A stretch of 64,000 nucleotides of DNA from Sedimentibacter sp. zth1. Its GTDB lineage: Bacteria; Bacillota; Clostridia; Tissierellales; Sedimentibacteraceae. Of this stretch, positions 1 through 64,000 are shown piece by piece; positions within the stretch are counted from its first letter, which is position 1, and each line of letters starts with the position of its first letter. The notes under the pieces were generated by a model. That model made no database searches and was not told the origin of the DNA. It worked only from the letters and a program-made list of their open reading frames with translations. The stretch is taken from the NCBI RefSeq assembly GCF_017352195.1, contig NZ_CP071445.1, positions 2,480,001 through 2,544,000 of the forward strand, given 5' to 3'. The position numbers were made by a program, and so were the translations under genes.

Positions 1-51
1 TATATGCTATTTTAAATCATAGTTTTGCTTGATAATAATAGTGGTATATAC

Positions 52-594
52 TTATAATTTGGTTTTTACTATATTCACAATTTGATTAACAATTTTATCC
101 AAATCCATATTACCATTAATAACATAATCTGAATTTGGTAAAATAGTATTAAGCATTTCTTCATATGCAATTCTTGCATATTTTAAATAAACACTCATTT
201 CTTCTCTGATTTCGTGTCCAGTAGCATTGCTCATATCACGTAACACACGTCTCGCCATTGCTATATCTAAAGGAGTATCAATAAAAATAGCACAGTCTAT
301 AAGTGGTTTAATCAAATCATTCTTATATGCAAATGGGTAATCCAATAAAATATATTGAACTTCATTATCTTCCTTAAGTTTCAAAATGTCCTTTTTTAGT
401 GGTTCTAATTTCCACACATTATAATTTGCTCCATCTATTACCCATTGATGAAAATTATCAACTTCACCTTCAAAATCATAATCGTCAAAATGAAGTGATT
501 TAGCATTTTTGAATTTTAGTTTAAGCTCATTTATTGTGGTTGTTTTACCACCTGCAGTAACGCCTGACACAGCGATTACCACTGCTTTCTTCAT
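52..594 (-). CDS. P-loop nucleoside/uridine kinase-like protein
   Basis: A 180-aa soluble P-loop NTPase. A Walker A loop (GVTAGGKTT) lies at the extreme N-terminus, followed by the acidic strand HFDDYDF, as in uridine kinase and related nucleoside kinases. Around residue 115 is an Arg-rich lid (ARRVLRDM). It probably phosphorylates a nucleoside or another small metabolite; the substrate cannot be told from sequence. The ATG at 592-594 is preferred over an upstream GTG because the GAGAAGG ribosome site overlaps that GTG and sits 8 nt from this ATG. It is the first of two minus-strand genes. Confidence 0.75.
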   Translation of the reverse strand: MKKAVVIAVSGVTAGGKTTTINELKLKFKNAKSLHFDDYDFEGEVDNFHQWVIDGANYNVWKLEPLKKDILKLKEDNEVQYILLDYPFAYKNDLIKPLIDCAIFIDTPLDIAMARRVLRDMSNATGHEIREEMSVYLKYARIAYEEMLNTILPNSDYVINGNMDLDKIVNQIVNIVKTKL

Positions 595-666
595 CACAAT
601 CACCTTCTCAAATATAAATAATTCTTAGTTCAATATTTCATAAGATAGTGAAGCAACTTAGTTATT

Positions 667-1920
667 TTATCTAACAGAGCCTAAATCATCTATAACTTTT
701 TTAATTATTGCAGGTGCTTTTCTACATTTTTCTGATGAAACTGCACATATTGCAAATCTAATACCTTTTTTAAGTGATACTAAGAATAAATTGTACTTAG
801 TTAACTCATTCATAACTTTTTTTGGTTCTGGATGAGCTATTGTTATAAAGAAACCATCCCTATATGGTAAAGTTTTAAGCCCAATTTTTTTGGCTTCTTC
901 AACAAATATTTTAGCTCTTTCTTGAAGCATTTTTTTATTTGTTACTACTTCATTTTGGTAAGCAGTTAATTTTTCTGGATCTGCATAAATAGTTGACATA
1001 GTTTCCATAGCACCTCTAGTACCATTTGACCAGTTAGCACGTCCAGAGTGCATACAAGAATATTGGAATTCAATAACTAAATCTTCATTAGAAGAAATTC
1101 CTATAGCAGCTCCTGAACGCATTCCGTACATTGTATATCCTTTTGACATACTGTAACCTATAATTACAAACAAGTTTTCAGGTAAATTAGAGAATTTTTT
1201 AAAGAATTTTCTTCTTTCTTGTCCTTGACCTGCATAATCTATATATGCTGTATCTACTAATAATATTACTCTGTTATCAGTATTCTTAGCTGCATTTTTT
1301 AAAATATTTAATATTTCATCCCATTCTTCATCAGAAACACTATATCCTGTTGGGTTGTGAGCGGGAGTGTTTAATATTGTTACAACTCTTCCTTGTTTTG
1401 CCATTAAAGCTTCAAAGTGTTCTTTGAATGAAACAATGTTAAAGTTTCCTTCTTCATTGAACATAGTGAAACATTCAACTTTTCTACCTATTTCTTCAGA
1501 AATAGTGTTGTATGGTGACCAAAACCAATCTGCTATCAATATTGTGTCACCTTCGTTTGTGTAATTGCAAATACCATGTTTAATACTGCCTGTACCACCT
1601 GGAGTTGCAATTGCTCTTATGTATGCATTAGGCTTGTAATCTCCAAAACAAGCTTTTTCAACGGATTTTAAATAGTCAGGTGTTCCGGCTAAAGGAGCAT
1701 AAGCTGCTATTTTTTCATTTGGAAGTCCTTTTAATGTAGAGTATACAGAATTCATACAAAGTAGATTTCCGTTATCATCATACAAAGCTCCAAGTGTTGC
1801 GTCTATAACATTTTCTTTTCCATGTTCAGCAATAGCTTTTTTAGCTTTTCCTGATATTTCAAATATAGGGTCATTAGCTATTGGCCATCTAGCATGGTCA
1901 GCTACCATATTAATACTCAT
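667..1920 (-). CDS. PLP-dependent class I/II aminotransferase
   Basis: A 417-aa fold-type I aminotransferase of the aspartate/aromatic superfamily. Visible marks are the NPTG motif near residue 190 (AHNPTGYS), the PLP-ring aspartate near 223 (LLVDTAY), the likely Schiff-base lysine K260 in SMSKGY, and a following MRSG with the phosphate-binding Arg. It is cytoplasmic and would move an amino group between an amino acid and a 2-oxo acid; the substrate is unknown. GAGGTGAT lies a few bases before the ATG. Length is normal for the family. It is distinct in sequence from the second aminotransferase at 5435. Confidence 0.85.
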   Translation of the reverse strand: MSINMVADHARWPIANDPIFEISGKAKKAIAEHGKENVIDATLGALYDDNGNLLCMNSVYSTLKGLPNEKIAAYAPLAGTPDYLKSVEKACFGDYKPNAYIRAIATPGGTGSIKHGICNYTNEGDTILIADWFWSPYNTISEEIGRKVECFTMFNEEGNFNIVSFKEHFEALMAKQGRVVTILNTPAHNPTGYSVSDEEWDEILNILKNAAKNTDNRVILLVDTAYIDYAGQGQERRKFFKKFSNLPENLFVIIGYSMSKGYTMYGMRSGAAIGISSNEDLVIEFQYSCMHSGRANWSNGTRGAMETMSTIYADPEKLTAYQNEVVTNKKMLQERAKIFVEEAKKIGLKTLPYRDGFFITIAHPEPKKVMNELTKYNLFLVSLKKGIRFAICAVSSEKCRKAPAIIKKVIDDLGSVR

Positions 1921-2258
1921 ATTATCACCTCATAGTGTTATTTTTTAAATATCAATTAGATATTAACATACAGGTATTGAAATGTCAATCAATGTAAGAT
2001 CTAAACAAAATATACAAAAATCAAAATTGATAGAACAGAATTGTTGGAATTCTAACTATATATAAGCGTATACAATAAATCAGCTTATTATTAAAGGTAG
2101 AAGTATGCAAAGTTATAATAAATTAAATAAAAATAGGTAATTACCTAAAAATATAAGCAAACAAATATTTAGCTGTGGTAAAAAAATAATAGTATATATA
2201 AAAAACAAAAGACATTATATTAATATTATAAATTGTACTTATAATATTAAAAAAATTG

Positions 2259-2287
2259 TTGACAACTATAATAGTTTGTAGTATTAT
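2259..2287 (+). promoter_or_regulatory. Promoter of tRNA-Lys
   Basis: A perfect -35 box TTGACA (2259-2264) and a -10 box TATTAT (2282-2287) are separated by 17 bp. They lie 36 bp before the mature tRNA 5' end. This is a strong sigma-A type promoter. Confidence 0.75.
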
Positions 2288-2323
2288 ATAAAAGTCGTAA
2301 AAATGACCCACCAAAATAAACAT

Positions 2324-2399
2324 GGTCCATTAGCTCAGCCGGCAGAGCACCTGACTTTTAATCAGGGTGTCCCGCGTTCGAATCGCGGATGGATCACCA
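2324..2399 (+). tRNA. tRNA-Lys (anticodon TTT)
   Basis: A 76-nt cloverleaf with CCA encoded. The acceptor arms GGTCCAT and ATGGATC pair with one G-U. The D arm contains AGCTCAGCCGGCAGAGC. The anticodon stem CCTGA/TCAGG closes the loop CTTTTAA, which gives anticodon TTT. The T arm is GCG-TTCGAAT-CGC. It stands alone, with its own promoter upstream and a terminator downstream. Confidence 0.96.
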
Positions 2400-2403
2400 A
2401 GCA

Positions 2404-2449
2404 AACAACATTTGACGCTCTATGTGACGTTGATTGTTGTTTTTTTTTA
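2404..2449 (+). terminator. Rho-independent terminator of tRNA-Lys
   Basis: The arms AACAACA and TGTTGTT, extended by an imperfect inner stem with CGT/ACG pairs, are followed by a run of eight or more T. It lies directly after the CCA end. Confidence 0.7.
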
Positions 2450-2458
2450 TGACACTAA

Positions 2459-2638
2459 CCCCGTTTTTGAAAAAAACGGCTGGTAGGTCAGATGCAGCGT
2501 TACCAAAGGAGAATAATTTTTCATATTAAAAACAAGCTAAACCTTTCGACAATTGTAGTTTCACTCAGAAAAGTAAAAGTGCAAACTCGCTAACGCTCAG
2601 ACAAGCACTTAAAACACTTTTCTAAGTTCAACCAATTG
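2459..2638. repeat. Structured non-coding region with nested inverted repeats
   Basis: No gene is supported between the tRNA terminator and the HAD gene. The segment holds a hairpin at about 2460-2478 (CCGTTTTT / AAAAACGG, loop GAA). It also holds nested arms: CAATTG at 2550 and 2633, AGAAAAGT at 2567 against ACTTTTCT at 2616, and AAGTGC at 2577 against GCACTT at 2605. The nesting suggests a folded RNA or a small decayed repeat element. No function can be assigned. Confidence 0.4.
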
Positions 2639-2752
2639 AAGCGAATGGAACGTTAATGGTTTTTAATATTAGAAAAATCATTCTTTTGTATAAAAATGAA
2701 GCGAACAAGTAAATTTGTGTAAAAGTCGCATAATCAAACTTTGGAGGTAAAA

Positions 2753-3547
2753 ATGTACAAGCTAATAGCAGTTGATTTAGATGATACTTTATTAAAAGAT
2801 GATTTGACAATAAGTGATAATAATAAGAAGGCAATAAAAAAAGCAATAGATAAGGGTGTGATTTTTACTTTAGCAACTGGTAGAGTAACAAAATCAGCAG
2901 TAAATATTGCTAAAGAACTGAATTTACAGGTACCGATAATTACTTTTCAAGGAGCAACAATACATAATCATATGACTTCTAAAAATATTATTGAAGAGTA
3001 TTTAATGGTAGAAGATGTATATAAAATTATTGATTTTGCACAATTAAATAATATTCATTGTAATTTATATGACAATAGCTGTATATATGTTGCAAAAGAA
3101 AATAAATGGTCGGATTATTACAGAACACTATCAAAAGGTTCTAATTTGAAGGCTGTTGGTAATCTTTTGGATTCAGGCTTGAAGTCAACACCTAAAATGA
3201 TATTGATAGATGAAGTTGAAAACATAGAAAAAATAAGACATGAGGTTGAAAAGTTAAATATAGAAAATATAAACATATTTACATCTAAACCAAATTTTTT
3301 GGAAATAACATTAGCAAATGCTTCTAAGGGACATGCTTTAGAAAGATATGCAAAAATGTTTAACATAAAAAAAGAAGAAGTCATTGCAATAGGTGATAGC
3401 TTTAATGATTTAACAATGATTGGGTATGCAGGTCTTGGGGTATGTATGGAAAACGGTAAAGAAGATATAAAGGACATTTCTGATTATATAACTTTAAGCA
3501 ATGAAAATGATGGAGTTGCAAATGTTATAGAAAAATTTATATTTTAA
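2753..3547 (+). CDS. HAD superfamily Cof-type phosphatase
   Basis: A 264-aa HAD hydrolase of the Cof/YidA type (IIB cap). Motif I is DLDDT at residues 8-12, with both catalytic aspartates. Motif II is the Thr of LATGR near 45. The C-terminal lysine lies around 190-200, and motif IV is GDSFND near 210. The cap domain fills the middle. Such enzymes dephosphorylate sugar phosphates or nucleotides; the substrate is not predictable. GGAGGT is spaced 5 nt from this ATG, so the in-frame TTG 12 nt upstream is rejected. It appears monocistronic. Confidence 0.85.
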   Translation: MYKLIAVDLDDTLLKDDLTISDNNKKAIKKAIDKGVIFTLATGRVTKSAVNIAKELNLQVPIITFQGATIHNHMTSKNIIEEYLMVEDVYKIIDFAQLNNIHCNLYDNSCIYVAKENKWSDYYRTLSKGSNLKAVGNLLDSGLKSTPKMILIDEVENIEKIRHEVEKLNIENINIFTSKPNFLEITLANASKGHALERYAKMFNIKKEEVIAIGDSFNDLTMIGYAGLGVCMENGKEDIKDISDYITLSNENDGVANVIEKFIF

Positions 3548-3692
3548 AAATATATTGAAGAAAATGTATAGTGCTGCTTTATATCGTAACTAACAATTAT
3601 TATTATAAAAAACAAATATGAGATGATTTGACCGTATATTTATATTAATTTAAATAATTTAAATAATTTGTTGTTTTTTGTATTGTAAAATG

Positions 3693-3735
3693 TTAAATTA
3701 TTGTGTAGAATTATTGTGTAAAATTATTGTGGTAA
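3693..3735 (+). repeat. Three tandem AATTATTGTG direct repeats upstream of prs
   Basis: AATTATTGTGTA occurs twice and AATTATTGTGGTA once, in tandem, about 50 bp before the putative prs -10 box. The 290-bp gap between the HAD gene and prs is otherwise AT-rich and featureless. The copies could be binding sites for a regulator or simple AT-rich drift. Confidence 0.4.
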
Positions 3736-3780
3736 ATTTATGAATATTAATTATAAATTTAGTTAAAATGAATTTGTTAC

Positions 3781-3786
3781 TATAAT
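3781..3786 (+). promoter_or_regulatory. Putative -10 box of prs
   Basis: TATAAT lies 52 bp before the prs start codon. No good -35 hexamer is seen at 16-18 bp, so an activator or upstream repeats may matter. Confidence 0.35.
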
Positions 3787-3837
3787 GAAAAAATCTATTT
3801 AAAAAATAGTAAAAATAAATAAAATATGGAGGAGTAT

Positions 3838-4983
3838 ATGTTAAAAGAATATACTAATAAATATACACCTATAGCTGATTTGTCAATTATAGGAATGAAC
3901 GGAGTTGAGGAAATAACTGATGCGATAGATCGTTATTTATTAAATTGGCGTTCAGAAGAGGCTAAATCAAGAAATATAGACACATTTAAAATTAAAACTA
4001 AGTGTCCTAGATTTGGAACTGGCGAAGGAAAAGGTATTATATTTGAATCTGTAAGAGGAAATGACATCTTTATTATATCAGATGTTTTCAACTATGGTGT
4101 TACATACAAAATGTATGGTAAAGAAACTATGATGAGTCCGGACGATCATTTCCAAGATCTTAAAAGAATTATTGCTGCTATTGGTGGTAAAGCTAGGAGA
4201 ATTACAGTTATAATGCCAATGCTTTATGAAGGAAGACAGCATGGTAGACAAATGAGAGAATCGCTTGATTGTTCTTTAGCATTACAAGAATTAGTTCATA
4301 TGGGAGTAGAAAATATTATTTCTTTTGACGTACATGATCCTAAAATACAAAATGCAATACCATTAAGTGGATTTGAAAATTTCCATCCAACATATCAAAT
4401 GATTAAGTCTTTTGTTAGTACAGAAAAAGATTTTGAAAGTATCAAAGATAACTTAATTATAGTATCTCCTGATGCTGGCGGGATGGGTAGATGTATATAT
4501 TATTCTTCTGTTATGGGTGTTGATTTAGGTATGTTTTATAAAAGAAGAGATTATACAAGAGTAGTAAAAGGTAAAAATCCTGTTTTGAGCCACGAATTTT
4601 TAGGAACAGACTTAAAAGATAAAAATGTTATAATTATAGATGATATGATTTCTTCAGGTGATTCAATGATTGATGCTGCTACAAAGCTTAAAGAAAGAGG
4701 CGCAAAGAAAGTATTTGTGTTTGCAGCATTTGGCTTATTCAATGAGGGACTTGATAGATTTGATAAAGCTCAAAAGGACGGTATAATAGAAAGAGTTTAT
4801 ACTACAAATTTAATTTATAGAACACCGGAATTAAAAACACGTTCTTGGTATCATGAAGTTGATATGTCTAAATATGTTGCAAGTATCATAGATGTATTAA
4901 ATTCGGATAAATCATTAAGTGAGTTATTAGATCCAGTACAAAAAATAAAAGCTATTTTATCAAACAGTGTAGACGAAGATTAA
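3838..4983 (+). CDS. prs: Ribose-phosphate pyrophosphokinase (long form)
   Basis: This 381-aa enzyme makes PRPP from ribose 5-phosphate and ATP, the entry to purine, pyrimidine, His and NAD synthesis. Seen directly are the nucleotide/phosphate stretch DVHDPKIQNAIPL (family form DLHxxQIQ) near residue 165 and the PRPP loop VIIIDDMISSGDS near 265. At 381 aa it is clearly longer than the usual 310-320 aa, with extra sequence at the N-terminus and in the C-terminal tail. A long variant also occurs in other clostridia. The ATG at 3838 follows GGAGGAG; the earlier in-frame ATG at 3826 overlaps that site. Confidence 0.88.
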   Translation: MLKEYTNKYTPIADLSIIGMNGVEEITDAIDRYLLNWRSEEAKSRNIDTFKIKTKCPRFGTGEGKGIIFESVRGNDIFIISDVFNYGVTYKMYGKETMMSPDDHFQDLKRIIAAIGGKARRITVIMPMLYEGRQHGRQMRESLDCSLALQELVHMGVENIISFDVHDPKIQNAIPLSGFENFHPTYQMIKSFVSTEKDFESIKDNLIIVSPDAGGMGRCIYYSSVMGVDLGMFYKRRDYTRVVKGKNPVLSHEFLGTDLKDKNVIIIDDMISSGDSMIDAATKLKERGAKKVFVFAAFGLFNEGLDRFDKAQKDGIIERVYTTNLIYRTPELKTRSWYHEVDMSKYVASIIDVLNSDKSLSELLDPVQKIKAILSNSVDED

Positions 4984-5017
4984 TATTAATTAAAAATAAA
5001 ATAATACATTTTAATGT

Positions 5018-5075
5018 GCTCTTTTTATAGTTTATAGTTTTAAAATCAGGCTATTATTATAAAAAGAGCTTTTTA
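5018..5075 (+). terminator. Terminator after prs
   Basis: GCTCTTTTTATAG pairs with CTAT...ATAAAAAGAGC, followed by TTTTT. The rest of the 450-bp gap up to the next gene is AT-rich, with only a promoter recognisable near 5333-5360. Confidence 0.7.
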
Positions 5076-5332
5076 AAATTTCAAAATTCGAATGGATGAA
5101 TTATGAATATAAATATAATAAATTTAAAATACATAATTTAATTGAAATAATTATGATTTAAATAAATTTAGTATTATTAAAATTATTTTTTGATAAAATA
5201 TAAATTATATATATAATTTAGCCTTATAAAGATAATTGAATCAGCCATATCACCGTTTTTTATTATATAAAAACACAAATGGAAAAAATTACACAAAGTT
5301 ATTGAAGTGGTCTTATTTATTGAAAATACATC

Positions 5333-5360
5333 TTGAAAAAATACAATAAAGATGTATAAT
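5333..5360 (+). promoter_or_regulatory. Promoter of the aspartate aminotransferase gene
   Basis: TTGAAA (5333-5338) and TATAAT (5355-5360) are 16 bp apart and lie about 75 bp before the start codon. Confidence 0.55.
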
Positions 5361-5434
5361 AAATAAGGATTCAATTTATAATAAAAATAGAATAATAATG
5401 TATTATAATATTAATTTAAGGAAGGTATTAAAAA

Positions 5435-6631
5435 ATGAAATACTCAAACAGAATTAATGAAATGCAATTATCCCCAATAAGAAAGTTAGTTCCGATTGCA
5501 GAGTCAGCAAAAAAACAAGGCAAGAAGGTATATCATCTAAATATAGGTCAACCTGATATAGAAACTCCAAAAGAGTTTTTTGAAGCAATAAAAAATTATG
5601 ACCAAAAAGTTTTGGCATATGCTTTTTCACAAGGTTTACCAGTCTTGATAGATAGCTTCATAAAATATTATAAATCATTTGGTGTTGAGTATGATAAGGA
5701 TGAAATACTAATTACAAATGGTGGTAGTGAAGCAATTCAATTTACATTAGTAGCTACATGTGATAACGGGGATGAAATATTGGTACCAGAGCCATTCTAT
5801 ACTAATTATAATAGTTTCGGCAAATACGCAGGAGTTAAAGTTGTTCCAATAACAACAAAAGCTGAGAACGGATTTAAACTTCCATCTAAGGAAGAAATCG
5901 TTTCAAAAATAACAAATAAAACAAAAGCTATAATGTTGTCTAATCCTGGAAATCCAACAGGTGCAATTTATTCCAAAGAACAAGTTGAAATGGTTAAGCA
6001 GATAGCTATTGAAAATAACTTGTATATTATAGCGGATGAAGTATATAGAGAGTTCGTTTATGATGGCATGGATTATGTAAGTTTTTCTCAGTTAGAAGGA
6101 ATTGATGATAGATTAATTCTAACAGATAGTATATCAAAAAGATATAGTGCATGTGGTGCGAGAATTGGTTGTATAGTGTGCAAAAACAAAGAGTTAATGG
6201 GACAAATAATGAAGCTTTGTCAAGCAAGACTATGTGTTCCAACAATTGAACAGGTTGGAGCTGCAGCTTTAGTAGATGTATCACCTGAATATATGAAAAA
6301 TGCAATTGCAGAATACCAACTAAGACGTGACGTCGTATATAGTGCACTTGAAAAAATGGATGGTGTAATATGTGAACAGCCTAAAGGAGCATTTTATATT
6401 ATAGCTAAATTGCCTATTAAGAATGCTGAAAACTTTGTAAAATGGATGCTAACAGATTTTGATGTTGATGGTAAAACAGTTATGATGGCACCGGCGGAAG
6501 GCTTCTATGCTACTAAAGGATTAGGTGTAGATGAAGTTAGATTGTCATATGTACTTAAGAAGGAAGATTTAGAAGATGCAATGATGATATTGGCTAAAGG
6601 TCTTGAAACATATAGAAAGATAGAAAAATAA
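5435..6631 (+). CDS. Aspartate aminotransferase-type PLP enzyme
   Basis: A 398-aa class I aminotransferase. The N-terminus carries NIGQPDIETP, followed by TNGGSEAI, the NPTG motif (NPGNPTGA), IADEVYREF and the PLP lysine K235 in SISKRYS. The C-terminal Arg lies in EVRLSY. The substrate is probably aspartate or another amino acid; MalY and alanine aminotransferase relatives share these motifs. Ribosome site AAGGAAGG. Single gene between its own promoter and terminator. Confidence 0.88.
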   Translation: MKYSNRINEMQLSPIRKLVPIAESAKKQGKKVYHLNIGQPDIETPKEFFEAIKNYDQKVLAYAFSQGLPVLIDSFIKYYKSFGVEYDKDEILITNGGSEAIQFTLVATCDNGDEILVPEPFYTNYNSFGKYAGVKVVPITTKAENGFKLPSKEEIVSKITNKTKAIMLSNPGNPTGAIYSKEQVEMVKQIAIENNLYIIADEVYREFVYDGMDYVSFSQLEGIDDRLILTDSISKRYSACGARIGCIVCKNKELMGQIMKLCQARLCVPTIEQVGAAALVDVSPEYMKNAIAEYQLRRDVVYSALEKMDGVICEQPKGAFYIIAKLPIKNAENFVKWMLTDFDVDGKTVMMAPAEGFYATKGLGVDEVRLSYVLKKEDLEDAMMILAKGLETYRKIEK

Positions 6632-6662
6632 TAAGTTTAAATTATTAATTAAAATAGATATT

Positions 6663-6707
6663 AGAGATGTTAAATACTAATTGGTAGTATTTGCATCTCT
6701 TTTTTTA
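6663..6707 (+). terminator. Terminator of the aspartate aminotransferase gene
   Basis: AGAGATG...AATACTA pairs with GGTAGTATTTGCATCTCT, then T7. A clean hairpin of about 16 bp. Confidence 0.8.
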
Positions 6708-6767
6708 TATATTAGGAAATGTAGATTGCAAAGTATGGAACATCTCTGCTTTCAAAGTATAGAATAT

Positions 6768-7214
6768 TTATTTAGTAAGCTCATTAACTGCGTTTTCTGC
6801 AAACTTGTCAATTACATATAAATACTTTTCAATATCCTCAGAAGATATTGATTTTGTAATTAGTCGAAAATAGTCATTTTGTGCTTTGTGAAGAATTTCA
6901 ATTGTCGAATTTGCTTTATCTGTTATACTTAAATACTGAAATCTTCTATCTTTCTTGTTAGTTTTTATACATAATAGACCTTTGTTAATAAGTGGTTCAA
7001 TAGCTTTTGATACACATGATTTTGATAAACCACGATGAATAACTATGTCCCTAGCAGTTTTGTATTGCGGATTATTGGCAATAAAAATTAATACATCAGC
7101 TTCTGGTTTCGATAAACCAGCATTTGCAGCAGCTTTTGTAAATACATTATTATAGAGGCTATTTAATTTACTAGTTGTAAAAGCGTGTTTTTTCATAAAA
7201 TTTATGTTATCCAT
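6768..7214 (-). CDS. MarR-family transcriptional regulator
   Basis: A 148-aa winged-helix DNA-binding protein. The recognition region ARDIVIHRGLSKSCVSKAI lies at about residues 56-75, and the wing RRFQYLSITDK follows. It lies head to head with a MATE pump gene, the usual layout for a MarR repressor controlling drug efflux, so it probably represses that pump and itself. The start follows AGGAGA. Confidence 0.85.
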   Translation of the reverse strand: MDNINFMKKHAFTTSKLNSLYNNVFTKAAANAGLSKPEADVLIFIANNPQYKTARDIVIHRGLSKSCVSKAIEPLINKGLLCIKTNKKDRRFQYLSITDKANSTIEILHKAQNDYFRLITKSISSEDIEKYLYVIDKFAENAVNELTK

Positions 7215-7235
7215 TATTTTCTCCTAAAATAAAAG

Positions 7236-7277
7236 TAGTTTACTATTCAACTGTTTCATTGTATACTATTATATAAT
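7236..7277. promoter_or_regulatory. Candidate MarR operator and MATE promoter
   Basis: TAGTTTAC (7236-7243) and GTATACTA (7261-7268) form an imperfect inverted repeat between the divergent MarR and MATE genes. TATAAT (7272-7277) could be the -10 box of the pump gene. The operator role is inferred from position. Confidence 0.35.
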
Positions 7278-7341
7278 TGAGAATTAAATATGTCAATTCT
7301 TATAAACAACATATAAAATTATAACATAAAGGAGAGCATAA

Positions 7342-8709
7342 ATGTATCAAAATAAGACAGAATCATTGGGGAAAGAAAAAGTTGGAAAATTGTTATTTAA
7401 CTTGGCACTTCCAGCAATAGTTGCACAGCTTATAAACTTACTTTACAATTTAGTTGACCGTATGTATATTGGTCATATAGCAGAGGTAGGAAAATTGGCA
7501 TTAACTGGAACGGGCGTTTGCTTACCGTTAATTATGATTATTACAGCTTTTGCTTCGTTGGTTAGCATAGGTGGAGCATCAAGAGCATCTATTTTTCTTG
7601 GTAAAAATGATAAAGATAATGCTGAAAAAACATTGGGAAATTGTAGTTCCCTTCTTGTAATTATATCATTAATTTTAACATTTCTATTTATAATGTTTGC
7701 AGAGAAAATATTATTAGTATTTGGTGCAAGTGAAAATACAATAGAATATGCATTATCATATATGCGTATTTATAGTATTGGAACAATATTTGTTCAATTA
7801 ACTCTTGGATTAAATGCGTTTATAACAGCACAGGGTTTTGCTAAAATGAGCATGTATACAGTTTTAATTGGAGCAATATGCAATATTATTTTAGATCCAA
7901 TTCTAATATATGGTCTTAATATGGGAGTTTCGGGTGCTGCGTTAGCAACAATTACTTCCCAAGCTATATCAGCTATCTGGGTTATTAAGTTTTTAACAGG
8001 CAAAAAAACTAACTTAAGAATAAAAAAAGAGTATTTAAAGATATCGTCAAAAATAATATTGCCGTGTTTAACTCTTGGACTATCTCCATTTATTATGCAA
8101 TCAACAGAAAGTTTAATTGCAGTATGCTTCAATCAGTCTCTTTTAAGGTATGGAGGGGATATTGCAGTAGGTGCTATGACAATATTAACAAGTGTAACGC
8201 AATTTTCAATGTTGCCGCTTATGGGCTTAACCCAAGGAGCACAGCCGATAACAAGTTACAATTTTGGTGCTAAAAATACTGATAGGGTTAAGAAAGCATT
8301 CAAACTGCTGTTAGTATCATCTATTGTTTATTCAACTACACTTTGGATTGGAATTATGCTAGCACCGCAAGTATTCGTAAAAATATTTAACAATGATCCA
8401 GTGTTAGTAGAATTTACAGTACATGCACTACGAGTATATATGGCTGTTTCATGTATATTTGGAATTCAAATTGCTTGCCAGCAAACATTTATTGCTATTG
8501 GTAATGCTAAAAGTTCAATTTTCCTAGCTTTGTTTAGAAAAATAATAGTATTGATACCACTAATTTATATTATGCCATTAATTATGGAGAATAAAACGAC
8601 TGCAGTATTTATGGCAGAGCCATTTGCTGATTTTATTGCTGTTACAGTGACATCAATTTTGTTTATAATTCAGTTTAGAAAATCCTTGAAAAATATAAGT
8701 AGAAGCTAA
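7342..8709 (+). CDS. MATE family multidrug efflux transporter
   Basis: A 455-aa integral membrane protein with about twelve hydrophobic segments and family marks: LPAIVAQLINLLYNLVD at the start, and GLTQGAQPITSYNFGAKN near residue 300. It exports organic cations or drugs in exchange for Na+ or H+. It is divergent from the MarR gene and likely derepressed by that regulator's ligand. Ribosome site AAGGAG. A second, separate MATE gene lies at 15712. Confidence 0.9.
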   Translation: MYQNKTESLGKEKVGKLLFNLALPAIVAQLINLLYNLVDRMYIGHIAEVGKLALTGTGVCLPLIMIITAFASLVSIGGASRASIFLGKNDKDNAEKTLGNCSSLLVIISLILTFLFIMFAEKILLVFGASENTIEYALSYMRIYSIGTIFVQLTLGLNAFITAQGFAKMSMYTVLIGAICNIILDPILIYGLNMGVSGAALATITSQAISAIWVIKFLTGKKTNLRIKKEYLKISSKIILPCLTLGLSPFIMQSTESLIAVCFNQSLLRYGGDIAVGAMTILTSVTQFSMLPLMGLTQGAQPITSYNFGAKNTDRVKKAFKLLLVSSIVYSTTLWIGIMLAPQVFVKIFNNDPVLVEFTVHALRVYMAVSCIFGIQIACQQTFIAIGNAKSSIFLALFRKIIVLIPLIYIMPLIMENKTTAVFMAEPFADFIAVTVTSILFIIQFRKSLKNISRS

Positions 8710-8730
8710 CGAGTTAACAAAATCTAATTA

Positions 8731-8779
8731 AAAAATACCAGCCTAAGTAACAATGAATTGTTACTAGTCTGGTATTTTT
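8731..8779. terminator. Bidirectional terminator
   Basis: AAAAATACCAG pairs with CTGGTATTTTT, with an inner AGTAACAAT/ATTGTTACT stem. T-runs on both strands serve the converging MATE and transglutaminase genes. Confidence 0.8.
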
Positions 8780-8797
8780 AATTATTAGTTCCTTTTT

Positions 8798-11203
8798 CTA
8801 GTTGTTATGTAAATTTACTGTTTCAAATATTTTTACGAGCATATCAACAGTGCCAACATTATAATTTGCAAATGAATATAGTGCTACATTGTCTTTAACT
8901 GCTGTTATAAATGGTAATCTTAAATCCCCAATACACATGTTATATCTAAATTCTTCCCATTCCTTATTGAAAATACTTTGGTTGTAACTTGCTAAGCCAT
9001 TTTCTAAAACTTTTAGTATAGTTTCATTTTTATCATTACAGTTACTAAACAAAATTACTTTAATATCAAATTGTTTTAAACGTTGCTCATTTTCTAAAAG
9101 CTCATTCAAAAAATGTTCAGTAGGTTCAGATTCGTTTTCTATATAGGCAAGTATTGTTCTACTATTTGTTATGTCAAGATTTTTAGGAATAGGGACACTT
9201 TTAAGCTTCTGCTTTGTATTATTTATAGGTGAATTTAGACTTACATGATTGGTATCATTATGAGTCAGATTGATAAATTTGATACTACCAATATTTGAGC
9301 CATCTATTTGTCTAGCAGATTGCGAAACAGCATATAATCCGCTAGACAGTGAATAATTAGTTTCATAATTTGAAATTGTATCAAATTTAAGTTGACTAAA
9401 ATACCCATCTTCTAGTTTGCAAATGGTAAAATTAACTCCATTTGTTAGCTGTTCAGCAGAAGTATTAGTGATAACTAAAGATGATTTACTTAAATTTTCT
9501 TGTATTATTTTTTTAAAATAATCACCATCAAAATATTCCATACTGCCATCACTTGAATTTAGCCTTGCTGGTATTCCCAAAGCCCTGCATATTTGTACAA
9601 CATGAATAGGTAAACTATTCTTAGTGACAATATTATACTTTAATACAGCTTTTATATCCCCTATAAGTCCTACATAATTATAGCTATCCATAAATGTACA
9701 TTTACTTATTAAGTAATTATATACTTGTATAGGTGAATTTATTTTCTTATCTTTAAAAAATGCTCTTATAAATGCTCTTTGAACATACAGTGGTTCGTTT
9801 CCTACTCTAAGAGGTAAAATATATTTTAAAAATATGTTGCTACTAAATTTGTCTTTATAGACATATGATAACGACATATCCATTAATACTTCATATGTAA
9901 TATCTGTAAAGTCTTTTTGTGTTAATGTGTCTAAGATATTGTTTTTAATCTGTGTAGTTAAACTAGTACAGTTTAAAAATTTTTCTAGTTCTTCACTGTT
10001 TAATTGTGCTAGATTTATGTATTTATTAGTGCTATGATTTGACGAATTATGCAAAGATTCTCTTTTTAAAAGCAAATTTTTGAGCCTTTTTATGTGATTA
10101 TCTGATACTATATCATTTACGCTAGAGAATGTTCCTTCAAATGGAATCAGGTTAAATTCAAGTGAATTAGGACATTTTGATAAATCCAATATTAATTCTA
10201 TATCATTTTCATTTAATGCTTTTATATCATATTTGTTTTTAACTGATGAAAAGAATAAATACTCTCCCATGCCTACTTCAAATTCGACAATTCCTTTATC
10301 ATTTGCTGTCTTTTCTAGTATCAATGATGGTATGCAATAGTTTATGGTATACATACCAACTTTAGCGTATGAAGCAACATTAGTGCCGTCAAGAACTTTA
10401 ATTGTTACCTTTTTTGTATGTATATATATATCAGTTGACGTTTTAGTAGTGAAAATATGATTTTCATCTGAGTTTAAACTACAATTATTAAAGCCAAAAA
10501 CCCTATGTCTTATTATTCCAGCACGAGAAGCTGCATTGTTGAACCATCCTATGTTTAGTTTTTCCTCTGGCTCGCATGCTCCTAAAAATTCCCACTTGTT
10601 GCCTGTAAAAATTTCAACCCATGCGTGATTATCATCGCAATGAGCCCAAAATGGACTATAACATTGTCTTGACGGAATGCCAATACTTCTAAGAGCACTA
10701 ACTAACAATACACTTTCTTCACCACAACGACCAAATCCGGATTTAATAGTTGTCAATGCATTTTGAGTTCTATCATCTGCTTGATGATATGTAGCCTTTG
10801 AGTAACACCAATAATTAGTATTTATAGCTGTATTAACTATGCTCTTTTCATCAATTTCATTTTCAAGTTCTTTATAAAGTAAGGGACTATATAATTTGAA
10901 ATCTTCATCATTTATACGATAAGGTAGTATATAATCAAAAATTATGTTTAGTGGCAAACTTTTACAATATTCTATACTATTTACAACATTATAGATATGA
11001 TTTACATGAGATACTAAATCTTTCAGATTGATAGATATTATAGCAGTAGCCGACATTTGAGTTATTGCCTTTTTATAATAAAATTGCAATTCTGGCACAA
11101 GATTATCGACAATTTCTAATATATCATTTTTTCTTTTTTCAAACATTGAAATATAATTTATAAAATTTTGATCTGTTACATCAATTATTTTATCTTGTAT
11201 CAT
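8798..11203 (-). CDS. Transglutaminase-like domain protein
   Basis: An 801-aa protein with no signal peptide. The transglutaminase/cysteine-protease core is at residues 130-230: Cys160 in FGRCGEES, His193 in NHAWVE, and an acidic third position in GACEPEE. A beta-rich section follows (about 260-340). Near residue 550 a second segment, ICRALGIPARL, echoes the region after the catalytic Cys but lacks a Cys-His pair. The C-terminal 130 residues resemble a thioredoxin-like fold in pattern only. Large intracellular transglutaminase-like proteins of this kind are known, but their substrate is not. It stands alone. Confidence 0.7.
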   Translation of the reverse strand: MIQDKIIDVTDQNFINYISMFEKRKNDILEIVDNLVPELQFYYKKAITQMSATAIISINLKDLVSHVNHIYNVVNSIEYCKSLPLNIIFDYILPYRINDEDFKLYSPLLYKELENEIDEKSIVNTAINTNYWCYSKATYHQADDRTQNALTTIKSGFGRCGEESVLLVSALRSIGIPSRQCYSPFWAHCDDNHAWVEIFTGNKWEFLGACEPEEKLNIGWFNNAASRAGIIRHRVFGFNNCSLNSDENHIFTTKTSTDIYIHTKKVTIKVLDGTNVASYAKVGMYTINYCIPSLILEKTANDKGIVEFEVGMGEYLFFSSVKNKYDIKALNENDIELILDLSKCPNSLEFNLIPFEGTFSSVNDIVSDNHIKRLKNLLLKRESLHNSSNHSTNKYINLAQLNSEELEKFLNCTSLTTQIKNNILDTLTQKDFTDITYEVLMDMSLSYVYKDKFSSNIFLKYILPLRVGNEPLYVQRAFIRAFFKDKKINSPIQVYNYLISKCTFMDSYNYVGLIGDIKAVLKYNIVTKNSLPIHVVQICRALGIPARLNSSDGSMEYFDGDYFKKIIQENLSKSSLVITNTSAEQLTNGVNFTICKLEDGYFSQLKFDTISNYETNYSLSSGLYAVSQSARQIDGSNIGSIKFINLTHNDTNHVSLNSPINNTKQKLKSVPIPKNLDITNSRTILAYIENESEPTEHFLNELLENEQRLKQFDIKVILFSNCNDKNETILKVLENGLASYNQSIFNKEWEEFRYNMCIGDLRLPFITAVKDNVALYSFANYNVGTVDMLVKIFETVNLHNN

Positions 11204-11295
11204 ATAGTTCTCCTTAATATTTTAATACTTATTATACACCTTTGGATAAATATGTCAACTAAAAATATTTTATACTATTTATTGTTGCATTTGGA

Positions 11296-11304
11296 TGTTA
11301 TAAT
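11296..11304 (+). promoter_or_regulatory. Extended -10 promoter of the cutC-ROK-nagA operon
   Basis: TGTTATAAT, an extended -10 element, lies 57 bp before the first start codon. No clear -35 box is present. Confidence 0.45.
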
Positions 11305-11361
11305 ATTTACGTTACAATTAAATAAAAAGATTATACATATAAGTTATACTGGGAGGAAAAA

Positions 11362-12099
11362 ATGAAAATTGAGGTTTGCTGTGGCTCGTATATTGATGCT
11401 CTGGAGGCTTATAAAGGTGGAGCAGATAGAGTTGAGCTATGTTCTGACTTGTTCTTTGGTGGATTAACACCATCATTAGGAGCTTTTTTGATGACAAGAG
11501 AAAACACTAAACTGGAAATAGCTGTTATGATTAGACCACGTGAAGGTGGGTTTTGCTACAACGATGATGAGTTTGAGTTAATGCTACGAGATGCAGAAAT
11601 ATTTATACAAAATGGTGCTGATGCAATAGTTTTTGGATTTTTGAAAGAGGATAAAACTATAGACTATGATAAGTGTGAAAAGTTTTGTAGTGTAGTAAAT
11701 GGTAGATGTAAAACAGTATTTCATAAAGCATTTGATGTTTCAAAATCACCACTTATAGAATCAGCAATAAAACTTAAACAAATAGGTATAACAAGAATTT
11801 TGACAGCAGGCAAAGAGAAAACTGCTTTAGAGGGCTCAAATAATATAAAAAAAATAATCGAGATAGGTGGAATAGAAATTTTACCCGCTGGAAATATTAG
11901 AATACATAATATAAAAGAACTACATGATAAAATTAATTGTACTTGGGTTCACACCTCAGCTTTTGAAAAATCTATAGATTATTCAGCAAATCATGATAGT
12001 ATACATTTTACAAGTACAACCCTACCATTGCAAGGAGAATATAAAAAGGCAAATTCAAAGATTATTAAAGAGATTGTTGAATATGGGGGAAATTTGTAG
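11362..12099 (+). CDS. cutC: CutC family TIM-barrel protein
   Basis: A 245-aa CutC homologue. It has the family start IEVCCGSYIDAL, GADRVELC, MIRPREGGFCY near residue 55 and DAIVFGFL near 92. CutC was named for copper tolerance in E. coli, but a direct copper role is doubtful. Here it heads an operon with a ROK sugar kinase starting one base after its stop codon and then nagA. That context suggests a sugar- or cell-wall-related function, as inference. Ribosome site GGGAGG. Confidence 0.88.
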   Translation: MKIEVCCGSYIDALEAYKGGADRVELCSDLFFGGLTPSLGAFLMTRENTKLEIAVMIRPREGGFCYNDDEFELMLRDAEIFIQNGADAIVFGFLKEDKTIDYDKCEKFCSVVNGRCKTVFHKAFDVSKSPLIESAIKLKQIGITRILTAGKEKTALEGSNNIKKIIEIGGIEILPAGNIRIHNIKELHDKINCTWVHTSAFEKSIDYSANHDSIHFTSTTLPLQGEYKKANSKIIKEIVEYGGNL

Positions 12100-12990
12100 A
12101 TGAAAGTATTAACATTCGATATAGGTGGAACTTTAATTAAGTTTGCAGTATATGATAAAGAAAAAGGTTTGATAGATTTCAAGGAATTTGAATATCCTAA
12201 AAAGGGTAGAGATGGCATTTTAGAGATTATTTCAAGTCAAGCAGATATATATGAGTTTGATTGCATTGGAATTTGTACAGCAGGTTTAGTTGATGAAAAA
12301 AAGGGTAGTATTATATTTAGTAGCAGTGCTATATGCGATTATACAGGTACTAAATTAAAAGAAATATTTGAAGAAAAGTATAAAAAACCTGTATGGGTTA
12401 CAAATGATGTAAATGCTGCAGCACTTTGCGAAGCGCACTTTGGAGCTGGTAGAGGATACAATGATTTCATATGTCTGACTTATGGAACAGGAGTTGGAGG
12501 AGCAATAGTTATAAACAAACAAGTTTATACTGGTAGCAATGGCCTAGCAGGAGAAATAGGGCACATAGTAACTCATCCAAATGGGAAAAAATGTGCATGT
12601 GGTGCATATGGTTGTTACAATGAGCATGCTTGTACAAGGACTTTGGTTGAAAGTTGTATGAAGATAAATATAAATTATGACAATGGTAAAAAAGTTTTTG
12701 AAGCTTTCAACAATGGTAATTCACAAGTCAAGAAAGAAATTGACGAGTGGATAGATGAGGTAGTTTATGGTTTGATAACCGTAACACACATTTTTAATCC
12801 TCCAGCAATAATTCTTGGCGGTGGGATAATGAAGGAAGAATATATAATAAATGAAATTAATACTAGGCTGAAAGAAAAAGTAATGCTTGGATATAGAAAT
12901 GTTAAGGTAATTAGTGCCTCGTTTGCTAATAAGGCAGGCTTGATGGGAGCAGTACAATTTGCTTTGGAGAGAGTAGAAAATGATATTTAA
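12100..12990 (+). CDS. ROK family sugar kinase
   Basis: A 296-aa ROK kinase. The ATP-binding DIGGTLIKF lies at residues 6-14, followed by NDVNAAALCEAHFG and GTGVGGAI. The ROK zinc signature CACGAYGCYNEHA lies near 165-178 (family pattern CxCGxxGC.E), with the upstream His in EIGHI. Given its place between cutC and nagA, the substrate may be N-acetylglucosamine, N-acetylmannosamine or glucose. It starts directly after the cutC stop and overlaps nagA by 11 bp, so the three are translationally coupled. Confidence 0.88.
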   Translation: MKVLTFDIGGTLIKFAVYDKEKGLIDFKEFEYPKKGRDGILEIISSQADIYEFDCIGICTAGLVDEKKGSIIFSSSAICDYTGTKLKEIFEEKYKKPVWVTNDVNAAALCEAHFGAGRGYNDFICLTYGTGVGGAIVINKQVYTGSNGLAGEIGHIVTHPNGKKCACGAYGCYNEHACTRTLVESCMKININYDNGKKVFEAFNNGNSQVKKEIDEWIDEVVYGLITVTHIFNPPAIILGGGIMKEEYIINEINTRLKEKVMLGYRNVKVISASFANKAGLMGAVQFALERVENDI

Positions 12991-14086
12991 GAATGGAATA
13001 GTTTTTTCAAGAGAAGGATTTAACGCAATTGATTTTGAGATTAAAAATGGTGTAATATCAAAGTTAGAACACGATATAGATGTTAAGGACTATATAGATT
13101 TAGAGGATAAACTTGTAATACCAGGTCTTGTTGATATACATACACATGGATGTATCGGGTATGATTTTGGTGATGCTACTAAAGAGCAAATGCAACAAAT
13201 GGCAAGTTGGTATATAAAAAATGGAACAACGAGTCTTTTACCAACCATTGTTACATTAGATAAGACATTATATAAACAACAAATAGTTAATATTGTTGAC
13301 AATTACAGTGAAAAATCACCTTTTATGGGGATAAACTTAGAAGGACCATTCATAAGTAAAATAAAAAAGGGATCTCACAATGAAAAAAATATAATTGAAA
13401 TCGATATGCAATTAGTGGAGAATTTGTGGCAAGATTCTCAAGATTCCATAAAGTTAATGACAGTAGCACCTGAAAAAAGCAATTTTGATAAGCTAATGGA
13501 GTATTCAAAAGATAAATTCAAGCTATCATTGGGACATACAGCTTGTGATTTGCAAACTGCTAAAAATGCCATAGAAATTGGAGCAACTCATATTACACAT
13601 ATATTTAATGCTATGAACCAAATGCATCATAGAGAGCCATCATTGGTTGGAGCAGCTCTGAAATATCCAATTACAAAAGAACTAATATGTGATGGGCTCC
13701 ACATTGATGATGTAATTCTTGAAATGATGTTTAAAAACTATAGTGAAGAATTAGTTATAATATCAGATTCATTAGCATCATGTGGGCTTGGTGATGGTAA
13801 CTATAGTCTAGGAAAGTTGGATGTAGTGGTTAAAGAAAATAAAGCTACTCTTAGAGATGGTACTATTGCTGGATCGAATAATACTATGTTTGATAATATA
13901 AAGCATTTAGTTGACATAGGAATAAATATAAGAGATGCAATCAATAGTGCTACCATTTTACCAGCAAAAGCTGTTGGTATTGATGATAAAGTAGGAATTT
14001 TAGATATAGGCTATAGAGCTGATTTTTTAATATGTAACAAAAACTTTAAATTGTTAGAAGTATATAAAAATGGAGAAAAACAATAA
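12980..14086 (+). CDS. nagA: N-acetylglucosamine-6-phosphate deacetylase
   Basis: A 368-aa amidohydrolase that converts GlcNAc-6-P to GlcN-6-P and acetate. Seen: the metal motif GLVDIHTHG near residue 50, the acidic ligand in NLEGPFI near 118, GHTACDL with a histidine near 185, HIFNAMNQMHHREP near 210, and the catalytic aspartate in IISDSL near 262. The start overlaps the ROK kinase gene. With that kinase it would form a GlcNAc salvage or cell-wall recycling route; no nagB is in the window. Confidence 0.92.
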   Translation: MIFKNGIVFSREGFNAIDFEIKNGVISKLEHDIDVKDYIDLEDKLVIPGLVDIHTHGCIGYDFGDATKEQMQQMASWYIKNGTTSLLPTIVTLDKTLYKQQIVNIVDNYSEKSPFMGINLEGPFISKIKKGSHNEKNIIEIDMQLVENLWQDSQDSIKLMTVAPEKSNFDKLMEYSKDKFKLSLGHTACDLQTAKNAIEIGATHITHIFNAMNQMHHREPSLVGAALKYPITKELICDGLHIDDVILEMMFKNYSEELVIISDSLASCGLGDGNYSLGKLDVVVKENKATLRDGTIAGSNNTMFDNIKHLVDIGINIRDAINSATILPAKAVGIDDKVGILDIGYRADFLICNKNFKLLEVYKNGEKQ

Positions 14087-14098
14087 AAATATAAGCAA

Positions 14099-14115
14099 GT
14101 TGCTACACAACTCCG
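14099..14115 (+). repeat. Short hairpin repeat AGTTGCTACACAACTCC
   Basis: A 17-bp element just after nagA. It recurs with one change at 31010-31026 after another gene. The GTTG/CAAC arms can pair. Confidence 0.4.
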
Positions 14116-14148
14116 ATAGGAGTAGAACTTTCTTAGTATATAAAAAAA

Positions 14149-14194
14149 TAACTACATCTTTTCAAATAGAATCGCTAAATGAAAAGACGTAGTT
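14149..14194. terminator. Bidirectional terminator
   Basis: AACTAC-TCTTTTCA pairs with TGAAAAGA-GTAGTT between the converging nagA and CNNM genes. Confidence 0.7.
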
Positions 14195-14203
14195 TAATGT
14201 ATT

Positions 14204-15589
14204 TTAATCTTCTTTATTTTTTTTAACTTTTTTATCTACGTTCTCATCATTCTCGTTATTTTCATCTTCTATAATTTTATTAACGAGTGCTTGAACTTTT
14301 GTGATTCTATGTTCTTCAACACTTAAAACTTTAAAATCTACATTTTCAACTGATATAACTGGATGTTCATTATCATTAGGTATTCTACCTAATACGCCTG
14401 TTATGTATCCGCTTATAGTGTCATAATCATATTCCTCTTCATCAGGGAATGTGATATTAAATAATCTTTCTATTTTGTCTAGAGCAAACATACCATCAAT
14501 TTTATATAAATTATCAGAAATTAATGTAATCTCTTCTTCTTCATCGTCATATTCATCTTGAATATTGCCAACTATAGATTCAAGTAAATCTTCCATAGTT
14601 ACTATACCAGATGTTCCACCATATTCATCAACGATGATAGCCATTTGTATTTTAGTTTTTTGAAACTCTTGAAATAAATCTTTGCAACGGTTAGTTTCAG
14701 GAATATATAGTGCGGAACGCATGTAATCAGAAACTTTAAAATTTTCAACCGAGCTTTCTAATACAAGATTTAGTAAATCCTTAACATACAAAATACCAAC
14801 GATGTTGTCTAAGTCATCATCAAAAACTGGTATTCTAGAATATCCTTCGCTTTGTGCTACATTGATTATTTCGCTTAGCGGTGTATTAATTTCTAAAGCA
14901 GTTATTTCTGTTCTATGTGTCATAATTTCGTCTACAATTCTATCATCAAAATCGAAGACATTATGTATCATATCTTTTTCACTTTGTTCGATAGCACCAT
15001 TCTCATTACCCGCATCAATCATCATACGGATTTCTTCTTCAGTTACATCCCCATTCTTTTCGTTAGGGTCCATTCCCAATAATCGTAAAACACCATTAGT
15101 TGATGCTGATAACAAAGCTACCATTGGTCTTTCAAATTTGTATATGATAGAAAGTGCTTTAGCAGATTTGAAAGAAATGCGTTCATAGTTTTTAAGTGCA
15201 AGTCTCTTTGGTACAAGTTCTCCTAAAACCAATGTGAAATACGATAGTATAATAGTAATTACGATAAGTGAAATCGTTTTTAGTAAAGTTGCATTAATAT
15301 TATAATCTCTAAAGAAATATATAATATGTTCTACAAAAGTATCTGCAGCTATAGCTGATGCTAGAAATCCTGAAATTGTAACTCCAACCTGTATAGTTGC
15401 TAAAAATTTTGATGGTTCAATTACCATGTTCAATAAAAGCTTAGCTCTTTTATCTCCAGAGGTTGCCATCTTTTTAATTTTGCTATCATTTAATGAAATT
15501 ACTGCTATTTCGCACATTGCGAAAAATGCATTTGTAAAAATAAGAAAGAGTAGTAGGATAATATAGACCCATATCCCGTCCGGTTCCAT
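14204..15589 (-). CDS. CNNM/CorC-type hemolysin family protein
   Basis: A 461-aa membrane protein of the CNNM/YhdP (hemolysin C) family. The N-terminal DUF21 domain has about four membrane segments (1-170), including the motif GVTISGFLASA. Two CBS motifs follow at about 215-335 (MTHRTEITAL, AIIVDEYGGTSGIVTMEDLLE). The CorC_HlyC domain spans about 350-440, and a charged Asn/Glu/Lys tail ends the protein. The family is linked to Mg2+ or other cation transport. Ribosome site AAAGGAG. Confidence 0.88.
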   Translation of the reverse strand: MEPDGIWVYIILLLFLIFTNAFFAMCEIAVISLNDSKIKKMATSGDKRAKLLLNMVIEPSKFLATIQVGVTISGFLASAIAADTFVEHIIYFFRDYNINATLLKTISLIVITIILSYFTLVLGELVPKRLALKNYERISFKSAKALSIIYKFERPMVALLSASTNGVLRLLGMDPNEKNGDVTEEEIRMMIDAGNENGAIEQSEKDMIHNVFDFDDRIVDEIMTHRTEITALEINTPLSEIINVAQSEGYSRIPVFDDDLDNIVGILYVKDLLNLVLESSVENFKVSDYMRSALYIPETNRCKDLFQEFQKTKIQMAIIVDEYGGTSGIVTMEDLLESIVGNIQDEYDDEEEEITLISDNLYKIDGMFALDKIERLFNITFPDEEEYDYDTISGYITGVLGRIPNDNEHPVISVENVDFKVLSVEEHRITKVQALVNKIIEDENNENDENVDKKVKKNKED

Positions 15590-15711
15590 AGTTTTAAATC
15601 TCCTTTGTTTTAAAGATTATACGAAAAAAAAACATTGTACAAAAAATAGTATATTATGTAAAATTATCTTTGTCAAGCAAATATAATTTTAGCAGCTAAT
15701 TGTAGGTATAT

Positions 15712-17061
15712 TTAAATAGTTTTTATAGTTTTATTATAAAGCATGAAAAATAACCAAATACTAACTACCAATGCTACTATCTCCGAAATAGGGAAAGCAT
15801 ACCATACATAGTTAATACCTAACTTTGACAAAAAAAATGCGGATGGTAAAATTATAACTAGCTGTCTTAGTATTGAAATGTATAAGCTTTTTCTTCCATG
15901 TCCAACAGCCTGAAAAAATGTAGAAAATACAATTCCACCTGCGGCACAAATAAAACATATAGAGATAATTCTCAAAGCTGGTATACCTATTTCTAGTATT
16001 TCATTTGTCGCATTAAACAACATCAATAGTTTATTTGGTATGCTCATAAACAAAATAGTTCCAAAAAGCATAATAATAGAAGCAATTGCAATTCCAATTT
16101 TTAAAGCTGAAATAAGCCTATTTTTGTTTTTTGCACCGAAATTGTATCCCATAATAGGCATAACACCTTGTGTTAATCCAAATACTGGCATAAATATAAA
16201 CGATTGTAATTTATAGTAAACACCTAAAACATCTACTGCTGCATCTGAAAATGCAATTAATATAGAATTAAGTCCTATAACAAGTAGTGAAGCTATTGCT
16301 TGCATAATCATTGATGGAAAACCAACGGCATATATATCTTTTATAGTTTTAATGTTAAATTTAAAATTTCTAAAAGATATTTTAACTTCATGTTTCTTTT
16401 TCAAAACGATATATAGAGAAAAAATCATAGCTATAATTTGTCCTGTAATAGTAGCAATTGCAGCGCCTTTGATTCCTAATTTGGGGAATCCAAATAAGCC
16501 AAAAATCATAATAGGGTCTAAAATTATATTTGTGATAGCTCCTGTTAACTGAAATAGCATCGGATAAATCATATTGCCAGTAGCTTGTAAAGTTTTTTCA
16601 AGATTTATTTGCACAAATGAACCAATTGAAAAAGTTGTTATTATAATTATATAGTTATATCCCATATCTACAATGGTTTTATCATCTGTGAATGAAGTGA
16701 AAAATAATTTAGTAAATAGTATTCCAAGTATAGCAAATATTAAACCATTAAATATACCTAATATAATTCCATGTGTAGCGGCACTATTAGCTTCATCTTG
16801 TTTCTTTTCCCCTAATCTTCTGGAAACCAAAGAATTTATACCTATACCTGTACCAACTGCAACCGCAATGATAAGTATTTGAATAGGAAAAGCTAGGGAA
16901 ACTGCTGTAAGTGCATTTTCCCCAAGCTTAGCAACAAACATACTATCAACAATATTGTATAAAGATTGAATTAGCATAGAAAACATTGCGGGTAATGACA
17001 TTGATATAATTAGTTTTAACATAGGTGTAGTACCCATTTTATTCTGCGAGTTGTTTTGCAT
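15712..17061 (-). CDS. MATE family efflux transporter (second copy)
   Basis: A 449-aa polytopic membrane protein with the MATE pattern: SLPAMFSMLIQSLYNIVDSMF near the start (family form), and GLTQGVMPIMGYNFGAKN near residue 300. It probably exports drugs or metabolites by cation antiport. It lies downstream of the M23 peptidase gene on the same strand, with no regulator beside it, unlike the MATE gene at 7342. A signature TAYR-like element is not needed for the family call. Confidence 0.88.
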   Translation of the reverse strand: MQNNSQNKMGTTPMLKLIISMSLPAMFSMLIQSLYNIVDSMFVAKLGENALTAVSLAFPIQILIIAVAVGTGIGINSLVSRRLGEKKQDEANSAATHGIILGIFNGLIFAILGILFTKLFFTSFTDDKTIVDMGYNYIIIITTFSIGSFVQINLEKTLQATGNMIYPMLFQLTGAITNIILDPIMIFGLFGFPKLGIKGAAIATITGQIIAMIFSLYIVLKKKHEVKISFRNFKFNIKTIKDIYAVGFPSMIMQAIASLLVIGLNSILIAFSDAAVDVLGVYYKLQSFIFMPVFGLTQGVMPIMGYNFGAKNKNRLISALKIGIAIASIIMLFGTILFMSIPNKLLMLFNATNEILEIGIPALRIISICFICAAGGIVFSTFFQAVGHGRKSLYISILRQLVIILPSAFFLSKLGINYVWYAFPISEIVALVVSIWLFFMLYNKTIKTI

Positions 17062-17140
17062 TATTTTCTCCTTAGTTCGTAAAAAAACATTTGTATAATA
17101 TATGTATTATAGCAAGAATATTAAAAAAATCAAGCAAATG

Positions 17141-18154
17141 TTAATATTTAATATCATAGACTCTATGGTATTCTTTAGTTTCTAGATTTTTAACAGTTTT
17201 AGATTTATTTCTATTAAGTAATCTAACTATATTATATACATTAATCCAAATTTCATTGTTGCTTTCTTTTTGGGATTCATCAAATATTAATTCTATACCA
17301 AAATGCAAGTGAGATTTAGTTATGTTATTGGTGTTTTCAGTATTGCTGTAACCAGTTCTACCCATGTAGCCGATAACATCACCAGCCTTAACGGTATCTC
17401 CCACTTTTAGTGCTTTTTTAAAAGGAAAGTTCTTTCTAAGATGTGCGTAGTAATAATATCTTTTGTTATCAAAGCTTCTTATTCCTATTCGCCACCCTCC
17501 ATATCTGTTCCATCCCAAAGCTTCGATGATTCCTCCTTCAACTGCAATTATAGGTGTTCCAACCTGACCCATCAAATCATTACCAAGATGAACTCTCTTG
17601 TAGCCATATGTTCTAGAAACACCAAAATCATCATAATGCCAATACTCGTAACCTTTTGCAATTGGAGAAAAAGCAATAAGTCCATATTTCTTAACCCACT
17701 CGGTTTCTTCTTCAGTGTCTTTTTTTTGTTGCTCAATTTCATATTCTCCAACAAATCCATCAAGTACCGCAGTATAAGCTTCTAAATAATAATCGTAGTA
17801 TTTCATGCCTTCAGTTAATTTTTCCATGGATTCTCCATCGGTCAATTTTTTTACAAGTTTATCTAAATGAGAACGTTTATATCTTTTATATTCACCGCCA
17901 TACTTTGCGCCCAAATACGCAATTAATTCTATCCAATTAATTGGTTTTTCTGTATTATGAAATTTTATATCATATTTTAATGCACAATCTAAAAGAGAAT
18001 ATGGAACATTAAATTCGACATATTTTATGAATTTTTTTTCTGTTGTTGAAACTGAATAAATTTTATTGTTTTGATATATTAATATAGAAGAAATAGCTAA
18101 AGCTATAATTAATATTAATATTATTAAATTTCTTATTTTTATTTTTAATATCAT
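17141..18154 (-). CDS. Membrane-anchored M23 (LytM-type) peptidase
   Basis: A 337-aa protein with one N-terminal membrane segment (about residues 5-25) and an extracytoplasmic C-terminus. The M23 metal site is visible: HLGNDLMG near 190 (HxxxD) and HLHFG near 290 (HxH). GDTVKAGDVIGYMG is the usual beta turn before it. It likely cuts peptidoglycan cross-bridges or activates such cutting. The N-terminal half is charged and not recognisable. ATG 18154 is chosen over an upstream GTG because GGTGGT lies at good spacing. It is divergent from mreB. Confidence 0.85.
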   Translation of the reverse strand: MILKIKIRNLIILILIIALAISSILIYQNNKIYSVSTTEKKFIKYVEFNVPYSLLDCALKYDIKFHNTEKPINWIELIAYLGAKYGGEYKRYKRSHLDKLVKKLTDGESMEKLTEGMKYYDYYLEAYTAVLDGFVGEYEIEQQKKDTEEETEWVKKYGLIAFSPIAKGYEYWHYDDFGVSRTYGYKRVHLGNDLMGQVGTPIIAVEGGIIEALGWNRYGGWRIGIRSFDNKRYYYYAHLRKNFPFKKALKVGDTVKAGDVIGYMGRTGYSNTENTNNITKSHLHFGIELIFDESQKESNNEIWINVYNIVRLLNRNKSKTVKNLETKEYHRVYDIKY

Positions 18155-18231
18155 AATACCACATACCACCCATAAGTTATAATAATATATGTTATGATTT
18201 CAGCTAGTAAAATATGTTGACAAAAAACAAT

Positions 18232-18260
18232 TTGATATTTTTTTGTTTTTTTTGTATAAT
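18232..18260 (+). promoter_or_regulatory. Promoter of the mreB-galU-pgm operon
   Basis: TTGATA (18232-18237) and TATAAT (18255-18260) are spaced by 17 bp and lie 75 bp before mreB. Confidence 0.6.
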
Positions 18261-18334
18261 TAGTTAGTATGACTTTTAATAAAACGAAATTTAAAATTTT
18301 TATAAATACATTTAGATAAATTGGAGGAATAAAT

Positions 18335-19366
18335 ATGGGTATACGAGCAGATGTAGGCATAGATCTTGGCACAGCTAGTGTGTTAGTTTATATAAGAGGC
18401 AAAGGAATTGTTATGCAAGAACCTTCTGTTGTCGCAATAGACAAAAACACAAATAGAATTTTGGAAGTAGGAGAAGAAGCTAGAAAAATGCTTGGTAGAA
18501 CTCCTGGCAATATAGTAGCTATAAGACCATTGAGAGATGGTGTTATTTCTGATTTTGACATAACAGAAAAAATGTTAAAGTATTTTATTAAAAAGGCTAT
18601 AGGATCATCTTTTATTAGACCCAGAGTAATTATATGTGTTCCTAGTGGAGTTACAGAAGTTGAAAAAAGAGCGGTATTAGATGCAAGCAACAATGCAGGA
18701 GCAAAGAGAACTTTTTTGATAGAAGAGCCTGTTGCCGCAGCTATAGGAGCCGGACTTGATATTTCCAAACCTGCTGGACACATGATTATTGATATTGGTG
18801 GTGGAACTACAGATATTGCTGTAATTTCATTAGGGGGAATAGTTGTTAGCAAATCAATTAAAATAGCTGGAGATAAGTGCGATGAAGCTATAGTTAGATA
18901 TATAAGAAAGAAATATAATGTTATGGTTGGAACTAGAAGTGCTGAAGATTTAAAAATTAGTATAGGTACAGCTTTTCCTGTAGAAGAAGAAAAGACTATG
19001 GAAGTTAGAGGTAGGAACTTAGTTACTGGTTTACCTAAAAACATAACAATTTCTTCATCTGATATGTTGGAAGCTATGGAAGAAACAGTTACGAGCATAG
19101 CTGATGCTGTTCATTCTGTATTTGAAAAAACTCCTCCTGAGTTAGCTTCAGATATAAGTGAAAGGGGTATAGTTATGACTGGTGGAGGATGTCTAATTGA
19201 TGGATTAGATAAATTAATTGCAAAAAGAACTGGTGTTATCACACACATAGCTGATGATGCTGTTTCTTGTGTAGCAAAGGGAACCGGAAAATCTTTAGAA
19301 AATTTAGATTCATTAAGTGATTCATTATTAACAGATGATATAAGAAAAGATTATAGGCGAGTATAA
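18335..19366 (+). CDS. MreB/Mbl-type rod-shape actin homologue
   Basis: A 343-aa bacterial actin. Phosphate loop 1 is VGIDLGTASVLVY and loop 2 is MIIDIGGGTTDIAVI near residue 150. The connecting motif EEPVAAAIGAG lies near 125 and MTGGGCLIDGL near 275. It polymerises at the inner membrane and guides cell-wall synthesis. Length fits MreB, Mbl or MreBH. No mreC or mreD follows, so this is likely an accessory paralogue outside the main mre operon. Ribosome site TTGGAGG. It heads an envelope operon. Confidence 0.9.
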   Translation: MGIRADVGIDLGTASVLVYIRGKGIVMQEPSVVAIDKNTNRILEVGEEARKMLGRTPGNIVAIRPLRDGVISDFDITEKMLKYFIKKAIGSSFIRPRVIICVPSGVTEVEKRAVLDASNNAGAKRTFLIEEPVAAAIGAGLDISKPAGHMIIDIGGGTTDIAVISLGGIVVSKSIKIAGDKCDEAIVRYIRKKYNVMVGTRSAEDLKISIGTAFPVEEEKTMEVRGRNLVTGLPKNITISSSDMLEAMEETVTSIADAVHSVFEKTPPELASDISERGIVMTGGGCLIDGLDKLIAKRTGVITHIADDAVSCVAKGTGKSLENLDSLSDSLLTDDIRKDYRRV

Positions 19367-19383
19367 TAAAAGGATGTGTTTGT

Positions 19384-20247
19384 ATGAATATAAAAAAAGC
19401 GGTAATACCTGCTGCTGGATTTGGCACTAGATTTTTGCCTGCAACAAAATCTGTTCCTAAGGAAATGATGCCAATAGTAGATAAACCGGCTATTCAGTAT
19501 GTTATTGAGGAAGCTGTAGAGGCTGGAATAGAAGATATATTGATAATTACAAGTAGACATAAAAAATCCATAGAAGATTATTTTGATAACGAGGTAGAAT
19601 TAGACATACTACTTGATTCAAAAAACAAACATGAAGTAGTAGAAAAACTAAAAGAGATAACGAATTTAGCTAATATACATTTTATTAGACAAAAAGAAGC
19701 TAAGGGCTTAGGTCATGCTATTTGGTTAGCCAAGACTTTTATTGGCAACGAACCATTCGCAGTAATCTTACCTGATGATTTGATTTACTCGGATACTCCT
19801 TGCTTAAAACAAATGATTGATCAATTTAATAAATATCAAAGTACAATACTTGGTGTTCAAAGAGTTGATGAAGATAAAGTTAATAAGTACGGAATTATTT
19901 CAGGAAAACAATTATCTGAAAAAATATTTGAGGTTGATAATCTTGTAGAAAAACCAAATGTAGAAAATGCTCCATCTAATGTTGCAATAGTTGGCAGATA
20001 TATAATCACACCAGAAATTTTTGATATTCTAGAAAACTTACAGGTTGGTGTTGGTGGAGAAATACAACTAACAGATGGTTTGTTAAAGTTGTTGAAAAAT
20101 CAAAGCTTATATGCATATTTGTTTGATGGTAAAAGATATGATACAGGCAATACAAAAGGATATCTTGAAGCTGTTGTCGATTATGCTTTAAAAAGAGAAG
20201 ATATAAGAGAAGATTTTTTGATGAATTTAAAATCAGTTATAAAATAG
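19384..20247 (+). CDS. galU: UTP-glucose-1-phosphate uridylyltransferase
   Basis: A 287-aa nucleotidyltransferase that makes UDP-glucose. The N-terminal signature AVIPAAGFGTRFLPATK is followed by the KEMMPI region, ILPDDLIY (metal-binding Asp) near residue 135, VEKPN near 195 and the C-terminal YDTGN. Ribosome site AAGGATG, 17 bp after the mreB stop. Its substrate glucose-1-P would come from the phosphoglucomutase encoded next, so the pair supplies UDP-glucose for envelope glycans or glycolipids. Confidence 0.93.
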   Translation: MNIKKAVIPAAGFGTRFLPATKSVPKEMMPIVDKPAIQYVIEEAVEAGIEDILIITSRHKKSIEDYFDNEVELDILLDSKNKHEVVEKLKEITNLANIHFIRQKEAKGLGHAIWLAKTFIGNEPFAVILPDDLIYSDTPCLKQMIDQFNKYQSTILGVQRVDEDKVNKYGIISGKQLSEKIFEVDNLVEKPNVENAPSNVAIVGRYIITPEIFDILENLQVGVGGEIQLTDGLLKLLKNQSLYAYLFDGKRYDTGNTKGYLEAVVDYALKREDIREDFLMNLKSVIK

Positions 20248-20257
20248 AGGAAATATT

Positions 20258-21967
20258 ATGAATTTTTTAGAACAGTTTAGATTATGGTTAGAAGGAAGCT
20301 TTGCTGACGATAAAATCAAAGAAGAATTACGACAAATTGAAGATAATACAAATGAAATAGAGGATAGGTTTTATAAAAACTTAGAGTTTGGTACTGCAGG
20401 GTTAAGAGGAGTTATAGGAGCAGGTACCAATAGAATGAATATACTTACGGTTGGAAGAGCAACACAGGGATTGGCAAATTATTTAATAAAAGAGTATATT
20501 AACGATATAAGCGTTGTAATTGCATATGACTCTAGATTAATGTCTAAAGAATTTGCTAAGACAGCAGCAGATGTACTAATTTCTAATGGTATAAAGGCTT
20601 ATCTATTTGATGAAATTAAAAGCACACCACAATTATCTTATGCTGTTAGGTATTTAAAGTGTCAAGCTGGTATTGTAATTACAGCTAGTCATAATCCATG
20701 CCAGTATAATGGCTACAAAGTTTATAACAGTAACGGTGGACAAATAATTGAAAGTGAAGCTAATAAAATAACTGAAGAAATTGCAAATCTAAATTACGAG
20801 CAAATTAAATTTACACAAAATATTGATAATTCAAATATAATAACAGTAGACAAGGAAATTGATGATAGTTATATAAAACTTGTAAAAGAATTAAGTTTAT
20901 GTAAAGATGTTGATAATAATATAAAAATAATATACACTCCATTGCATGGAACAGGAAATATTCCAGTAAGAAGAGTATTAGATGAAATAGGATATAAAAA
21001 TGTTTTTGTTGTAAAAGAACAAGAAAAACCAGACTCAAAATTTAGCACAGTCAAATATCCTAATCCAGAAGATATTGATGCATTCAAACTTGGTATCAAA
21101 TTAGCAAAAGAGAATGATGCTGATATTATACTTGCTACAGACCCTGATTGTGATAGAGTAGGCGTTGTCGTAAAAGATAATAATACACATGAATATTCTG
21201 CATTAACTGGTAATCAAGTTGGGGCACTTTTAGTTGATTATATATTAAAAATAAAAAGCTTAAACAATGAATTGCTTGATAATTCTATCATTATAAATTC
21301 AATTGTAACTAGTGATTTAGGATGTAAAATTGCAAAGAGTTATGATGTTCAAACGTGTAAAACTCTAACGGGGTTTAAGTATATAGCAGATAAAATAAAT
21401 GAATTAGAATTAAGCAATCCAAATACCTTTATATTTGGATATGAAGAAAGCTATGGTTATTTATATGGTGATTTTGTTAGAGATAAGGATGCGGTTATTG
21501 CATCAATGCTAATTGCTGAAATGAGTGCCTACTATAAGAAGAGGGGTAAAACATTAATAGATGTTTTAAACAGTTTATACGAAAGACATGGAATCTTTAT
21601 AGATGAAGTTGTATCATTTACTGTTGAAGGTGTATCTGGACATAATAAAATTTCTAAAATTATTGAATATTTTAGAGATAATAAGCCAAATATAATAAAT
21701 GGTAATAGTATAACGAATCTATTTGATTATAAATTAGGTATACATTATGATTTGATAACAGGAGATTTTGATAAGTTACAATTGCCTAAATCAAATGTTT
21801 TGAAATTCTGTTTTGAGGATGAATCATGGTTTGTTATAAGGCCATCTGGTACTGAACCAAAAATAAAAGTATACTTTTCGTTGAATGGAAAATCTGAACA
21901 GGAAACAAGAGAAAGACTTAATAATGTAAAAACTGAAGTTTTCGCAATTATGAATTGCATAGTTTAG
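20258..21967 (+). CDS. Phosphoglucomutase/phosphomannomutase
   Basis: A 569-aa alpha-D-phosphohexomutase interconverting glucose-6-P and glucose-1-P. Landmarks in order: GTAGLRGVIGAG near residue 45, the phosphoserine loop TASHNPCQYNGYK near 145, the metal loop DPDCDRVG near 296, the sugar loop GYEESYGYLYGD near 395, and the phosphate loop RPSGTEPKIKVY near 528. Length matches the long PgcA-type enzymes of Firmicutes. It starts 10 bp after galU. Confidence 0.93.
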   Translation: MNFLEQFRLWLEGSFADDKIKEELRQIEDNTNEIEDRFYKNLEFGTAGLRGVIGAGTNRMNILTVGRATQGLANYLIKEYINDISVVIAYDSRLMSKEFAKTAADVLISNGIKAYLFDEIKSTPQLSYAVRYLKCQAGIVITASHNPCQYNGYKVYNSNGGQIIESEANKITEEIANLNYEQIKFTQNIDNSNIITVDKEIDDSYIKLVKELSLCKDVDNNIKIIYTPLHGTGNIPVRRVLDEIGYKNVFVVKEQEKPDSKFSTVKYPNPEDIDAFKLGIKLAKENDADIILATDPDCDRVGVVVKDNNTHEYSALTGNQVGALLVDYILKIKSLNNELLDNSIIINSIVTSDLGCKIAKSYDVQTCKTLTGFKYIADKINELELSNPNTFIFGYEESYGYLYGDFVRDKDAVIASMLIAEMSAYYKKRGKTLIDVLNSLYERHGIFIDEVVSFTVEGVSGHNKISKIIEYFRDNKPNIINGNSITNLFDYKLGIHYDLITGDFDKLQLPKSNVLKFCFEDESWFVIRPSGTEPKIKVYFSLNGKSEQETRERLNNVKTEVFAIMNCIV

Positions 21968-22010
21968 AGTTTGCAACCAGCGTCAAATAAAAGAAAGGTA
22001 GGTTATAAGT

Positions 22011-23504
22011 ATGAATATATTTACAACCCATGCCAAAAAGGTAGTTACATTAACATTAATTTTTATGATGTTGTTTACAACATTAGGGTATGGCAATGAC
22101 TATGAATATAATGAGGAAGAAATAGAGGCTTTAATAGACAAGGTTTGTTTAGAAAGAGGTGTACCATCTGTATTTGTTAAAGCAATTGCCACTTTAGAAT
22201 CAGGAATGCAACAGTTTAACAAGGATGGAACACCAAAAATATCTTCAAGAAACAACATTGGACTCATGCAAGTAGGCAATTACAAGAATATGTTTGATGC
22301 AGAAAAATTAAAATACGATATTGAATATAACATAAATGCTGGTATCGATGTTCTTCTTATTAAGTGGAACGCAAGTGTTTTAAATAAAAGTGTATCAAGT
22401 ATAGGCAATATGGATCCAAACGTGTTGGAAAATTGGTATTTTGCTTTGTGGGCTTACAATGGATGGATTTCAAGAAATAATCCAAATTATAATTCAAAAG
22501 CGTATCAAAATAGAATATACAAAATATGTGATGAAGAGTATGAACAACCTATAAATAATATTGAACTTTCATGTTTACCTTCATATGGGAATCCAAGTAG
22601 AGGGTTAAATATTGAAACTCCATCTCAAGTTAGTTATGCCAACACTTTTCAGTTTGAAAAAGATGATATCATTGTTATAAATAGTATAATAGACGATAAA
22701 TATTTGTGTGATGAGCCAGACGGACAATATCTTTTAAGCGTTAGTAGTGGACAGATAGCAAAAGTAACAGAAGGTCCGATACTTCAAGACGGAAACTATT
22801 GGTACAAAATTCTCATTAATGATAATACAAGTGGTTGGATAGAAAGAAATTGGATTAAAAAAATAGGTGATGCCGATTACGGGATTTATCCGTTTGAAGA
22901 TATTATATATCATTGGTCAGCAGAACCAGTGATGAAACTTTTTAACAAAGGGATAATAAATGGAAAACTTGATAATAAGTTTCATCCTGATGAGAATTTG
23001 TCTAGAGAAGAATTTTGCGTTTTATTAACAAAAGTTTTACAATTAGAAAGTTCGAATTTTGTACAAGATGATTTGAGATTTGAAGATAAAGATAGTATTT
23101 GTGCTTGGGCAGCTCCAAGCATAGTTGCTTTAGATAAGGAAAAAATATTAAATCTTTATGCTGACAAAATGAATGCTGAACTAGACATAACTCGTGGAGA
23201 AATAACTTATATCATAGCAAAACATCTAATCAATTTAGAAAAAATAAAATTTGACTTAGATTATGATGATATGGATGAAGAAAGAGAGTTTAATATTAGC
23301 GAAGCCTTTAATTTGGAAGAAATAGAATTGTCTTTTAAGGATATAGAAAATCTAGAGCAGTGGCAAGTAGATAATATTAAAATTTTGTATAGCAATGGTT
23401 TAATTAGCGGGGCTACAGAAAATGAATTTGAATATTCCGGAAAAGTAAGTAGAGGTGCAACTGCATCAGTAATGTCAAAATTATTTGATTTATTAAATAA
23501 TTAA
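22011..23504 (+). CDS. Secreted SLT-like/SH3/SLH cell-wall protein
   Basis: A 497-aa exported protein with a signal peptide at residues 1-28. A lytic-transglycosylase-like domain follows (30-180: AIATLESGMQ with the likely catalytic Glu, NIGLMQV, ALWAYNGW). A bacterial SH3-like segment at about 220-295 includes GWIERNWIKK. Three SLH repeats end the protein (about 300-350, 360-410, 445-497), each with the R-E/G-E or SRGA pattern. The SLH units would anchor it to secondary wall polymer while the SLT domain cuts or binds peptidoglycan. Last gene of the envelope operon. Confidence 0.85.
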   Translation: MNIFTTHAKKVVTLTLIFMMLFTTLGYGNDYEYNEEEIEALIDKVCLERGVPSVFVKAIATLESGMQQFNKDGTPKISSRNNIGLMQVGNYKNMFDAEKLKYDIEYNINAGIDVLLIKWNASVLNKSVSSIGNMDPNVLENWYFALWAYNGWISRNNPNYNSKAYQNRIYKICDEEYEQPINNIELSCLPSYGNPSRGLNIETPSQVSYANTFQFEKDDIIVINSIIDDKYLCDEPDGQYLLSVSSGQIAKVTEGPILQDGNYWYKILINDNTSGWIERNWIKKIGDADYGIYPFEDIIYHWSAEPVMKLFNKGIINGKLDNKFHPDENLSREEFCVLLTKVLQLESSNFVQDDLRFEDKDSICAWAAPSIVALDKEKILNLYADKMNAELDITRGEITYIIAKHLINLEKIKFDLDYDDMDEEREFNISEAFNLEEIELSFKDIENLEQWQVDNIKILYSNGLISGATENEFEYSGKVSRGATASVMSKLFDLLNN

Positions 23505-23576
23505 AAAAAGGCTCTTTGTCAGTCGAATGTGCGAGATAATAAAATCTTGTTTTGGCGTGGCAAAGGGCTATTTTTA
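23505..23576. terminator. Terminator between the SLH protein and GGDEF genes
   Basis: GGCTCTTTGTC pairs, with some G-U, with GGCAAAGGGCT, followed by a T-run. The opposite strand shows an A-run, so it may serve both converging genes. Confidence 0.6.
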
Positions 23577-25217
23577 TTGCGATTTTTGTTTAGATTTAAA
23601 TAAATACATTTTTCTATCTGCTCTATTAAATGTATTATACAAATTTTTATCTAGGTAACTGTCATAAAATGCGCATCCGTATGCTACACTAGGACGTATA
23701 GTCATGAATCTTTCTTTATCAAAGTTATCATATAATTTATTAATTAAAGTATCTGCTTCTTGGAGACTTGTCTCTATTAAAATAACAACAAATTCGTCGC
23801 CACCTATTCTAAATATATGTTCTGGTTTTTCAAAAGTAGTCATAATACAATTAGCACATAGTTGAATGTATTTATCACCGAAACTGTGCCCATAATGGTC
23901 ATTTATTGATTTTAATCTATTCAAATCAAATACAAAAACAGCTGTTTTACTAGGTCCTAGTTGTATTTTAGATAAATTATTTAGAGCTTTTTCAAACGCA
24001 TAACGATTTTTAAAGTTTGTAAGATTATCCGTAAATGCTATGGATTTTAATGTATTGTTATGTTGTATTATTGTATTTACATTCGTAAATTTTGATAAAA
24101 ATGTAGTAAAATAGGAGAAAAAACAATACAATATGACATAAAGTATAAAGTATTTATATAATAAGGATACCTTAACATTTATATTGCAATTAATAATGCT
24201 TGTAAAATACAAAATTAATAAAGAAATAAATAAAAATAACGGTATAATAATAAATTTATTACCATTTTTATATTCTTTGTAAAATATAGATAAAGATATT
24301 AAAAAATCAATTATTAATATAATTCTGTAAAAACTCAAAAAAGAAGGTAGAGGTAAAATTCTAGTAATCATACTAAGCAATGCTACAACATTAAAAATTG
24401 CGTTACCTACAATTGAATATAAAATAAACTTTTTTTGAATTTTAACAAGATCATAAAATATAAGTAAAATTAAAAGTGGCATAAGATATAAAGCCATATG
24501 TTTTATGTTAGAGACTGTTTGTGGATTGAAAAATACACTCATTATTATTTGATTGAAGCATAAATAAATACCTAGTATTATGGTGAAAAAACTAAAAAAC
24601 TTTATAAAACGACTTGAATTTTGCTTATTCATAGTATATATAAAAAGATAAATTTCAATAAGGCCAATAACAATAAAAACGATTCCCATAATTAGATTGC
24701 TTATAGATAAACATAATAATTTTGGTACAACAGTATTAGTATTACATAAATAAATATTTTCTATGTTATTTGCATATGTTGAAAAAGGTGAAGACAAGGA
24801 TATTTTTAAGTAGCTACCTTTATATTTTTTATTTAAAGGCACAATGTGTAGTGATATACCTGGATTTTTTGAAAAAGTATCTGATTTATAAATTACGCTA
24901 TCATTTATAGATACTGTTAAATACTGATGATTACTTTTTATGATAAGGACCGGATTTGCAATACTTTCATCATATTTTCTTTTTAAGTTAATTGTAGTGT
25001 TAGCCTTTATTTTTTTTATATCAGATAAATTTTTAGCATAGGCATAGCTTTTATTATCATTAAGACTATATGACCAATTTGAGTTTAAAATCACTGAATT
25101 ATCATTCATATATGGATGAGAAAATACATGAATTATATAAGTAATAAAAATTATTGTTAAAATAAGTCCGACAATAAAGTATTTAAGCAATTTATTTGAT
25201 TCTTTGCTTTTACTCAT
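23574..25217 (-). CDS. Membrane-bound GGDEF diguanylate cyclase
   Basis: A 547-aa protein: one N-terminal membrane segment (10-32), an extracytoplasmic beta-rich domain (about 40-165) like 7TMR-DISM sensors, six to seven membrane segments (175-375), then a cytoplasmic GGDEF domain (385-547). The active-site motif is intact (RIGGDEFVV, near 467), as are DLNRLKSIND and GHSFGD. It should make c-di-GMP in response to an outside signal. The inhibitory RxxD I-site upstream of GGDEF is not seen. Ribosome site GAGG before ATG. Confidence 0.88.
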   Translation of the reverse strand: MSKSKESNKLLKYFIVGLILTIIFITYIIHVFSHPYMNDNSVILNSNWSYSLNDNKSYAYAKNLSDIKKIKANTTINLKRKYDESIANPVLIIKSNHQYLTVSINDSVIYKSDTFSKNPGISLHIVPLNKKYKGSYLKISLSSPFSTYANNIENIYLCNTNTVVPKLLCLSISNLIMGIVFIVIGLIEIYLFIYTMNKQNSSRFIKFFSFFTIILGIYLCFNQIIMSVFFNPQTVSNIKHMALYLMPLLILLIFYDLVKIQKKFILYSIVGNAIFNVVALLSMITRILPLPSFLSFYRIILIIDFLISLSIFYKEYKNGNKFIIIPLFLFISLLILYFTSIINCNINVKVSLLYKYFILYVILYCFFSYFTTFLSKFTNVNTIIQHNNTLKSIAFTDNLTNFKNRYAFEKALNNLSKIQLGPSKTAVFVFDLNRLKSINDHYGHSFGDKYIQLCANCIMTTFEKPEHIFRIGGDEFVVILIETSLQEADTLINKLYDNFDKERFMTIRPSVAYGCAFYDSYLDKNLYNTFNRADRKMYLFKSKQKSQ

Positions 25218-25310
25218 TTGATTTCCTCACTAAATTTAATTTATAAATTAATAATATCATAAAAAAGTGTATAATACAACATTATAATACATAAATGTAT
25301 AAATAATACA

Positions 25311-25338
25311 TAAAAACCCCTTGAATTAATCAAGGGGT
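25311..25338 (-). terminator. Terminator of the NAGPA-like gene
   Basis: ACCCCTTG pairs with CAAGGGGT, followed on the minus strand by TTTTT. Confidence 0.8.
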
Positions 25339-25354
25339 AAGAAATAAGTTTTTG

Positions 25355-27979
25355 CTAATTTTTATAGTATGTTTCATCACTTGTAAGATATAATTCAAAA
25401 GTATCATCATACTGAATATATCTAATACCACTGTTTATAATTGAGTGTTCATTAGAGTCTTTCCATACAATAAAAACTTTATTATTAATTGATGTTTCTT
25501 CAATTATATTGTTGATAGCAGTACGCTCTCTAATATCGACAATACTATTAATGTTTTTATTTAATGATAAAACAATATTTTTACCATTGTAGTTTGAAAG
25601 TGATTTCAAACTATCCCATAATGAAACATTTTTATAACCAATAGTTCCATTTGTTATATCGACATTAAGGTAAATAGGATTTTCTATTGTTAGATTATCC
25701 ACATTTTCAAGGGTAATAGCACCGTTTTTAATCGTAAGTTTTTGTTCATATGATTTCATGCTATCAACATTAAATTTATCAGTAAATACCGATTCTTTTC
25801 TAAGCTTTAAGTTTTTATCATTAGGTTTATATAATGCTCTTAAACTATCTATATAAATTTCGCCGCAATCTTTTCTAGTTTCATTTATTTCAGCTATATA
25901 TACATTCTTAACTGTTACAGGATAGGATATATCTGCTGGAAGCTTTGCAGTTACATATTTCCAACCTTCCCAATCGATTTCTTCCGCGAAATCAATTTTA
26001 TGAGTATTGCCCTTTGAATCCTGTACTCTTGTTCTTAACCAGTGTTTGCTATTGTCACCATATACCCACATGCCAAGTGCTAATGGTTTATCTTTTATAA
26101 CTAATCCATCTGAGTTATTGTCAAAGTTTACAAATGCAATACTTTGGTCTGTCATATTGGTAAAGTCATAAGAAAGCTTTACAGAACCATACATTTCTTT
26201 ATAAAAATGGCTAGATGCTTCTATTCCACCATTAGATTTAATAGGATATGTTGAAAATGTTAAGTCATTTGTATTTTCAAAGCTAAATATTGTGTTAGCT
26301 TTGTAGCCAACTTTTACAATTATATTACTAATAGCATCACCACAAATTGCTGTTATTGCACCTGTATTAGTCGTATCATTTGCAGTAAATACTCCATTTT
26401 CAATTTTACCAACTGCATTCCGTATATAGAAATCAATACTATTAGGAGATATATAGGCTGAGTTCCCATCTTTATCAACACCTAAAATATTATTTAGCAG
26501 GTATGTTTCACCACTATTAAGCATGATAGAATTATCTTCGAAGCTTAAGGTAACAGGCTTATCTAAAACATTAATTTCAGCAGTAGACACTAAATCGCCA
26601 ACACGTGCTGTTATTGTAGCTACTCCAGGATTAGATGGTATAAATTTATTATCAACTATTTTACCTTGAGAACTGTCAACACTGTACTCTACTTTTTGAT
26701 TTTCTAAACTAACTTCAGAGTAGTATTTATTAAAAGCTTTTAGGTCTAGTGAAACTTCTGTATTGTTAAATATTTTATCATGTTCTAAAACAAGCTCTAT
26801 ACTAGCAGTAATATTATCATTTGGCGCAATGCTGAAAATACCCAAACCTGATGCAATTGATCGTTCTCTGCCATCAGAAGGGAAATTGACAACCTCTATA
26901 TTTCCATTTTTTAAAAAATCGATACCCATAGTTGTAGAACCGCCACCATCTAGATTTATAACATTATAAGCACCTAAACTTACCATTATTGATGCTAATT
27001 CAGTTTGAGTAATACCTATATAATTTTTATTTCTACCATCAATTGTTACAAACATTATTTCTGTATTATCCTTGTTAAATCCTACTGCTGTTCTTGGATG
27101 ACTTCCTAATACGCCATTATGTATATCGTTTAGTTTACCGTCTTTTACAAGGTAGTTAACACCACCAACTGCCCAGTTCATTTTATTCAAGTCAAAATCA
27201 AAGCTAAATGTTAATTCAACCTGTTCACCAACTTTAAAGGTGTTTTTTATAAGGTCTTTTTGATTGGATGCGCAAGATATAACATAACCGCCTTTGGGTA
27301 TTGTAGTTGGGGGAAGATTTTCCCTAATGTCTATTACTTTATTATCTTTTATTACTACTTCAACAATATTTTTAATAGTATTTCCAGGAGTTTTAGCACC
27401 ATAATATTCATTAAGCAAAACAGCATTATATTTGATAGATGCACCTTTATTAATAAGTGGTGTGTAAATTGCTTTGCCTTCAGAATTCTTTACGTAAACT
27501 GTTGGATTCCAAACTGAAACATCTATTGTCCCATCCTTAAAAAAAGAAAGTGTAGGATATTTTTCAGATGATGGATATGGTGAACTGATAATTTCTCCAT
27601 TATTGATAATTGGCCCATATGATTGGGTAATATTATCCATTATAAAAAAATCACCATTAATGCCTGCGATGGCATTTAAATTTGACATTATTGATGAAAG
27701 TGGAGCTTTAATAGAAGTTCCATTTGTATTGTACAAGGGACCAGTTTTAGTATTTTCATCAGTTAAATCAGCTCTAACTACGTTTATATTCATCCATCCA
27801 TTAGTCGTAAGTTTTTTTATGCTTTCATGAGTTACACCACTTGATAATTTAGTAACCTCCGTTAAATCATATAGTGAAGTCAAGCTTGATGCAAAAACAT
27901 TTTGGCTAAGTGCGAATGTACATAATAATGCAGTAGCTATAATTTTTTTTATTATTAATTTATATTTAATTCTAATCAC
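25355..27979 (-). CDS. Secreted phosphodiester glycosidase (NAGPA) family protein
   Basis: An 874-aa exported protein with a signal peptide at residues 1-30 (cut after NVFA). The NAGPA/DUF2233-like domain (about 50-370) shows AIAGINGDFF near 105, SHPRTAVGF near 285, and VINLDGGGSTTM near 340. Ig-like (Big) repeats follow (380-560), then a carbohydrate-binding-like beta domain (565-715) and an unknown C-terminal part. It probably acts on envelope glycans or phosphodiester-linked sugars. The start is unclear: a GTG overlaps the AGAAGGAG site, and an ATT at 27968-27970 has better spacing. It lies 10 bp after ttcA. Confidence 0.8.
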   Translation of the reverse strand: MIRIKYKLIIKKIIATALLCTFALSQNVFASSLTSLYDLTEVTKLSSGVTHESIKKLTTNGWMNINVVRADLTDENTKTGPLYNTNGTSIKAPLSSIMSNLNAIAGINGDFFIMDNITQSYGPIINNGEIISSPYPSSEKYPTLSFFKDGTIDVSVWNPTVYVKNSEGKAIYTPLINKGASIKYNAVLLNEYYGAKTPGNTIKNIVEVVIKDNKVIDIRENLPPTTIPKGGYVISCASNQKDLIKNTFKVGEQVELTFSFDFDLNKMNWAVGGVNYLVKDGKLNDIHNGVLGSHPRTAVGFNKDNTEIMFVTIDGRNKNYIGITQTELASIMVSLGAYNVINLDGGGSTTMGIDFLKNGNIEVVNFPSDGRERSIASGLGIFSIAPNDNITASIELVLEHDKIFNNTEVSLDLKAFNKYYSEVSLENQKVEYSVDSSQGKIVDNKFIPSNPGVATITARVGDLVSTAEINVLDKPVTLSFEDNSIMLNSGETYLLNNILGVDKDGNSAYISPNSIDFYIRNAVGKIENGVFTANDTTNTGAITAICGDAISNIIVKVGYKANTIFSFENTNDLTFSTYPIKSNGGIEASSHFYKEMYGSVKLSYDFTNMTDQSIAFVNFDNNSDGLVIKDKPLALGMWVYGDNSKHWLRTRVQDSKGNTHKIDFAEEIDWEGWKYVTAKLPADISYPVTVKNVYIAEINETRKDCGEIYIDSLRALYKPNDKNLKLRKESVFTDKFNVDSMKSYEQKLTIKNGAITLENVDNLTIENPIYLNVDITNGTIGYKNVSLWDSLKSLSNYNGKNIVLSLNKNINSIVDIRERTAINNIIEETSINNKVFIVWKDSNEHSIINSGIRYIQYDDTFELYLTSDETYYKN

Positions 27980-27989
27980 TCCTTCTAAT

Positions 27990-28700
27990 TTACCACCATA
28001 GGCAGAAATTATCTTTATTTTTTATTGCTTTTAACAATCTATCTCTGCCCATTGGAACAGTTTTGTATATTTCGTTAAGTAGCTGTTTAACCTCTTCACG
28101 TTTAGTGTTCTTATCCATGGGACATGGACTTTTTATAACAGGAATATTATGTTTTTCGATAGCATTTGTTATCTGCTGTTCTTTAACATAAATAAGAGGT
28201 CTAATACTATAAATATTTTTTCTAGTCAAATGAGTTACTGGTTTAAACGTGTTAACTCTACCTTCATACAACATACTTAAAAACATTGTTTCTATTGCAT
28301 CATCAGCATGATGACCCAGTGCGATTTTATTATATCCAAGGTTATTTACTTCATCGTGCAATGCACCACGTCTCATTTTAGCACATAAGGCACAAGGATT
28401 TGATTCCTTTCTAATATCAAAAACAATTTTAGCTATTTCAGTTTCAATTACTTTATAAGGAACATCAATTTCTTCACAAAATCCTCTAACAGGTGTAACA
28501 TCAAAATTTTCAAATCCCATTGATAATGTAACAGCAGTTAGTTCATACTTAACTGGACTAAATCTCCTATATAGGCTAAGTGCATAAAGTAATGCCATGC
28601 TATCCTTGCCACCAGAAATACCTACAACTATTTTATCTCCTTCTTGTATCATATCAAAATCTTTTATTGCCTTTCTCATTGCGCCTAGTATTTGTTTCAT
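27990..28700 (-). CDS. ttcA: TtcA-like tRNA 2-thiocytidine synthetase
   Basis: A 236-aa PP-loop ATPase. The motif GISGGKDSMALL lies at about residues 28-39, CALC near 105 gives two iron-sulfur cysteines, GHHADD near 130 and a later Cys (SPCPMD near 195) complete the TtcA pattern. It would thiolate C32 of certain tRNAs, though Firmicute members may modify other sites. The ATG at 28700 follows AGGAGA; the longer open frame upstream has no ribosome site. It probably shares a transcript with the secreted protein gene downstream. Confidence 0.85.
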   Translation of the reverse strand: MKQILGAMRKAIKDFDMIQEGDKIVVGISGGKDSMALLYALSLYRRFSPVKYELTAVTLSMGFENFDVTPVRGFCEEIDVPYKVIETEIAKIVFDIRKESNPCALCAKMRRGALHDEVNNLGYNKIALGHHADDAIETMFLSMLYEGRVNTFKPVTHLTRKNIYSIRPLIYVKEQQITNAIEKHNIPVIKSPCPMDKNTKREEVKQLLNEIYKTVPMGRDRLLKAIKNKDNFCLWW

Positions 28701-28961
28701 AAATTCTCCTAAATAATTAATATATATAATGATACACCATTTTGAGAAAATAAACATTACATTTACATAACATTTTAATATTTTAATATTTTAATATTTT
28801 ACAATTTCTAAAATAAAAAACATTTATAGTTAATTAGACGAAAAATACATAAATTTGTTCAAAATATACTAATGTTTTTTTATGTTTAATAGTTTTGATT
28901 AGTGAACATATTATTAGTATAGTTTAATAAATTATACTAATTATTTTATAAAAAATGAATA

Positions 28962-28990
28962 TTGACATTAAGTGAAAATCATGATACCAT
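28962..28990 (+). promoter_or_regulatory. Promoter of the SAM riboswitch-metK transcript
   Basis: A perfect TTGACA (28962-28967) is followed after 17 bp by TACCAT (28985-28990) as a weak -10. It lies just before the riboswitch. The DNA from 28701 to 28961 is AT-rich and shows nothing else. Confidence 0.5.
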
Positions 28991-29002
28991 TACGTTGTAA
29001 AC

Positions 29003-29093
29003 CTTATCAAGAGTGGTGGAGGGAATAGGCCCTTAGAAACCCGGCAGCCTGTTAAATCAAGGTGCTAAATCCTACGTAATTACGAAAGATGAG
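29003..29093 (+). promoter_or_regulatory. SAM-I (S-box) riboswitch
   Basis: A classic S-box leader. P1 forms between CTTATC (29003) and GATGAG (29088). Inside are the core blocks GAGGGAATAGGCCC, GAAACCCGGCAGCC and AAGGTGCTAAATCC. When SAM binds, P1 holds GATGAG and the downstream terminator forms. Without SAM, GATGAG can pair with the CTCATC of the terminator arm as antiterminator. It controls metK, consistent with feedback on SAM synthesis. Confidence 0.95.
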
Positions 29094-29117
29094 GAGAAAT
29101 TATAACAAGACTACGTT

Positions 29118-29150
29118 ATCTTTCTCATCATGAGGAAGATTTTTTTTGCT
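29118..29150 (+). terminator. Riboswitch-controlled terminator
   Basis: TCTTTCTCAT pairs with ATGAGGAAGA followed by T8. The CTCATC arm is complementary to the P1 strand GATGAG, which makes the two folds exclusive. Confidence 0.88.
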
Positions 29151-29212
29151 TTTAAAAAAATCGACTAATAATTAAGGTTATTATAAAAATACTAATGAAA
29201 ATGGAGGAAAAA

Positions 29213-30391
29213 ATGAAAAAATGGTTATTTACTTCTGAGTCAGTAACAGAAGGACATCCTGATAAGATGTGCGACCAAATCTCAGATGGTATTTTAGATG
29301 AAATATTGAGAAATGATCCAAATGGAAGAGTTGCTTGTGAAACAACAACAACAACAGGGTTGGTGCTAGTGACAGGCGAAATTTCAACAAATTGTTATAT
29401 AGATATACCTAAAACAGTTAGAAAAATTGTTGAAGAAATAGGCTATACTAACGCAGAGTATGGATTTGACTGTAAAACTTGTGCTGTAATATCTGCTATA
29501 GATGAACAATCGACAGATATTGCTATGGGAGTTGATGCAGCAGTAGAATTCAAAGAAAATATGAATGATGAAAATGACTTGATTGGTGCTGGAGATCAAG
29601 GATTGATGTTTGGCTTTGCATGTAATGAAACTGATGAATATATGCCTATGCCAATATATTTAGCACATAAGTTATCAAGAAGATTAACAGAGGTAAGAAA
29701 AAATGGTGCATTAGATTACCTTAGACCTGATGGTAAAACACAAGTAACAATTGAGTACCTTGGAAATAAACCTGTTAGAGTGGATACGATAGTTATATCA
29801 ACTCAACATAGTGCGGATGTAGAAACGTCTAAAATAAGAGAAGACTTAATTAAATATGTTATTAATGAAATAGTACCACAAGAATTACTAGATGAAAATA
29901 CTAAATACTATATTAATCCAACAGGAAGATTTGTAATAGGTGGGCCACAAGGAGATTCAGGATTAACAGGAAGAAAAATTATAGTTGATACTTATGGTGG
30001 GTATGCAAGACATGGTGGTGGAGCATTCTCTGGAAAAGATTCAACAAAGGTTGACCGTTCAGCAGCATATGCAGCAAGACATATAGCTAAAAATATTGTC
30101 GCAGCAGGACTTGCTGATAAATGTGAAGTTCAATTAGCATATGCTATTGGTGTAGCTAAACCTGTTTCGATTATGGTTGATACATTTAATACTAATAAAA
30201 TAGCAGAAGAAATAATTGAAGAGGCTGTTAGTAAAAACTTTGATTTAAGACCATCTGCAATAATTAATAGTTTAGATTTAAGAAGACCAATTTACAAACA
30301 AGTTGCTGCATATGGACACTTTGGTAGAAATGATTTAGACTTACCATGGGAAAAATTGGACAAAGTAGAAGCTTTGAAAAAATATTTATAA
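29213..30391 (+). CDS. metK: S-adenosylmethionine synthetase
   Basis: A 392-aa enzyme making SAM from methionine and ATP. It starts with the family N-terminus ([12 protein letters not shown]). The hexapeptide GAGDQG lies near residue 118 and the glycine-rich P-loop GGGAFSGKD near 265. Its regulation is visible directly as the S-box leader and terminator upstream. ATG 29213 is chosen because GGAGG sits 8 nt before it; an upstream in-frame ATG at 29195 has no site. Confidence 0.97.
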
Positions 30392-30399
30392 TAATAATA

Positions 30400-30433
30400 A
30401 ATGCTCTAATTAATAATTAGGGCATTTTTTTTA
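30400..30433 (+). terminator. Terminator of metK
   Basis: ATGCTCTAATT pairs with AATTAGGGCAT, then T8. Confidence 0.85.
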
Positions 30434-30643
30434 CTAAGAAGTTTTACTATTAGTATTAAAAACTCTAATTTGTGTAAAAACTTTTTAACACCATAAAAGT
30501 ATAAGTGTAGAGTGCATTATTGGTGTTTTAACATTCTATCAAAAAAGTATATATAGTATTTGAAAGAATAAAAAAATCAAAATAGGCAAGCATATATATA
30601 TTCTAGTTTAAATAAAATATACAAAAAATAAGGAAGTGAAAAT

Positions 30644-31006
30644 ATGTATCTTGTCACATATGAAAATGATACTAAAATCGATAAAGTAAGAGATATTCAG
30701 AGTTTATACGAAATATGCAGAAATATGAATGTTGAAGCATTAGACGAATTAGAAGAAAATTATACTGAAGATATTGAAGATATGCAAACAAATAGAATAA
30801 AAGAATTATTAAACGTGTTTACTGAAGGTATTTGTGTTTATAAAATTAAAAACGTAATAAAAAGTGTAGAAGAATGTAAAATTGACGAAGAAGAAAAAGC
30901 TGCTATTTTAGAGGTTCTAAGGGATAATGACATAGTTCGATTTAATATTGATGTTTTTTATAATTTATCTGACATTTTAATTGATACTGAAGAAGAAATA
31001 TTTTAA
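30644..31006 (+). CDS. Small acidic protein of unknown function
   Basis: A 120-aa cytoplasmic protein, strongly acidic and mostly helical in pattern, with no signal peptide, membrane segment or Cys pair. Two Cys are scattered. No family is recognised. The ribosome site AAGGAAG is good and codon use matches neighbours, so it is likely a real gene. It stands alone between the metK terminator and degV, and is followed by the short hairpin repeat at 31010. Confidence 0.65.
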   Translation: MYLVTYENDTKIDKVRDIQSLYEICRNMNVEALDELEENYTEDIEDMQTNRIKELLNVFTEGICVYKIKNVIKSVEECKIDEEEKAAILEVLRDNDIVRFNIDVFYNLSDILIDTEEEIF

Positions 31007-31009
31007 AAA

Positions 31010-31026
31010 AGTTGCTACGCAACTCC
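31010..31026 (+). repeat. Short hairpin repeat AGTTGCTACGCAACTCC
   Basis: A near copy (one base different) of the element at 14099-14115, again just after a gene end. GTTGC/GCAAC arms give a perfect small hairpin. Confidence 0.4.
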
Positions 31027-31030
31027 TAGT

Positions 31031-31073
31031 ATAAAAAAAATTCAAAAAGTTATTATTCAATAACTTTTTGAAT
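31031..31073 (-). terminator. Terminator overlapping the 3' end of degV
   Basis: TTCAAAAAGTTAT pairs with ATAACTTTTTGAA, followed on the minus strand by T8. One arm is made of the last codons of degV. Confidence 0.8.
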
Positions 31074-31913
31074 TCCTATACCTATAAGACCAGGTCCTGT
31101 ATGAACACCAAGTGCAGGACTTACTGTTCCTTTTAAAAGCGTTCCAAAACTTTTTAACGTGTTTTTTACAGATATTTCAAGAGTGTTTATTTCCTCTAAA
31201 GCATTTCCATGTACTAATGCAATGTTATATTTAGAAAATTTATCTGCAAATTTACGTGCAAATGATAAAGTCTTATTTATTGATTGTTTTCTTCCGATAC
31301 ATTTATTTAGACTGTAGTATACCCCGTCTTCATTACATGATATTATAGGTTTTACATCTAGCAGTGAACCTATCACACCACTTACAAGACCAATTCTTCC
31401 ACCTTTTTTTAAATATTCCAAAGTTTTTAAGCAGAAGAATACTTTTGTGTTTTTTATATTATTTAATAATTTGTTTTTTATTTCTTCAAAGCTATTTTCT
31501 TTTTCAACAAGTTCAGCTGCACTAATAGCTGAAAAACCCGCACCTATACCAATATTCTTTGTATCTAAAACAAAAGTATTTAAAGTAGTAAATCGACTTG
31601 CGATAAGTCTTATAGCATTACCTGTTCCACTAAGTCTACTTGACATTGTAACAACAATAACTTTTTTGTAACCTTCATTTTCGATTTTTTGAAAAGTTTT
31701 TTCTATTAAGTCTAAGCAAGGTAGTGAAGTTTTTGGAATTTCTTCATTTAATCGTTTGTATACCTCTTCATTTGATATGTCTATGCCATCTCTATAAGAG
31801 TTATTTTTAAAATTAATTAAAATTGGTAGTACAAACATGTTGTATCTTTCAATATATTTTCTTGGTACATCAGTACAAGAATCAATAACTATAGCTATAC
31901 TATTATTATTCAT
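31053..31913 (-). CDS. DegV family fatty acid-binding protein
   Basis: A 286-aa DegV protein. It starts with IAIVIDSCTDVP, has TSLP near residue 58 for the lipid carboxylate, TMSSRLSGTGNA near 90, and EYLKKGGRIG near 165. HTGPGLIGIG near the end is the second signature. The family binds fatty acids for the FakA/FakB kinase pathway or serves related lipid roles. Ribosome site AGGAGG. Monocistronic. Confidence 0.92.
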   Translation of the reverse strand: MNNNSIAIVIDSCTDVPRKYIERYNMFVLPILINFKNNSYRDGIDISNEEVYKRLNEEIPKTSLPCLDLIEKTFQKIENEGYKKVIVVTMSSRLSGTGNAIRLIASRFTTLNTFVLDTKNIGIGAGFSAISAAELVEKENSFEEIKNKLLNNIKNTKVFFCLKTLEYLKKGGRIGLVSGVIGSLLDVKPIISCNEDGVYYSLNKCIGRKQSINKTLSFARKFADKFSKYNIALVHGNALEEINTLEISVKNTLKSFGTLLKGTVSPALGVHTGPGLIGIGIQKVIE

Positions 31914-32038
31914 AATGCCTCCTAAAACATAAAACTACTATAGGTAGTTAATGTAACTATGTTAAAGCATATTTGTTGTTTTGTCAAGCAATTGTATATT
32001 ATTATTATAGAAATTTTATCTCTATATAAAAAAAATGT

Positions 32039-32091
32039 AAAAATAAGACTAACATATAGCAATGCTATACATTAGTCTTATTTTTATTTTC
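32039..32091 (-). terminator. Terminator of the CofE-like gene
   Basis: AAAATAAGACTAA pairs with TTAGTCTTATTTT, with an inner ATAGCAATGCTAT stem and a minus-strand T-run. Confidence 0.8.
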
Positions 32092-32116
32092 GCCAATTAT
32101 TTAATTTTTATATAAA

Positions 32117-33307
32117 TTAATTTGTAAAATTGTCAAAGTATCCTTGAACAAGTACAACTGGTGTTCCTTTATCGCCAGAACCACTAGTTAAGTCACATAA
32201 TGAACCGATTAAATCAGTTAAACGTCTTGGAGTAGTTCCTTGTGAAGCCATGTTACCAACTAAGTTTTCTTTTTTAGCTTTTATACTGTTAGAAATAGCT
32301 TGCTTTAATTCTTCGCCCTTTAAATCTTTAAAATCATTATCTGCTAAATATTTAAGCTTTAGCTCGTTAGGAGTGCCTTCTAAGCCTTCAGTATATGCAG
32401 GAGATACGCATGGATCAGCAAGTTCCCATATTTTTCCTTGTGGGTCTTTGAATGCACCATCTCCATAAACCATTACTTCTATGTGTTTATCAGTTTTATT
32501 TAATATTTGTCTTTGAATATCTTCTACAAAATCTTGACATTCACGTGGAAATAGCTTTATTGTATTTTCAGTCGACTTGTTAGAGCCAAGTAAACCGTAG
32601 GCTTTATTGAAACCACTTCCATCGACACTTTCATTCAATATATCATCAAGTCCTAAAACTATTTTTGCTCCGTTAGCTTTTAATATTCGTTTTGTACGTG
32701 CACGAGTATGAATATCACAAGTTACAATTTTATCTGCATAGTTAACAATTGTCTTAGCTTGATTTGCAAAAATTATTTCAACATCAGCACCAGCATCTCT
32801 AATTATATCGCCGTAGTACTGAACGTAATCAACTCCTGTAAATTGATGTTTATTCTCACCAAATAATTCTCTGTATCTTTCAAGTGTTAAAACATCACTG
32901 TATGGATTGATACCAGCTTTGTCCAAATTATCTAAGGTAACTAGCTCATTTCCAACTTCGTCACTTGGATAGCTCAACATCAAAACAACTTTTTTAGCTC
33001 CCATCGCAATTCCTTTTAAACATATTGCAAAACGATTACGAGAAAGAATTGGGAAAATTACTCCTATAGTTTCTCCGCCTAGTTTGTTTTTAATATCCTT
33101 AGCTATTGCTTCAACTGTTGCGTAATTACCTTGTGAACGTGCAACTATTGATTCTGTAACTGCAACAACGTCTCTATTCCTTAACTCAAATCCTTCTGAA
33201 ATTTTTGCATCAAGAACACTGTTGACAACTATATCAGCTAAATTATCTCCTTGTCTAATTATTGGACAACGAACGCCTCTTGAAATTGTTCCGACTTTTC
33301 TTTCCAT
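32117..33307 (-). CDS. Coenzyme F420-0:L-glutamate ligase-like protein
   Basis: A 396-aa protein of the CofE superfamily. Family-like stretches are VVAVTESIVARSQGN near residue 48, FPILSRNRFA near 87, VMVYGDGAFKDP near 280 and DLTSGSGDKGTP near 375. True CofE adds glutamate to F420-0 and is about 250 aa; this longer Firmicute version occurs in organisms not known to make F420, so the substrate is unknown. No other F420 gene is in the window. ATG 33307 follows AAGGGTG. It is divergent from a LysR gene, a likely regulator. Confidence 0.75.
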   Translation of the reverse strand: MERKVGTISRGVRCPIIRQGDNLADIVVNSVLDAKISEGFELRNRDVVAVTESIVARSQGNYATVEAIAKDIKNKLGGETIGVIFPILSRNRFAICLKGIAMGAKKVVLMLSYPSDEVGNELVTLDNLDKAGINPYSDVLTLERYRELFGENKHQFTGVDYVQYYGDIIRDAGADVEIIFANQAKTIVNYADKIVTCDIHTRARTKRILKANGAKIVLGLDDILNESVDGSGFNKAYGLLGSNKSTENTIKLFPRECQDFVEDIQRQILNKTDKHIEVMVYGDGAFKDPQGKIWELADPCVSPAYTEGLEGTPNELKLKYLADNDFKDLKGEELKQAISNSIKAKKENLVGNMASQGTTPRRLTDLIGSLCDLTSGSGDKGTPVVLVQGYFDNFTN

Positions 33308-33333
33308 ATTTATCACCCTTCTAGATTAATTAT

Positions 33334-33377
33334 TTGACATAACTTATATATTTATTATAATATGAATATAATTATAA
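33334..33377 (+). promoter_or_regulatory. LysR gene promoter with overlapping dyad
   Basis: Consensus TTGACA (33334-33339), 16 bp, TATAAT (33356-33361) drive the LysR gene. A dyad TTATAA-N11-TTATAA (33355-33377) overlaps the -10 and could be the regulator's own site; that part is inference. Confidence 0.5.
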
Positions 33378-33419
33378 GTAAAATTAAATAAAATGTAAAA
33401 TGGTATAAGGAGAGCTTAT

Positions 33420-34289
33420 ATGAATATTAAATTAGGTCAGTATAGAATTTTTAATGAAGCGGCGAGCACACTTTCATTTTCAAAGGCAGCATCCAACCTA
33501 TATATATCACAGTCAGCTGTTTCACAATCAATAAGTGCAATTGAAAAAGAGCTTGAAACAACACTTTTTATAAGGCAGTCAAAAAGTGTAAGCTTAACAA
33601 GAGAAGGCGAGATGCTCTATAAACATATTAATCAGGCATTAAATTTGATAACGAATGCAGAAAATGAAATAATAAACTATTGTGATTTGAAAAAAGGAGA
33701 GCTTGTGATAGGAGCATCGGATACTCTATGCCAATATTTTTTGCCTCCGTTTTTAGTGAAATATCATCAAAGATATCCTAATATAAAAATGAAGGTGCTA
33801 AATAGAACGAGCTTTCAGACGATCGAACTTTTGAAATCGGGACAGATAGATATAGGTTTTTTAAATCTTCCAATAATGGATGAGTCACTTCATATAGCTC
33901 AGTGCATGAAGGTGCATGATATTTTTGTTTCCTCTAAGAGAGATGATAGAGTATATAAAACTAAAGAAATTGCTGAGATGCCACTTATTTTATTAGAAAA
34001 AAACTCAAATTCAAGAACGTTTGTAGATAATCATTTTGCAAAAAGTGGTTTGCTTCTTGATGCCAATGTTGAACTTGGTGCACATGAATTGTTAATAAAG
34101 ATGGCTCAGCTCGATTTTGGAGTGTCATGTGTCATTAAAGAATTTTCTAAAGATTATCTTGAAAAAGGTTTAGTATACGAGTTAAAGATTGAAGACCCTA
34201 TACCAGAAAGAAGTATTGGGTATTCATACTTAAAAAGGAGAACACTACCTGCACCAACATTGAAATTTTTGGAATTATTAAAGGAATAA
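33420..34289 (+). CDS. LysR-family transcriptional regulator
   Basis: A 289-aa LysR protein. The N-terminal winged helix carries FNEAASTLSFSKAASNLYIS and the recognition stretch SQSAVSQSISAIEKELE at about residues 15-48. A linker helix and a periplasmic-binding-like effector domain (about 90-289) follow, with GELVIGASDTLCQYFLPPFL at its start. It faces the CofE-like gene across 112 bp and probably controls it and itself. Ribosome site AAGGAG. Confidence 0.9.
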   Translation: MNIKLGQYRIFNEAASTLSFSKAASNLYISQSAVSQSISAIEKELETTLFIRQSKSVSLTREGEMLYKHINQALNLITNAENEIINYCDLKKGELVIGASDTLCQYFLPPFLVKYHQRYPNIKMKVLNRTSFQTIELLKSGQIDIGFLNLPIMDESLHIAQCMKVHDIFVSSKRDDRVYKTKEIAEMPLILLEKNSNSRTFVDNHFAKSGLLLDANVELGAHELLIKMAQLDFGVSCVIKEFSKDYLEKGLVYELKIEDPIPERSIGYSYLKRRTLPAPTLKFLELLKE

Positions 34290-34306
34290 AATGGGAATAT
34301 ATTAAT

Positions 34307-35113
34307 TTACAATTTATATATTTTAGGTTTTCTGTGTTTAAGTAAAGGTAACTCATTTCTAACTTTGTCAATAAAACCTAAATCAATTTCAACAACTGCA
34401 GATTGTTCTTTTTCATCTAATCTATGCACGATATTTCCCCATGGAGAGGCAATAATAGAGTTGCCATAAGAAATATAGCTTGAGTTTATGTCTCTCGCAG
34501 GGGCTACTCCTACTGTAAAAACTTGATTATCTGCAGCACGTTGCCTGAATAAAAGTTCCCAGTGTGCAGGGCCTGTTGTCATGTTAAAAGCAGCAGGAAC
34601 AATAATTATACGCGCACCGTCTAATACCATATTTCTTGAAAGCTCCGGAAATCTTATGTCATAGCAAATACAAACACCAATTTTACAAAACTCTGTTTCA
34701 AATACGGTGCTTGAATCTCCTGCTGTTAGTGTGTCAGATTCTTTAAAATGCTGACCACCCTCCACATCAATGTCAAATAGATGTGCTTTTCTGTGTTTAC
34801 TAATAAGATGTCCTTGTCTGTCAAATATAAATGATGTGTTATATATTTTTTCTCCTTCTTTTTCAGGTATAGATCCTGCAACTAAATAAACATTATTATT
34901 TTTAGCAGAATTAGACATTGCATTATATGTAAATCCATTTATAGATTCAGCATATTTTTTAAAATAATAGTTTTTATAAGGACAGTTGAACATTTCAGGA
35001 AGTATAATTATATCTGCACCCTGCAATGCTAAAGAGTTGATGCTTTTTATAGCATTATTGACGTTCAGTTTTTTATCTTCGTATATATTGGATTGAATTA
35101 TTCCTAATTTTAT
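34307..35113 (-). CDS. Nitrilase/omega-amidase family hydrolase with non-canonical start
   Basis: A 268-aa carbon-nitrogen hydrolase closest to NIT2 omega-amidases. The triad is visible: Glu in ILPEMFN, Lys in SKHRKAHLFD, Cys in GVCICYDIRFPE. The N-terminal beta strand IKLGIIQSN is needed for the fold, but its frame has no ATG, GTG or TTG; an in-frame TAG lies just upstream. An ATA at 35111-35113 sits about 7 nt after AGAGGT and is the best start. A TTG at 35026 would remove the first 29 residues and has no ribosome site. Transcribed toward the LysR gene. Confidence 0.78.
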   Translation of the reverse strand: MKLGIIQSNIYEDKKLNVNNAIKSINSLALQGADIIILPEMFNCPYKNYYFKKYAESINGFTYNAMSNSAKNNNVYLVAGSIPEKEGEKIYNTSFIFDRQGHLISKHRKAHLFDIDVEGGQHFKESDTLTAGDSSTVFETEFCKIGVCICYDIRFPELSRNMVLDGARIIIVPAAFNMTTGPAHWELLFRQRAADNQVFTVGVAPARDINSSYISYGNSIIASPWGNIVHRLDEKEQSAVVEIDLGFIDKVRNELPLLKHRKPKIYKL

Positions 35114-35198
35114 TTTAAGTACCTCTTTCTAAAATATTTTATATAATTATTATACACATACAATTAATGTGTATGTCAATAGAAAACTAAATAAAATA

Positions 35199-35226
35199 AA
35201 AAAAATCGCGATTTCTCGCGATTTTT

Positions 35227-35228
<2 letters not shown>
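35199..35228 (-). terminator. Terminator of purA
   Basis: AAAAAATCGCGA-TTTC-TCGCGATTTTTT: a perfect 12-bp stem with T-runs on both strands. Confidence 0.9.
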
Positions 35229-36594
<1,366 letters not shown>

Positions 36595-36781
36595 CTAAAA
36601 ATTTTTGTATTTTGAATATATTTTATAATTAAGTATATAAACTATTCTTTTCAAAATTTCTATAAATATTACCATCTATAAAATAATTTCTATTAAAAAA
36701 GCATTTATCGTAAATGCACGACATATTATTACAAAAGCTAAATAAAAAAAATGATAAAATATAAAAAATGGAGGTGGTATT

Positions 36782-37063
36782 ATGAAAAATAGTAAAGAGT
36801 TAAATAGTATGCTTTATGACAATCTATTAAGACAAATAAACAAAGAAGGAATCAATGTAAAGAATACATTTTTTTACTTAGCAAAAGAGGAAATTCAAAT
36901 TATATATAATACTTGTTTAGATTTATTTTTGAAGCAAATTATTAACGTTTCAGTACATGATGAAAAATGCATAAGACTTATCAAAAGGAATGAATTATTA
37001 GAAATTGTTAAAGAAGAGGATAAAGTATTATATGATAAACACGTAATGTCAGTTTATACGTAA
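36782..37063 (+). CDS. 93-aa protein of unknown function, linked to the RiPP unit
   Basis: A 93-aa, mostly helical cytoplasmic protein with no recognisable family. It has a strong GGAGGTGGT ribosome site and its own terminator. A truncated near-identical copy lies at 38768-38960 upstream of the second precursor, so this gene was part of the tandem duplication that carries the RiPP precursors. That linkage suggests, without proof, a regulatory or immunity role. The truncated copy keeps its reading frame but changes several residues (for example VSVHDE to ISVHDE). Confidence 0.65.
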   Translation: MKNSKELNSMLYDNLLRQINKEGINVKNTFFYLAKEEIQIIYNTCLDLFLKQIINVSVHDEKCIRLIKRNELLEIVKEEDKVLYDKHVMSVYT

Positions 37064-37076
37064 CATTTACAGCAAT

Positions 37077-37126
37077 AAAAAAGTATGTTTGATAGATTCT
37101 AAATCATATTAATCATACTTTTTTTA
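37077..37126 (+). terminator. Terminator of the 93-aa gene
   Basis: AAAAAAGTATG pairs with CATACTTTTTTT, with a partly paired inner region (TTTGATAGA/TCTAAATCA). Confidence 0.7.
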
Positions 37127-37437
37127 ATGTTATCTACATTGTTAACCTATTTCCTACTTATTACTTTTATCAAATATATCATTAAGAGCTCTTGTCTAGT
37201 CTAATTTGATGAGATATCAAGAAATAATTATTCGACATTATGTATTATGAAATTGTATTATATGTATTATAATACATGACTGCTTATATAAAAATAATAT
37301 ATTAGTATTGGAAACTACTTGATATACAAGTTCACATAGTAATATTATTAAAAAAGCAAATATACAATAAAAATCTATAATCAAGTGCTAAATGAATAAA
37401 TATAGATAGCTATTTATATCTACACATTTAAAAATAA
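37127..37437. other. Long AT-rich upstream region of precursor A1
   Basis: No gene is supported here. It is AT-rich, partly conserved with 39023-39337 upstream of precursor A2 (shared blocks include AAGAAATAA, ATTCGACATTAT and AATACATGACTG). Conservation of non-coding DNA may simply reflect the recent duplication. Confidence 0.5.
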
Positions 37438-37446
37438 TGGTATAAT
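37438..37446 (+). promoter_or_regulatory. Extended -10 promoter of precursor A1
   Basis: TGGTATAAT, with no good -35 box, lies 97 bp before the start codon. It is identical to the element at 39338-39346. Confidence 0.55.
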
Positions 37447-37487
37447 ATTGAATATAAAAGAGAACATAATTTATTGCTCAATAAATG

Positions 37488-37798
37488 CCTACAAGATAAA
37501 AGTAGTACTAAATATTGTAAGATAATAATAGGAGGTAATGTGATGGAAAATAATAAATTTAAAGCTGTTAAAAAGGTATTAGATGAAAATAATGTTAATG
37601 CAATGAATGACGAACAATTTGTAAAGTTATTGGAAGAAGAAAATGTAAACAGTGATGGTTCTAAAAATGCTTTAGAGCAGACAGGTGTGGTTCCATTAAA
37701 TGATGGTTGTGGAATAATGGGTTGCTAAAAAGCGTTAAAAAGTAGCATAATAATTATTAAAGCAGTTTAGTAATTAAATACATACTTTATCTTGTAGG
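37488..37798 (+). repeat. Inverted repeat bracketing precursor A1
   Basis: CCTACAAGATAAA (37488-37500) and its exact complement TTTATCTTGTAGG (37786-37798) flank the precursor ORF, enclosing 285 nt. Pairing extends by GTA/TAC with one bulged base. Inside, just before the right arm, a second hairpin TAATTATTAAA-GCAG-TTTAGTAATTA (37751-37776) lies after the stop codon. In mRNA the arms would close a loop containing the whole ORF. Confidence 0.7.
37543..37728 (+). CDS. RiPP precursor peptide A1
   Basis: A 61-aa peptide: a charged helical leader (about residues 1-36), the motif LLEEENVNSDGSKNALE at about 29-45, and a short tail ending GCGIMGC with Cys56 and the C-terminal Cys61. The last 16 residues differ strongly from those of precursor A2 while the leader is nearly identical, typical of precursor leader/core division. 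ATG 37543 follows AGGAGGT; a longer frame upstream has no ribosome site. Its radical SAM partner gene downstream is broken, so it may depend on the enzymes of the second copy. Confidence 0.75.
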   Translation: MENNKFKAVKKVLDENNVNAMNDEQFVKLLEEENVNSDGSKNALEQTGVVPLNDGCGIMGC

Positions 37799-37834
37799 TA
37801 ATTTTAAAAAATTAGTATAAGGTTTGGAGATAAA

Positions 37835-38071
37835 ATGAGTATTATTAAAAAAGAAACTTCTTTAGGACTATTATACTATAGTGATATTACATATAGGTAT
37901 TTGCTATATTATAATGGAAAAATTATTAACGATGAGGCACAAGTAGAGAGGTTATTTGAAGACAATAGAATACCTTTTAGAGTTCAATTCGAGATAACAG
38001 AAAAATGTAATTTTTCTTGTTACTACTTATGATTTTACAGATATTTTAAAATATATAAATACTAAAAACTT
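37835..38071 (+). pseudogene. Radical SAM maturase remnant (copy 1)
   Basis: The first 64 residues match the intact enzyme at 39735 almost exactly, through two cysteines of the CxxxCxxC motif. The frame then hits TGA because about 125 bp are missing. A further 45 bp of homology follows, up to the joint with the IS3 remnant at about 38062-38071. No third cluster cysteine, barrel or SPASM domain remains, so it is not a working enzyme. Confidence 0.88.
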
Positions 38072-38385
38072 CATTATTCTTCTGATTCGTTTTAAATTAT
38101 ATATGATTCCAAACTGACCTTCTAACGTCATTTTAATCTGTTCAGCACCTTTTTTTGATTTTTAAAATTATATGCTTCTAAGATATTTCTTTGATTTCCT
38201 CATCATTAATATCTTGTTTTTCCCTTGAAATTTGTGATTTTAATGAGAAGTAGTTTTAATATCCAGAACGGGATACACCTACTAATTTACATAAATAGCT
38301 TATCATATTCTTAAGTTTATATTTTTTAATCACTAAATTTATCAGTATAAATTTTTGCTTAATTGACAATCCTACTTCTTTATCA
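38062..38385 (-). pseudogene. IS3 orfB (integrase) fragment
   Basis: The minus strand reads YKLKNMISYLCKLVGVSRS, the HTH-like N-terminus of IS3/IS150 orfB, then a stop. Later pieces (SLKSQISREKQDINDEE; KRIRRIMKF) lie in shifting frames. The DDE catalytic core is absent, so it cannot transpose. Confidence 0.7.
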
Positions 38386-38714
38386 TCCCCCTTTCTAAAA
38401 GTTCGATTTTTTTTAGCAATTTATTTTCAGCTTTCAATAAACTATTTTTAACTTTTAGTAGCGTATATTTCTCTTCTATTGATAATTCTTTTTTGCTCGG
38501 GCTTCTTAAATTCTTTTTCCTTGTATTTTGTAATCCATCTACCCCATCTTTTTTATAAGCTCTACGCCACCGCTTTCCAGATGAGTAAATTTGATTTGGT
38601 CCGAGAATTTCTATATCAAATCCACACTCTTCAAACATATACGTTGTAGGCTTGCGACTTTCATTTTCAGTTATAAAAATGCGTTTGGGTTCATCTCTCT
38701 TTTTCTATTATACA
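38372..38714 (-). pseudogene. IS3 orfA (helix-turn-helix) fragment
   Basis: The minus strand encodes a typical OrfA C-terminal half: KRWRRAYKKDGVDGL followed by a Leu/Lys-rich coiled coil (about 88 residues intact). The original ATG at 38712-38714 (MYNRKR) is split from the rest by what looks like a 2-base insertion in AGAGAGAT. An internal ATG at 38638 leaves an open frame, but a functional role is unlikely. Confidence 0.7.
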
Positions 38715-38767
38715 TAAAAATACCCTATTGGGTAGATTTTTTAAAAATTGTCTATACTATAGGGTAC

Positions 38768-38960
38768 ATTTTACTTAGCAAAAGAAGAAATTCAAGTTAT
38801 ATATAATACTTGTTTAGATTTATTTTTAAAACAAATTATTAACATTTCAGTACATGATGAAAAATGCATAAGACTTATCAAAAGGGATGAATTATTAAAA
38901 ATTGTTAAAGCAGAAGATAAAGTATTATATGATAAACACGTAATGGCAGTTCATACGTAG
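38768..38960 (+). pseudogene. 5'-truncated copy of the 93-aa gene
   Basis: Directly after the IS end the frame continues as FYLAKEEIQVIYN and runs to the same stop as the intact gene at 36782. The first 30 or so codons were lost to the IS insertion or deletion. Terminator 38975-39022 follows. Confidence 0.85.
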
Positions 38961-38974
38961 CATTTTACAGCAAT

Positions 38975-39022
38975 AAAAAAGTATGTTTGATAGATTCTAA
39001 ATTATATTAATCATACTTTTTT
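38975..39022 (+). terminator. Terminator after the truncated 93-aa copy
   Basis: AAAAAAGTATG pairs with CATACTTTTTT, the counterpart of 37077-37126. The DNA from 39023 to 39337 is AT-rich with no supported gene. Confidence 0.65.
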
Positions 39023-39337
39023 ATTAATGTTATCTACATTATTAACCTATTTCCTATTTATTACTTTTATTAAGTACATCATAAGGTACTTTTGTTCAGT
39101 TTAATTTAATGAGACACCAAGAAATAAAAATTCGACATTATATAACAAATAATTGTATTATACGCATTAAAATACATGACTGTTCATATAAAAATAATAT
39201 ATTATCATTGGAAACTATTTGATATACATAACTTATATTAATATCAGTAAGAAAGTAAATATACAATAAAAATCTATAATCAAGTAATAAATGAATAAAT
39301 ATAAATGGCTATTTATATTTACACAATTACAAAATAA

Positions 39338-39346
39338 TGGTATAAT
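39338..39346 (+). promoter_or_regulatory. Extended -10 promoter of the main RiPP operon
   Basis: TGGTATAAT lies 97 bp before precursor A2 and probably drives the genes to 48360. No -35 consensus is seen, so an activator may be needed. Confidence 0.55.
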
Positions 39347-39387
39347 ATTGAGTATAAAAGAGAACATAATTTATTGCTTAATAAATG

Positions 39388-39698
39388 CCTACAAGATAAA
39401 AGTAATAATAAATATTATAAGATAATAATAGGAGGTTACATGATGGAAGATAATAAATATAAAGTAATTAAAAAGGTATTAGATGAAAATAATGTTAGCA
39501 CAATGAATGACGAACAATTTGTAAAATTATTAGAAGAAGAAAATGTAAACAGTGATGGTGCTAAAAATGCATTAGAAGATATAAGTGCAGGTTTCTTATG
39601 TGGTGGTTGTGGAATAACTGGTTGCTAAATAGCATTAAAAAATAGCATTGTAATTATTAAAGCAGTTTAGTAATTAAATACATACTTTATCTTGTAGG
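39388..39698 (+). repeat. Inverted repeat bracketing precursor A2
   Basis: CCTACAAGATAAA (39388-39400) and TTTATCTTGTAGG (39686-39698) enclose 285 nt holding the whole precursor ORF, with an inner hairpin at 39651-39676 after the stop codon. The right arm ends 36 nt before the radical SAM start codon. Confidence 0.7.
39443..39628 (+). CDS. RiPP precursor peptide A2
   Basis: A 61-aa peptide. Residues 1-45 closely match A1 (KKVLDENNV, MNDEQFVKLLEEENVNSDG). The tail changes to a Gly/Cys-rich end: FLCGGCGITGC, with Cys53, Cys56 and C-terminal Cys61. No Cys occurs in the leader, so the tail is the likely site of thioether or other radical SAM chemistry. ATG 39443 is 7 nt from AGGAGG; the adjoining ATG at 39440 is also possible. 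First gene of the working operon. Confidence 0.82.
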   Translation: MEDNKYKVIKKVLDENNVSTMNDEQFVKLLEEENVNSDGAKNALEDISAGFLCGGCGITGC

Positions 39699-39734
39699 TT
39701 ATTTAGAAAAATTAGTATAAGGTTTGGGGATAAA

Positions 39735-40823
39735 ATGAGTATTATTAAAAAAGAAACTTCTTTAGGACTATTATATTATAGTGATATAACATATAGGTAT
39801 TTGCTATATTATAATGGAGAAATTATCAACGATGAGGCACAAGTAGAGAGGTTATTTGAAGACAATAGAATACCTTTTAGAGTTCAGTTCGAGATAACAG
39901 AAAAGTGTAATTTTTCTTGTTACTACTGTTATGCCGAGTCACTAAAATGCCAGAAAGATTTAGAAACAGATGATATTATGAAGATTATTGACAAGCTTGA
40001 CGATATGGGAGTTGTATTTTTGGAAATTACAGGTGGAGAAGTATTATCAAGGTATGATTTCTTAGATATTATTAAATATATAAATACTAAAAACTTAATC
40101 GTTTCTATTTTTACTAATTCCAGTCAGTTAAATGACGAAATAATTTATCAACTAAAAAAAGGAAATGTAATGCATGTAAGTACATCATTATTAGCTCCAA
40201 ATGAAGAAATATGTGATAAATTAACTGGTGTTCAGGGAAGCTTTAAAAAAATAATTAACGGAATAAATTTATTAAAAAACAGCGGCTTAAAATTCAGCAT
40301 AAATAGTCCATTGACAAAACCAAACATAAATATGCTGAAGGAGTATAGAAAATTAGAAGAAAAATTGGGTGTAAAAATTGATACAACAATTAATCTTTGT
40401 GCATCGTTTGATGGATATGATAAAGTAAAAAAATATTCATTAGATAATAAAGATGTCAATCTTTTGAAGGAATTTTTTCCATACTTAGTTGGTAATGAAA
40501 ATTTACATATTGTAAATAATTGTTCTGCACTAAAATCTAAATTTGCGTTAGATAGTTGCGGAAATATTATGCCATGTATGAAGTACAGAGTAAAATTAGG
40601 CAACATTTTGGATGATGATTTAATTGATGTCTGGGACAGTGACTTAGCTATATCCACATATAATAAGATTTATGATATACCTGATGATTGTACAAGTTGT
40701 AATATGAAAAAATATTGTAAATACTGTCCAGGTTTAATTTTGTACTATGAGAATAAAAGTGATTTTTGTCTCAATGCAAATATACTTAAAAATATATGTG
40801 AAAGTGTGGTTAGTTATGTATGA
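39735..40823 (+). CDS. Radical SAM/SPASM peptide maturase 1
   Basis: A 362-aa enzyme. The radical SAM cluster motif is Cys58-x3-Cys62-x2-Cys65 (KCNFSCYYC). The SAM-binding ITGGEVL lies near residue 97. A Cys-rich SPASM region (about 257-350: DSCGNIMPC, CTSCNMKKYCKYC) would hold auxiliary Fe-S clusters. The N-terminal 55 residues are too short for a standard RRE leader-binding domain. It sits just after precursor A2, so it likely modifies that peptide. The start follows a weak GGTTTGGGG site. Overlaps the next gene by 8 bp. Confidence 0.9.
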   Translation: MSIIKKETSLGLLYYSDITYRYLLYYNGEIINDEAQVERLFEDNRIPFRVQFEITEKCNFSCYYCYAESLKCQKDLETDDIMKIIDKLDDMGVVFLEITGGEVLSRYDFLDIIKYINTKNLIVSIFTNSSQLNDEIIYQLKKGNVMHVSTSLLAPNEEICDKLTGVQGSFKKIINGINLLKNSGLKFSINSPLTKPNINMLKEYRKLEEKLGVKIDTTINLCASFDGYDKVKKYSLDNKDVNLLKEFFPYLVGNENLHIVNNCSALKSKFALDSCGNIMPCMKYRVKLGNILDDDLIDVWDSDLAISTYNKIYDIPDDCTSCNMKKYCKYCPGLILYYENKSDFCLNANILKNICESVVSYV

Positions 40824-42057
40824 TACACTACAATGCAAATTAAATCCTAATATACAAATTAAAAAATTAAGGAACGGAAAAAGCTATTTACTAGTAAACA
40901 ACTATGGTGAAGATATTTATCCTATATTTTTAAAGGATAATGTCATTAAATTTATATCATCTATAACAACAAATGAGTATGTGAACAATAAAGAAAATAG
41001 ATATACCGATTTAATAAATATTTTGTATAATCAAAATATTTTAGTAGATGAGTTTAATAATCAAAATAAAGTAAAATATAAATCTGAAAAAGATATAACA
41101 AAGTTGAGAGTTTTAGCGCTAGAGACGAGAACACCATTATATGCAAAATTTGAAATAACCTATACCTGCAATTACAAATGCAAATACTGTTTTATAAGTG
41201 GTTCTAAGAATAAAGTTCTTAGATATAAGGAAATAGAAAAGGTTTTGTATGAACTCAGCTTATCTGGTATAAATGAGTTGTATTTAACTGGTGGAGAACC
41301 GTTTACTCACCCTGATATACTAAAAATAATTGACTACTGCTCGAAACTTAATTTCAAGGTTATTATTCAGACTAATGGGTTTTATATAACAGAAGAAATT
41401 GCTAAAATTTTATCTTCATATAAAAACATTAGTATAAGTATCTCCTTTCATTCAGTTGATGAAAATCAATTTGATAATTTTACGGACACAGTTGGTTCTT
41501 ATAGAAAGACATTAGAATCAATCAAAATATTAAAAAAATATAATGTTGATTTATTGTGTAAATGTTGTGTAACATGTGAAAATGAAAATAATATTAAAGA
41601 TACTATACATTATTTTGAAGAAAATGACATTAAGTTTAGTTTGTTTACACAAATTTTGCCTAACGTAAATAATGAGCTAAGCACAAGGGAGTATTGCATG
41701 AATAACGAGACTATTTCTTGGCTGTATGAAAATAACTATTTAAAATTTATCAAATCTGTTTGTTCAGCATTTAAAGATAAATTTTGGGTATCTCCATTGG
41801 GGGAAATATATCCATGTGAACTGTTCCGGCATTCAGTCGGCAATCTATTAAATAGTAGTTTTAAAGAGATATGGGAAAATGAAGAGTCGCTAAAATTTGT
41901 AATTGACAAATTATATTCAAATGAAGAAAAGTGCATAGATTGTCAATATTCTAAATGGTGCAATAAATGTTTGGCATACAAATACTTTGATAACTGGACA
42001 GGCTATTTGGAACAATTTTGCCAAAAAGCAATGACAGTAAAAAAACTATATAGTTAG
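40816..42057 (+). CDS. Radical SAM/SPASM peptide maturase 2
   Basis: A 413-aa enzyme. Residues 1-100 form a small N-terminal domain that could be a PqqD-like RRE for leader binding, judged only by size and position. The cluster motif is Cys118-x3-Cys122-x2-Cys125 (TCNYKCKYC), followed by LTGGEPFTHP near 150. The SPASM part near the C-terminus has PLGEIYPCEL and CIDCQYSKWCNKC. ATG 40816 overlaps the end of maturase 1 by 8 bp, implying translational coupling. It shares the fold but only moderate sequence with maturase 1. Confidence 0.9.
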   Translation: MYDTLQCKLNPNIQIKKLRNGKSYLLVNNYGEDIYPIFLKDNVIKFISSITTNEYVNNKENRYTDLINILYNQNILVDEFNNQNKVKYKSEKDITKLRVLALETRTPLYAKFEITYTCNYKCKYCFISGSKNKVLRYKEIEKVLYELSLSGINELYLTGGEPFTHPDILKIIDYCSKLNFKVIIQTNGFYITEEIAKILSSYKNISISISFHSVDENQFDNFTDTVGSYRKTLESIKILKKYNVDLLCKCCVTCENENNIKDTIHYFEENDIKFSLFTQILPNVNNELSTREYCMNNETISWLYENNYLKFIKSVCSAFKDKFWVSPLGEIYPCELFRHSVGNLLNSSFKEIWENEESLKFVIDKLYSNEEKCIDCQYSKWCNKCLAYKYFDNWTGYLEQFCQKAMTVKKLYS

Positions 42058-42138
42058 TATTTATATGATAACAAGCTTATATTGAGTTGAGCATAGTATA
42101 AGGATTACATAATTATTTTTATTGAGAGGGTGAAAACA

Positions 42139-43104
42139 ATGAAATTCAGGACACTAACGCTGCTAATAACATATAAATGCAATGCAGAATGTGATATATG
42201 TGTATTTTGCTGTAATAAACAAAAAAATGACAAAATGAACCTAGATGATGCATATAGATATATAGATGAGGCATTTGAAATTGAAAGTTTTGAAAATTTA
42301 GCCATATCAGGTGGAGAACCATTCTTGTTTTTTGAAGATCTTATAAAAATATGTAAAAAAGCACATAAAAAAAACATTCCAATAACAATTAGTACAAATG
42401 GATTTTGGGCTAGCAGTATTGAAAAGACAAGTGAAATTATTGAACAATTAATACTATTAGGTGTAACAAGCTTATATATTAGCGTAGATCAATTTCATGC
42501 TGAATATGTTCCTTATGATTGTATTAAAAACATATTAGTGGTATCTAAAAAATTAAAAATAAGAATAGATTTACATTCAATTATTACTAAAAATAGCTTA
42601 AAGCTTAAACATATTGTTGGAAAATTAGAAGATGAAATTATGAATTATAAAATTGTTCAGTTGCCTTGCGTGGCTTGTGGAAGAGCAAAAGAGAAGATTG
42701 ATGAAAATGATTTTATATACCAAGATTCTATTCCAGTGTATAAATGTACTTATTTAAATACTTTAGTGATAGATTCTTATGGTAAAGCATATCCATGCTG
42801 TGGTGTTACAAATCGTAGTAAATATTTTTTGTTTGATAATGCAAATAAGCATTCTATTGAAGAAATAATTAGTTTTTATAATAATAATATCTATTTAAAA
42901 TTGTTAGAAACATATGGAACAGGATGGTTTTTAGAAAATATAAAAAAATATAAATTAGATGTAAAATTAAAAAATAAATATACAAATGTATGCGAGCTTT
43001 GTGGAGATTTATTTAGTGACGATAATGACATTGAAATATATAGGGCTGCAATTAACAATGAAAAGCAAAAGATGATAAATAAACATGAATTAGTCTGTAA
43101 ATAA
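42139..43104 (+). CDS. Radical SAM enzyme 3 with CxxxCxxCxxCC motif
   Basis: A 321-aa radical SAM enzyme starting almost at once with the cluster motif: Cys14, Cys18, Cys21, plus two more, Cys24 and Cys25 (KCNAECDICVFCC). AISGGEPFLFF follows near residue 60. Later cysteines (LPCVACGR; YPCCG near 216; CELCGD near 290) suggest extra Fe-S sites, but spacing does not match standard SPASM. ATG 42139 is preferred over a GTG at 42130 that overlaps the GAGGG site. It directly precedes precursor B and may act on it. Confidence 0.88.
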   Translation: MKFRTLTLLITYKCNAECDICVFCCNKQKNDKMNLDDAYRYIDEAFEIESFENLAISGGEPFLFFEDLIKICKKAHKKNIPITISTNGFWASSIEKTSEIIEQLILLGVTSLYISVDQFHAEYVPYDCIKNILVVSKKLKIRIDLHSIITKNSLKLKHIVGKLEDEIMNYKIVQLPCVACGRAKEKIDENDFIYQDSIPVYKCTYLNTLVIDSYGKAYPCCGVTNRSKYFLFDNANKHSIEEIISFYNNNIYLKLLETYGTGWFLENIKKYKLDVKLKNKYTNVCELCGDLFSDDNDIEIYRAAINNEKQKMINKHELVCK

Positions 43105-43131
43105 ACATGTAAACATTCATATATTATTTAA

Positions 43132-43456
43132 TAGAAACCATATGATATTTAATTGTATTAATTATAAGCATGTTTTAAAACAAAATTAATGTATAAGGAG
43201 GTGTTGTATGAACAAAGATAAACCAGGAAATTCGAATAAAAGTCAAAAGAAAATATATTCACATGATTGCATAAAACATAATAAAGAAATAGATAATAAA
43301 ATAATAACTTTACTAGATGAAGAAAAGGAAGTAAACAGCGATGGTAATAAGAACAGTGTGACTCATATGGGTTGTTCAAATGCATGCTAGAATACATAAA
43401 AAGATGAAGTTAATTTAAAAAGGGCTTTTGAATTGTAAAATATCATATGGTTTCTA
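43132..43456 (+). repeat. Inverted repeat bracketing precursor B
   Basis: A perfect 19-bp pair: arm 43132-43150 (TAGAAACCATATGATATTT) and its complement 43438-43456, enclosing 287 nt with the precursor B ORF. The sequence is unrelated to the A-type arms, but layout and loop length match. An imperfect hairpin around AAAAGGGCTTTT lies just before the right arm. The right arm ends 24 nt before the ABC transporter start. Confidence 0.75.
43208..43390 (+). CDS. RiPP precursor peptide B
   Basis: A 60-aa peptide with a polar, Lys-rich N-terminus unlike A1/A2. It keeps the motif LLDEEKEVNSDGNKN near residues 35-49, and ends HMGCSNAC with Cys56 and C-terminal Cys60. A further Cys21 is in the leader. 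The shared motif suggests one recognition system for all three precursors, while the shorter tail gives a different product. Strong AAGGAGGTG ribosome site. It sits between radical SAM enzyme 3 and the exporter. Confidence 0.82.
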   Translation: MNKDKPGNSNKSQKKIYSHDCIKHNKEIDNKIITLLDEEKEVNSDGNKNSVTHMGCSNAC

Positions 43457-43480
43457 AGAATCAAACAATTAGGAGGAAAA

Positions 43481-45193
43481 ATGAGGGAATATTTATTTAA
43501 GCATAAGTTGTTGTTTTTTACCTGTATTGTATTAATTAGTTTGCTATGCGTATTAAATGTCTATGTAGCTTTTGTTTTACAAATGATAATTGATTGTGCA
43601 GATAGCTCAAGTATTTCAAAGTTATTAAACGTTTGTTGTTTTGTTGTTATTTTTTTATTTTTAAAGAGAGTATTAGCTTTTGTTTATGAAGTATCTCAAA
43701 ATAGGTATTTATATAAGACACAGTTTGTTTTAAAACAGGATATTTTTAAAAATATAATGAAAAGAAATATTAAATTATTTAAAGATGATAATAGTGCAAA
43801 CTATATATCTGCATTGACCAATGATATAAAGTTAATAGAAAATGATTATTTTTCAAATGTATTACTAATGATTTTATATGTAGTATTGTTTATATTAGGA
43901 GTAATCTCAATGATAAGCATTAATCCTATTTTATGTTTATATGTAACTGTGACATCTATATTGCCTATTATACCTTCGCTTTTATTTGGTGAAAAGGTTG
44001 GAACTAAAAATAAAAAATATTCAGATAGCTTAAGTAAATTTACTGTAAAAATAAAGGATTTATTTACAGGCTTTGAAGTAATAAAAGGGTTTAACATAGA
44101 AACAAAAGCAAACAAAGATTATCAATTAGTTAATGAAGAATGCGAAAATACAAAATATAAGTATGCTGTACTAAAATCTTTTGTAAATATTTTAACTGAA
44201 TACTTAGGCGATATAGTTTTTTTTGGAACAACCGCTATTGGAGTATATTTTACAATAAAAGGTGATATGACAGTTGGTAGTGTTATTGCAGCTACGCAAT
44301 TAATGAATTGTATAGTTAATCCGGTAATGAATTTAAGTGGTTGTATAACAAAATTCAAAGCAATAAAACCAATAAATGAAAAGATAATGAATTTAATTAT
44401 AAACGAGAATATAAAAGATACTGGGATTAGTAAAAAGTTGTTCACAAATAGTATTAGATTTGACAACGTTGAATTTGGATATACTGAAGATAAAAAAATA
44501 CTTAATGGCTTATCATTTGAAATAAAAAAAGGCGAAAAATATGCTATTGTTGGAGGAAGTGGAAGCGGAAAATCAACACTTATAAAATTATTACTAAGAT
44601 TCTATGATGATTTTAACGGACAAATTACAATAGATGAACAAAAAGTAACAGATATTAATTACAATAGCTTATATAATTTAATATCAACTATTCAACAAAA
44701 CGTTTTTATGTTTGATGATACTATTGAGAATAATATTTTACTATACAATAACTATGATTTGCAAACTATGTATGATGTTATTGAGAAGTCAGGCCTTAAA
44801 AACATGGTAGAAGCATTGCCACAAAAAGAAAAAAGTATAGTGGGCGAAAATGGAAGCAATTTATCTGGTGGAGAAAAGCAAAGAATTGCAATTGCAAGAG
44901 CATTAATTAAAGAAACTCCTATTCTTGTATTAGATGAGGCAACTTCGAGCCTTGATAATGAAAATGCATATAACATTGAAAATTCAATATTATCACTAAA
45001 AGAATTAACTTGTTTAGTAGTTACACATAAGTTAAATAAAGAAATATTAATGAAGTACGATAAAATATTAGTTTTGAAAAATGGAAAAGTTGAGGAAATA
45101 GGAACATTTGAAAAATTAATTAATGATAAAAGCTATTTTTACAATTTATACAATGTTGCAGGAACAGACGTGAAAAATTTGATGGTAGTATAA
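43481..45193 (+). CDS. ABC exporter (fused membrane and ATPase domains)
   Basis: A 570-aa half-transporter with six membrane segments in residues 1-310 and the ATPase at 325-570: Walker A GGSGSGKST near 357, signature LSGGEKQRIAIARAL near 462, Walker B ILVLDEATSSLD. It begins directly with the first membrane segment, so it lacks the N-terminal C39 peptidase that cuts leaders in many bacteriocin exporters. It likely exports the mature peptide as a homodimer. Ribosome site AGGAGG. Confidence 0.92.
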   Translation: MREYLFKHKLLFFTCIVLISLLCVLNVYVAFVLQMIIDCADSSSISKLLNVCCFVVIFLFLKRVLAFVYEVSQNRYLYKTQFVLKQDIFKNIMKRNIKLFKDDNSANYISALTNDIKLIENDYFSNVLLMILYVVLFILGVISMISINPILCLYVTVTSILPIIPSLLFGEKVGTKNKKYSDSLSKFTVKIKDLFTGFEVIKGFNIETKANKDYQLVNEECENTKYKYAVLKSFVNILTEYLGDIVFFGTTAIGVYFTIKGDMTVGSVIAATQLMNCIVNPVMNLSGCITKFKAIKPINEKIMNLIINENIKDTGISKKLFTNSIRFDNVEFGYTEDKKILNGLSFEIKKGEKYAIVGGSGSGKSTLIKLLLRFYDDFNGQITIDEQKVTDINYNSLYNLISTIQQNVFMFDDTIENNILLYNNYDLQTMYDVIEKSGLKNMVEALPQKEKSIVGENGSNLSGGEKQRIAIARALIKETPILVLDEATSSLDNENAYNIENSILSLKELTCLVVTHKLNKEILMKYDKILVLKNGKVEEIGTFEKLINDKSYFYNLYNVAGTDVKNLMVV

Positions 45194-45245
45194 ACTTTTA
45201 TATAGTATTTTTTCCTTACTATATAAGGCATTTAAGGAGGATAAT

Positions 45246-46514
45246 ATGTTTAATGTATTAACATCCTATCTTGATAATGGTTTGAAGATTTTATTAAAAA
45301 GAATACCAGAACAAAAAACTATTTCATGCGGTGTTTGGTTTAATCAAGGTTCAAAAAATGAAGATAGCACTAACAATGGTATTTCACATTTAGCTGAGCA
45401 TTTAATGTTTAAAACAAAAAGTAAAAACAGTTCATTAACTATGCAAGAGCACATAGAAGAACTGTTATCATACGGAGCACAATATAACGGTGCTACAACA
45501 AAGGATTATACTTGTTTTTACATAGATGGGCTTAGTAAATATTTTGATAAAATTATAGAAACATTATCATATATGGTAATTAATAAAGAAGAAATAACAG
45601 ATGATATTTTAGAAAATGAAAAACTTATAGTTTTAAGAGAAGCAGAATCATATTTAAATTCATCTAGCCAAATAGGAGAAAGAGTAGGACAGGCGTTGTG
45701 GGGAGACTATAGTTATGGACAACTAACAATTGGTAAAATAGAAATTATAAAAAAAATTACAGCAAATATGTTAAATAATTTAATAAGAACTGCTTATGTT
45801 CCAGAAAATGCAACAATTGTTATCGTGGGTAATCTCGATTATGATAATGCATTAGACAGAATTGTTGAGTATTTTAATAAATGGAGTGATAATCAGAGTA
45901 TAAGTACTTTTAAAGGGGTTTTAGAGAACAACCCTGGAATATATGTAAACAATAAATTTTCAGGAGATCGTTCAACAATTGGAATAGGCTTTTCTTCATA
46001 CTCTGCAAAAGACAGTAGATGTAGATATGTAGATATACTAAAGAATATATTAGTTAAGCCAGGAAGTAATTTGTTTAGGGAGATAAGAGAAAAGAGAGGA
46101 TTGGTATATTCACTAAACGGATTTACTACATCATTATCAGTTATAGGGTATACTGGTTTAGCATTCTCTGCTAATAATGATTTGATGTGTGAAATTATTA
46201 AATATATTATTGATGAGATAAGTAGTTTAAAAAATGGTAACATTGCAGAGGAAATGCTGAAAAAAATGAAAAGAATAAAGGAAACTAGTTTATTATATAG
46301 CTTAGAATCGACATCTGCTCAACTTATGACTATTGGCAAGAGTGCAATATGTGGAAGCATATTTTTACTAGAAGAAGAAGTAAGAGAACTAAATAAGATT
46401 ACTGTTGATGATATTAGGGCTGTTGCTAGTGATATATTTTCAACAGAAAAGTTGTGTATGGCCGTTTTGGGTAACTGTGATATTGATAAAATAATACCTT
46501 TATTAGAATTTTAA
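45246..46514 (+). CDS. M16 family zinc metallopeptidase
   Basis: A 422-aa insulinase-type peptidase. The inverted zinc motif is His48-x2-Glu51-His52 (SHLAEHLMF), with a downstream acidic ligand in LREAESY near 129. The second M16 half has REIREKRGLVYS near 282. It resembles the AlbE/AlbF and PqqF-type peptidases of RiPP clusters and is the best candidate for leader removal, since the exporter has no C39 domain. Only one M16 gene is present, so it may work as a homodimer. Confidence 0.92.
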   Translation: MFNVLTSYLDNGLKILLKRIPEQKTISCGVWFNQGSKNEDSTNNGISHLAEHLMFKTKSKNSSLTMQEHIEELLSYGAQYNGATTKDYTCFYIDGLSKYFDKIIETLSYMVINKEEITDDILENEKLIVLREAESYLNSSSQIGERVGQALWGDYSYGQLTIGKIEIIKKITANMLNNLIRTAYVPENATIVIVGNLDYDNALDRIVEYFNKWSDNQSISTFKGVLENNPGIYVNNKFSGDRSTIGIGFSSYSAKDSRCRYVDILKNILVKPGSNLFREIREKRGLVYSLNGFTTSLSVIGYTGLAFSANNDLMCEIIKYIIDEISSLKNGNIAEEMLKKMKRIKETSLLYSLESTSAQLMTIGKSAICGSIFLLEEEVRELNKITVDDIRAVASDIFSTEKLCMAVLGNCDIDKIIPLLEF

Positions 46515-46537
46515 TCAAAGTATGGAGGTTATAACTT

Positions 46538-47095
46538 ATGAGTGAATGTAATAATACAGCCGATAAATTAAAAATAGACGATGATAATATTATACGTGAA
46601 ATTTTTAGTGGGAAATTGTTAGATATAGTTATAGAATTGATGGACAACCAATTATCTGAACAGCAGTTACTAAAAAAACTTGATATTTACCCTATGAGAC
46701 TGAAATATTATATTAATAAATTACTAGAATACAATATTATTGAGTGTGTAAAAAATGATATTGTAAATCAAAGAGTTAATAATGTTTTCAAGTTGAGAAA
46801 GGATGATATTGATTTAATATTAAATTCGTGTAGTGAACACAATTTAGAATTAAATTTATTATCAGGCATTGAAAAGTACCGAAATATGGTTAAAAAATCT
46901 TTTCAATCTGTTTGTGCAAATCCAGATACAGCTAATAAACAGGCATTTTTAATTATTAGAGTAAGTGATGAAAAAGTGAAAGAATTTAAATGTGAATTAA
47001 ATGAGGTTATAAAAAAATATTCAGAGCTAGAAGATAAAAGTGAAAAAAATAAATATCTTTATATGACATTATTATCAAGATATGATGAAGAGTAA
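46538..47095 (+). CDS. Winged-helix (ArsR-like) protein in the RiPP operon
   Basis: A 185-aa protein. Residues 20-90 look like a winged helix: KLLDIVIELMDNQLSEQQLLKKLDIYPMRLKYYINKL in pattern (helices 1-3), then a wing. The C-terminal 90 residues are helical and charged with no known fold. It may be the cluster's regulator, sensing the peptide or metal, or an adaptor that binds leader peptides, since RRE domains share the winged-helix fold. Ribosome site GGAGGT. Encoded after the peptidase in the same direction. Confidence 0.6.
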   Translation: MSECNNTADKLKIDDDNIIREIFSGKLLDIVIELMDNQLSEQQLLKKLDIYPMRLKYYINKLLEYNIIECVKNDIVNQRVNNVFKLRKDDIDLILNSCSEHNLELNLLSGIEKYRNMVKKSFQSVCANPDTANKQAFLIIRVSDEKVKEFKCELNEVIKKYSELEDKSEKNKYLYMTLLSRYDEE

Positions 47096-47151
47096 ATATA
47101 AGTAATGAAATAAATATAATAATATAATACTAAAAAATTTATGAGGTAAGT

Positions 47152-48360
47152 ATGAAAAATCTTTTAAATAATAGAAATGCCATTTTTTTGTGGATATCAA
47201 GAACAATATCAAGATTTGGAGATGCATTAGAGAGTTTAGCATTAATGTATTTAGTATATGATATTACTGGTTCGGCATTAGCAATGAGTACCGTAATGAT
47301 ATTCAGTATGATACCAAATTTAATTGTAAGTCCAATTGCTGGCGCATTAGTGGACAGGTACAATAAAAAAACGATTCTTTTTATTGCAGAGTTAGTCAGA
47401 ACAATTGCTATTTTTGCAATTCCAGTATTGTGTTGGTTAAATATTATAAAACTGTGGCACATAAATTTAGTTGCTGTGATAGTTTCAATTGCAGAAAGCT
47501 TTTATGAACCTTGTTATGGAGTTACTGTAGCTTTAACTGTTAAAAAAGAGGATTTACCTGTACTAAATTCTGTTGTAACGTTGTCCAATAATATTGCAAG
47601 ATGTGTTGGATATTCTCTGGCAGGAATTATCATGTTTAGTATAGGAAAAAATATATTATTTATATTTGACTCTTTTACATTCTTATTGTCAGCTATATTT
47701 GCATTGTTTTTAAAAATCAATGAAGTAGTTGAAAATAAAAATATTGGTGTTAAGCAAATCGGTACAGATATTGTGAGCGGATTTAAATATTTAAAAAATG
47801 AAAGAATATTAATCGGATTTATAAGCGTATTTCTATTTATGAGTTTACTTATGTCACCACTTATAGAATTTTTACCCATATCACTTAAAAATGTTTTTTC
47901 TTTAAATGAAGCATGGGCGGGAATTCTAATGACGTTGTTCTCAATTGGAACAGTAGTGGGGAGCATATTATATCCTTTTGCATATAAATTAGGTATAAAA
48001 TTTAATGTAGTAGTATTTATTTCATTTATTTCGATAGGTGGCTTAGTTTTAATAAGCACACTAATACCAAATAAAGTAGTAGTGTTATTTATGTATACAG
48101 TATTAGGTATTTTTGTTTCAGTTTTAAATATGTGGACATCTACAGGAATACAACAGGATTGCAACGTTGCATACTTAGGTAGAGTTTCTTCAATAATTTC
48201 AATAGTTGCTACTGCTACAACTCCACTAGCATGCGCAGTTTATGGATTTATTATTGATAGTTTTGGAATTATAACAATTTTCTTTGCTACATCAGTATGT
48301 TTTGTTTTAGCATCTATTGTTTTAAGTACATATACTAGAGCTTCAAAAATAAAAAGTTAA
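47152..48360 (+). CDS. MFS efflux transporter
   Basis: A 402-aa major facilitator with about twelve membrane segments. The loop-2/3 motif is GALVDRYNKK near residue 64, and the start is NRNAIFLWISRTISRFGDAL. It belongs to the EntS/MdtG-like drug and siderophore exporter group. As the last gene of the RiPP operon it may provide self-protection or a second export route; this is inference. Ribosome site GAGGTAAG. Confidence 0.85.
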   Translation: MKNLLNNRNAIFLWISRTISRFGDALESLALMYLVYDITGSALAMSTVMIFSMIPNLIVSPIAGALVDRYNKKTILFIAELVRTIAIFAIPVLCWLNIIKLWHINLVAVIVSIAESFYEPCYGVTVALTVKKEDLPVLNSVVTLSNNIARCVGYSLAGIIMFSIGKNILFIFDSFTFLLSAIFALFLKINEVVENKNIGVKQIGTDIVSGFKYLKNERILIGFISVFLFMSLLMSPLIEFLPISLKNVFSLNEAWAGILMTLFSIGTVVGSILYPFAYKLGIKFNVVVFISFISIGGLVLISTLIPNKVVVLFMYTVLGIFVSVLNMWTSTGIQQDCNVAYLGRVSSIISIVATATTPLACAVYGFIIDSFGIITIFFATSVCFVLASIVLSTYTRASKIKS

Positions 48361-48370
48361 AAATAAAAAA

Positions 48371-48416
48371 AGAGTGTAAAAATATAAATTCTATCATATT
48401 TTTACACTCTTTGCTT
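48371..48416. terminator. Terminator ending the RiPP operon
   Basis: AGAGTGTAAAAATAT pairs with ATATTTTTACACTCT. A good 15-bp stem; it may serve both converging genes. Confidence 0.85.
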
Positions 48417-48450
48417 TTATTTTGCCATAAACATATTAGCATTTGTTTTA

Positions 48451-49442
48451 TTATTCTATATTCTTAACTATTTCCTCTATGCTTTTATAAGTAAATGTTT
48501 TTACTAAACCACAATCATCAAATGTATACTCATATAATTCGAATGTGTCTGCTCTATCAAAATACAAACAAACTAAAAATTCTATAAAATCATAATCTCC
48601 AGGTTCTTCAAATGTATATGTTCTATTTGCGTTCTTGCTTTTTGATTTTATATTGTCGCCTAAAAAATCATAGAAGTTTTTGTAGTTTTCTAATAGGTTA
48701 TTATATATTCTTTCAAAACTTTCTTCTGATATTATTTGTTTTGGCTCATATATAGGGTAGCATATAGTTGCTTTATAATCTTTATTTACAAAAGAAATAT
48801 TACTAAAATCAGTTCCATAATTTTTCTCTAATTCATCTTTTATATATGGAATTTTTACTTCACCAATACTACTACCATAGTATGAATTATATAATTTTAT
48901 TTTGTATATTTCATTGTATCCATTTGCATAAAACCATTTTTCCACATTAGAAAATTCATTGAATCCATCAACCTCATCATACATTTTATTAAGCATTTCT
49001 ATATATGCTTTTTCTTTAATAGCTATCTCTTCTTCTGTGTATTGTACCCATTCAACCTTATTATCTTGATCATCTTGATTTATTTTACTCATTTCTGATA
49101 TTGTTAATCCACATGAATACTTATCAAGTCTATTCATAAAAGTAATAAATTTGAAATCAAAATAATTAAATCCTTTATTCATAAATATGGAACTAAATTC
49201 TAGAATTTCATTTGTACTGCTATTTACCAAAGGACGTTTGAAATATAAATAATTATAATACTTATATGTACCGCTTATCAAATAATTAAATATCTGCTTT
49301 TGTTCCAAATTAAATTGGTTAAATTGTGAAACCAAATTTTGTTGTTCATCGTTTAATTCAGTTGTTTGACTATCTTTATAATTACATGATGTCTGTAGAA
49401 TTATTAAGCATATAAAAATAGATAATAATACTTTTTTAGCAT
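48451..49442 (-). CDS. Putative lipoprotein, split by a -1 shift at A-AAA-AAG
   Basis: The main frame encodes at least 294 residues with no known family, rich in Tyr, Phe, Glu and Asn, and has only a TTG near 49335 as start. The same frame continues upstream into a lipoprotein signal: VLLSIFICLIILQTSC, lipobox Cys then NYKDS. The only good start (ATG 49442 with AGGAGG 4 nt away) reads MLKKYYY and stops after 12 codons. Its codons CTA AAA AAG hold the heptamer A-AAA-AAG; a -1 slip there gives MLKKVLLS and joins the signal perfectly. So it is either a frameshift mutation, a sequencing error, or true recoding. Confidence 0.65.
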
Positions 49443-49465
49443 GTTTCCTCCTAATAATTACATTC

Positions 49466-49792
49466 TTAATTTAATATAGCGCTTGTCCACTCTATATAGC
49501 TATATTCATGAATTTTTTTATAGTCTGATGGTAAAGAATCACCACAAGCACATTTATATGGTGTTTCAAGGTATGTTGTTACAATATGAATAATTACAAA
49601 TTCAATATTGCCATCTGAATTTAGCATTGTACTAGATTTAGTACTTTCATAAGTTTTTTCTTTTGTTGTCATAGTAAAATATTTATGTATCCCATCTTCA
49701 TAACAAGGACATGGTGTAACTGCATACGCAACCGCTGATAATAACATTGATAAAACTAACATCATTAAAATAATTTTTTTTATATTTTTCAT
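49466..49792 (-). CDS. Small secreted protein of unknown function
   Basis: A 108-aa exported protein with a signal peptide at residues 1-24 (cut after VAYA). The mature part has two Cys pairs, CPC near 28 and CAC near 82, which may form disulfides or bind metal. No family is recognised. Strong AGGAGG ribosome site. It precedes the lipoprotein gene by 23 bp on the same strand, so the two likely form an operon. Confidence 0.65.
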   Translation of the reverse strand: MKNIKKIILMMLVLSMLLSAVAYAVTPCPCYEDGIHKYFTMTTKEKTYESTKSSTMLNSDGNIEFVIIHIVTTYLETPYKCACGDSLPSDYKKIHEYSYIEWTSAILN

Positions 49793-49978
49793 TTTTACCT
49801 CCTAGAAAATTTTATTGTTTGTTACTATAAAAATATATATAATTGTTATATCTTTGATAATTTAAAATAATAGCAATTTATATAAAAATTTATAATATTT
49901 ACAATATTTGTTATAAATTATATTTTAACATAATATGTTTTTTTTGTAAATAGTCATAAAATATTATACTACGACATT

Positions 49979-50062
49979 CTATTTTCTTTGAGAGTTTTGG
50001 GTGCTATTAGGTAGGGGGTAATCTGTTATACTAGTCATAGCCTTTGATTGTAAATTTTCCAT
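49979..50062 (-). CDS. Candidate 27-aa small ORF with strong ribosome site
   Basis: ATG at 50060-50062 follows AAGGAGGT with 8 nt spacing, stronger than most genes here. The peptide starts MENLQSKAMTSITDYP and is polar with no Cys or membrane segment. It begins about 20 nt after the T-run of the guaA terminator. It could be a small protein, signal peptide or leader peptide, or chance. No family is known. Apart from this ORF, the 396-bp gap holds only AT-rich DNA. Confidence 0.35.
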   Translation of the reverse strand: MENLQSKAMTSITDYPLPNSTQNSQRK

Positions 50063-50079
50063 AGGGAAGACCTCCTTAA

Positions 50080-50139
50080 AATAAAAAAAATAGATGGCTA
50101 TGATTGCCGATTTTCTCAGCAAAACATAACCACCTATCA
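50080..50139 (-). terminator. Terminator of guaA
   Basis: On the minus strand ATAGGTGGTTATG...TTGC pairs imperfectly with GCAA...CATAGCCATCTAT, followed by T8. Confidence 0.65.
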
Positions 50140-50188
50140 TATTTATAATAATTCATTTGTCTAAAAATGTTTAAATATTAACAAAAAG

Positions 50189-51721
50189 TTACTCCCACTC
50201 AATAGTTGAAGGTGGCTTAGAAGTTATATCATAAACAATTCTGTTTACGTTGTCTACTTCGTTTACTATTCTGTTCGAAACTTTTTCTAATACATCATAT
50301 GGTATTCTTGCCCAGTCTGATGTCATTCCGTCTGATGAGTTTACAGCTCTTAGTGCTATTGTATGAGAGTATGTTCTGTAATCTCCCATAACTCCAACAC
50401 TTCTTACGTTAGGTAAGCAAGCAAAATATTGCCAAATACTATTTTGTAATCCTGCTTTTTTGATTTCATCCCTAAAGACAAAGTCTGCTTCTCTTATAAT
50501 ATGAAGTTTTTCTTCTGTTATTTCACCTAAGCATCTAATTGCAAGACCAGGGCCTGGGAAAGGCTGTCTAGAAACTAAATCTTCAGGTATTCCAACTTCT
50601 CTTCCAACCTGTCTAACTTCATCTTTGAACAATTGTCTTAATGGTTCTAATAATTCAAAATCAACATCTTCAGGTAGTCCGCCTACATTGTGGTGAGATT
50701 TAATTGTTGCTGCAGTAGCTGTACCACTTTCAACAACATCTGGATATATTGTTCCTTGAACTAGGAAATGAATATCTCCTTCTTTTTCTCTTAGTTTTTG
50801 TTTTTCTTCTTCAAAAACTCTAATAAATTCTTCACCTATAATTTTTCTTTTAGCTTCTGGCTCTGTAATACCGTTAAGTTTTCCTAAGAATTTTTCTCCA
50901 GCATTAACTCTTATAAGATTCATATCAAATTGTTCTCTGAAAATTTCCTCAACTTGATCGCCTTCATCTTTTCTAAGTAAACCATGGTCTACAAAAACAC
51001 AAGTTAAATTCTTGCCTATAGCTTTATGAACTAAAACAGCAGCAACTGATGAATCAACACCACCAGATAAAGCACATATAGCTTTTCTATCTCCAACTAT
51101 GTTTTTTATTTTTTCAATAGTTTCTAATGCAAAGTCGCCCATATTCCAGTCTGCTTTTAACTTACAAACATTAGTTAAAAAATTGTTTAATATTTCTCTA
51201 CCCTTTTCAGAATGTTCAACCTCTGGGTGGAATTGTACAGCATATACTTGTTTTTCATCATTTTGCATAGCGCATACTGGACAAGTATCAGAAGAAGCTG
51301 TAATTTTAAAACCTTCTGGACATTCTTGTATGTAGTCTGTGTGACTCATCCAAATTAGAGAATCTTGTGGGATATCTTTAAATAATCCATCATTTGTTAA
51401 TGTTTTTAATTCTACACGTCCATATTCTCTAGAGTCAGCTTTTGTTACTTTGCCACCAAAATTGTGGGCAATTAATTGTCCTCCATAGCATATACCAAGT
51501 ACAGGAACGCCTAGATTAAATATTTCTTTATCAATAGCAGGTGCATTATCTTCATAAACACTTGCAGGACCTCCTGATAATATTATACCAGTAGGTTTTT
51601 TTGCTTTTATTTTATCTATTGTATAAGTGTATGGAACTATTTCACAGTAGATATTTGTCTCTCTTACTCTACGAGCAATTAGTTGACTGTATTGTGCACC
51701 AAAGTCGACTATAATTACCAT
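50189..51721 (-). CDS. guaA: GMP synthase (glutamine-hydrolysing)
   Basis: A 510-aa two-domain enzyme turning XMP into GMP. The class I amidotransferase (1-190) has the catalytic Cys in GICYGGQ near residue 78 and the His-Glu in FHPEVEHSE near 167. The ATP-pyrophosphatase domain has the PP-loop [12 protein letters not shown] near 218. The C-terminal dimerisation domain (about 390-510) ends in the conserved KPPSTIEWE. Ribosome site AAAGGAG. Monocistronic. Confidence 0.96.
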
Positions 51722-51963
51722 TTTATGTTTCTCCTTTGTAGTTGTATTTATTTTTATATTATTATTATACCTAAAATATTATACTTTCATTAAATTTTAA
51801 TTCATCTTTCAACTAAAGTCAATTAAAAAAACTATAATAATTACTTATAAATATTAGAAGTATAAAATTTTATTGTTTATTTTGGTTAATATATATTGTA
51901 TACTTTATTTAACAAAGAGTATTGATATATTAATTAATAAATTAGTTTTGCATTGGAGGAATA

Positions 51964-53058
51964 ATGAGCGAAAGAAAAATAGTGAATTTAAATTTAGAGA
52001 AAGATTTTGATAGCTTTGATGAGCTTTGTATATTATCGTTTGGGGAAAGGACAAATCAAGATTTAAGAATGCATAAATGGATGTTTGACGAAAATCCATA
52101 TAATCCTAATGGTCATAATCTAATGTATGTATTAAAAGATGGAGATAAGATTATAGGTGCTGATGGATTGATCCCATTTAAGCTTTATGTTGACGGCAAA
52201 ACTGTTGTTGGAGCCCATTCGGTTAAATCTATGACTCATCCTGATTTTAAAAGACAGGGTATATTTAGAATGATGACTGAAAATTCAGTTAATAGCGGTA
52301 GGGAAAATGGAGTAGATGTTATTATAGGCTTAGCTAACAAAAATTCTTATCCTGCATATGAAAGATTTGGATGGCCAACATTATTTGAAAAAGATGTTTT
52401 TGTAAGGCCTATAAACATTAAGCATAAGCTAAAAAATAAGGTAAAAGCTGATTTTATTGCAAGCTTTGGCAATGCAACATATAAATTATTAGATAAAATG
52501 AGATTAGCTCCAAAAAATGCTTTAAAAAAATTAAATGCACATGTATCGGAGTATGATAAGGTTCCTAAATTTATATCTGAGTATTTTGAAAAATATAAAG
52601 ATAAATACGGAGTTTTAATAGTTAGAGATTATAAATATTTGAATTATAGATACAATAAAAGACCTGATGTAACTTATAAAACTTTGATAATTGAATCAAA
52701 TGATGAGAAAATAGGGTTTGTTATTTTAAGAGAAACTAGTGCTAATGGCTCTAAAATGGTATCAGTAGCAGAAAATTTCACAGATCCTACAAATGAGTTG
52801 TTTATTGGTGCTATAGCACAAGCTATCATTGAGTATTGTTACAAGATTGATGCAGAATATGTTGTAGTCGGAACAGGTTTGTATGGAAAATTTAAAGATG
52901 TTTTACCAAAGTACGGATTTAATAAAAACAAAAAAAGGCTTATTAACAATATGATGATAGCCAATGCATTGACTGATAAAATTACAATTGATGAATTGAT
53001 GGGGCATGAAAGATGGCATATAACTCAAGGAGATGGCGAAACAGAACTTGATTTATAG
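51964..53058 (+). CDS. GNAT (Eis-like) acetyltransferase
   Basis: A 364-aa protein. The N-terminal GNAT domain (about 15-150) has VKSMTHPDFKRQGIFRMM near residue 85, the acetyl-CoA pyrophosphate loop, and NSYPAYERFGW near 125. A second GNAT-like half (about 200-330) carries YLNYRYNKRPD near 220. Such tandem-GNAT proteins acetylate small molecules or proteins; the target is unknown. TTGGAGG site. First gene of an operon with an ABC transporter, which hints at antibiotic or peptide resistance. Confidence 0.8.
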   Translation: MSERKIVNLNLEKDFDSFDELCILSFGERTNQDLRMHKWMFDENPYNPNGHNLMYVLKDGDKIIGADGLIPFKLYVDGKTVVGAHSVKSMTHPDFKRQGIFRMMTENSVNSGRENGVDVIIGLANKNSYPAYERFGWPTLFEKDVFVRPINIKHKLKNKVKADFIASFGNATYKLLDKMRLAPKNALKKLNAHVSEYDKVPKFISEYFEKYKDKYGVLIVRDYKYLNYRYNKRPDVTYKTLIIESNDEKIGFVILRETSANGSKMVSVAENFTDPTNELFIGAIAQAIIEYCYKIDAEYVVVGTGLYGKFKDVLPKYGFNKNKKRLINNMMIANALTDKITIDELMGHERWHITQGDGETELDL

Positions 53059-53070
53059 AAAGGAAATATT

Positions 53071-53727
53071 ATGGAAAGTTATATAAGGTTTGAAAATGTA
53101 ACTAAGTGCTTTAAACAAGAAACAGTAATCAATGATGTAAGTTTTGAGATTGAAAAAGGTAAAATTTATGGATTTGTAGGTAGAAATGGTTCTGGAAAAA
53201 CAGTTATATTTAAGCTTATTGCAGGACTTTTGTTACCCACAAAGGGCAATATATATTACAATGGTAAGAATATAACTACCTCTAAGAATTTTATTGAATC
53301 ATTGGGTGCTTTAATTGAAATACCGGGATTCATACCACATTACTCCGGTATGAAAAATCTTAGCATTTTAAACGGATTGAGTAAAAAAAGGGTTAGCAAA
53401 ACCGAAATAGAAGATTATATGGAACTTATGGGACTTAATCCGAAAAATAAGAAACCGGTTAGGACATATTCACTTGGTATGAAACAAAAGTTAGGTATAG
53501 TACAAGCCATTATGAATAATCCTGATTTGCTTATTTTGGATGAACCTATGAATGGATTAGATGAAAGCAGTGTAGAAAGAATGAGAAATTTCTTTGTAGA
53601 ATTAAGAGACAAGAAAAATACTACAATTATTTTAGCTTCGCATAATAAGGAAGATATAGAAATCTTATGTGATAAATTATTTCATGTAGTGGATGGAAGT
53701 TTGAGAGAGGAATGTGCTAGTCTATGA
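53071..53727 (+). CDS. ABC transporter ATP-binding protein
   Basis: A 218-aa ABC ATPase of the CcmA/BcrA type. Walker A is GRNGSGKT near residue 38, the signature is TYSLGMKQKLGIVQAI near 135, Walker B is LLILDEPMNGLD near 155, and the switch His is in LASHNKED. It pairs with the two membrane proteins encoded next; the stop overlaps the next start (ATGA). This layout resembles lantibiotic-immunity (LanFEG) and bacitracin-type exporters. Confidence 0.9.
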   Translation: MESYIRFENVTKCFKQETVINDVSFEIEKGKIYGFVGRNGSGKTVIFKLIAGLLLPTKGNIYYNGKNITTSKNFIESLGALIEIPGFIPHYSGMKNLSILNGLSKKRVSKTEIEDYMELMGLNPKNKKPVRTYSLGMKQKLGIVQAIMNNPDLLILDEPMNGLDESSVERMRNFFVELRDKKNTTIILASHNKEDIEILCDKLFHVVDGSLREECASL

Positions 53728-54437
53728 GATTTTTAATTGTTGATTTTAAAAGAGGATTGACAGAGAAAAATTTTCATATGTCTTTGATTTTAGGAATCAT
53801 TTGTGTATTAGGTTCAATATTTTTTATAACTGCAAATAAAAATGATATACCATTAAATATATTTATATCTGCTCATGGATTAGTATTGCCTTTTGTTGCA
53901 CCATTTTTAGCTGCAATTGCATATAGCAATATGAATATGATTGAAAAAGACTTTAAATATGATTTATTGATGTCTATTAGACAAAAAAATGCCTCGTTTG
54001 AGATAAGGAGATTTTTAGTTAATGGAATAATATCAGGGTTGGCAATAGTTATACCAATAATTTTTTTGTTTATAATATATTTATGTATTGGTGTAGATAA
54101 TTTGGTAAATCAAATTATAGGTGTTATTATATTAGATTTTATATTTGGATTTGCATTCGGCTCATTATCATATGCATTGACGTTTGTAAATACAAAAAAG
54201 TACATACCAGTTGTAGCACCGGAAGTTATATATCTCCTTTTAATATACTCATTCCCACATTTAGGATTGGAGGTTTTTTATCCACCTTTATGTTTTTCAC
54301 CTTGGATTTTACCAATGTATGCAAATGGGCATAATATAATAATTTTATTATCAGCGTGTATTTTATTTTCGCTAATGATTGTTATAATAGCTAAAGTATA
54401 TAATTTCGTTGAATTCAGAAGGGCGGGAGGAAAATAA
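53724..54437 (+). CDS. ABC transporter membrane protein 1
   Basis: A 237-aa membrane protein with about six hydrophobic segments (18-37, 48-68, 98-124, 132-155, 160-180, 205-228). Overlaps the ATPase gene by 4 bp (ATGA), indicating translational coupling. It has no strong family motif but fits the permease role, like LanE/LanG or YydJ-type subunits. A second permease gene follows one base after its stop codon. Confidence 0.7.
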   Translation: MRFLIVDFKRGLTEKNFHMSLILGIICVLGSIFFITANKNDIPLNIFISAHGLVLPFVAPFLAAIAYSNMNMIEKDFKYDLLMSIRQKNASFEIRRFLVNGIISGLAIVIPIIFLFIIYLCIGVDNLVNQIIGVIILDFIFGFAFGSLSYALTFVNTKKYIPVVAPEVIYLLLIYSFPHLGLEVFYPPLCFSPWILPMYANGHNIIILLSACILFSLMIVIIAKVYNFVEFRRAGGK

Positions 54438-54438
54438 A

Positions 54439-55200
54439 ATGAGAAATTTGAGATATAATATATCCGAAAGCTTTAATATATTTAGATGGTCTTTGGTTAT
54501 CATAATATTTTCCTTTGTTGCAGTTGTTAGTGTTTATAAATATATTAATTTGTCTAATTCGGTTGCAATAACATATACTTCATTAGAGACAACATATTTA
54601 ATATTAAATGATACGATAAGTATAGTGTATATTTATTTGCCATTATATTTGTTCACGATATGTGGTCTTATGTTAAATGATAATTTTGGTTCAATAGAAG
54701 TATTGAAATGTGGAAGTAGGGGAAAGTGGATTTTTAATAAATCTATGACGTTATTATTTTACACTTTGATATTTTTTCTAATATTGTTTTGTATAAACTT
54801 TGCTATAAGTCATAGAGTTTTCCCATATAGTTCTGTATGGAGTACGGATTTCGTAAAAACACAGGTGTCATTAGGTCAAGAAGTTATAAATTTTACTAGT
54901 TCACCAATTAAGACAATAGGGGCATCTTTAGTAACACTATTTTTTGTTTATTTATTGTCGGGTAATGTGAGTGTATTGGTTTCTTTGATTACCAATAAAG
55001 AGTCGGTTTCTTTGATAGCGTCCTTGATAGTGGGAGTGATAATAAGTATTTTACTTACTAAAATAGTACTTTTTCAAAAAAGCATAGATATTTTCAAACA
55101 ATATAATTTTATATTAATAGCATGTATTATCATAATATTTTTAGTTAATTACTTAATTGCTAGGAAAAAAGATTTTAATATGGGTAAAGGAATTAGGTGA
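54439..55200 (+). CDS. ABC transporter membrane protein 2
   Basis: A 253-aa membrane protein with about six hydrophobic segments. ATG 54439 follows GGGAGG inside the end of the previous gene; a longer frame from 54409 overlaps it and is unlikely. A central extracytoplasmic loop (about 118-150) is larger than in permease 1. It likely pairs with permease 1 and the ATPase. Confidence 0.7.
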   Translation: MRNLRYNISESFNIFRWSLVIIIFSFVAVVSVYKYINLSNSVAITYTSLETTYLILNDTISIVYIYLPLYLFTICGLMLNDNFGSIEVLKCGSRGKWIFNKSMTLLFYTLIFFLILFCINFAISHRVFPYSSVWSTDFVKTQVSLGQEVINFTSSPIKTIGASLVTLFFVYLLSGNVSVLVSLITNKESVSLIASLIVGVIISILLTKIVLFQKSIDIFKQYNFILIACIIIIFLVNYLIARKKDFNMGKGIR

Positions 55201-55204
55201 TAGA

Positions 55205-56266
55205 ATGAAGAAGAATATTTTAAAATTATTAATACTATGTTTTGTTACTGTATGTAGTTTAAAAGTGTCATCATATTTTGTCAATGACCATGTTTTAGAA
55301 GTTGAAGTTAAGGAGAAATCAATTGCAGATGCATTAATAAAGAAGCAAATGCAGGAAACTTTAAAGGAAGCAGAAGAAGAAATCGAACAGGCTAAAAAAG
55401 AAGATAATTTAGTTGTAGAGACAGAAAAAGTGGAAATGAAACCACCTGTTGTAGAAGAAAAGCCGAAAGAAGAAATTGAGATTAGTGACAATGCAAATAG
55501 CAATAATACAAATAGTGTTGATAATACAAATGTTGATAATGCAGATGAAAATGTAGAAAACACTATAGATGGAGAAGATAGTGAAGTATCAGACGTTACT
55601 GAGAATGGTGATACAGAAATTACAGAAGATACAGAAGATAAAATTATAGTACCTGGAGTAGGCGAATTTGATGAATTAGATGAAGAAGCTATAACTCAAA
55701 TAGAGACGTATTTGGTAGATAATTATTTTCTGGATGGCTATGTATATGCTGAGATTGAAACTGATGAGAAATTGAAGGAAAGAAAGATATTAGTTAGAGA
55801 TATGGAAGATTATGTAGTAAATAGCATGATAGAAATGGCTAAGTTACTAGATATATTAGAAACACTTGACTTTGATAGTGTAATAGATGTTAAGACTAAT
55901 GTAGAGACATATAAAACTAATTTCGAAGAAAATTATGGTGCTGTAGAAAAAAACGGATTGCAATTTGAAGAAATATATGATTTAACCATTAATTATTTTG
56001 ATAAATGTACATTTACACTTGATAAAATAGTTGAAATGTCTGATACTATCAATAATTCATCAAATGCATTTTTAGCAATGACTGTAGCTCTTTCAATGTT
56101 AGATACTGATATCATGCCAGCTATAAAGGATATAATTAATAGTGGAATTGATTTAAAAGAAAAGACCAATATTATATACTTAGAAGGAGTAGAAGGTAAA
56201 AAACTTTTATCTAGAGAAGAAGTTATAGAAATAATCAATATATTGCAAGAAGTTGCTTTAAATTAA
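55205..56266 (+). CDS. Exported acidic protein with coiled-coil and linker regions
   Basis: A 353-aa protein with an N-terminal membrane/signal segment (residues 5-24). A charged helical coiled coil follows (35-65: KKQMQETLKEAEEEIEQAK in pattern), then an Asp/Glu/Asn/Thr-rich low-complexity linker (70-150) and a helical C-terminal domain (155-353). No family is recognised. It starts 4 bases after the permease stop codon, so it may be an extracellular partner of the transporter, perhaps sequestering a substrate. Confidence 0.7.
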   Translation: MKKNILKLLILCFVTVCSLKVSSYFVNDHVLEVEVKEKSIADALIKKQMQETLKEAEEEIEQAKKEDNLVVETEKVEMKPPVVEEKPKEEIEISDNANSNNTNSVDNTNVDNADENVENTIDGEDSEVSDVTENGDTEITEDTEDKIIVPGVGEFDELDEEAITQIETYLVDNYFLDGYVYAEIETDEKLKERKILVRDMEDYVVNSMIEMAKLLDILETLDFDSVIDVKTNVETYKTNFEENYGAVEKNGLQFEEIYDLTINYFDKCTFTLDKIVEMSDTINNSSNAFLAMTVALSMLDTDIMPAIKDIINSGIDLKEKTNIIYLEGVEGKKLLSREEVIEIINILQEVALN

Positions 56267-56285
56267 GATTTATAGAGAGGTAATT

Positions 56286-56648
56286 ATGGAAAAAAACTAT
56301 AAGAAAGAACGAAAGTCAACAATTATATATATAGTATTGTATGTTGCAATTGTTTTTGTTTTTTATTATATAGGTTATTTAGATTTTAAAATAATAAGAA
56401 CAAAATATATGCTTTTTTTAGGCATAATTATATTGTCTTTAATTTTTAAGTATAAAGCATTGGGAATCGCAGTATATGGTGCTTCTTTAGTAGCTTTGGT
56501 TGGTGAATATGTTCTTTCTTTACAAAGTAGTATAGACAGCTCGAATATAGCAAACAGTTTTGGCGAACTAGTAAGAACAATTGGGTTTATACTTGGTTTT
56601 GTATTTCAAATGTATTCAATTCAAAAGAATATTCAAAATAGAAAATAG
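56286..56648 (+). CDS. Small membrane protein of unknown function
   Basis: A 120-aa protein with three to four membrane segments (about 14-30, 40-54, 58-75, 93-110) and charged Lys/Asn-rich ends. No family is recognised. Ribosome site GAGAGG, 19 bp after the previous gene; last gene of this operon before a strong terminator. It could be an accessory or immunity-like membrane protein. Confidence 0.6.
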   Translation: MEKNYKKERKSTIIYIVLYVAIVFVFYYIGYLDFKIIRTKYMLFLGIIILSLIFKYKALGIAVYGASLVALVGEYVLSLQSSIDSSNIANSFGELVRTIGFILGFVFQMYSIQKNIQNRK

Positions 56649-56657
56649 AAATTTAAA

Positions 56658-56697
56658 ACTCAATAACATATAGGATGTTATTGAGTTTATTTATTTA
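56658..56697. terminator. Bidirectional terminator
   Basis: AACTCAATAACAT pairs with ATGTTATTGAGTT between the acetyltransferase/ABC operon and the arginine deiminase operon. Confidence 0.85.
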
Positions 56698-56726
56698 AAC
56701 TAAGAAGTTTATGTTTTTTAATGTAC

Positions 56727-58145
56727 CTAAATTAATACTGCTAATATCAAAATTATTAAAGTTAAAATAAATAGCAATAATACAAACTTCCACACATACT
56801 TAATCCATTTATCATATGGAACTCTACCAATCGCAAGTCCTCCCATAACAACTGCACTGGTTGGAGTAATTAAATTTACTAGACCGGATGCACTTTGAAA
56901 AGCTGTTATAACTAAATCACGTCCAACATTTGCAAAATCAGCAAGCGGAGACATTATTGGCATTGATAATGTTGCAAGTCCTGAAGTAGAAGGTATTAAA
57001 AACGATAGTGGTATATAGAATATATATGTTAGTGCAATAAATATTATTGAACCTGCTCCACTAAGTGTTTGTTCACCCCAATAAAGTATAGTATCAGTGA
57101 TTAATCCATTGTTCATTATAACTGTAATACCTCTTGAGATACCTATGATAAATGCAACACCCAATAAATCAGCTGAACCTGCTACAAAGCTACTAATTAA
57201 ATCTTCTTCACTAAGTCTAGCAAATATTCCAATAACAACTGCACCTACTAAAAATAATGCTGCTAACTCTTGAAACCACCAAGCTAGAGTTGGTATAGCT
57301 GTAATTCCAAGGTCGGAAAATGGTATAACAGAGTATATCATTACCACGAATACTAAAGAGAAAATTATTAATGTTATTTTTCTTTTGCCTGTTAATTTTA
57401 AATCATCAACATTAGTTGCCTTAATTGAAAAATGCGATTTATTATTTTCATACATATCTGCTACATATGATTTCGAAGGATCTTTTCTTACTTTTTCTGC
57501 ATATCTAGTTACAAAAAATATTGCTATTGCTTCTAGAACTACAAACTGTATTATCCTTATAATTATACCATCGCCAAGTGAAATGCCTGCAAAACCAGAA
57601 GCTATACCAGTTGCGAATGGGTTAACGGTTGAGCCTAAAACACCAACACCGGCACCTAACAAAATTACAGCAACTGCTGAGAGTGCATCATATCCAGCTG
57701 CAATAAACACCGGTATTAGTAAAGGATAAAAAGCTATTGTTTCTTCAGCCATTCCATATGTTGTTCCACCTAAACCAAATAAAGTCATTAGAATGGCTAT
57801 CATATATTTCTCTTTACCCTTTAGTTTGTTAATTACGTTAGAAATACCAGCATTTATAGCACCAGTTTTCATAACAACACCTAAAAAACCTCCAACCATA
57901 AGTATAAATACAGCTATATCTACTGCATTGTAGAAACCCTCAAATGGAGATAATAAAACATCAGCTATACCTTGCTGATTAGGTTCTACTTCATGATATG
58001 TCCCTGCTATTGGTTCATTACTAGAACCATCAGACTCAACATAGTCATATTGTCCAGGAGGGATGACCCAAGTTAAAATAGCCATAACTATAATTATGAT
58101 AAATAAAACGGTATATGCGGTAGGCATTTTAAATTTACTTTTCAT
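56727..58145 (-). CDS. YfcC family carrier, likely arginine/ornithine exchanger
   Basis: A 472-aa membrane protein of the YfcC/C4-dicarboxylate anaerobic carrier family (PF03606-like), about twelve segments. It starts MPTAYTVLFIIII, has WVIPPGQYDY near residue 28, and FGLGGTTYGMAEET near 128. In arginine deiminase operons such carriers take the place of ArcD and swap arginine for ornithine. Its place as the last gene of arcA-arcB-arcC supports that. Ribosome site GAGGAAT. Confidence 0.85.
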   Translation of the reverse strand: MKSKFKMPTAYTVLFIIIIVMAILTWVIPPGQYDYVESDGSSNEPIAGTYHEVEPNQQGIADVLLSPFEGFYNAVDIAVFILMVGGFLGVVMKTGAINAGISNVINKLKGKEKYMIAILMTLFGLGGTTYGMAEETIAFYPLLIPVFIAAGYDALSAVAVILLGAGVGVLGSTVNPFATGIASGFAGISLGDGIIIRIIQFVVLEAIAIFFVTRYAEKVRKDPSKSYVADMYENNKSHFSIKATNVDDLKLTGKRKITLIIFSLVFVVMIYSVIPFSDLGITAIPTLAWWFQELAALFLVGAVVIGIFARLSEEDLISSFVAGSADLLGVAFIIGISRGITVIMNNGLITDTILYWGEQTLSGAGSIIFIALTYIFYIPLSFLIPSTSGLATLSMPIMSPLADFANVGRDLVITAFQSASGLVNLITPTSAVVMGGLAIGRVPYDKWIKYVWKFVLLLFILTLIILILAVLI

Positions 58146-58262
58146 TTTTATTCCTCATTTTTTTTTATGATTATCCCCCTTAAAAGTTACCACAAAGATT
58201 ACTGTTAATAATGTTTATAAAAACTATCATACATGTAATCTCTGTGGATACATATTTTAAAT

Positions 58263-59210
58263 TTAGCAACTGATAATAGTACCACTATTACCAGATAAAG
58301 AATCTTGTGCTTTGTTTAGTGATGTAATAACAGCTTTTCTGCCTGACTTAGATTCTGCAAATTTTATAGCAGCTTGAACCTTTGGTAACATGCTACCTGG
58401 AGCAAAATGACCTTCTTCCATGTATTTTTTTGCTTCCTCACAGCTTAAATTAGCTAATTCTTTTTGGTCTGGTTTATTAAAGTTTATACAAACTCTATCT
58501 ACTTCTGTTAAAATCATCAAAATATCAGCATTTATATCTTCTGCTAATCTTTCAGCAGCTAAGTCTTTATCTATAACAGCTGCAACTCCTTCTAAACAAC
58601 CATCTTGTTTCTCTATGACTGGAATACCACCACCGCCACAAGCGATTATTATTGTTGTATCCCAAAGTTGTTTGATTGTTTCTAATTCAATAATTCTCTT
58701 TGGCATAGGTGAAGGTACAACCCTTCTATAACCTCTGCCAGCATCTTCTTTAACTGTATATCCTTTTTCTTGTTCTATTTTTTTTGCTTCTTCTTCAGAA
58801 TAAAATGGGCCAATAGGTTTTGTAGGATTCTGAAACGCTTTGTCGTTTTTATCAACAACTACTTGTGTTATTATACTGACAATAGGAACTTTTCTGTCTT
58901 TTTTACTCATTGCTTCTCTTAAACCTTGTTGAATATGATAACCTATATAACCTTGACTCATTGCACCGCATACATCAAAAGGCATAATTGGTGTAATATC
59001 CTTAGCTGCTTCAGAAGCAAGTAAAATTCTACCTACTTGAGGTCCATTTCCATGAACAATAGCAATCTCATAACCTTGACTACTTAAATCTGCAATATAT
59101 TCTGCTGTTTTTTTTACTACTATTAATTGTGACTCAGCGGTTGAAGGCAATCCTTTATCTTCTAGGGCATTTCCGCCAAGAGCTACAACAACCTTTGTTA
59201 CATTAGTCAT
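58263..59210 (-). CDS. arcC: Carbamate kinase
   Basis: A 315-aa enzyme that makes ATP from carbamoyl phosphate and ADP, the energy-yielding step of arginine fermentation. The motifs VVALGGNALEDKG near the start, VHGNGPQVG near residue 55, CGGGGIPV near 200 and DKDLAAERLA near 222 define the family. Ribosome site GGAGAAC. Third gene of the operon. Confidence 0.95.
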   Translation of the reverse strand: MTNVTKVVVALGGNALEDKGLPSTAESQLIVVKKTAEYIADLSSQGYEIAIVHGNGPQVGRILLASEAAKDITPIMPFDVCGAMSQGYIGYHIQQGLREAMSKKDRKVPIVSIITQVVVDKNDKAFQNPTKPIGPFYSEEEAKKIEQEKGYTVKEDAGRGYRRVVPSPMPKRIIELETIKQLWDTTIIIACGGGGIPVIEKQDGCLEGVAAVIDKDLAAERLAEDINADILMILTEVDRVCINFNKPDQKELANLSCEEAKKYMEEGHFAPGSMLPKVQAAIKFAESKSGRKAVITSLNKAQDSLSGNSGTIISC

Positions 59211-59225
59211 AATTATTGTTCTCCT

Positions 59226-60218
59226 TTAACTCATCATAGAAACCAATACAGCTTTAATTGAATGCATTCTATTTTCTGCTTCATCAAATACAACTGATTG
59301 TTTACATCTAAATACTTCATCAGTAACTTCCATTTCATTTATTCCAAACTTTTTAGCTATGTCTTCACCAACTTTAGTATTAGTATCATGAAATGAAGGT
59401 AAGCAATGCATGAATATGGCATCTTTTTTAGCGTTTTTCATTGCATCTGAATTAACTTGATATTTAGACAATAATTTAATACGTGTTTCCCAAACTTCTG
59501 GAGGTTCACCCATAGATACCCAAATATCAGTATAGATTACATCTGCATTTGTAGTTCCTTCTTTAACGTCTTCAGTTAAAGTTATTGTGCAATCACTTTC
59601 GGATGCTATTTTTTTACATTTAGCAACTAACTCGTCTGTAGGCCATAGTTCTTTTGGTGCACAAGCTGTAAAGTTTAGCCCAAGTTTAGCGCAAGCAATC
59701 ATCAATGAATTACCCATGTTGTTTCGGGCATCTCCCATATATGTGAAATTAATGCCTTTTAATTTTCCGAATTTTTCTTCTATAGTCATCATGTCTGCTA
59801 ACATTTGTGTTGGGTGATATTCATCTGTTAGTCCATTAAATACTGGTACTCCCGAATGTTTAGCAAGCAATTCAACAACATCTTGGTCAAATCCTCTATA
59901 TTCAATACCATCAAAAAATCTTCCAAGTACTTTAGCTGTATCTTCTAAAGATTCTTTTTTACCCATTTGTGAACTGCTAGAATCTAAAAATGTTACACTT
60001 GCACCTTCGTCATGGCATGCGACTTCAAATGCACATCTAGTTCTTGTAGATGTTTTTTCAAATAACAAGACAACATTTTTGTTTTTCAGCATTTGTTCGT
60101 GAACACCTGCTCTTTTTTTAGCTTTTAAATCATGAGATAAATCAAGTAAATATCTTATTTCGTGTGGAGTGAAATCTAATAATGTTAAAAAACTTCTTCC
60201 TTTTAAATTGACTGCCAT
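59226..60218 (-). CDS. arcB: Catabolic ornithine carbamoyltransferase
   Basis: A 330-aa enzyme splitting citrulline into ornithine and carbamoyl phosphate. The carbamoyl-phosphate loop is STRTRCAFE near residue 56, followed by HPTQ near 136 and the ornithine Cys loop HCLPSFHD near 272. In this operon the catabolic direction is expected (arcB), although sequence alone cannot separate it from argF. Ribosome site AAAGGAG. Confidence 0.92.
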
Positions 60219-60242
60219 TTTTTCTCCTTTTTTACAAATTAA

Positions 60243-61454
60243 TTATTCTCTAATAAGAGGCATGCTCATACATCTTGGTCCACCACGACCTCTTGAAAGT
60301 TCGCAACTAGGCATTACGTGAATTTTAATACCATTTTCCTCTAATACAGCATTAGTTACATTATTTCTTGAATAAACTACAACTTCACCTGGTGCAATTG
60401 CTAAAGTGTTTGAACCATCATTCCATTGCTCACGAGCAGCATCAATGATATTATTTCCACCACATTTAATCAATTTCACATTATCAAGATTCAAGTGTTT
60501 CTTTAAAATATCCTCTAGACTACCATGTTCTTCATTTATAGATAATTTATTTCCATCCATTTGTAAAACATGTAAATTCATATCATTCTTTATATTAGGA
60601 TGCATTGTAAATTTATCATAATCAACCATTGTAAATACTGTATCAAGATGCATAAATGTTCTTTGCTTTGGTATATCAATTGCTAAAATCTTTTTAAAAT
60701 TTGAATCTTCTGTCAATATGTTTTTTGCAAGTTTTTCAATTGCATTTGGATGAGTTCTCTGTGAAATACCAACTGCAATAGTTTCCTTGTTTAAAATTAG
60801 GATATCTCCACCTTCTAAATGAGCATCTTCGGTTCTGTCGTACCATAGCTTAGTACCTTTATATAAAGGATTATAATTAAAAATATATTTGGCAAACAAA
60901 GTTTCTCTGTTTCTAGTTACTGTAAGCATTTTGTGTACAGATGCACCATGCCCAATAGATGCAAATGGATCTCTTGTAAAATATAAATTTGGTAGAGGGT
61001 CAGTAACAAATGGATAATCGTCTTCCAAAAAGTCCATAAGGTTGCTTTTTTCGTAGTCTTTTAGTTCTGATTTGCGAATACCTTCTATCATTTTTGCAAT
61101 CATTTCCTTAGTATCTAAGGATTTAAAAAGCTCATATAAAATTTGTGATTTTGATGCGCTATTTACACCAGCTTCTTTAATAAATTCTTTAATAAATTGG
61201 TCTTTTATATCTTCATTAGAAATAGATTCCGCCACTAAGTCAGTTAAATAAACAACTTCTACACCGTTAACTTTTAAAATTCCTGCAAAAGCATCATGTT
61301 CCTCTTGTGCGATTTTAAGAAAGGGTATATCATCAAATAATAGCCTTTCTAAATATTCAGGCATTAAGTTTTCAAGCTCTTTACCAGGACGATGAAGTAA
61401 TACTTTTTTTAGTTTACCTATCTCTGAGTAGATATTAATTGCATTATTGTTCAA
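60243..61454 (-). CDS. arcA: Arginine deiminase
   Basis: A 403-aa enzyme hydrolysing arginine to citrulline and ammonia. Seen: [12 protein letters not shown] near residue 20, [10 protein letters not shown] near 160, HLEGGDIL near 212, HLDTVFTM near 270, and the catalytic Cys in [16 protein letters not shown] near the end. The start is a TTG (61452-61454) 6 nt after AAGGTGG, giving the family N-terminus [11 protein letters not shown]; the open frame runs upstream without a site. First gene of the operon. Confidence 0.94.
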
Positions 61455-61613
61455 AAACACACCACCTTTTAAATATAGTAAATTAATAATGCTAAAAATG
61501 TGTAGATAATATTGTCGTATTTTAGATAACATTATCGATAGTATTTTTTCTATAAAAGAATTTTTTATGCAAAAAATTAAACTCCAATAAGTGGATGAAT
61601 TATATTTATATAA

Positions 61614-61659
61614 TAAAAAAAGCAAAATAATTAATATACATATAATTATTTTGCTTTTA
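61614..61659 (-). terminator. Terminator of the PurM-like gene
   Basis: AAAAGCAAAATAATTA pairs with TAATTATTTTGCTTTT, with T-runs on both ends. Confidence 0.8.
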
Positions 61660-61701
61660 AAATTTTATGTTGTGATTTCATTGTGAATTCTCAAATTATA
61701 A

Positions 61702-62442
61702 TTAATAAAATTTACCTAAAACTTCAATATTTATAGATATTAAAGCTTTTAATTTGTCTAAATTTTTTTCGCTTATACTTACTATACAGCTACATGAAGG
61801 ACCGCCAGATTTATTTAAATCAATAGATATATAATCTGAGTATTTAAATTTTAAACTATTGCATTGACATAATGTATCCAATTCGTAAGAAATTCCTTTT
61901 GAACCAACAGGTACAATTTCATTTGTAAAGTCGCAATTTTTAAGTGTTTCATAATCTGTTATAGTCATTATTTTATCAGGATTTGCTATAACATCAGGAC
62001 CTACAAGTGGAAGTCCAATAGAAACACATATATCGTTTTTTGATGTTTTTTTATATTTTAATTTAGCCTTGTCTATTATTCCAACTCCAGTTGTACCAAT
62101 AGATGTTTGAACTGTCTTTGCATTTTCTTCCGTACTTCCTGTTAAGTGTACATTAGTGTTTTTTAATAAATTTATAGTATTATTAAAGCCCTTTATGATA
62201 TTTTTACCAGTATCATTCATTTCAACTGCTAAACCATCAGATAAAACTAACGGTTGAAATCCCATACTTAAGAGTTCTGCAAGTACAACCTTTGCAGTCT
62301 GTTCTCCAACTATAACTGAGGAAGCTTTAATAGTGTCATGTTCTTTTTCTCCTATACCGCCACAAGAATCACATGAAATACCAATGTATCGTTCTTCGTC
62401 TATATCTATAAGTGTTAAATCTCTAACTTGTTTTATATTCAT
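61702..62442 (-). CDS. PurM/SelD-like (AIR synthase-related) protein
   Basis: A 246-aa protein. Its N-terminal half has the PurM-like layout: ISCDSCGGIGEKEHD near residue 24, LSDGLAVEMNDTG near 70 and TGSTEEN near 100. A Cys-rich patch, CQCNS, lies near 195, and GPSCSCIV near 220. PurM-like enzymes bind ATP, but the full catalytic set is not evident. Similar proteins are found in clostridia with unknown function. ATG 62442 follows TGGAGG; an in-frame ATG overlaps that site. Confidence 0.6.
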   Translation of the reverse strand: MNIKQVRDLTLIDIDEERYIGISCDSCGGIGEKEHDTIKASSVIVGEQTAKVVLAELLSMGFQPLVLSDGLAVEMNDTGKNIIKGFNNTINLLKNTNVHLTGSTEENAKTVQTSIGTTGVGIIDKAKLKYKKTSKNDICVSIGLPLVGPDVIANPDKIMTITDYETLKNCDFTNEIVPVGSKGISYELDTLCQCNSLKFKYSDYISIDLNKSGGPSCSCIVSISEKNLDKLKALISINIEVLGKFY

Positions 62443-62603
62443 ATTTTCCTCCATAATAACAATTATATTTATATTTTATGATAAAAATTGGTATAATACA
62501 ATAAGTTTATTTTATATTAATCTTGTATACTTTTATATCAAATGTGCATAATAATAATATTAGATAATACTTTTTTAATTATCCTTCCAAAATTAATAAT
62601 GTA

Positions 62604-62635
62604 AAGCAAACCCACACTATTGTGTGGGCTTTGTC
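62604..62635 (-). terminator. Terminator of the P-type ATPase gene
   Basis: GCAAACCCACAC pairs with GTGTGGGCTTTG around a TATT loop. The T-run on the minus strand is short. Confidence 0.6.
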
Positions 62636-62638
62636 ATT

Positions 62639-64000
62639 TCATTTAAATTTTATTTTTAATAATCTCGATGCATTTAAAACTGCAAGTATTGCAACTCCAA
62701 CATCAGCAAATACAGCTAAAGGCATTTTAACGTTACCGTAAACAGTAAAAATCATTACTAAAAGCTTAACACCAAGACAGAAAATTATATTTTGCCAAAC
62801 AATTGATTTTGTTTTCTTTGCAATTTCTATACTTTGAATAACTTTAGAAGGCTCATCGTTCATTATTACAACATCGGCAGATTCAATAGCAGCATCTGAA
62901 CCCATACCACCCATAGCAAATCCTATATCAGCTCTTGTTAGAACTGGAGCATCGTTTATACCATCGCCAACAAATAATAATTTAGCTTTTGGATGTTTGT
63001 TTTTGAATAAATCTTCAACTATATCAACCTTGTTAGTTGGAAGTAAATCGCTATATACTTCATCAAGACCAATTTGTTCTTTCACATAGTTAGCAGTTAT
63101 TTTGTTATCTCCTGTAAGCATTATAGTTTTCTTTATACCTGCTAATTTTAAGTTTTTAACTAAATCTTTAGCATCTTCTTTAATTTTATCACTAATAACA
63201 ATATAACCTACATAAACATTATCGTGAGACACATAAAGAACTGTACCAGGCTTATCTTTAGCTTGCTCATACTTAATATTATTTTTTATCATAAGTTTTT
63301 CATTGCCAAGCAAAGTAGCTTTATTGTCAATATCAGCGCTTACTCCATATCCAGCTATTTCTTTATAATTAGAAATGTTTTGTCGTAGTATGTTATCACT
63401 ATATTTTTCTTTAATTGATTTTGCTATTGGATGATTAGAGTAATACTCTCCATATGCAGCAATTTTCAATAAATCATTTTCATTAAAGCCATTAGTAGCT
63501 TTAATTTCTGATACATTAAATTTTCCTTCTGTCAATGTACCAGTTTTGTCGAAAACTGCGATTTCAGCTTTTGATAATGCCTCTAAATAATTTCCACCCT
63601 TTACAAGTATACCGTATTTAGATGAAGTACCAAGTCCGCTAAAATAAGTTAATGGTATCGATAAAACTAATGCACATGGGCAAGAAACAACCAAGAATGT
63701 AAGTCCTATATAAAGCCAATCGTATAATGGCTGTTTTAAAACAATTGGAGGAATAATAGCTATCAAAGCTGCAACAAATACAACAATAGGAGTATAATAC
63801 TTAGCAAACTTAGTTATAAAGTTTTCAGTCTGAGATTTTTTATTTGATGCTTTTTCAACTAAATATAAAATCTTAGAAACTGTAGATTCTTTAAACGTTT
63901 TAGTAACACTCATTGTTAATACACCAGTTTGATTTATTGATCCACTTAGAACTTCATCACCTGTAATTTTATCTATAGGCATTGATTCACCTGTTAAAGC
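62639..64000 (-). CDS. Heavy-metal P1B-type ATPase (partial, N-terminus beyond window)
   Basis: The last 453 residues of a metal-pumping ATPase; the 5' end lies beyond the right edge. The window edge reads LTGESMP (actuator TGES loop). Then come two membrane helices, the metal site CPC in VSCPCALVLS, the phosphorylation site DKTGTLTEG, HPIAKSI (HP motif), and the hinge GDGINDAPVL. The CPC type transports Zn/Cd/Pb or Cu; the C-terminal NVKMPLAVFADVGV form fits ZntA/CadA. An internal ATG at 63982 is not the start. Confidence 0.93.
   Translation of the reverse strand, partial: ALTGESMPIDKITGDEVLSGSINQTGVLTMSVTKTFKESTVSKILYLVEKASNKKSQTENFITKFAKYYTPIVVFVAALIAIIPPIVLKQPLYDWLYIGLTFLVVSCPCALVLSIPLTYFSGLGTSSKYGILVKGGNYLEALSKAEIAVFDKTGTLTEGKFNVSEIKATNGFNENDLLKIAAYGEYYSNHPIAKSIKEKYSDNILRQNISNYKEIAGYGVSADIDNKATLLGNEKLMIKNNIKYEQAKDKPGTVLYVSHDNVYVGYIVISDKIKEDAKDLVKNLKLAGIKKTIMLTGDNKITANYVKEQIGLDEVYSDLLPTNKVDIVEDLFKNKHPKAKLLFVGDGINDAPVLTRADIGFAMGGMGSDAAIESADVVIMNDEPSKVIQSIEIAKKTKSIVWQNIIFCLGVKLLVMIFTVYGNVKMPLAVFADVGVAILAVLNASRLLKIKFK

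What the first reader, a model, noticed from the sequence alone, without database searches (positions are those of the whole stretch)
37438..48416. Uncommon RiPP operon: three radical SAM enzymes, three precursors of two types, M16 peptidase, ABC and MFS transporters
Seen: precursors A1, A2 and B; maturases at 39735, 40816 and 42139 with intact CxxxCxxC motifs; exporter, M16 peptidase, winged-helix protein and MFS transporter in one direction. Known: AlbA/SkfB-type sactipeptide, ranthipeptide and epimerase clusters combine radical SAM enzymes with peptidase and exporter. Inference: this gene set, with three different radical SAM enzymes and two precursor types sharing a leader motif, does not match a well-known class and may carry more than one modification.
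Basis: partly seen in the sequence, partly recalled or inferred. Interest (0 to 1): 0.9.

Follow-up and report, generated by a model that had tools for sequence, protein, structure and literature searches.

The report
Three-enzyme modified-peptide gene cluster
A gut-and-soil type anaerobic bacterium carries an operon that probably makes small cysteine-containing peptides which three radical enzymes cross-link and partly flip to D-amino acids before a protease trims them and a pump exports them; each tool is of a known type, but this combination was not seen in the other genomes examined.

Summary
Window 37543-48360 (+) encodes three precursors of two kinds (A1, A2, B), three radical SAM (rSAM) enzymes at 39735, 40816 and 42139 with intact CxxxCxxC, an ABC exporter without a detected peptidase domain, an M16 protease with intact motifs, a weakly assigned winged-helix protein and an MFS transporter. 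The third rSAM enzyme is a relative of the epipeptide epimerase EpeE/YydG by sequence, fold and donor cysteine, but scores under the family cut-off. The other two are seven-cysteine SPASM enzymes with nearly the cysteine spacing of sactisynthase TrnC. Best reading: a RiPP with two precursor types carrying thioether cross-links on C-terminal cysteines plus one or more D-residues, trimmed by M16 and exported. Link type and epimerised residue are inferred, not shown. The precursor family was found in 1 of 249 searched genomes of the order (its own), and no cluster with this gene set in the neighbourhoods read. New variant of a known kind: interesting, not revolutionary.

The parts
36782..37063 (+). 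93-aa ORF of unknown function at the upstream edge of the duplicated unit; its 3' part recurs before A2. Role in the cluster unknown
   Evidence: no Pfam match at E 0.1
37419..37446 (+). promoter-like site before A1 (extended -10)
   Evidence: 10 of 12; such sites are no commoner in the region than in shuffles (114 against 103.5, sd 10.7)
37488..37500 (+). left arm of a 13-nt inverted repeat around A1
37543..37728 (+). precursor A1, 61 aa, ends GCGIMGC
37786..37798 (-). right arm of the inverted repeat around A1
37835..38032 (+). SAM1', 65-codon fragment of a second copy of SAM1 (not a working gene)
38256..38638 (-). IS-like remnant: two short ORFs, the longer with weak helix-turn-helix matches under the Pfam cut-offs
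   Evidence: IS assignment by eye
39318..39346 (+). promoter-like site before A2 (extended -10)
   Evidence: 11 of 12, same caution
39388..39400 (+). left arm of the inverted repeat around A2
39443..39628 (+). precursor A2, 61 aa, ends LCGGCGITGC
39686..39698 (-). right arm of the inverted repeat around A2
39735..40823 (+). SAM1, rSAM/SPASM maturase, 362 aa; only 57 residues before the first cluster cysteine
   Evidence: Pfam over cut-offs; Cx12Gx4Cx37Cx2Cx5Cx2Cx13C
40816..42057 (+). SAM2, rSAM/SPASM maturase, 413 aa; start overlaps the end of SAM1 by 8 nt
   Evidence: Pfam over cut-offs; Cx12Gx4Cx38Cx2Cx5Cx2Cx16C; gap -8
42139..43104 (+). SAM3, EpeE/YydG-like rSAM enzyme, 321 aa from ATG
43208..43390 (+). 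precursor B, 60 aa, ends GCSNAC
43481..45193 (+). ABC exporter, fused membrane and ATPase domains, no peptidase domain detected
45246..46514 (+). M16 metalloprotease, 422 aa, HLAEH at 48 and REIREKRGLVY at 278
46538..47095 (+). winged-helix-like protein, 185 aa, putative regulator
   Evidence: weak matches only
47152..48360 (+). MFS transporter, putative immunity or export
48369..48412 (.). 19-pair hairpin with a T-run, reported as a terminator on the - strand; may end the operon
   Evidence: 3 terminator-like sites found, 2.0 expected

Best explanation
An operon for a RiPP with two precursor types. Leaders carrying LLxEE..VNSDGxKN bring A1, A2 and B to the enzymes. SAM1 and SAM2, from overlapping genes and probably working as a pair, use SPASM chemistry to link the C-terminal cysteines (GCGIxGC in A, GCSNAC in B) to nearby backbone carbons as thioethers. 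SAM3, an EpeE-type epimerase, turns one or more residues into the D-form. The M16 protease removes the leader in the cytosol, probably near VNSDGxKN; the ABC exporter sends the product out; the MFS pump and winged-helix protein give immunity and control. Shown: gene content, motifs, shared leader, core divergence, epimerase fold with donor cysteine. Inferred: that the enzymes act on these peptides, which enzyme takes which precursor, thioether as the link and its type, residues hit, cleavage site, product activity. My odds for the steps: RiPP operon 0.95, SAM3 an epimerase 0.7, SAM1/SAM2 thioether-forming 0.6.
For: Shared leader: B found by an A-only profile at 21.9 bits, best of 2000 shuffles 10.2. 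Leader conserved, core changed: 12 of 129 against 16 of 54 nucleotides differ, p 0.0012; pN/pS 0.065/0.236 in the leader, 0.30/0.28 in the core. SAM3: YydG model TIGR04078 is the top NCBIfam match, 164.4 bits; EpeE is the best PDB sequence match, E 3e-34; AF2 model with pLDDT 87.5 matches EpeE at Z 36.3, next protein SuiB 18.6; C17, C21, C24, C206, C223, C224, C288 and C291 (counted from GTG 42130) invariant in 10 of 10 aligned rows; C224 sits on the residue changed in the EpeE C223A entry, the proposed hydrogen donor (PMC8326336 section 11). SAM1/SAM2: seven SPASM cysteines spaced almost as in TrnC, Cx11Gx4Cx36Cx2Cx5Cx2Cx14C (PMC12093266, passage); SkfB is the best PDB sequence match of both. 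M16: HLAEH plus R..RG..Y, nearest PDB chain 3hdi, E 7e-43. ABC without peptidase domain.
Against: No biochemistry. SAM3 scores 164 bits against a cut-off of 300; EpeE Asp210 falls on Thr; three relatives of SAM3 lack the donor Cys and the tree gives SAM3 no supported group. SAM1 and SAM2 pass no listed NCBIfam cut-off, and the best models include heme- and cofactor-maturation enzymes. No RRE found: none fits in SAM1, none matched in SAM2, and the SAM2 model was unusable. The last residue of all three precursors is Cys, so that Cys cannot link to a downstream residue as in streptosactin (PMC8172795, passages). Core divergence rests on one pair of genes and fits relaxed constraint as well as selection.
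Confidence: 0.45

Rival explanations
1. SAM1 and SAM2 make something other than S-C-alpha thioethers: S-C-beta/gamma (ranthipeptide) links, carbon-carbon or ether links, or an unlike modification each. The gene plan is as in the best explanation.
For: Weak matches spread over many SPASM models, among them StsB (93.1 bits, sactipeptide), WgkB, AlbA and AhbD for SAM1, none over its cut-off; the enzymes are only 26-29% identical to each other, so they need not do the same thing.
Against: Two or three cysteines in each precursor tail, TrnC-like cysteine spacing and SkfB as best PDB match lean to thioethers; none of this separates alpha from beta links.
Confidence: 0.25
2. Two separate products share exporter and protease: SAM1/SAM2 act on A1 and A2 only, SAM3 on B only or the reverse, so no peptide carries both modifications.
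For: A lies next to SAM1 and was duplicated with it; B lies next to SAM3; outside VNSDGxKN and LLxEE the leaders differ.
Against: The motif is shared by all three, and both kinds of tail have paired cysteines.
Confidence: 0.15
3. SAM3 is not an epimerase but an EpeE-fold enzyme with changed chemistry.
For: Score under the YydG cut-off, Thr at EpeE Asp210, and relatives in L044, L045 and L047 with YPCG in place of YPCC, which shows that the family drifts at the donor site.
Against: SAM3 itself keeps YPCC and the auxiliary-cluster cysteines in 10 of 10 aligned rows, and the fold match to EpeE is far above the rest.
Confidence: 0.15
4. A decaying cluster: IS damage and core drift mean that little or no product is made.
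For: SAM1' is a fragment beside an IS-like remnant; core pN and pS are about equal; the precursor family was seen in 1 of 249 order genomes.
Against: The listed genes from A2 to MFS are open with intact motifs; SAM1 and SAM1' differ at about 5 synonymous and 1 non-synonymous sites in 57 codons, so both copies were held for some time.
Confidence: 0.1

Closest known systems
Epipeptide system (EpeE/YydG, Bacillus subtilis and others)
   Same: SAM3 is a homologue of the epimerase over its whole length, with the three rSAM cysteines, the auxiliary-cluster cysteines and the donor Cys
   Different: epipeptides are reported to use an M50 protease (PMC10885120, passage); here M16. Precursors do not match the YydF family model, which does hit the Macrococcoides precursor. 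Two extra SPASM enzymes
Thuricin CD (TrnC/TrnD, two-component sactipeptide)
   Same: two precursor types and two rSAM/SPASM enzymes; seven-Cys spacing as in TrnC (PMC12093266, part 1 and passages)
   Different: TrnD has a three-Cys twitch, here both enzymes have seven; here an epimerase homologue is added; cysteines lie at the C-terminus, in thuricin CD at the N-terminus of the core
Subtilosin (AlbA) and SKF (SkfB) sactipeptides
   Same: SkfB is the best PDB sequence match of SAM1 and SAM2; AlbA model 70 and 90 bits
   Different: far under the AlbA cut-off of 850 and the SkfB cut-off of 300; no RRE detected
Streptosactin (GggA/GggB)
   Same: short tail with small rings possible; PMC8172795 passages give Cys to residue i+3 links
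   Different: here the last residue is Cys, so at least that link would have to run upstream
   Same: three adjacent SPASM enzymes, the best matches of SAM1 and SAM2 in the order (27-33% identity), an ABC exporter and a 36-aa ORF ending NICGGGCA
   Different: the three enzymes carry PqqD-type RREs; no epimerase homologue and no M16 protein noticed in the 19 kb read. The exporter similarity (43%) says little, as 46-48% relatives sit beside unrelated genes in other genomes
   Same: several rSAM enzymes, a YydG-like enzyme (123.4 bits), an M16-type protein with a PreP C-terminal domain and an ABC exporter
   Different: the YydG-like frame ends early and has YPCG; no VNSDG precursor

Membership tests
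RiPP biosynthetic cluster | ribosomal precursors with a conserved leader and a variable core beside modifying enzymes | tested here: met
Epipeptide (EpeE/YydG family) | score over the curated YydG cut-off (TIGR04078) | tested here: not met
   164.4 bits against 300; Staphylococcus and Macrococcoides controls score 462.6 and 434.6
Epipeptide (EpeE/YydG family) | EpeE fold and catalytic cysteine Cys223 | tested here: met
   Z 36.3 over 313 residues, rmsd 2.1; aligned Cys
Epipeptide (EpeE/YydG family) | acidic residue at EpeE Asp210 (importance inferred from a D210A entry in the PDB) | tested here: not met
   Thr in the pairwise alignment
Epipeptide (EpeE/YydG family) | YydF-type precursor | tested here: not met
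   no match of A1, A2 or B to TIGR04077 at E 1; the model does hit a Macrococcoides precursor
Epipeptide (EpeE/YydG family) | M50 protease | tested here: not met
   the protease in the operon is M16; M50 in epipeptides from PMC10885120 (passage)
Sactipeptide | rSAM enzyme with SPASM or twitch domain | tested here: met
   SAM1 and SAM2 over both Pfam cut-offs
Sactipeptide | S-C-alpha thioether in the product | not testable with these tools
   needs MS/MS or NMR
Sactipeptide | over a curated sactisynthase cut-off (AlbA, SkfB, StsB) | tested here: not met
   AlbA 70.0 and 90.3 of 850; SkfB 60.7 and 67.4 of 300; StsB 93.1 and 68.4 of 625
Sactipeptide | RRE for leader binding | tested here: inconclusive
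   no Pfam match in either N-terminus up to E 10; hhalign probability 0.6% to the L042 RREs; SAM2 model pLDDT 47.7
Thuricin CD type | one seven-Cys enzyme plus one three-Cys twitch partner | tested here: not met
   both SAM1 and SAM2 have seven (rule from PMC12093266)
Thuricin CD type | two maturases forming one complex | not testable with these tools
   gene overlap of 8 nt is only a hint

The most novel reading that the evidence does not exclude
A new RiPP subtype in which one leader motif feeds two unlike cores to a three-enzyme radical SAM assembly, two seven-Cys SPASM enzymes plus an EpeE-type epimerase, giving peptides that carry both thioether rings and D-residues, with the A core diversified by tandem duplication of a precursor cassette flanked by 13-nt inverted repeats.
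Probability: 0.3. Interest if true: 0.65.

Novelty: new variant of a known kind. Interest (0 to 1): 0.45.

Why it matters
PMC8326336 (section 11) says that sactisynthases and rSAM epimerases both abstract the C-alpha hydrogen and differ in whether the radical meets a cysteine of the substrate or of the enzyme. If the best reading is true, this operon sets both on one precursor family, so how a peptide is steered to one fate or the other could be tested directly. The two paper searches that joined sactipeptide or sactionine with epimerase terms listed 1 and 9 papers, none of which describes such a hybrid in title or abstract start; their full texts were not read for this.

Tried and rejected
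Named relatives: the single-protein scan of genome contigs matched 49 stretches, none a relative; a second scan with alignment A3 gave 19 distant loci, of which I read the gene lists of 7 and scanned all 19 for rSAM ORFs only. Viral contigs: 2 distant loci. Plasmids: no DNA match for 37000-48000; SAM3, SAM1, SAM2 and ABC match only distant records; A2 none. Phages: SAM3 none. Rfam: 0 matches over 35000-50000.

Inverted repeat around A1 and A2: four exact copies in the genome, all here, but with one mismatch allowed 13 sites against 10 for the reversed control pattern. RNA folds over the two A genes give z -1.92 and -0.64, so an RNA role is not established. A multicopy mobile-element end is not supported.

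SAM2 structure: unusable. SPASM profile over the class: 4 of 391 genomes at E 1e-55, own included; the other three neighbourhoods show nothing alike. I first took L064 for a second SPASM+M16+epimerase cluster; Pfam gave no M16 there at E 1e-5, so I dropped it. The exporter as a marker of kin clusters: 43% to L042 looked telling, but 23 of 214 order genomes have a match at E 1e-90, own included; in the ten neighbourhoods fetched and one plasmid, one (L120) has an rSAM-like ORF beside the exporter and another (L125) one 8 kb away, and none has this gene set, so I dropped that argument. Macrococcoides plasmid pair of rSAM genes: separate PqqD protein and an unlike 40-aa ORF.

Papers: searches. 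Seen: PMC8326336 passages and section 11; PMC12093266 first of five parts of the text and passages; PMC8172795, PMC10885120 and PMC4289311 passages; PMC3132745 a search for six terms with 0 hits. The rest were listings.

Not inspected: neighbourhoods of G052, G060, G071 and G135, G032 and G238, G081, the gene lists of 12 of the 19 loci, and 13 of 23 genomes other than own or already read.
Full report
The gene cluster is real. In 37543-48360 on the + strand nine open genes follow A1: A2, SAM1, SAM2, SAM3, B, ABC, M16, winged-helix and MFS, with gaps of -8 to 106 nt. Most have a clear ribosome site; SAM2, which overlaps SAM1, has no obvious one. Pfam cut-offs are passed by all three rSAM domains, by ABC, M16 and MFS, and by SPASM in SAM1 and SAM2; SPASM in SAM3 is just under (21.4 of 21.5). 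The genome is 3.13 Mb in one contig with 34 rSAM matches. The species is not known to me.

Precursors. A1 and A2 are 74% identical and B is 38% identical to A1 in the three-way alignment; V, N, S, D, G, K and N of the motif are invariant. A profile of A1 and A2 only finds B at 21.9 bits, third of 613 window ORFs; the best of 2000 shuffles of B gives 10.2. The three-peptide profile finds only these three in 249 genomes of the order, own included. No NCBIfam, Pfam or PHROGs family fits any of them over a cut-off; the best is a PHROG of unknown function for B at E 0.003.

Duplication. The stretch from 36872 to about 38027 recurs 1.9 kb downstream. Identity is 94% in the 3' part of a 93-aa ORF, 86% in the intergenic stretch before A, 91% from promoter-like site to start, 91% in the leader, 70% in the core, 92% after A and 90% over the SAM1' frame, 15 gap columns counted. 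Leader 12 of 129 and core 16 of 54 differing nucleotides give p 0.0012; uncorrected pN and pS are 0.065 and 0.236 in the leader, 0.30 and 0.28 in the core and 0.007 and 0.155 in 57 SAM1 codons. So leader and enzyme were conserved while the core changed, in this one pair. The first SAM1 copy is now a 65-codon fragment beside an IS-like remnant, so A1, if made, must use SAM1 in trans (inference).

SAM3. TIGR04078, the YydG epimerase model, is the top NCBIfam match at 164.4 bits, under its cut-off of 300; two staphylococcal-family homologues score 462.6 and 434.6. EpeE is the only strong PDB sequence match. The AF2 model from ten sequences (pLDDT 87.5) matches EpeE at Z 36.3 and the next protein, SuiB, at 18.6. 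In that alignment C17, C21, C24, C206, C223, C224, C288 and C291, counted from GTG 42130, are invariant in 10 of 10 rows. C224 (C221 from ATG 42139) sits on the residue changed in the EpeE C223A entry, the proposed hydrogen donor (PMC8326336 section 11). Against: EpeE Asp210 falls on Thr, and relatives in L044, L045 and L047 have YPCG. A tree of 19 rows gives no supported group for SAM3; nearest by path is L063 at 39% identity, which has YPCC and lies near a LanM-like gene. SAM3-like genes were found in 10 of 249 order genomes at E 1e-20 and 4 of 391 class genomes at E 1e-30, own included both times, in varied settings. They look like an add-on reused by unlike RiPP systems (inference).

SAM1 and SAM2. 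They are 26-29% identical to each other. Their SPASM cysteines, Cx12Gx4Cx37Cx2Cx5Cx2Cx13C and Cx12Gx4Cx38Cx2Cx5Cx2Cx16C, are spaced almost as in TrnC (PMC12093266). Many SPASM models match, none of those listed over a cut-off. At E 1e-25, 8 and 7 of 249 order genomes match, own included. The best are three adjacent enzymes in L042 at 27-33%, next to a 36-aa ORF ending NICGGGCA and with PqqD-type RREs. Neither window enzyme has a detectable RRE, and the SAM2 model cannot settle it.

Trimming and export. The M16 protein is nearest to PDB 3hdi and has both HLAEH and an R..RG..Y motif, so one gene could make an active enzyme (inference). M16 proteases that remove leaders are known for class III lanthipeptides (PMC10885120, passages). 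No peptidase domain is seen on the ABC protein, which fits cutting before export. Roles of MFS and winged-helix proteins are inferred.

Novelty. I read gene lists of 11 neighbourhoods, 7 named ones (at least one is the same record as an earlier one), 3, and 10 plus one plasmid around exporter relatives. None has this gene set. L044 is partly alike: four further rSAM enzymes, a YydG-like enzyme whose frame ends early and which lacks the donor Cys, an M16-type protein and an ABC exporter. I rate this a new variant of a known kind: known tools, new combination, product unknown.

Noticed in passing
window 37488-37500, 37786-37798, 39388-39400, 39686-39698: A perfect 13-nt inverted repeat (CCTACAAGATAAA) flanks each A precursor gene; the only four exact copies in the genome are here, and all 26 arm bases are kept between the two copies. 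Role unknown.
   Followed up: partly
L104 1979-9296 (own genome, about 2.70 Mb): Another RiPP-like cluster in the same genome: a 57-aa ORF ending CTWWSAQ, three ORFs with CxxxCxxC, an exporter-like ORF and an M55 D-aminopeptidase family protein.
   Followed up: partly
L063 8576-12941 (G442): A YydG-like enzyme (205 bits) between a Val-rich 60-aa ORF and a LanM-like protein: perhaps an epimerised lanthipeptide.
   Followed up: partly
L044 2499-14805 (G018): Four rSAM enzymes in a row, a YydG-like gene with an early frame end, a PreP-like M16 protein and an ABC exporter behind a 42-aa Cys-containing ORF.
   Followed up: partly
L045 8093-8791, L047 7812-8651, L044 8946-9686: A supported subgroup of YydG-like enzymes with YPCG where EpeE has YPCC, so without the donor Cys: perhaps a different reaction.
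   Followed up: partly
L066 3217-5910 and L070 8352-13963: YydG-like enzymes beside ORFs with long leaders ending in GG-type sites; in L066 two YydG-like genes in tandem, in L070 with a SPASM-like enzyme and what look like export genes.
   Followed up: no
L042 8111-12339 (G189): Three SPASM enzymes with RREs for one 36-aa ORF ending NICGGGCA, with IS-like ORFs between it and the exporter.
   Followed up: partly
window 48451-49335 and 49466-49792 (-): Two ORFs behind the cluster without Pfam match at E 0.1.
   Followed up: no
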